Of a DNA stretch of 21,663 nt, positions 1 through 21,663 are shown in pieces. The DNA is from a virus. The notes beneath the pieces were generated by a model, which saw nothing but the letters and a program-made list of their open reading frames with translations, did not search any database and was not told the DNA's origin. The stretch is taken from positions 1 through 21,663 of IMG/VR virus record IMGVR_UViG_3300022698_000063. The stretch is one strand, 5' to 3'. How positions within the stretch are numbered: the stretch's first letter is position 1; each line of letters begins with the position of its first letter. The translations under genes and the position numbers were made by a program.

Positions 1-132
1 AGCCGCCTCCGTGAGCACGTCGTCGATGTCGAGATTTACCGTACTCCAGATGTTCCAGACTCTGGTACCTGTCTGGCTGTTTTTCTCATTGGTGAATGTT
101 CTTCCAAATGTTTGACAACCTGTTACGCTCAT
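1..132 (-). CDS. Tail-region protein, partial (runs off left edge)
   Basis: An open frame begins with ATG at 132 and stays open to the window edge, giving 44 residues that start MSVTGCQTFGRTF. It begins 9 bases after the tape measure stop codon and has a GAGGT ribosome-binding sequence just upstream, so it is the next gene of the tail operon. By position it is likely a distal tail or baseplate-type protein, as those usually follow the tape measure gene in siphoviruses. The visible residues are too few to name a family. Function is inferred from position only. Confidence 0.6.
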   Translation of the reverse strand, partial: MSVTGCQTFGRTFTNEKNSQTGTRVWNIWSTVNLDIDDVLTEAA

Positions 133-141
133 GGTGACCTC

Positions 142-1920
142 TTATGCGAAATTTGTTATCGCCAGCCCCTTAATCGGGATTCCGCTCTTGGCAATCTCAT
201 TTGTATTCTTTGCTGTGTCTTCGTTGGCCTTCGCGTTTTTTGCGGCAAGGTCCTCTCGACCAGCGGCGGCAAGAACCTTGTGCGCCTCGACACTGCCCAT
301 CATGGTGGCCTGCGGTAGCTCCATGCTGATGCCACTGCCGCCCTTTCCGCCACCAAGCCATCCTTCACCCAGCTTCCAGAGGTCGCCGAGTGTCTTTTTC
401 ATTCCGAATCTGAACTGAGGAGCCTCTGAGCCGCCGATTGCCTCAAGCTCCCTGCCCATCTCATCGGTAATTTTCTCCATATCCTTAACGCCACTCATGA
501 GGGCCTTTTTGCCCTCGTCAAGGCCGCCAGTCATTGCGGCCTTGATTGCGTCAGGGATGTTTCCAAGAATGGTAACAGCGTTTTTGCCGAACTCTTCAAA
601 CATGACGATTATTGCGTTCAGGTATGCTCCGATTCTGGTCTGTATCACCCCAAGGTTGTGCGGGATGTTCATAATGAATACGAGGACTTGAACAACGCCA
701 AGCAACATCTTCTTCAGGCCATCGGTAATTCTTTCCATCATTGTCTCACCTTCGCCGAGCGCCTCTGCCAATGTCAACACAGCCGCCACCATTAAAAGGA
801 CAAAACCAATGATTATGGCCAGTGCTATAGCTACGGGAGCGGCGGCTGGGCCGAGTGCAATGATTGCAATAATAAGCGCAACCACACCAGCAAACAAGGC
901 AAGTACAGCGGCCAACACCAATGCAAGAAATCCAATCAACAAAGTTATGCCAATAATTACCTGCTTCGTGCCCTTGTCGAATGACTTCCATAGTCCGACA
1001 ATCACCTTGAGCCCATCTGTCAGGAGCTTCATTACTTCAGCCAGTCCAAGTGTTTCAATGATGTCTTTTCCGACTGCCTCCTTCGCGGCCTTAACCTGCT
1101 CATTGAACGCACGCATCCAATACGTCGCACGCTCGGTCGCCTTGGTCGAGAATTGTATTGCATTTTTGCTTTGCTCTTGTGCTATCGTCAGGATGGCCAG
1201 TGCCCTAGCTACCTCAAACGTCATGTTTTTCTCACGCATGAGGGTCTTCGTAAGCTCTTTCGTCTTCTTATCATTGAGGCCTATTTTAATACCAAGAGAC
1301 TTGACGTTTTCGGTTTCGCCGAGCATGGCTTTTGTGAGACGCATGGTCGCCTCAGCGGCACCGCCAGCGACGTTGTTATGCTCTGCAAGCTTGGCACCGA
1401 GGTCTGATGTCATTGCGGCAAGACCTGCGGCCCTCTTGCCAGAAAGCCCAAGTGCCGACGCCAAGTCGCCAGTTGTCGCTATGAGCTCTCTTGCGGTGCT
1501 GTTGGCCAGTCCATACCTATCGGCTAAGATTTTGGCGGCTAGACTCGCCTCTCTCATACCACCTCGGCCAAACACCGCCTGAAACTTCGCCTCTGCCTCC
1601 TCGGCGGCGAGACCCATCTTCACCATCTCTTTGGCTAGGCTAAAGATGCTGTTGCCAACCTTATTCAGAGCACCTGACACCTTGTTTGCGACCGTGGCAA
1701 GGACGCCAAGTCTGACAATGAGGCCCTGCATGTCCTTACCGGCCTTTTTGGAGGTAGTGGACACTTCACTGAGCTTCTTGTTGAGCTTGGTAAACGAGCT
1801 TTCGTATTCTTTTAGCGTCTTGACTTCAAACAGGTTGCCACCCATTGCTGGCGTGTTTGGGCCACCTCCCTTGTTAAAGGGTTGCCCAGGTGGTTGTCCG
1901 CCTAATGTTCCAAGTGCCAT
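142..1920 (-). CDS. Tail tape measure protein
   Basis: This 592-residue protein sets tail length and probably helps DNA enter the cell. It has a Gly/Pro-rich start, a long Lys/Ala/Glu-rich helical region (about 35-300), and a strongly hydrophobic stretch at about 320-386 (several potential membrane helices). A segment at about 204-216 (ENVKSLGIKIGLN) matches the 'LGIKI' type motif common in phage tape measures. It follows the G/GT chaperone genes directly, as in lambda-like tail operons, with only 3 bases between the upstream TAA and its ATG and a GGGG ribosome-binding sequence. At the known ratio of about 1.5 angstrom per residue the tail would be near 90 nm, which is an estimate. The family is clear from composition, length and position; no enzymatic domain is visible. 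Confidence 0.9.
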   Translation of the reverse strand: MALGTLGGQPPGQPFNKGGGPNTPAMGGNLFEVKTLKEYESSFTKLNKKLSEVSTTSKKAGKDMQGLIVRLGVLATVANKVSGALNKVGNSIFSLAKEMVKMGLAAEEAEAKFQAVFGRGGMREASLAAKILADRYGLANSTARELIATTGDLASALGLSGKRAAGLAAMTSDLGAKLAEHNNVAGGAAEATMRLTKAMLGETENVKSLGIKIGLNDKKTKELTKTLMREKNMTFEVARALAILTIAQEQSKNAIQFSTKATERATYWMRAFNEQVKAAKEAVGKDIIETLGLAEVMKLLTDGLKVIVGLWKSFDKGTKQVIIGITLLIGFLALVLAAVLALFAGVVALIIAIIALGPAAAPVAIALAIIIGFVLLMVAAVLTLAEALGEGETMMERITDGLKKMLLGVVQVLVFIMNIPHNLGVIQTRIGAYLNAIIVMFEEFGKNAVTILGNIPDAIKAAMTGGLDEGKKALMSGVKDMEKITDEMGRELEAIGGSEAPQFRFGMKKTLGDLWKLGEGWLGGGKGGSGISMELPQATMMGSVEAHKVLAAAGREDLAAKNAKANEDTAKNTNEIAKSGIPIKGLAITNFA

Positions 1921-1923
1921 TTT

Positions 1924-2277
1924 TTACCCCGCTTTCTGTTTCTCTTCAAACCGCAGGATGTCTTCCTCTGGAATAACATTCCCGAAGAAGGCACTCGCCT
2001 TTCTTGCCACCGCCGCTGGGTTGGTCTCTCTGCGCTCGAATTTAATCAACAGGTCGCTCAACCTTACCTTCCTTCTGCTCTTGCTGAAGCCGAGCATGAA
2101 GTCGTATATGGCCTTCGTGATAAGGGCGGCGTGGTAGTCCGCCCTGCGGTCACCTCTCGGCTCCGCAAGGCGCAACTGCCAACACAGATACTCTTCACGA
2201 GTAAGACGCTCATCCAGCTCGTCAACAGTACAGCCGATAATCTCTGCAAGGTCAAAAAGCCAGCCGTCTTTTTCTAC
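1924..2277 (-). CDS. Tail assembly chaperone, T-like frameshift extension (GT product)
   Basis: This is the downstream half of a lambda G/GT-type chaperone pair. Reading -1 from the slippery run at 2277-2283 gives 117 further residues beginning VEKDGWLFDLAEIIG and running through EEYLCWQLRLAEPRGDRR to the stop at 1924. The frame has no good start of its own: its first upstream stop (TAA) lies inside the same A-run, and an internal TTG at 2175 has no convincing ribosome-binding sequence. Fused to the 122-residue upstream protein the product would be 239 residues. GT fusions bind the tape measure protein and tube subunits during tail assembly. The arrangement between tube gene and tape measure gene is the canonical one. 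Confidence 0.85.
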   Translation of the reverse strand, partial: VEKDGWLFDLAEIIGCTVDELDERLTREEYLCWQLRLAEPRGDRRADYHAALITKAIYDFMLGFSKSRRKVRLSDLLIKFERRETNPAAVARKASAFFGNVIPEEDILRFEEKQKAG

Positions 2278-2642
2278 TTTTTTTTAGCGTCTTCCACCAG
2301 CTCTTCATTGTTCATGTTGAGCTTGTTTACCTTTGAAAACGCCTCTGTGAGTTCCTGAATTGCATCAACAGTAAGGTCGTCAACGATGGACTCTTCGCCA
2401 TCCTCAAGGAGAGGATTGCCAGATTCATCCTTGAAGAAGTTCTTCAGAATGAACTCAATCATGACTGCGTTCTTCGAGAAGTCATTCTCTTCTTCTTTGA
2501 TGTTGTGCTTCTTCTGGAACGCCTGTAACGCCTTGGCTTGCTTGACTGTCATCTTGCAAACCATGACGTCGATATCGAGGGATTCCATTCTGTAGCTTTC
2601 GCCACTTTTGAATCCCTGAACTGCTTTGCTTAGAATACCCAT
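2274..2642 (-). CDS. Tail assembly chaperone, G-like
   Basis: This 122-residue, charged, mostly helical protein sits between the tail tube gene and the tape measure gene, the position of lambda gpG. It starts at an ATG preceded by GGAGG 10 bases upstream and ends in a lysine run (EDAKKK) whose codons form the frameshift site. In this family most ribosomes stop here and make the short G form; a minority shift by -1 and make the longer GT form. The G and GT proteins coat the tape measure during assembly and are absent from the mature virion. Identity rests on position, size and the frameshift signal, not on strong sequence motifs. Confidence 0.85.
   Translation of the reverse strand: MGILSKAVQGFKSGESYRMESLDIDVMVCKMTVKQAKALQAFQKKHNIKEEENDFSKNAVMIEFILKNFFKDESGNPLLEDGEESIVDDLTVDAIQELTEAFSKVNKLNMNNEELVEDAKKK
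2277..2285 (-). promoter_or_regulatory. Programmed -1 ribosomal frameshift slippery site
   Basis: The minus strand has eight A residues followed by G. In the G frame this reads AAA AAA AAG TAG, so the heptamer A AAA AAG is in phase and a stop codon follows directly. Slippage by one base puts the ribosome into the frame GTA GAA AAA, which is open for 117 codons. A AAA AAG is a well-known efficient bacterial -1 slippery sequence. I did not identify a convincing downstream pseudoknot. Confidence 0.85.
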
Positions 2643-2677
2643 AGTTCATTGACCTCCATAGTCTGGGTGTTTTTTAT

Positions 2678-3103
2678 TTACGGAGCCGCCGCGTACACAG
2701 GACCAGTCTCGACATTGGCGTCGGTCAGGTTCGTGATAACGATGTTGCCGCTGATTTCCCAACGGTCGCCAGGACCAGCTTCGTTGACTTCAGCGCTTTG
2801 CAGGAAGCCGTAGAAGGTGATGGTTCCAAGACCCGCAACCGTGAAGACGAGCTCTTGGTTGTCGTTGATTTCGGCCTCAATGGCGGCAAACTCACTCGGG
2901 TCCCAGAGAGCCGTGAAGGGAAGGTCCCCTGACTCCTTGAGGGCCTGAGGTTGCTTGGTAATGTACTCCGTGTTGCTCAAGCAGGTGTTCTCAATCGCGT
3001 CACGGGCGGCAAAACCGATGCCACCAATGGACACGAAACAGAACGTCTGACTGCCAACCGCAAGAGTTGTTCCTACTGGTTCGTATGCTCGTTCGTTAGC
3101 CAT
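2678..3103 (-). CDS. Major tail tube protein
   Basis: This 141-residue protein is predicted to form the tail tube through stacked hexamer rings. It is rich in beta-type segments: an early GTTLAVGSQTF strand pair, a middle part starting LPFTALWDPSEF, and a late GDRWEISGNIVITN segment typical of tube proteins. Its place, after the tail terminator gene and before the G/GT genes, is where tube genes sit. The ATG at 3103 has a clear AAAGGAG ribosome-binding sequence about 7 bases upstream. The tail with a tape measure but no visible sheath gene fits a non-contractile tail. Confidence 0.85.
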   Translation of the reverse strand: MANERAYEPVGTTLAVGSQTFCFVSIGGIGFAARDAIENTCLSNTEYITKQPQALKESGDLPFTALWDPSEFAAIEAEINDNQELVFTVAGLGTITFYGFLQSAEVNEAGPGDRWEISGNIVITNLTDANVETGPVYAAAP

Positions 3104-3123
3104 GGGTTATCTCCTTTGGCTGG

Positions 3124-3585
3124 TTAGGAGTTGAGTGCAATTTCTCTTATCCCTGAAAAACTCATCAGGAAAACTGGTCGGTTCTCGTCGTCGTAAAACT
3201 CAATTTCTGGCAGTGTCTCCTGCTGAATGACCGTGTAGGTCGTGTGAAACTGTCTGCCATTGCTTATTTCGTGATTCTTTACCAAATTGAGTGCTCCTGC
3301 AACCTTCTGCGCCATCGCATAGCCTTCGACGTAGTCTGTGCATCTGACCCTCATCTGGAAGGTGACGTCTTCGCTCACGCATTCGCTTATCGTGTTGAAC
3401 CTCGTGCCGCCGCCGTCATAGATTGTGACGACATTGTCTGGCTGAGCTGGTTGCTGGCCGACATAGACCGCCCAACTGACGTCTTCGCTTCCAGCAAACT
3501 CGCCAAGCTGACAGACGGCGATGATGTCCTTGATGTCAACCGCGACACTGTTGCCAATAAGCGTTGTGTTGCATTGAAGAGTCAT
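3124..3585 (-). CDS. Tail terminator / minor capsid protein-like
   Basis: This 153-residue protein resembles the small phage family annotated as minor capsid or tail terminator proteins (the PF12691-like group), with an alpha-beta pattern, a central VGQQPAQPDNVVTIYDGGG segment and a C-terminal strand pair. Tail terminators cap the growing tube and join it to the head. It shares one base with the upstream gene (TGATG), showing translational coupling, and is followed by the tube gene 20 bases on. The assignment uses sequence flavour plus gene order. Confidence 0.7.
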   Translation of the reverse strand: MTLQCNTTLIGNSVAVDIKDIIAVCQLGEFAGSEDVSWAVYVGQQPAQPDNVVTIYDGGGTRFNTISECVSEDVTFQMRVRCTDYVEGYAMAQKVAGALNLVKNHEISNGRQFHTTYTVIQQETLPEIEFYDDENRPVFLMSFSGIREIALNS

Positions 3586-3938
3586 CAGGTTCCTCCGCCA
3601 AGTCGATGCTTGTAAACGGCGATTCTGTTTCTTGGGCTCTGGCTTCTTTCGGCCACTCGAACCTGACGAGCACCGACCTGCTTCCTGGGGGCTGACGGAT
3701 ATTCAGCGTCCGCCAGCTTCCCAAGCCATAGCCAGCCGTCAAGGGCAAGTTTTTGAGTGCTGTAGACCGTTGCAAAGCTGACGAATTCAACTCCAGTCGA
3801 GTCAACCGCACGCTCCTGCTCGTCCTGCCATCTGACAAGAATCTGAACAGCGTCACCTGGGACCGTCTGTCCAAACCCGTCTGGTTGGCCAGGGGGCCAG
3901 TAAACTGCTGGCTGTGTCAGGAGCTTGCGGTAACTCAT
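3585..3938 (-). CDS. Head closure (head-tail stopper-like) protein
   Basis: This 117-residue protein lies between the connector gene and the tail terminator gene, where head closure proteins are normally found. It begins MSYRKLLTQPAVYWPPG and contains a short barrel-like stretch (AVQILVRWQDEQER, then VEFVSFATVY). Proteins of this type bind under the connector ring, hold DNA in the head, and give the docking surface for the tail. Its ATG follows the upstream TAG with no gap, and its stop overlaps the next start by one base. The fold is inferred from position and length; the sequence alone is not decisive. Confidence 0.6.
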   Translation of the reverse strand: MSYRKLLTQPAVYWPPGQPDGFGQTVPGDAVQILVRWQDEQERAVDSTGVEFVSFATVYSTQKLALDGWLWLGKLADAEYPSAPRKQVGARQVRVAERSQSPRNRIAVYKHRLGGGT

Positions 3939-4220
3939 CTATGCACCTTTTGGTCCAAAGCCCTTTTTCTTCGCCTTCGGGAACATGTCGCACTTGGCGA
4001 AGTGGGTCAGCATCTTGGCCTTCTTCTCTGGCGTGTCGAGATGTGCCCACGCCTGACCAAGGACGATTTCCCAGTTCCTGTTCTTGAGCCAGTTTGTCAG
4101 GGCCTCGGTGTCGATTACGCCCTCTAGCATCTTGATGGTCAACTCCATGATTTCCTTGACCTTGTCGTCAACTGGCGGCTTCTCTGCTGGTTTCTCTTCT
4201 GTTTTCGGCTCTTCACTCAT
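3939..4220 (-). CDS. Unknown small protein in head-tail joining cluster
   Basis: I do not recognise this 93-residue protein. The first 20 residues are acidic, Lys/Pro-rich and probably disordered (SEEPKTEEKPAEKPP). The middle looks helical with several Trp residues (NWLKNRNWEIVLGQAWAHL), and the C-terminus is basic (FPKAKKKGFGPKG). It has a GGAGG ribosome-binding sequence ahead of the ATG and abuts the head closure gene directly, so it is translated with the connector set. A role in head completion is inferred only from this setting. Confidence 0.65.
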   Translation of the reverse strand: MSEEPKTEEKPAEKPPVDDKVKEIMELTIKMLEGVIDTEALTNWLKNRNWEIVLGQAWAHLDTPEKKAKMLTHFAKCDMFPKAKKKGFGPKGA

Positions 4221-4235
4221 TGTCGTTCCTCCATA

Positions 4236-5144
4236 TTATTGAACGCCCATCGGGATTCGCCTGAAGAGGTCCAAGCTACCCGTGTATGGGTCAACATAAC
4301 TGAATGCGTCGAAGTTGTCACTTATTTTGTACGAATAGTCACCGACCTTTTCACTCTCAAGGTACGGATTGAGGTCAATGTTGCCGAATGCGTCAGCAAC
4401 CGCCTTTGTTGCTATCTCGGTGAGAGAGGCTGGCAGGTCGGCCTCTTCATAGCCGCCTTCATAGATGACCACGAACGGCGTGTTCGACCCGAGCTTGACA
4501 CTTGCCCTGTAAAGGCCGTCTGTTTGCCTTGAGAGCCTGAATGCGTTGACACAGCCGTAAAGATACACATCGTCGGATGCGTCCTCCATCGGGCCTGAGC
4601 CAGCCGCAACAATGCATTTGGCCGGATAGGACGCGTAGTCCGCATCTGATGCCGTCGCTGTCCAGTTGGTCTCTGCCGAAATGGCCGTGATAAGGTCCTG
4701 AACCGTTGAAGAGTCGGTTATGGCTATCTCTGTTTTCGTCAGGTTCTCGACCAGTACCAACTTCTCGCCAGCAGTGAAGTCAACGTACCCAGAAGAACTT
4801 CCGTCATACTGGATGTCGATGATGGTCTGCATTCCATAGGCGGCATAGAGAACCGCGCTGACTGGCAGGTTGTCGAGAACGACAAGCTCTCCCTGCTTCC
4901 TGATTGTCGGGTAGTTGACCGAGTTCCAACCATTGTCGTCACACTGCATCTCGGGCCACCACGGCTCGTGAAGGTTGTCGCTTCCGTACTGAACGACGGC
5001 GTAGTTGTCCTTCGTGAAGTTCCGATTGCAATAGCGTGAGATTGCGTCATCGACGGCTGAAATCAGGTAGCCGAGAAGCGTGTCATATGTCGAGTCGGTC
5101 AGACCGAGGTATGCCTTGACTCTTGTAAGTGTCGTCAGTGCCAT
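4236..5144 (-). CDS. Head-tail connector (gp6/adaptor-like) with large central insertion
   Basis: The first 47 residues (MALTTLTRVKAYLGLTDS onward, with YLISAVDDAISRYCNR) match the start of the gp6-like connector family, whose members form the ring below the portal. The last part (LPASLTEIATKAVADAFG, then GDYSYKI) matches the helical end of the same family. Typical members have about 100-200 residues; this one has 302, because a beta-rich central segment of roughly 150 residues (about 70-220) is inserted. The ATG overlaps the stop of the upstream 586-residue gene (TAATG). The family call is good; what the insertion does is unknown. Confidence 0.8.
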   Translation of the reverse strand: MALTTLTRVKAYLGLTDSTYDTLLGYLISAVDDAISRYCNRNFTKDNYAVVQYGSDNLHEPWWPEMQCDDNGWNSVNYPTIRKQGELVVLDNLPVSAVLYAAYGMQTIIDIQYDGSSSGYVDFTAGEKLVLVENLTKTEIAITDSSTVQDLITAISAETNWTATASDADYASYPAKCIVAAGSGPMEDASDDVYLYGCVNAFRLSRQTDGLYRASVKLGSNTPFVVIYEGGYEEADLPASLTEIATKAVADAFGNIDLNPYLESEKVGDYSYKISDNFDAFSYVDPYTGSLDLFRRIPMGVQ

Positions 5145-6904
5145 TATTTAGCTCCTGCTTTCTGCCTCTCTTTAGTAGCTTCCTTGAGCGTCACCTTCTT
5201 GAACACGTCCAGTTTCGACTCAGGGTTGGCGTTGAGAATTTCCACTTCAGGAAACTTCTCCTTGATTTCCTTGGCCATTGTCTCCTGGCGACTGAGGAAT
5301 GCGCTGTACGTGTTGTCGCAGACGTACCTGATGTTCTCGTACCAGTTGCTTTCGCCGTCTTCGGCCTTGCACATGTCGAAGCCGAGCAGTACGATTTTCT
5401 TCGCGCCGCCAAGAAGGGCCAAGTTCAGGGCCGCAAAGCCGCTGTTCAGATTCCATGCAACCTTGGTCGGGTCGTCGGAGATTCCATCATTTGACGGAAA
5501 GACATTAACGACGCGTTCGTGCCTGATGCCGCTCGTCGTGTAAATTCTCTTCAGCCTCTTTTTGCCAAGAACGTCGGCTCTTTTTCTATTGAACCACACA
5601 TCGTCGCCGAAGAACAGGGTCTCTGCAAGCCCCAGTTCAAACGAGCCGTTAATCGCCAGACAGGTCTTTCCCTTCAGTTTTCTCTTCAAATCAACACCCT
5701 TCAGCGACGGCCCTCCACCGATGATGTAGACAGTCTCTCCGTCGCACCATTTCTCAACGCTCTTGTATGGTATCTCATCACCGCTTTTATTGGCCCTTGG
5801 AAGCCTCCACCTGACCTCGTGTGGTCGAGGCCTGCCATGAAAGCAAACCATATGGAAGTCTTCGGGAGATTTGCCCTCCTTTGTGATTTCCTTCTTAAAG
5901 CTGGCGATGTTGTAGAAGTCCTGAAATCTCATGACGTCGAGCTTTGACTCTTCACACCATTGCTCAATAAGCCTCTGGTCCCACTCGTCCGCCCTGGGTC
6001 TATGTTTGATTGCGTTCTCGTACAGGAATCGCTTGTCTTTTGGGTTGAAGAGCATGACGCCTGAAGCGAGCGACTCGGGATGAAGCAGGTCGCTGAGCAT
6101 CATGAAGTCTGCGTTGTCGGTCAGGATGCCGTCAAGGCCTGCCGTGACAATGGTGTCAAGGTCGAGGTAGAGGACGTTCCTGTAGTTGACCCACAGCTCC
6201 TCCCTGAACACCTCAAACTTCGAGTGCCATCCCTTTAGGTCTGATTCGAGAGGGATGCACCTGACGCCCTTGACGTTGATTTCCTCGGCCACGTCGGTCA
6301 GGCAGAAGAAGTCGAAATCTACGTGCTTGATGTTTTTCTTAACGCATTCAAACAGGTTCTTGACGTAGTTGTTGCAGTGGCTGTCGAAGTCGCCCCCTTG
6401 ACTGTAGACGCATACGACGGCGCTCTTCACTGCGTTTTTCAGCTTCAGGTCAATACCCTTGATGATTGCCGTTTGTGGGGACAGGGTCTTTTCAATCTCG
6501 ACAACGTTGTACGTGCCGAACAGGTCGATATTCCGCTCGGAGTACGTGTCGGCGTCGTGGACGGCAATGAACTGCGCATGCTTGACCAGCTTCGGCAGTT
6601 GTTTGTACCTGTCTTTGACCATCTGCTCGTTGTCCAGTAACACTAGATGTGTCGGCTTGTCCAGTTCCCATTTCTCCCAGTCTTCGACCCTTACGAACTC
6701 AGCCGCCTCGGCATAGGGCTCTACCTTCTTCTGCCACTGCCTGTCTTGATAGTAGACCGTGAAGTGCAGGCCCCTTGCCTTGGCGATTTCGTTCAGAACG
6801 AGCGTCGAGTAGAAGCCACATCCCATTTCTGCGATATGAGAGCCTATCGGCGCATTCAGTGCGTATCTGACCAGAATCCTTAAATGAGTTGCATAAGCAT
6901 CCAT
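5144..6904 (-). CDS. Three-domain putative glycan-modifying protein (methyltransferase-like + GT8-like + DUF115/Maf-like)
   Basis: This 586-residue protein looks like three enzymes fused. Residues 1-150 resemble a class I SAM-dependent methyltransferase or a degenerate relative (AEMGCGFYST at 25-34, then THLVLLD near 85-91). Residues 160-370 resemble a family 8 GT-A glycosyltransferase: VLYLDLDTIV with the metal-binding D-x-D at 248-250, SGVMLFNP at 281-288 and FHGRPRPHE at 355-363. Residues 390-586 resemble the DUF115/MptE/Maf-type Rossmann region: YIIGGGPSLKG at 393-403, LAINGS at 416-421, FFGDD at 431-435 and LGGAKKIVLLGFDM at 498-511. Some Maf relatives transfer nonulosonic acids to flagellin. 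The gene sits between major capsid and connector, so it should be expressed at late time. Substrate and activity are unknown. Confidence 0.75.
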   Translation of the reverse strand: MDAYATHLRILVRYALNAPIGSHIAEMGCGFYSTLVLNEIAKARGLHFTVYYQDRQWQKKVEPYAEAAEFVRVEDWEKWELDKPTHLVLLDNEQMVKDRYKQLPKLVKHAQFIAVHDADTYSERNIDLFGTYNVVEIEKTLSPQTAIIKGIDLKLKNAVKSAVVCVYSQGGDFDSHCNNYVKNLFECVKKNIKHVDFDFFCLTDVAEEINVKGVRCIPLESDLKGWHSKFEVFREELWVNYRNVLYLDLDTIVTAGLDGILTDNADFMMLSDLLHPESLASGVMLFNPKDKRFLYENAIKHRPRADEWDQRLIEQWCEESKLDVMRFQDFYNIASFKKEITKEGKSPEDFHMVCFHGRPRPHEVRWRLPRANKSGDEIPYKSVEKWCDGETVYIIGGGPSLKGVDLKRKLKGKTCLAINGSFELGLAETLFFGDDVWFNRKRADVLGKKRLKRIYTTSGIRHERVVNVFPSNDGISDDPTKVAWNLNSGFAALNLALLGGAKKIVLLGFDMCKAEDGESNWYENIRYVCDNTYSAFLSRQETMAKEIKEKFPEVEILNANPESKLDVFKKVTLKEATKERQKAGAK

Positions 6905-6944
6905 TGCCGCTTTTGACCTCCATAACAGTTAAAGCGGGCAGGCA

Positions 6945-6970
6945 GTCCTCCCCTTTTTACGGGGGAGGAC
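6945..6970 (-). promoter_or_regulatory. Hairpin between capsid gene and the following gene
   Basis: A perfect 9-bp inverted repeat (GTCCTCCCC / GGGGAGGAC) with an 8-base loop lies 21 bases after the capsid stop codon. No T-tract follows on either strand, so it is not a standard intrinsic terminator. It could protect the 3' end of capsid mRNA or reduce read-through into the next gene; both are inference. Confidence 0.55.
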
Positions 6971-6991
6971 ACACCATACTCAATTTTCAGA

Positions 6992-8302
6992 TTAGCTGGA
7001 GACGTCGCCGAGCGTGACGAACGCGCTCAGTGATGCACTGCCCTGGTTCGGGGTGATGACGTTGCTCCACATCGGGCGTCCGTTGTTCCTCATGACCCAA
7101 CGGGTGACCGTCTGGTCGGTGGTGAACTGGACGTGGATGGAGCTTGCCCGCTCGATTCCGCCCTTCTCAGCAATGACATACTGAGACATGTCGAACAGGT
7201 TCAGGTCGCCCTTGGTGCCCAAGGTTGAGGCCTGTTCCAGAATGCGGATGGGGCGTCCGAGCAACGTGCCGCTCGGTGCCGCGATTGCACCGCCGTTGCC
7301 GACGGGCGGCAGGAACACGGGCTGATTGCCGACCGTGATGCCCTGGAGTGCCGCATAGGCCGTGTTGGACACGAACCATTCGCAGTTGCGGAACCCGTTC
7401 GCCCACATACGAGCGTACATGTTGAACACGTCCGTTCCGCTGATGGCACCAGCGCCAGCACGGTTGACCGTGACCAGTGCGTCGTTCGAGTTGTCGAGGA
7501 TACCCAACATCTCGCCACTACCCGAACCACGAAGAGCTTCGTAGTCCAGCTTGTAGGAGAACTCGCGAACGAACCACTGCTCGACCACAGCCGCGAGGGC
7601 TTCACGGTCCATCAGCAACTCGTCGGTCGCATACCACAGGCCGACCAGCTTTTCGAGGTTGATGGTGATTTTGCCGAACTGCGGGGTCGACTTCGTCTTC
7701 GCGGCGGCTTCGCTGATACGATAAACGTTTACAGCGTGATTGCCGTCGGTGCGGTCGTAGTCGTCCAGCTCGGGATAGCTGATGCCGTTGGAGGCAGGAG
7801 CTGTCACCGGAATGCGGGTCGCGCCACGGGTGAGGACCAAACTGTTGAACAGATGGTCAACGATGCGGGTCAGGAACTGCGACTCGACGAGGTAGCCACC
7901 GTCTGCGTCCACTGCCTCTTGGTTGCCCAAGGCGGCTTTCATGGCCGAACGATGCTTCGAGAGTGCGTCCTGGTCGCCATGCGCCATGGCTTTCAGCATG
8001 TCACCGATGTGAAGCATTCCCTGCTTCGCATTCTTTTCCTTCTCGTCCTCAACGACCTCAAAGCGAACGCGAACGTTGCCATCTTGGTTGTTGGAGAGGG
8101 CCGACTTGACGGCTTCGGTGACTTCCTTATTGATGAGGCTCTTCAGGTTCTCGTCGGATTCCTCTTTCTTCGATTCCTCCTCGGGGTCCCAGTCCTCTGC
8201 GATTCCAGCGAGCTTCAGGGCCTTGGCGGTTTGCTCATCGACTTCGATGACGCTTCCAGCCTCAAACTCGTTCCACTTGCTCTTCAGTTTGAGCTTATTC
8301 AT
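6992..8302 (-). CDS. Major capsid protein, HK97 fold
   Basis: This 436-residue protein forms the icosahedral shell. From about residue 132 it shows the HK97-type core opening (DADGGYLVESQF), followed by the N-arm, E-loop-like and A/P domain segments (TINLEKLVGLWYATDELL, GTLLGRPI, FDMSQYVIAEKGG). Residues 1-40 look like a small separate domain (EFEAGSVIEVDEQTAKAL) of the FluMu-N-like type. Residues 40-130 are highly charged and probably the scaffolding delta region removed by the protease. The upstream gene is that protease. The ATG is preceded by AAAGG and the string GCAACACAATG, also found at the start of the 281-residue gene at 16447. Confidence 0.93.
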   Translation of the reverse strand: MNKLKLKSKWNEFEAGSVIEVDEQTAKALKLAGIAEDWDPEEESKKEESDENLKSLINKEVTEAVKSALSNNQDGNVRVRFEVVEDEKEKNAKQGMLHIGDMLKAMAHGDQDALSKHRSAMKAALGNQEAVDADGGYLVESQFLTRIVDHLFNSLVLTRGATRIPVTAPASNGISYPELDDYDRTDGNHAVNVYRISEAAAKTKSTPQFGKITINLEKLVGLWYATDELLMDREALAAVVEQWFVREFSYKLDYEALRGSGSGEMLGILDNSNDALVTVNRAGAGAISGTDVFNMYARMWANGFRNCEWFVSNTAYAALQGITVGNQPVFLPPVGNGGAIAAPSGTLLGRPIRILEQASTLGTKGDLNLFDMSQYVIAEKGGIERASSIHVQFTTDQTVTRWVMRNNGRPMWSNVITPNQGSASLSAFVTLGDVSS

Positions 8303-8437
8303 TGTGTTGCACCTTTGTTGCGGGTTTGGTTACTCGCAATCTTCCGCATGGGCCACGCTTATGTTCCGCTTTCACTGGGGCTACCAGCTTTCGGAGGCTT
8401 GCGCTCCACGCCGCAAAGATGCTTTGTTTGATAGAAC
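8303..8437 (-). other. Untranslated gap before the capsid gene
   Basis: These 135 bases separate protease and capsid, the longest gap inside the head genes. I see no credible ORF. Short inverted repeats are present, such as TTGCG/CGCAA around an 8-base loop. No clear -35/-10 pair was found. It probably serves as a structured ribosome-loading leader for the highly expressed capsid gene, which is inference. Confidence 0.4.
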
Positions 8438-9373
8438 TTAGATTTTTCCTTTGGCTAATTCAACAGCTTCATTGACAATTCTGTGAAGGTCTTGCTTCGT
8501 GTAGCTCTTCACCTTGTCGGGAGCCTTGATGAGTCTTGCGACGAGCTTTGGTGATTTTTTCTCTTCATCTTTGGACTCGACCTTTTCCTTCTGGTCGTCA
8601 TCGTCCTTCTTGTCCTTGGATTCAGAATCGTCATCTTTATCCTCGGGCTCGTCAGACGGCAGGTCCTTCAGCCAGTCGTAGTTGTCGTCCTCAATCTCAA
8701 TTTCGACACCAAGCTCACTCAGCGTCTTGGCTGTGATGTCAAGTTCTTTACTGCTGACGGCAAGGACGAGGGCGTCAATGTTTGCAGGGACGCTGACAAG
8801 ACTGTGTTCGAGCAACAGGCTCGTCATGATAATGGCGGATACTTCGTCAGCCTTGGCAGTCGTGAAATCATCCCACATCTCAACGAGCTTGTCAACGACC
8901 TTGCCATAGTTGTCAGAACCGTTCCTTACGGTTTTCATCGGGATAAAACCGATTGAAGAGGTTCTCAGGTGTTTGCCGTTTACGAGATTCCAGACCTCGT
9001 TGCCCTTGGCTGTCTCGGCGAACTCACTCTTCGCCATCAATCCATATCCGTCGGCCTTGATGTGCAGGTCGCTTCCAATCGGTGGCTCTTTCCATTGATG
9101 ACCCCACAAGAGGACTGGGGCTTTTCTGAAATGGCTGAGATTCACGCCGTTCGGGACGACGATTTCTTTGTCCCTGTCAATACCTCTTGTCGAGGCGTAG
9201 TTGATTGCGACCCTCTGGTCTTTGTCGGTGATTTCAAAATCATGCACGGACGGCCTTCTCTTCAGAATTGGCGTGTCGTCCTCGCACTGCTTCAGTGTGT
9301 CCTCAAGACCATCCTGCATTGGAGCTGGGAGCGCCCCGAGAAAACTGTCGCTGATTTTCAGTTTGGATTTCAT
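8438..9373 (-). CDS. Prohead maturation protease (HK97/U35 type) with charged C-terminal extension
   Basis: This 311-residue serine protease cleaves scaffold regions during head maturation. Signature segments are LLWGHQ with candidate catalytic His92, LRTSSIGF with candidate nucleophile Ser140, and LLLEHSLVSVPAN at 187-198 with the conserved Glu. Residues 238-290 are an extreme acidic/lysine tract (runs such as KDDDSESKDKKDDDD), and a basic helix ends the protein. The frame stays open to 9430, but the ATG at 9373 is preferred: it has TAGGAG 7 bases upstream, in which TAG is the portal stop codon, and the extra 19 residues look non-native. The charged tail may act as a fused scaffolding domain, as in other phages that lack a separate scaffold gene. 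Confidence 0.88.
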   Translation of the reverse strand: MKSKLKISDSFLGALPAPMQDGLEDTLKQCEDDTPILKRRPSVHDFEITDKDQRVAINYASTRGIDRDKEIVVPNGVNLSHFRKAPVLLWGHQWKEPPIGSDLHIKADGYGLMAKSEFAETAKGNEVWNLVNGKHLRTSSIGFIPMKTVRNGSDNYGKVVDKLVEMWDDFTTAKADEVSAIIMTSLLLEHSLVSVPANIDALVLAVSSKELDITAKTLSELGVEIEIEDDNYDWLKDLPSDEPEDKDDDSESKDKKDDDDQKEKVESKDEEKKSPKLVARLIKAPDKVKSYTKQDLHRIVNEAVELAKGKI

Positions 9374-9383
9374 TTTTCGGCTC

Positions 9384-10673
9384 CTACGGCTCGTTTCTGC
9401 CAGGGACCAGATAAACACCGTTCTCGTCATCTGCTGGCGGGTAGTTGAATATTTCTCTGGCTTCGTCTTTGGAGATGATGCCTGAAGTGAACAGCTCAGT
9501 CGCCTCCTTCAGTTTCGCCTCAGTGTCTTCAGGGACATTCTCGTCAAACGCGACAAACAACCGAGGTTCGTTGTAGAACGGGATGATGTCTTGGTTGATT
9601 TTATTCTCAATCTTTCTCAAACGGGGCTTGATGCTGATTTGCTCGTACATCGGCATACCAGCGGCGGCGTTTGCCCGATTGACGTCTTCAATTGTGAGCA
9701 ATGAAACTGGAACGCCGAATGCCGCCGCTATGACGTCACGAGTCCACTTCCTGCCCTGGAGAAAATTCAGCTCCCTCGGTCCAAAGGCCAGCTTTTCAAC
9801 CTTGAACCGTTTGTCAGCAACTTTCACCTTCCCTGTTTTCGCCAGCCCCATGAGAGCCTTGTTCCATTCGGCCTCGACCCTCTGCATCTCACCATCTTGA
9901 ATGTTTCCATCATATGAGATGAGGATTGGCGGAACTGCCATGTTGCTGTTCAGTGCTTGTTCATAGGTGTTCATTGCGTCAGCGAGGTCGTGTTCCAGCA
10001 CAGCCGCCTCAAGACAGCCCATGCCGTAATAAATATCTCTCGGGTTTGGATTCCTGAAGTGAACCACATCCTCCGGATTCAGCTTCTGCTTTTCAGGACC
10101 AGCCCCGTAAAGGTATCCCTTGATGAACCTGTTCTTGTCTGGAACGATTTTCACCAACTGCGAAGGAAGAAGGAAGATGTTCGACGGGATGCCGATTGAA
10201 TCGTTCATTTCGAGAAGCCAGTAGCTGTCGCCAGTGATATCGAGGAAAATCTGGGTCTCCTCGAACGTCTCGAAACGGTCGCGAACTGGATTGATATTCT
10301 GCATCAGCTCGTTGAACGGATGGACAATGATTTCCTCAATCTCAGCGGCCTGCTTGATGCGTGGGTTGTCAAGAAGGTGCGGATTGGCCTTCATCAGCCT
10401 CTCTCGCTTGAGCTTGCTGAGCGACTTTGATGCCGTCCTCGACCTTGACTCTCCTGTTGCCCTTGCCGCGTAAAGCCTCATCGGGACGGATGCTACTCTT
10501 GTAGCGTTCCTTGTGGCGCAGATGTATGCCCAGCTTTTGTAACGCCCGACAAGTGAAGAGTCCGATACCTCTTTATTCCTGCCGAAAAGGGAGTTGATAA
10601 TCTGAAAGCCAGATTGATATCTGGCACCGCTGGAGAACGTGGAAAGATTTTTGAACCAGCTTAGTATAGACAC
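9384..10673 (-). CDS. Portal protein (HK97 family)
   Basis: This 429-residue protein forms the dodecameric DNA entry ring at one capsid vertex. Recognisable parts are the N-terminal WAYICATRNATRVASVPM segment, the IFLLPSQLVKIVPDKN strand region, DVVHFRNPNPRD, and the late RDVIAAAFGVPVSLLTIED followed by NRANAAAGM, all typical of HK97 portals. The start is GTG at 10673, giving MSILSWF; no better in-frame ATG lies nearby. Its Shine-Dalgarno sequence GAGGG sits 9 bases upstream but inside a hairpin (10675-10721). The stop codon TAG forms part of the protease ribosome-binding sequence, so the two are coupled. Confidence 0.92.
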   Translation of the reverse strand: MSILSWFKNLSTFSSGARYQSGFQIINSLFGRNKEVSDSSLVGRYKSWAYICATRNATRVASVPMRLYAARATGESRSRTASKSLSKLKRERLMKANPHLLDNPRIKQAAEIEEIIVHPFNELMQNINPVRDRFETFEETQIFLDITGDSYWLLEMNDSIGIPSNIFLLPSQLVKIVPDKNRFIKGYLYGAGPEKQKLNPEDVVHFRNPNPRDIYYGMGCLEAAVLEHDLADAMNTYEQALNSNMAVPPILISYDGNIQDGEMQRVEAEWNKALMGLAKTGKVKVADKRFKVEKLAFGPRELNFLQGRKWTRDVIAAAFGVPVSLLTIEDVNRANAAAGMPMYEQISIKPRLRKIENKINQDIIPFYNEPRLFVAFDENVPEDTEAKLKEATELFTSGIISKDEAREIFNYPPADDENGVYLVPGRNEP

Positions 10674-10674
10674 G

Positions 10675-10721
10675 AGCTGACGCCCTCTACATTCGAGGTT
10701 CTACTTTTGGTTGCGTCAGCT
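10675..10721 (-). promoter_or_regulatory. 5' leader hairpin enclosing the portal ribosome-binding site
   Basis: A perfect 9-bp inverted repeat (AGCTGACGC / GCGTCAGCT) at 10713-10721 and 10675-10683 closes a stem. Inside it, CCTC at 10695-10698 can pair with GAGG at 10684-10687, which is the portal Shine-Dalgarno sequence. The GTG start codon is one base beyond the stem. The predicted transcription start from the promoter just upstream falls at the first stem base or next to it, so the whole leader is this structure. This suggests control of portal translation. Confidence 0.6.
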
Positions 10722-10728
10722 TGAGAGT

Positions 10729-10757
10729 ATTATAGGCGCTTTGAAATCATGATTCAA
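10729..10757 (-). promoter_or_regulatory. Sigma70-type promoter for the head gene operon
   Basis: On the minus strand TTGAAT (10752-10757), a 17-base spacer and a perfect TATAAT (10729-10734) make the best promoter of the window. It lies in the 104-base gap between large terminase and portal. A near-palindrome (TTGAAATCATGATTCAA on the plus strand, 10741-10757) covers the -35 box and could be an operator. Confidence 0.7.
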
Positions 10758-10777
10758 GTGCAATATGTAAATTGATT

Positions 10778-12106
10778 TCACGAGTCCCATAATTCGTCGG
10801 CATCAATAATTTCCTGCATGCTCATCTCGTCTATTGGTTTTCTCTTCACGTCCTGACCAGAAACTCTTGGGTGAATTACCTGTGAAGAGCCCTCCGATAA
10901 GAATGTCAATCCCCACACGACAGCATCAAGTCTGCCAGGAGATTTCTTATTCTTCTCTGGATTGAATTCGCACAACTCATCCTCAAGGTCGACCAGATGC
11001 CCAACGTGATGAACAAGGCCCTGCTCATAGAGCGCGGCCATCGGTTCAGCCCTGACGTACTTGCCCCTGCTCGCCCTGACTTTCTCGACATTCAGTGAAG
11101 AGTCCTCGCTCCTGATTACTACCTCAACCATGTCAGCCCCGAAGTTCGTCTCGGCAACAACCGCATCGGCCAAATACTGATGGTACGCCTCGCTTACCTC
11201 CTGTGCCCATCTCGACGGCGGGGCAACCATGCTCTTGTCGTCCAGAACGTAATATTCATTATCAGCCGCTTGAGCGACGACAACAATTCCGCAGTTGTCT
11301 GAAGACTTCTTTCCAGTTCCTGACGGGTCTACCGCGACAACGACTCTTCTCAGGTCGCTTGGGCAACTCTCCACCCTTCCCTTGTCAATATCCTCACGCT
11401 TCCACAGGACCCCTTCGTCGCCTTCGGAGAAGTCTCCGTCAAGGAATCTCTTCTTCTGTCTGCGACCAAGAGTATTGAGCGTGTCGATGTACTCTTCATC
11501 AATGTTTTCAAGGTTGTCCGATGGGTTCAGCTTCATCGTGACCCAGTCATTCGGGTCGAACTTTACCGTCTCGTCCTCGGGTTGAACGTGCTCGATGAAA
11601 ACCTTGTATGTCCAGTGTCGCTTTGACGGCGGGTTGCAGTCAGCGAGAAGCCTGTTCGTCAGCTCGTTCTTTTCGGCCAGCCTCGTCCTGAGCAACTGAA
11701 CGCTATCCCATCCGACCTCACTGCATTCGTTGATGTACACCGTCGAAAACTCGAATCCAAGGACGTGTTCTTTTCGTTCGGAATCGTCAAGTCCAGCCAG
11801 CCATATCCTCGAACCGCAAATCTCAATGAACCAATCACTGCGGTTGATATGGTAAGGAACATCGGGAAAGCACATCTTCATCATCTGCGGGAATGACGTC
11901 AAGGCGATTTTCTGGCGGGCGTCCTTGTAGGTGCGCCTGACGACGCAATGAGTTGACGGCGTCATCATGGCCCTGATTGCAAGGGCTCTGACAATAAGGA
12001 GGGTCTTGCCACTTCGGGAGCCGCCGTAGAGAAGAATGTTGTGAGCGTTGCTTCCGAGGAGCCGATTAGCCTCCTTCTGCTTGCTGGTTTTCCTGAACCT
12101 GCTCAC
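10778..12106 (-). CDS. Terminase large subunit
   Basis: This 442-residue motor pumps DNA into the prohead and cuts it. The ATPase half has Walker A GGSRSGKT (28-35), Walker B VYINECSE (123-130) and a coupling motif LLADCNPP (153-160). The nuclease half has the acidic residues expected for an RNase H-like site: VAVDPSG (Asp260), ETNFGA (Glu319) and RLDAVVWG (Asp394). Length is normal for the family. The start is GTG at 12106, inside the end of the preceding glycosyltransferase gene (41-base overlap). The small subunit is not adjacent: it lies four genes upstream at 14665-15099. Confidence 0.95.
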   Translation of the reverse strand: MSRFRKTSKQKEANRLLGSNAHNILLYGGSRSGKTLLIVRALAIRAMMTPSTHCVVRRTYKDARQKIALTSFPQMMKMCFPDVPYHINRSDWFIEICGSRIWLAGLDDSERKEHVLGFEFSTVYINECSEVGWDSVQLLRTRLAEKNELTNRLLADCNPPSKRHWTYKVFIEHVQPEDETVKFDPNDWVTMKLNPSDNLENIDEEYIDTLNTLGRRQKKRFLDGDFSEGDEGVLWKREDIDKGRVESCPSDLRRVVVAVDPSGTGKKSSDNCGIVVVAQAADNEYYVLDDKSMVAPPSRWAQEVSEAYHQYLADAVVAETNFGADMVEVVIRSEDSSLNVEKVRASRGKYVRAEPMAALYEQGLVHHVGHLVDLEDELCEFNPEKNKKSPGRLDAVVWGLTFLSEGSSQVIHPRVSGQDVKRKPIDEMSMQEIIDADELWDS

Positions 12107-12959
12107 GGTTTTCCGCCCAGTTGGTGAAGAAGTCGATTATTCGTTTTGCTGGCTTGTCCCAGGTGAAGTGGATGACGTGCTCCCTGGCGATTCCTGACTC
12201 GTAGAGCTTTTCCGCGAGGCCCCATGGCACTTGGTTGTTGAACTCAATCGACGGAAGAACTTCCGCACGATTTTCGTTGAGAAACCCTTTCGGGTAGACG
12301 ACAACGGCTCCAGACATTGACGCTTCAAGGCATTGGAGACCGCAACTTTCACGATGGGTGACAACAAAGATTGCCGCCTTTCTCGTGATTGCCGCCATTT
12401 CTTGGTAGGGCACTTCTGCCGTTCTTTTAAACTCTTCAACTTCATCCTCTATTTCATGCAGGCCGTCAGCCAGCAGTCTCTTCACTTTGAATTTTCCATT
12501 GTACTTCCTTGCCTGCCCCAGTATTTCATCCATCATCGACTGTTGGTACTCGTTGTATGTCGGATGGTCCAGAATGATGTATTTTTCTTCATCTGGGTAG
12601 AACAGGGTCGGGTCAGCCGCCCAGTCGATATGGGTGCATCTCCTGCCTCCTGTTTGGTTTATCGTGAACGTCTGGTCTACGAACTTATCCTGTCTTGGAT
12701 TCTCAGCTATTTGAGCGACCGCGCCGTCGGTCAGTTCCTGCATGGCATCAGCACCGCCGTAATGGGAGAACCACCTGTTGCCAAACGCCAAGATGTGGTC
12801 GCAACCGCTCAGTCTGACTGCCTCGGCATTACTCCTCGCCCATACTTGCTCAATACCAATCTTGTCGAACTGCTCCGAAAGGTAGTACATGAAGACGCCA
12901 GAGAACGTGCTGATTTCGGTGATGTTTTTCGGCTTTATTCCGAGGCAACCAAGTTTCAT
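12066..12959 (-). CDS. GT-B glycosyltransferase, GT4-like
   Basis: This 297-residue protein likely transfers a sugar from a nucleotide donor. The C-terminal half carries the pattern of GT4-type enzymes: a DWAADPTLFYP segment (112-122) near the domain junction, VPYQEMAAITRKAAIFVV (183-200), and an E-x7-E motif ESCGLQCLE with Glu204 and Glu212, followed by ASMSGAVVVYP. The N-terminal half is short for a GT-B fold, as is common in phage versions. It overlaps the large terminase by 41 bases, so the two are translated together. Acceptor and donor cannot be read from sequence. The ribosome-binding sequence before its ATG is weak. Confidence 0.78.
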   Translation of the reverse strand: MKLGCLGIKPKNITEISTFSGVFMYYLSEQFDKIGIEQVWARSNAEAVRLSGCDHILAFGNRWFSHYGGADAMQELTDGAVAQIAENPRQDKFVDQTFTINQTGGRRCTHIDWAADPTLFYPDEEKYIILDHPTYNEYQQSMMDEILGQARKYNGKFKVKRLLADGLHEIEDEVEEFKRTAEVPYQEMAAITRKAAIFVVTHRESCGLQCLEASMSGAVVVYPKGFLNENRAEVLPSIEFNNQVPWGLAEKLYESGIAREHVIHFTWDKPAKRIIDFFTNWAENREQVQENQQAEGG

Positions 12960-12993
12960 AAGGTGAAGTTGCTTTCTTTGAAATTTATCGGAT

Positions 12994-13593
12994 TCACTTT
13001 TTCACCACGATGAGTTGGTTGTTCTCGAATCCAACAACGTCAAGCACGTCTCCCGATGACTCCATCCATTCCGACACGGCAAGAGAAGCATCGGTTTCCC
13101 TGCCAACGAACACGTCGTCAATCATCAGGAGACCGCCAGTGCTCAGCTTCGGCCATACCCAGGACAACCCAATCATGGTCGGCATGTACACATCAACATC
13201 AAGATAACAAAAGCGGAATAACGGTGGTTTGCCAATTTTATCTAAGATAAAATTCTCACACTTTTCCAGACACTCGGGGATGTAGCCTTCGTGGCAGTGG
13301 TATCTTTGGGGCTCGACGTTGTATCGGTCGAGCATGAGTTTCTGGAAACCCTCAACGCCGCCGACGTCAAACTTGCCCTTCGGGTAATTCCCCGAGTCCT
13401 TGTCCGTCTGCTTGTCCATGCCGATGAAGCTGTCGCAAGCATGAACCTTGCATGCAAGCCTGTCGGCCATCGGGACGAGCCTGTGGGTCGTACTGCCCTT
13501 GTAACAGCCTATCTCAATGATGTCTCCAGGAATCGTGGCGATGTGCTCTTCAATGAATGCCAGCTTCTCGTCAGAGGTTGCTCCAGTTCCCAC
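12994..13593 (-). CDS. TylF/macrocin-type O-methyltransferase-like protein
   Basis: This 199-residue SAM-dependent methyltransferase has motif I as EIGCYKGST (27-35), an acidic SAM-ribose position in HACDSF (51-56), the TylF-type YLDVDVYMPT (130-139) and GGLLMIDDVF (153-162). Relatives methylate sugar hydroxyls, with metal bound by Asp residues of the last two motifs. It starts at GTG 13593, directly after the TAA of the ribbon-helix-helix gene and with GGAGGG upstream. The next gene is a glycosyltransferase, which fits a sugar-modifying role. The exact substrate is unknown. Confidence 0.82.
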   Translation of the reverse strand: MGTGATSDEKLAFIEEHIATIPGDIIEIGCYKGSTTHRLVPMADRLACKVHACDSFIGMDKQTDKDSGNYPKGKFDVGGVEGFQKLMLDRYNVEPQRYHCHEGYIPECLEKCENFILDKIGKPPLFRFCYLDVDVYMPTMIGLSWVWPKLSTGGLLMIDDVFVGRETDASLAVSEWMESSGDVLDVVGFENNQLIVVKK

Positions 13594-13974
13594 TTATTCA
13601 CCCTCCGCCTTCAGGACTGGCTTCTTTTCTGACTCTCCCTGTCCTTTTTGCTCTTCTTCTTTTCCTTTTTCGTCTTCACCTTTGGTTGATTTTTTTTCAT
13701 CATCTTGTCGTTCTGGTTCCGCCATTGTGGTCGGGATGTGGTTTTTCTTGATGTAGTCATCCAGCTTTCCTTCCTTTGCGAGCGTAATTGCTTTTCCGAA
13801 GTCGAGGTCGCACGAGACGAGCTGTGCGCCGATGGCCTGACCCGTGTCTCTGGCAATGGCGTCGGCAAGGGCCTTCCTCGCGTATGCCGTTGGTGACGTT
13901 CCCTGGGCCTTGCAGATGGAGGCGATTGCCTGCTTCTGCGTCTTCTCAAGCCTGATTGTGATACTGCTTGCCAC
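13594..13974 (-). CDS. Ribbon-helix-helix protein with long charged tail
   Basis: Residues 1-45 (SSITIRLEKTQKQAIASICK, then GTSPTAYARKALADAI) fit a ribbon-helix-helix DNA-binding fold. Residues 85-126 are a low-complexity Lys/Glu tract, probably disordered. It starts at GTG 13974 with AGGAG upstream and is followed without gap by the TylF-like gene. It could be an Arc/MetJ-like repressor of late genes, or a DNA-binding packaging helper, because it sits between terminase genes. The fold is fairly clear but the role is not. Confidence 0.7.
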   Translation of the reverse strand: MASSITIRLEKTQKQAIASICKAQGTSPTAYARKALADAIARDTGQAIGAQLVSCDLDFGKAITLAKEGKLDDYIKKNHIPTTMAEPERQDDEKKSTKGEDEKGKEEEQKGQGESEKKPVLKAEGE

Positions 13975-14122
13975 TGCCTGTTTCTCCTCGTTTTAGCCTC
14001 AAAATCAATTTGAAGGCCATTTCCTTGCGTTCTGACGCATTTTATGGGTTGTTGCCGACAGGACGTCAGGGGATGGCCTGTTCGTCTCTCTGGCGTTAAA
14101 AGGGCTATACTGACGGTTGAAT
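13975..14122 (-). other. Structured untranslated gap before the ribbon-helix-helix gene
   Basis: These 148 bases contain a 7-bp inverted repeat (AGGCCAT 14014-14020 with ATGGCCT 14073-14079) that encloses a small hairpin TGCGT-4-ACGCA. No clear promoter was found. It may be a leader region bound by the ribbon-helix-helix protein itself, which is inference. Confidence 0.4.
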
Positions 14123-14668
14123 TTACGGCATACCTATCATGGCTAATCCGCGATTGCACATCTCGTCGTCCAAACTGCTCCTGTTGAATTTCAAATAGGT
14201 CAAGCCGAGTTGCTTTGCAAGGACCTCGTAACGCTTGAGCCCAGCATATTGCTCCATGTCAACATCATGGGCGAACAGAATACCACCGCTGGACAGCATC
14301 TTGATGACCTTGTCTGCCCATTCACCGCCCTGCCTGTGATTGCCGTCAACAACGATGAGGTCGTACTTTGCGCGACAGGAGATGACGAAATTTCTCTCTT
14401 CAGCAACGACAACATTGCATCCTCTTTTTCTCAGCTCTGCAATATGCCCTGGTTCATTGCCGTTCCAATCGTGCCAGTTGTCAACCGATGTCAAGGAGCC
14501 GATGCGGTTGTATTCAATTGCCAACAGGAGCATTTTCGTGACGAACCCAGCCCCGATGCCGAGTTCGAGTATGGTTGTCGGCTTGAGAGAGACTGCGGTT
14601 CCGTAAATGAGCGAGGCGTGACATTTGTCAATTGACACTGGGGTCCAATGGTCTACATGGGCACTCAT
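14123..14668 (-). CDS. Class I SAM-dependent methyltransferase (Methyltransf_24-like)
   Basis: This 181-residue protein shows motif I LELGIGAGF (34-42), an acidic ribose-binding position in SVDNWHDW (61-68), YDLIVVDGNHRQGG (102-115) and GGILFAHDVDM (128-138). The VDGNH plus HDV pattern is typical of the Methyltransf_24 group found near glycan genes. Its ATG overlaps the small terminase stop by four bases (ATGA), so the two are translationally coupled. The target is unknown, with sugar O-methylation the likeliest guess given its neighbours. Confidence 0.82.
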   Translation of the reverse strand: MSAHVDHWTPVSIDKCHASLIYGTAVSLKPTTILELGIGAGFVTKMLLLAIEYNRIGSLTSVDNWHDWNGNEPGHIAELRKRGCNVVVAEERNFVISCRAKYDLIVVDGNHRQGGEWADKVIKMLSSGGILFAHDVDMEQYAGLKRYEVLAKQLGLTYLKFNRSSLDDEMCNRGLAMIGMP

Positions 14669-15099
14669 AGTGACTCGTCGTCCTTGTCGATGGTTATCGT
14701 GACGTCTCCAGTGTGCTCATGTTCAAGTCGCTCTCTCCATCGGTCTTTCATCCTGTTTGCCAACCAGAACTTGCAGGCAGTTGTATCGGGAGGGACGTGC
14801 TTGGTGACTCTCTTTGTGATAATCTGCGGGTGGCCGTTCTCAAACGTCTCGGTTTCGTGTACCTCGACATACTCATAGCCGAGGGCTTTCTTCAAGAGCG
14901 CGTTCTCGACTTGAGTATCAACAGGAGCCTTGCCCTTGGTTAAAGCATCAAGAAACTCAGGGTACTTATGCTTGTACTGATTGAAGGTCTGGTGGCTCAC
15001 CCCGAGGTTTTGGGCTATCTGCTTCTCGCTCAGTCCCTCCCTTGCATACTGCTGTACCCTGAGCGGGAAGTCGTCCCTGTATTTTGTCCTCCTGCCCAT
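14665..15099 (-). CDS. Terminase small subunit-like protein
   Basis: This 144-residue protein has an N-terminal helix-turn-helix (GLSEKQIAQNLGVSHQTFNQ at 22-41) followed by the segment common in phage small terminases: a GYEYVEVHETE strand, a strand ending KRVTKHVPPDTTAC, and FWLANRMKDRWRERLE. Small terminases recognise the packaging site and deliver DNA to the large subunit. The ATG has GGAG 8 bases upstream and a good candidate promoter sits just before it. Confidence 0.82.
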   Translation of the reverse strand: MGRRTKYRDDFPLRVQQYAREGLSEKQIAQNLGVSHQTFNQYKHKYPEFLDALTKGKAPVDTQVENALLKKALGYEYVEVHETETFENGHPQIITKRVTKHVPPDTTACKFWLANRMKDRWRERLEHEHTGDVTITIDKDDESL

Positions 15100-15137
15100 T
15101 TTGACTACTCCATATTGATTTTGAGGCTGACATCATA

Positions 15138-15166
15138 ACGATAGTCAAATTTCATATCAATGTCAA
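15138..15166 (-). promoter_or_regulatory. Candidate promoter for the terminase/modification genes
   Basis: On the minus strand a perfect TTGACA (15161-15166), a 17-base spacer and TATCGT (15138-15143, 4 of 6 matches) lie in the 63-base gap upstream of the small terminase gene. The -35 box overlaps the stop codon of the preceding gene. Confidence 0.55.
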
Positions 15167-15615
15167 GGTTGAGACGGTATTAAATCTTTGACTTTCTTCT
15201 CAAACTCAGACAGGTAAATCTCACGGCTCGCGTATTGCTGTAATATTGTGATTGCCTTTGCCTTCTGGTCTGGCGGCATTGTTTTTATCTTCTGTCCTAC
15301 CGCTTTGATTAACCCGAGTCCTTTTTGTACGTTGTTTTGCTTTCTTGCAATTGAGGCATGTTGTTCCTTGTGTTCTTCCATAAATGCTTTAATCACCATG
15401 TCGGAAAGAAGCATGCCTATAGAAACGCTCAGCTTCTGATTCTGCTCGATGAAGAAGTCAAAGTACCATGCAAGCAGTTTCTCAATGTCTACATCTGTTT
15501 TGCTTATCTTGCCGCGCAGTTTAACCACTCCCTCTGGGTCGAGCGGTGTCGGCTTTTCAAGACCAAACTCTTCACACCTTGCAGAAAACATTCTGAACAG
15601 CTCATTTGCCAGCAT
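15163..15615 (-). CDS. Unknown protein with AWYFDFF motif
   Basis: I do not recognise this 150-residue, largely helical protein. It has an aromatic motif EKLLAWYFDFF at 45-55 that resembles KYFAWYLDEF in the gene just upstream. The C-terminal half is basic and Gln-rich. It starts 14 bases inside the end of the upstream gene, with AGGAG 6 bases ahead of the ATG, so the pair is coupled. The place just before the small terminase suggests a role in packaging or late regulation, but this is only positional. Confidence 0.75.
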   Translation of the reverse strand: MLANELFRMFSARCEEFGLEKPTPLDPEGVVKLRGKISKTDVDIEKLLAWYFDFFIEQNQKLSVSIGMLLSDMVIKAFMEEHKEQHASIARKQNNVQKGLGLIKAVGQKIKTMPPDQKAKAITILQQYASREIYLSEFEKKVKDLIPSQP

Positions 15616-16447
15616 TGGTTTCTCCTTTGTTTATTTTTTCAGACATTTCAACAGCCTCGGTAAAGTAGTTTTCAGAGTCAGCCCATCGTTGTCTGTCTGT
15701 CTTATAGGCAGACATCGCGGCGTCACTGACGAAGTTGCCAAGGCCAAGTGGATTATCCCACCGTTCTTGGTAGAACCAAAAGAACCATGAGAAGTAGTCA
15801 CTCATCGTTCCGCCTGCGTCCTGAATAGCTTTCTCAAGATTATCACACTTGATGTTGACTTTCCGCTGTGGCATTGAGACGTAGTAGTCAAATCCATGTT
15901 TTTTTGCGTACTGTCGGCAAAAGACTTCAACCATCTCATGATAGAAATACTTCATGTTTTTCAACCATTGTCTGATTTTTTGACACTCAAGCGCCCACCA
16001 GAACATCTGTCTGGGAAACTCATCCAGATACCATGCGAAGTACTTGACAAGAGTTTTGGAATTACAGGCACTCTGGTACTTGAAAGATTTGAGGAACCTC
16101 AACACAATTGGAGCATGAAAGCCATGTTGATTTTTCCCACGGTCGCCCATCTCTCTTCGCTCTTCTGGCCACTTGCCATATGTGTTGTGATATGCGACGC
16201 AGTAACATCCCCAGACAGCCAATGCCTCGCCTCCCTTCTTGTTGGCATAATCAACCTGGGTAGACCAATTGTATTTGGAAAAGTTGTTGTGGTACTTAGG
16301 TCGCAGGTATTGCATCTTAGTCTTAATGACCGCCTCTGCAACTTCATGGTCGTCAATCAGGGCGTGTATGGCATTTCGATAGACTTTGTCTGTAGAGGGG
16401 ACTTTGAAGGGGTCGAACTGAAGCGGAGATTTGGGCAGGGCTGTCAT
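15602..16447 (-). CDS. Unknown 281-residue aromatic-rich protein
   Basis: I do not recognise the family. The protein is unusually rich in Trp, Tyr and Phe, with KYFAWYLDEF at 135-144, WWALECQKIRQWLKNMKYFY at 150-169 and DYFSWFFWFYQERW at 217-230. These share a W-aromatic-x-acidic/aromatic pattern and may be diverged repeats. The frame stays open to 16516, but the ATG at 16447 is preferred: it has AAAGG 7 bases upstream and the same GCAACACAATG context as the capsid start. It is the first gene of the late operon. No signal peptide or enzyme motif is visible. Confidence 0.75.
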   Translation of the reverse strand: MTALPKSPLQFDPFKVPSTDKVYRNAIHALIDDHEVAEAVIKTKMQYLRPKYHNNFSKYNWSTQVDYANKKGGEALAVWGCYCVAYHNTYGKWPEERREMGDRGKNQHGFHAPIVLRFLKSFKYQSACNSKTLVKYFAWYLDEFPRQMFWWALECQKIRQWLKNMKYFYHEMVEVFCRQYAKKHGFDYYVSMPQRKVNIKCDNLEKAIQDAGGTMSDYFSWFFWFYQERWDNPLGLGNFVSDAAMSAYKTDRQRWADSENYFTEAVEMSEKINKGETNAGK

Positions 16448-16450
16448 TGT

Positions 16451-16528
16451 GTTGCCTTTATGCTGTTGCTTTTTGTTTGCCGTTGCCTGTAAAAGTGGCA
16501 GGGCTGGGAGCCACAAGGCAACAGCAAA
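16451..16528 (-). promoter_or_regulatory. Structured leader of the late operon with alternative pairings
   Basis: A 12-bp stem with one U-G pair can form between 16517-16528 and 16476-16487, closing a smaller hairpin (GTGGC/GCCAC, 16495-16499 with 16510-16514). The same 5' arm can instead pair with GCAACAGCA (16461-16469) or with GGCAAC at 16451-16456, which overlaps the AAAGG ribosome-binding sequence of the first gene. Mutually exclusive pairing could switch translation on and off. Confidence 0.5.
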
Positions 16529-16537
16529 GACTCTTTT

Positions 16538-16560
16538 CTATCGGGAGCTTACTCCGATAG
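16538..16560 (-). repeat. Hairpin near the predicted late transcript start
   Basis: CTATCGG and CCGATAG form a 7-bp stem, extended by two pairs after a bulged G, around a CTTA loop. On the minus strand no T-run follows, so it is probably a 5'-end stabilising hairpin of the late mRNA. Confidence 0.5.
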
Positions 16561-16579
16561 CCAGCCCTTTGCCTGCATT

Positions 16580-16607
16580 ACCATATGCATAGTCACTCTA
16601 CAGTCAA
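16580..16607 (-). promoter_or_regulatory. Candidate late promoter
   Basis: On the minus strand TTGACT (16602-16607), a 16-base spacer and TATGGT (16580-16585, 4 of 6) lie upstream of the first late gene. Transcription would start near 16573, giving a leader of about 125 bases. Confidence 0.5.
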
Positions 16608-16900
16608 GTGGATTTCTCAGTATTACCTCTCAACCGAATCGTAACACAACGACTTTCTTTCTTTTCTTGTTTTCTTTCTTTTCCTACTCTTCTGTTACTC
16701 TTCTCTTGCTCTTAAGATAGTGATATGAGTAGGATAATAGGCTAATAGCCTAATAGGCCCCTTCTGGGCCTCGGAAACACACAATTCCACATCCCTATTA
16801 TTTTAGATAATTTTCATGATTTCATGTCTTCCCAATTCCACGAGCGTAGCGAGTGGGTATCTGTGACGAGAAACGCCGCCTTGTTAATTCATTTAACAAA
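16608..16900. other. Gene-free stretch with pyrimidine tract and inverted repeats
   Basis: No credible gene is seen. At about 16650-16712 the plus strand is almost all C and T. Two hairpins follow: TAGGCT-AAT-AGCCTA (16738-16752) and AGGCCC-CTTCT-GGGCCT (16755-16771). The 9-mer CAATTCCAC occurs twice, near 16792 and 16832. An inverted repeat TTGTTAA-5-TTAACAA lies at 16881-16899, overlapping GTTAATT/AATTAAC. Asymmetric strand composition plus repeats would suit a replication origin or a regulatory hub; this is inference. Confidence 0.45.
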
Positions 16901-16920
16901 TTAACCATGTAGAAAGAAGT

Positions 16921-17082
16921 GGCGACCCAGGGCCAAAAACTGGAATAGGTCGCCGTTGATTGGGAATCCTAAAGGAAAGAGTGATGACACCGATGGATGG
17001 CATAGAGCAAATTTCGTTAACAGTGAAGTAGCTCTACGGCCTGAAGCGTGTCAACGTGATTACTATAGCCAACAGGCTTTTT
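16921..17082 (+). ncRNA. Candidate structured RNA ending in a weak terminator
   Basis: Two nested stem-loops occur in a row: GGCGACC/GGTCGCC (16921-16927 with 16948-16954, with an inner CAG/CTG), then a long hairpin of TGACAC/GTGTCA (16985-16990 with 17048-17053), GGC/GCC (16999-17001 with 17039-17041) and TAGAGC/GCTCTA (17003-17008 with 17031-17036). A 4-bp hairpin AGCC-AACA-GGCT runs into TTTTT at 17078-17082, giving a plus-strand orientation. No promoter is clear. I could not match it to a known RNA family. Confidence 0.4.
16984..17031 (+). CDS. Possible 15-residue peptide inside the structured region
   Basis: ATG at 16984 follows AAAGGAAAG with 7 bases of spacing and opens a 15-codon frame (MTPMDGIEQISLTVK, then TAG). 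It lies within the long hairpin of the candidate RNA. No gene follows on the same strand, so it is not an ordinary attenuator peptide. It may be chance. Confidence 0.2.
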   Translation: MTPMDGIEQISLTVK

Positions 17083-17101
17083 CGGTCAAGCTGATTTCGT
17101 C

Positions 17102-17157
17102 ATGAAATCCAAAACGCCGAAGGCTTGGCCAGCCAACGGCGCTTCGGATTCTTTCAT
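17102..17157. repeat. Long imperfect inverted repeat
   Basis: The outer arms ATGAAA/TTTCAT and TCC/GGA, the middle arms CGCCG/CGGCG (17115-17119 with 17137-17141) and the inner arms GGCT/AGCC form a 56-base hairpin. An alternative pairing CCGAAG/CTTCGG is also possible. It could be a cruciform, a protein site or part of an RNA. Confidence 0.5.
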
Positions 17158-17192
17158 ATCCACATAGGGAACGATTACATTAACTATATACC

Positions 17193-17236
17193 AAAAAGCA
17201 AAAGCCCCGACGCCGATTGAGGGAGGGCGTCAGGGC
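17193..17236 (-). terminator. Intrinsic terminator of the minus-strand early operon
   Basis: An 11-bp stem with one mismatch (GCCCCGACGCC at 17204-17214 with GGCGTCAGGGC at 17226-17236) is followed on the minus strand by TTTTGCTTTTT. It lies 56 bases after the last gene of the operon. The plus-strand side is A-rich, so it should act in one direction only. Confidence 0.8.
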
Positions 17237-17291
17237 AAAAGGAGGCAATTCAGAGGCCCCACCAAGAGCATCTTCCTTGTCTTCGCTGAGA

Positions 17292-17552
17292 CTATAGCTT
17301 CTTCGCGAGTTCGTCAAACTTATCATCGAAATATTTCCTATTGCACTCCAGTGCCTTCATGTCCTGCTCCATTTTGAACATCTGGTGTTCCTTGAGCCGA
17401 CATCCTGGGCACTCGCCGAGAGCTTCGTAGAACTTCTCAGGTGAAGAGAAGTCATCGTCGGTATAGCCGCATTTCCTCAGCCGCTCCTTCTGGGCCTTGG
17501 TCAGGCCAGTCAGCAGGGCGTGTACTGTGCATCTTGTAATCGGGTGGGTCAT
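17292..17552 (-). CDS. Unknown small protein with CPGC motif
   Basis: This 86-residue protein begins MTHPITRCTVHALLTGLTK. It contains a CPGC pair near residue 49 and further Cys residues near 8 and 30, which could bind zinc, and a charged helical C-terminus. The frame stays open to 17585, but the ATG at 17552 overlaps the methyltransferase stop in an ATGA arrangement and has GGGGAG upstream, so it is the chosen start. It is the last gene before the terminator. I do not recognise a family. Confidence 0.7.
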   Translation of the reverse strand: MTHPITRCTVHALLTGLTKAQKERLRKCGYTDDDFSSPEKFYEALGECPGCRLKEHQMFKMEQDMKALECNRKYFDDKFDELAKKL

Positions 17553-18076
17553 GATGCGTCTCCCCATGTTTTCGAGTCGTAGCACATCGTAACAAGCTCG
17601 TCATCTTTCGATTCGACTACGTCTAAACTGTCATAGCGGGCCCTCATGCGCTCAAGCCACCTGTCGGCGTCCATGAGACTGATATGGGCGTTCCTGCCGT
17701 CAGGAAGCACCGCATAGGCCTTCCTGAGCGAAATCACGTAGTAGGAGTGGAGGCCTAAAGTGGCAATGTCGTCCATGACGTCCTCTATGCAATCAGGCTC
17801 GACGTGCTCCATGACATCAATGCAGGCGACGACCTTGCAAACCCTTCGACCAAGCGGCTCGTGTACTGGGTCGTAGTTCCACACGTTGATTCGGCTGTCC
17901 TTCAACGCCTCCCCGAGACTGCCTGTTCCGCATCCGTAATCAAGGATGTCAGGAGCGTGGCATCCCTCTGCAAGGGTCAGGACGCCAGGAGCGTGACGAT
18001 AGCCAGAGTTTCCCCATTGGCTGTTTTCGTCCGTCATCTGCTTCAGTATTGCGAGATAGCCTTCAGTGATTAGCAT
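17549..18076 (-). CDS. SAM-dependent methyltransferase (Methyltransf_23-like)
   Basis: This 175-residue protein has a classic motif I DILDYGCGTGSLGEAL (43-58), an acidic position in WNYDP (66-70) and ACIDVMEHVEPD (84-95), the pattern of the UbiG/Methyltransf_11-23 group. It acts on a small molecule or sugar rather than DNA: no DPPY-like or PC motif of DNA methylases is present. It is the third gene of the operon, 3 bases after the winged-helix gene, with AAGAAGG ahead of the ATG. Unlike the two late methyltransferases it would be made early, so its target could be host or nucleotide related. Confidence 0.78.
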   Translation of the reverse strand: MLITEGYLAILKQMTDENSQWGNSGYRHAPGVLTLAEGCHAPDILDYGCGTGSLGEALKDSRINVWNYDPVHEPLGRRVCKVVACIDVMEHVEPDCIEDVMDDIATLGLHSYYVISLRKAYAVLPDGRNAHISLMDADRWLERMRARYDSLDVVESKDDELVTMCYDSKTWGDAS

Positions 18077-18079
18077 GGT

Positions 18080-18370
18080 TCAGCCTTCTTTCCTTGCCTG
18101 CATGAGCAGTTCCCAGCCCTTCTCCGTCAGTCGATAGAGGTATTTCCTGCCATATGGAGCAGATACGTCGATGAGGCCTTTCTTCTGCAATCTGTTGACT
18201 GCCTCTCTGAGATGGCTTCTGGCCCTGACTGTTCCAAGTAGGCGCTTGATGAACTGGTTCTGATTTTCCCCGAGCCAACCGCCGTGTTGTGCGATGACGT
18301 CGAAGACAGCCGCGTCAGCCGCCTCGCCGTTGCACTCCTTGACGACCCTTTCGTAGATGGTCAGCTTCAT
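18080..18370 (-). CDS. Winged-helix DNA-binding protein
   Basis: This 96-residue protein has the winged-helix pattern: helices in VVKECNGEAADAAVFDVIA, a recognition region RARSHLREAVNRLQKKGLI (49-67), and a wing SAPYGRKYLYRLTEKG (70-85). It is likely a transcription regulator of one of the divergent operons. Its ATG overlaps the HNH gene stop (ATGA), so the two are coupled. A winged-helix protein also starts the opposite operon (19009), suggesting a paired control circuit. The DNA site is unknown. Confidence 0.72.
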   Translation of the reverse strand: MKLTIYERVVKECNGEAADAAVFDVIAQHGGWLGENQNQFIKRLLGTVRARSHLREAVNRLQKKGLIDVSAPYGRKYLYRLTEKGWELLMQARKEG

Positions 18371-18840
18371 AGTGTTTCTCCTGGCATGCCATACTGTTCA
18401 GTCAGGAGCCAGCGGATTGCTGAACTGATTGACAACCCTTGAGACTTTGCGCATTTTACCCAGTGGTCCTTTTGCTTTACTGTCACACGAAGGGCAATCG
18501 TCTCTTTCCTGTTTGGGTCGTCGTGTTTCTTTTTTGGATTGTTGGACATTTTTTCCTTGTGATATGCGACGTGCTCTCCTTTGGTCATGATTTCAAGGTT
18601 TTCAATTCTGTTGTTATCACGAACCTCGTCAACGTGGTGGACGACGTGGCCGTCTGGAATATCGCCGTGATGAAAAATCCAGACGAGCCTTGACTCAGGA
18701 TGGGTCGTTCCGTCGATGAAGACATTTCGGTAGCCTCTCGTCGATGGCTTGCTGGCGATTTTGCCAGTCTCCTTCCAATACAAATTTCCATCCCTGTAGA
18801 ACAGCACGCTCTTTAGATAGTATTGAGTTGGCTTTGTCAT
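18367..18840 (-). CDS. HNH endonuclease fused to a ribbon-helix-helix domain
   Basis: This 157-residue protein carries an HNH-3 type core: RLVWIFHHGDIPDG (51-64), VVHHVDEVRDNNRIENLEIM (66-85) and GEHVAYH (88-94), with the metal and catalytic His/Asn residues in place. The C-terminal 113-150 (TIALRVTVKQKDHWVKCAKS, then GLSISSAIRWLL) fits a ribbon-helix-helix domain. The ATG at 18840, with GGAG 8 bases ahead, is chosen over the longer open frame to 18987, whose extra residues cross the promoter. Free-standing HNH homing endonucleases are common in phages. It could also regulate through its C-terminal domain. Confidence 0.82.
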   Translation of the reverse strand: MTKPTQYYLKSVLFYRDGNLYWKETGKIASKPSTRGYRNVFIDGTTHPESRLVWIFHHGDIPDGHVVHHVDEVRDNNRIENLEIMTKGEHVAYHKEKMSNNPKKKHDDPNRKETIALRVTVKQKDHWVKCAKSQGLSISSAIRWLLTEQYGMPGETL

Positions 18841-18877
18841 GTTTTTTACTCCATTTGTGTTTGGATTCCTTGACCTT

Positions 18878-18906
18878 AGCATACCTTTGATGTTATACGT
18901 TGTCAA
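18878..18906 (-). promoter_or_regulatory. Promoter of the minus-strand early operon
   Basis: On the minus strand a perfect TTGACA (18901-18906), a 17-base spacer and TATGCT (18878-18883) precede the HNH gene. It faces away from the plus-strand promoter 21 bases to its right, forming a divergent control region. Confidence 0.7.
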
Positions 18907-18926
18907 ACTTTTTACTACAAATGGCC

Positions 18927-18954
18927 TTGACTTACGATTGTGAAATACTATAGT
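18927..18954 (+). promoter_or_regulatory. Promoter of the plus-strand operon with palindromic operator candidate
   Basis: TTGACT (18927-18932), a 16-base spacer and TATAGT (18949-18954) precede the gene at 19009. The -10 box lies inside a perfect 12-base palindrome ATACTATAGTAT (18945-18956), a possible repressor site. Confidence 0.7.
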
Positions 18955-19008
18955 ATTGGTATCAACGGAGCAATCCGACAACATCAAACCTCATAAGAGG
19001 ACAGCATC

Positions 19009-19224
19009 ATGAAAAAGGCAAGCATCACAGAAGTGAGCATCGGGGCGGCAATTATCTTCAACATGATTCTCGACGGGATGACAACGGTCGATGAGATTGT
19101 GTCAGCATGGGTGGGCTCCACTCGCGGTAAGGTCCGAACCGACCTTCGCCGACTTTCCAAAGCTGGATACATCACCTACGACGGCAACAACGTGCAAGTC
19201 ATCAACAGGAGGAAATCAGCATGA
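19009..19224 (+). CDS. Small winged-helix DNA-binding protein
   Basis: This 71-residue protein is first in the plus-strand operon. It shows a helix-turn-helix with short wing: MTTVDEIVSAWVGSTRGKVR (24-43), then TDLRRLSKAGYITYDGNNVQ. The ATG has AGAGGA 8 bases upstream. By position beside a divergent promoter it could act like a Cro- or Cox-type switch. The function is inferred. Confidence 0.72.
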   Translation: MKKASITEVSIGAAIIFNMILDGMTTVDEIVSAWVGSTRGKVRTDLRRLSKAGYITYDGNNVQVINRRKSA

Positions 19225-19361
19225 TTGCAGTCTCACTCGTCACCATCATCACTTCTGCCGCCATTGCATACATTGTTGAGTCATGGCGGATGTTCAGACG
19301 CATCGAACGACAACAGGCCGCACTGGATGCCGAAATTAAGCGACTGAGGGACTCACGATGA
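19221..19361 (+). CDS. Small single-span membrane protein (46 residues)
   Basis: ATG at 19221 overlaps the previous stop (ATGA) and has a perfect AGGAGG 8 bases upstream. The 46-residue product has one membrane helix at about 3-20 (AVSLVTIITSAAIAYIV) followed by a charged, probably coiled-coil tail (RRIERQQAALDAEIKRL). Its stop overlaps the next ATG. The shape recalls small phage inner-membrane proteins, but no function can be given. Confidence 0.72.
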   Translation: MIAVSLVTIITSAAIAYIVESWRMFRRIERQQAALDAEIKRLRDSR

Positions 19362-19549
19362 ACAAGCTATTCCACATCCCGATACTGAACAAGGTAGAGC
19401 TTCGTAAACAGCTTATGCAAAGAGACCGCAAGCCGCAACCGCCTGGGACACTCGGCGGAAATCATGACGACCCTCCGACCTGCCAGCCGAGTGAGATTGA
19501 AAAGAGCCTTCCTCCCGTGAAACTCTTCAAGAACGAGGAGAAGTCATGA
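19358..19549 (+). CDS. Unknown 63-residue proline-rich protein
   Basis: The product begins MNKLFHIPILNKVELRKQ and continues with Pro-rich, probably disordered sequence (KPQPPGTLGG, DDPPTCQPS, LPPVKLF). It is joined to both neighbours by ATGA overlaps, so it is surely translated in the operon series. No family is recognised. Confidence 0.65.
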   Translation: MNKLFHIPILNKVELRKQLMQRDRKPQPPGTLGGNHDDPPTCQPSEIEKSLPPVKLFKNEEKS

Positions 19550-19782
19550 TTTCTTCAATAATATTTTCAATCGTAGGCATGATTGCCGTGTTCGTCATCT
19601 TTCCAGCGTACGGCATCTACAAGATTGCGATGCTGTGGCACGAGGATGATTTGGCCAAAAAGAAGTTCCTTGCTGAAAAGCGTTTGCGCGGTACCCCTCC
19701 TCCGATTCCAAAGAGGTCGTTTCATGGCGTCAAGGTCAAACGGGTACTTCCACCACCGATTCCCCAGGAGGCAAGAAGATGA
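19546..19782 (+). CDS. Small membrane protein with PPPIP repeats
   Basis: This 78-residue protein has an N-terminal membrane helix at about 3-30 (IIFSIVGMIAVFVIFPAYGI) and a charged cytoplasmic-type tail. The tail contains two copies of a proline motif, PPPIPKR near 51-57 and PPPIPQ near 69-74. A GAGGAG ribosome-binding sequence precedes the ATG. It could anchor a partner protein at the membrane; no family is recognised. Confidence 0.68.
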   Translation: MISSIIFSIVGMIAVFVIFPAYGIYKIAMLWHEDDLAKKKFLAEKRLRGTPPPIPKRSFHGVKVKRVLPPPIPQEARR

Positions 19783-20315
19783 AGAAAAGAGTCAGAAAAG
19801 GCATTGACATCTACGACGCCGCAGATGGCGTCGGTGAGGTCATTCAGAGAAAGACTGGTCGGAAGCCCATAATCCGACTTCGAGACCGCCTTACTTACAC
19901 ACTTGAGGAGCGGGATGCCGACCCTCGACTCTGGCGTATCTGGCGCAACATGTTCCAGCGTTGCTATGGTCAGCACGAAATGGCCAAGTACTACGAGGGT
20001 ATCCGCATCTGCAAGCGGTGGCACACGTACAGCATGTTTTTTGCGTGGGCCCAATACCACGGCTACGGCGCGGCCATGCAGATTGACCGCATCGACCACA
20101 CTGGCGACTATTGCCCAGAAAACTGCCGCTGGGTCGACAGGAGCACCCAAATGCGCAACACAAGGCGCTCGCTATGGGTTGAGTGGCGAGGTGAGAAAGT
20201 CCTGCTGAAAGAACTCTGCGAGCGCCACGGCGTTCCATACGGGCGAACTTGGCAGAGAATCTACAAGCAGAACTGGAGTGTTGAAGACGCCATACTGAAG
20301 GAGCCGCAAAAATGA
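19779..20315 (+). CDS. AP2/HNH-like phage endonuclease
   Basis: This 178-residue protein matches the widespread phage group with the pattern LWRIWRNMFQRCYG (51-64), an EGIRICKRWHTYSMFFAW segment (73-90) and the HNH-like core IDRIDHTGDYCPENCRWVDR (102-121). The C-terminal part (VLLKELCERHGVPYGRTWQR, 141-160) looks like a DNA-binding helix-turn-helix. Such proteins act as homing endonucleases or DNA-binding relatives. It has AGGAGG upstream and overlaps both neighbours by ATGA. The N-terminal 40 residues are basic and not typical of the family. Confidence 0.8.
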   Translation: MKKRVRKGIDIYDAADGVGEVIQRKTGRKPIIRLRDRLTYTLEERDADPRLWRIWRNMFQRCYGQHEMAKYYEGIRICKRWHTYSMFFAWAQYHGYGAAMQIDRIDHTGDYCPENCRWVDRSTQMRNTRRSLWVEWRGEKVLLKELCERHGVPYGRTWQRIYKQNWSVEDAILKEPQK

Positions 20316-20590
20316 GCATTGTTGAAGCGGTCAGGGGAGAGGTTGCCAGAAAGTACAAGACGGCACTGCTGTCACTCAAGGGTTACCAATGGGATTGCAT
20401 TCCGGAGGAGGTTATTGACCCACTGTTTGACACTCGGGCTCACCTCCCAGTCAAGGATGCCGCCCGTGTTGAGAATGACATCATGAACTCCTTGTCGTCA
20501 AAAGGCTGGAATGACTACGAAATCATCCAGTTCCTGTTTTTTATGGAATGGCTCAGAAAGATAGGAAAAGATGATGCTCAGGGCATTTGA
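20312..20590 (+). CDS. Unknown 92-residue protein
   Basis: The product is mostly helical, with a WDCIPEEVIDPLFD segment near 27-40 and a Trp/Phe-rich end (YEIIQFLFFMEWLRKIG). The first ATG overlaps the previous stop. Its last 20 bases overlap the next gene. No family is recognised, and the only context is the early operon. Confidence 0.65.
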   Translation: MSIVEAVRGEVARKYKTALLSLKGYQWDCIPEEVIDPLFDTRAHLPVKDAARVENDIMNSLSSKGWNDYEIIQFLFFMEWLRKIGKDDAQGI

Positions 20591-20921
20591 ACCGAAGGGC
20601 AGGAACAAAAAGACGGCCATTGGCCAGCGTCGCATAGGGACCGTTGAGTTAGCCATGGAGGTCTACGCCGACATGGTTGCAACTGGCTGTATGGCATCTT
20701 TCTTTTCACAGTTCCAGCCGCTTCTTATTTCCTATGACGCTGTTAACGACATGCTCTTCATGCACGTCGCCAGTGAACATTTCGATGTAATTCCAGAGGG
20801 AGCCATTCCGCCAAAGTACTGCATCGAGATTGACACCAAGGAGTATCCGAGTGGCTGTGTTGCCATACAGGCCGAGGCATCTGATGGTGACATCTACTAC
20901 ACATTTAAGGTTTCAAAATGA
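20571..20921 (+). CDS. Unknown 116-residue protein
   Basis: The N-terminus is basic (FEPKGRNKKTAIGQRR), followed by a helix (TVELAMEVYADMVATGCMAS) and a beta-rich C-terminal half. Two ATGs (20571 and 20574) stand side by side; AGGAAAAG lies just before the first, so the true start could be either. It overlaps the next gene by four bases (ATGA). No family is recognised. Confidence 0.65.
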   Translation: MMLRAFEPKGRNKKTAIGQRRIGTVELAMEVYADMVATGCMASFFSQFQPLLISYDAVNDMLFMHVASEHFDVIPEGAIPPKYCIEIDTKEYPSGCVAIQAEASDGDIYYTFKVSK

Positions 20922-21169
20922 GCTACCAGACATCGAACCTGAACTTGGCCGCGTTCATCATGACCGATGGCCACGAGCTTGAGGAGGCGTTCCACGACAA
21001 TGGAAAGGTCGTCTTCAAGTTCGACATCGAAACCGATGAATCGGCAAGGCTGAAGGGTGCATTCTTCAACGGCGGCTACATCGAGGCGCTTGGCTTCTCC
21101 GAGAACATTAAGAACCTGAAGAGAATCGTCTACGAGGTCATGAAAAAATGCGGGAAAAGAAGATGGTAG
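20918..21169 (+). CDS. DUF5659-like small protein
   Basis: This 83-residue protein resembles the DUF5659 group, with an early NLNLAAFIMTDGHELEEAF segment, a strand VVFKFDIETDES and a C-terminal helix with EALGFSENIKNLKRIVYEV. Members are short phage proteins of unknown role. The ATG overlaps the previous stop, and a downstream gene starts inside its end. Confidence 0.55.
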   Translation: MSYQTSNLNLAAFIMTDGHELEEAFHDNGKVVFKFDIETDESARLKGAFFNGGYIEALGFSENIKNLKRIVYEVMKKCGKRRW

Positions 21170-21663
21170 TGCTCGGACGGCCCAGGGTATTGTGCGTTAA
21201 CAGGCATGACGTTGTTGACAATCGTAATGAAGGGCTTAACACGATGGAGGATATCGAAGTTGAGCTTGAAGTTCTCGTTGACGACCCGAAGGAGCTGTTT
21301 GAAATGGTCGGCGAGGAATTCGACTTCGAGCTTGGTGTTGACATCGTCACTGGATGCGTGAAAGGCGTGAATTGTGAAGATGTTTTCAACGACGGCATTC
21401 CAGAAAGCCATGTCAGGGCGGTCATGACGATTGGCCACTGCACTGCCGTGAGAAATATTGAGAAGGAAGGCAAGGAGCCTGAAAAACAGGACGAGAACCA
21501 CAAGAAACTGAAGGAGATTCCAAGGCCCGAAAAGAAGGTCGTCATGGTTGTCTGCATAAACAACATCGGCCTTGAGGACAAGTTCGACATGGGTAAGAAG
21601 TACCAGCTTGTTTCGGTGAGCGACACGATGGTAACCGTCATAGACGAATTTGAAGAGAAAACT
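21148..21663 (+). CDS. Unknown acidic protein, partial (runs off right edge)
   Basis: A frame open for 172 codons to the window edge begins at ATG 21148 (MREKKMVVLGRPRVL) with GAGG 10 bases upstream. A second ATG at 21163 is possible and would reduce the overlap with the previous gene from 22 to 7 bases. The sequence is rich in Asp/Glu/Val (EVELEVLVDDPKELFEMVGE), with a Lys/Glu linker near 105-130 and a repeated strand pattern after it. Long uninterrupted reading and codon use like its neighbours support a real gene. No family is recognised. Confidence 0.65.
   Translation, partial: MREKKMVVLGRPRVLCVNRHDVVDNRNEGLNTMEDIEVELEVLVDDPKELFEMVGEEFDFELGVDIVTGCVKGVNCEDVFNDGIPESHVRAVMTIGHCTAVRNIEKEGKEPEKQDENHKKLKEIPRPEKKVVMVVCINNIGLEDKFDMGKKYQLVSVSDTMVTVIDEFEEKT

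Follow-up and report, generated by a model that had tools for sequence, protein, structure and literature searches.

A head-operon phage protein joining a GT8-like glycosyltransferase, a DUF115 domain and a predicted methyltransferase-like domain

Why would a tailed phage encode, among its head genes and directly after its major capsid protein, a single polypeptide that appears to combine three enzyme-like domains? The question is raised by the stretch of DNA analyzed here (the window), the 21,663-base IMG/VR record IMGVR_UViG_3300022698_000063, a fragment classed as virus. The window belongs to a tailed phage and carries an HK97-type head operon on the minus strand in the order TerS-like protein, large terminase, portal, protease, capsid, fusion, connector, head closure, tail tube and tape measure, where the names TerS, head closure, tail tube and tape measure are assigned from position and from relatives such as the locus L012 (IMGVR_UViG_3300035698_001849). 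A preliminary description of this DNA placed a 586-residue protein between capsid and connector, and the open reading frame and the matches of its flanking genes bear this out:

6992..8302, minus strand: gene of the major capsid protein, separated by 87 bp from the fusion downstream of it (PF05065, E 1.6e-35)
5144..6904, minus strand: fusion gene, 586 amino acids, with methyltransferase-like, GT8-like glycosyltransferase and DUF115/GT42-like parts (uninterrupted open reading frame; domain matches)
4236..5144, minus strand: gp6-like head-tail connector gene (PF05135, phrog_442)

The stop-to-stop frame of the fusion spans 594 amino acids, so that the N-terminus of the 586-residue protein as called is essentially complete. 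Given a GGAGG sequence 12 nt upstream of the ATG, and a stop codon that overlaps the connector start as TAATG, the fusion is very probably translated together with the structural genes. In GC content and GC3 the three parts resemble the adjacent genes and thus give no sign of chimeric assembly. The gap between capsid and fusion (6905-6991, minus strand) is predicted to fold strongly as RNA (MFE -34.1, z -4.07), with a GC-rich hairpin of 9 bp at 6945-6970 (minus strand) that has no T-tract, and a second hairpin that contains the ribosome-binding site of the fusion; as a result, less of the enzyme than of the capsid protein may be made. No near DNA match to the window was found among 50,697 phage records, and a full-length scan of IMG/VR returned no other protein with this three-part architecture.

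The proposed division of the protein (residues 1-155, 156-385 and 386-586) is supported, for the second and third parts by matches to known families and for the first by predicted structure only. The central part firmly adopts a GT-A, glycogenin-like fold, as had been proposed around a D-x-D site at residues 248-250:

5804..6424, minus strand: residues 161-367, GT8-like glycosyltransferase of the PHROG 1962 / P1 PmgQ family (profile and structure matches)
6155..6163, minus strand: D248-L-D250, the GT-A DxD motif (conservation in relatives)
5822..5842, minus strand: F355-H-G-R-P-R-P361 motif (aligned with the HFLGxxKPW region of glycogenin)

Residues 163-366 match positions 3-215 of the 230 in the PHROG 1962 profile (E 5.7e-28), and GT8 profile matches include the Skp1 galactosyltransferase 6mw5 (E 2e-8) and glycogenin (~5e-8). 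The AlphaFold model of the region has pLDDT values >90, and Foldseek relates it to GlyE (E 5e-10) and glycogenin (~3e-9) with a probability of 1.00. Across 163 dereplicated relatives D248 is conserved at 99% and D250 at 100%; the wider set K229, D248, D250, H356, G357, P359 and P361, all present in the fusion, is conserved at 93-100%. The FHGRPRP stretch aligns with the C-terminal HxxGxxKP motif of glycogenin, its His falling two positions later.

The C-terminal part was initially described as a DUF115/Maf-like Rossmann region:

5165..5752, minus strand: residues 385-580, DUF115, PHROG 4603, GT42 (Cst-II)-like (profile matches)
5339..5341, minus strand: Tyr522 codon (TAC), at a family position that is nearly always His (alignment)

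These residues belong firmly to the DUF115 family. PHROG 4603, annotated "alpha-2,3-sialyltransferase," matches residues 395-579 over profile positions 1-175 of 178 (E 1.3e-28), and PF01973 (DUF115, MptE-like) scores 19.5 bits for the protein and 21.4 for the domain, below its gathering score of 34.6 bits. On profile similarity (E 5e-6 with the joint profile, 9e-5 with that of the DUF115 domain alone), the domain is remotely homologous to the Cst-I/Cst-II sialyltransferases, Cst-II being of family GT42. The phage-family DUF115 profile gives weak matches to Maf (5mu5) and to MptE, and in light of these and the Cst-II match the domain is best called GT42-like.

Does this domain still catalyze a reaction? 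In at least 90% of the rows of the family alignment a His follows the GxD motif, where the fusion has Tyr522, and the surrounding segment DMCKAEDGESNWYENIRYVCDN contains no other His. (A pattern count of the same His gave 101/139, a crude figure with several false negatives that is secondary to the alignment.) In L012, the nearest relative, the His is present. This replacement of a near-universal residue makes the activity of the domain doubtful, and we see a real chance, a little short of even, that catalysis has been lost here and that the protein is in effect a GT8 enzyme with a methyltransferase-like domain in front and a DUF115 part reduced to binding. Against such a loss, the other conserved positions (G398, P399, S400, N419, D434, S488, G489, G508 and D510) are intact, and the His may have a role other than catalysis in this family. 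The DUF115 part may thus be altered or merely binding, and is not necessarily a working third enzyme; an inactive DUF115 domain would be compatible with the modification of virions considered below.

For the N-terminal part, the SAM-type domain originally suggested is recovered in the predicted fold, which matches methyltransferases, but not in any sequence family:

6437..6904, minus strand: residues 1-156, class I SAM methyltransferase-like Rossmann domain with the motif EMGCG (AlphaFold model and Foldseek)

A single-sequence AlphaFold model of residues 1-156 (pTM 0.70; confident for about residues 10-90, moderately so to 117) has its strands and helices in the Rossmann order. With it, Foldseek retrieves class I SAM methyltransferases, including 1nkv and RebM, with a best E value of 3.8e-5, the confidence of the model being modest and the query TM-scores ~0.35-0.5. 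No sequence relatives were found in Pfam, NCBIfam, PHROGs, phage records or the loci examined, and hhalign comparison with TylF and other methyltransferase profiles gave negligible scores. The sole return of a viral scan, L172, proved to be a 22-residue chance match in an unrelated large protein, and the Pfam matches to CHCH, Paxt-1_C and COX5B are likewise chance, being sub-threshold and biologically unrelated. On the strength of its modeled fold the domain is a probable methyltransferase.

The preliminary description expected a structural protein at this place and regarded such a polypeptide as unusual. Comparison with other phages changes this picture and shows the fusion to be less isolated than it seemed. 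We assembled 185 dereplicated loci carrying either domain, the window included; they were picked by similarity to the domains of the window, and there is no matched control family. Head genes were recognized with home-made profiles of those in the window. At least 78 of the 185 have a head or connector marker on the same strand close to the GT8 and/or DUF115 gene; the true figure may be higher, since the profiles are narrow and short loci are common. In the other 107 no head marker was recognized, in part for these same reasons. Within this similarity-picked, uncontrolled sample, 22 of the 24 loci with a recognized capsid gene have the GT8 or DUF115 gene downstream of it (13 of them within 500 bp), and the head-closure gene lies downstream of the GT8 or DUF115 gene in all 37 loci in which it was recognized. 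The slot between capsid and connector is therefore a favored site for these families, and no structural protein is "missing" from it; the idea that one must belong there is rejected, since relatives have other small genes, or neither domain, at this position.

In the stretches examined around the related capsid genes of L261, Dagobah, Kronos and ppBdUSDA122-1, neither GT8 nor DUF115 is present. From such operons it follows that the module is accessory, gained and lost at a preferred place. An accessory gene in such a slot might be a selfish or neutral cargo without a role in the virion, which we regard as highly improbable in view of the repeated joint occurrence of the same two families in unrelated phages, with catalytic motifs kept.

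This recurrence is extensive. IMG/VR scans with the profile of each domain yielded at least 476 and at least 546 confirmed candidates. In the loci examined the two families are repeatedly adjacent, often with an overlap of a few bases; mostly they are neighbors, sometimes they are fused, and sometimes other methyltransferases accompany them. The fusion reading frames in these loci comprise 6 GT8-DUF115, 2 DUF115-GT8, 6 GT8-DUF115-methyltransferase and 16 methyltransferase-GT8, counted as ORFs with some repeats (L131 and L173, for example, are the same contig). Such free shuffling of parts fits enzymes of one pathway. Four of the methyltransferase-GT8 proteins, of 788-958 amino acids (L016:2505-4868, L087:6204-8618, L150:5848-8340 and L164:13659-16532), have ~400 unassigned residues between their domains, perhaps a further glycosyltransferase. 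Among the loci examined, the exact order N-terminal domain-GT8-DUF115 occurs in the window only. What is new here is this three-part arrangement and the link of the GT8/DUF115 pair to the head operon, the parts themselves being known at family level.

The best matches to the model of the whole fusion include two predicted viral proteins of 685-700 amino acids that are annotated MptE-like. A close-relative scan of genome contigs found none; with a broader profile there were 12 loci, spread over Rhizobium, Nitratireductor and others. Relatives of PHROG 4603 and 1962 also occur outside the head genes in jumbo phages; in Caulobacter phages they adjoin tail genes, and in XacN1 they adjoin ribonucleotide reductase, away from the head genes.

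The closest comparison is with L012, whose GT8-DUF115 fusion is 35% identical to that of the window over both domains and stands in a related operon with homologous connector, head-closure and tail-tube genes. It lacks the N-terminal domain, however, and lies after the connector gene rather than before it, one gene further on. All three kinds of activity are combined in one chain, as in the window, in the GT8-DUF115-TylF fusions of L037, L051, L059, L068 and L085; here the methyltransferase is of the TylF type and C-terminal rather than N-terminal, and the DUF115 part is divergent. In XacN1 ORF373 and in Stenotrophomonas phage CM1 a methyltransferase precedes the same GT8 domain, as it appears to do in the window, whereas DUF115 is encoded separately upstream by one or more unfused genes; this methyltransferase, too, is of the TylF type and is not recognizably related to the N-terminal domain of the fusion. 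A further comparison is with the flagellin glycosyltransferase Maf, in which a central domain resembles Cst-II and an N-terminal domain carries weak methyltransferase-like motifs (PMC11339370). As described, Maf has no GT8 domain, which the fusion has in its middle, and its layout of Rossmann-like domain, Cst-II-like domain and helical bundle is not matched by the fusion model, which has no helical bundle.

Phage P1 holds the same families under another name. Its PmgQ belongs to the same GT8 family (PHROG 1962) as the fusion, and PmgO and PmgP are of the DUF115 type (PHROG 4603 and 2111). In P1, though, each protein has its own gene, a phosphatase gene (ppp) separates pmgP from pmgQ, no methyltransferase domain is present, and the neighbor is a baseplate gene where the fusion adjoins the capsid gene. 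These P1 genes (L005, 1138-2321 and 2995-3693) carry in the P1 record only the words "putative morphogenetic function." pmgO, pmgP and pmgQ are dispensable (PMC10695390), which fits decoration of the particle and, equally, superinfection exclusion.

Few phages have been shown to glycosylate their virions; those that we found are mycobacteriophages, in which glycans shield the particles from antibodies. Two papers (PMC12363180, PMC12619734) report glycosylated proteins in Che8, Corndog and Myrna, the former describing the Corndog virion as glycosylated. Corndog has an O-methyltransferase gene and three glycosyltransferase-type genes among its head genes, which are made in infected cells and have been proposed to modify the capsid (PMC4351075). 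Cluster J phages have 8-10 genes between capsid and connector, many of them glycosyl- or methyltransferases and one a methyltransferase-glycosyltransferase fusion (PMC3706429). The window thus shares with Corndog (gp35-gp38) and cluster J the placing of such genes within the head genes, although the Corndog slot is that between portal and protease, as opposed to capsid and connector. The enzymes themselves are apparently unrelated in sequence, as no mycobacteriophage appears in the 51 tblastn matches to the fusion at E 1e-3.

What, then, does the fusion do? It brings two glycosyltransferase-type domains, the GT8 motifs intact, into a head operon, together with a domain modeled as methyltransferase-like. 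The original idea of one polypeptide able to build, transfer and decorate a sugar loses its first element, since no sugar-building domain is present. We put at about even the chance that the fusion is a late-made enzyme that glycosylates and methylates one or more virion proteins of the phage. It would be a cytoplasmic multi-domain enzyme, produced late alongside the head proteins, whose most likely acceptor would be the capsid protein or one of its neighbors in head or tail, and whose product would be a short glycan, probably O-methylated. The GT8 domain would transfer sugar from a nucleotide sugar by means of D248, D250 and a metal; the DUF115 domain would bind another donor, which may be an acidic sugar activated with CMP, as in Cst-II and Maf, and serve as second transferase or, given Tyr522, as a binding domain; the N-terminal domain would methylate the sugar or the acceptor. 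Fusion would hold the steps together and couple them to capsid production. Three observations make virion proteins the favored acceptors: the gene lies in the head operon, other phages use this place again and again, and mycobacteriophages provide a precedent. Weighing on the other side are the relatives in jumbo phages that lie away from head genes, the 107 loci with no recognized head marker, the doubt that Tyr522 casts on the DUF115 domain, and the absence of recognizable kinship with the mycobacteriophage enzymes.

A serious rival, if in our estimation an unlikely one, is that during infection the enzyme alters a host surface glycan (lipopolysaccharide or capsule) and thereby blocks superinfection or keeps progeny from re-adsorbing to debris. 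Building lipopolysaccharide is a common role of GT8 and GT42 enzymes, the authors of a pelagiphage study favor this role for phage GT8 enzymes (PMC7029224), and the dispensability of the P1 genes fits it equally well. The position in the head operon, the late structural expression and the occurrence in many phages argue otherwise, as does the general annotation of the window, which shows no membrane anchor or flippase gene. Glycosylation of phage DNA bases against restriction, a frequent role of phage glycosyltransferases (noted in PMC12619734), seems very improbable indeed: the annotated ORFs of the window fragment include no hydroxymethyltransferase or other base-modifying gene, the nearest folds are those of enzymes acting on protein or sugar acceptors, and the head-operon position speaks against it.

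If virion proteins are indeed the acceptors, a wider and rather doubtful generalization can be offered tentatively: that GT8, GT42-like (DUF115) and an optional methyltransferase constitute a widespread, unrecognized virion-glycosylation module of tailed phages, P1 PmgO/PmgP/PmgQ included, often placed in the capsid/head-tail slot and repeatedly fused, with a Maf-like domain that initiates the glycan directly on a protein that self-assembles. Were this true, phages of many hosts would commonly decorate their capsids, the presence of DUF115 and GT8 behind the capsid gene would be a recognizable sign of it in the genome, and P1, with dispensable genes of the same families, would offer an immediate test.

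The window holds further sugar and methyl genes:

12066..12959, minus strand: group 1-like glycosyltransferase gene adjoining the large terminase (Glycos_transf_1, sub-threshold)
12994..13593, minus strand: TylF-type O-methyltransferase gene (PF05711, E 1.9e-9, above cut-off)
14123..14668, minus strand: Methyltransf_24 gene (PF13578, E 5.1e-11, above cut-off)

Together with a small gene they form a second sugar block (12066-14668, minus strand) between the two terminase genes. The glycosyltransferase family is present in 15 of 260 loci, and L131 carries in tandem, at 5630-8588, a DUF115 gene, a relative of this glycosyltransferase (ORF 6349-7326) and a GT8-DUF115 fusion, an arrangement that ties the family to the GT8/DUF115 module. 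The 12066..12959 glycosyltransferase probably acts in the same glycan pathway as the fusion, and the block as a whole, which would extend and methylate the same glycan, fits a methylated product. A further methyltransferase gene (17549-18076, minus strand; Methyltransf_23, PHROG 24759) has relatives fused to GT8 in L143 and L149, and an ORF at 18367-18987 (minus strand) contains, as judged by eye, the HNH-endonuclease-like sequence HHVDEVRDNNRIENLEIM.
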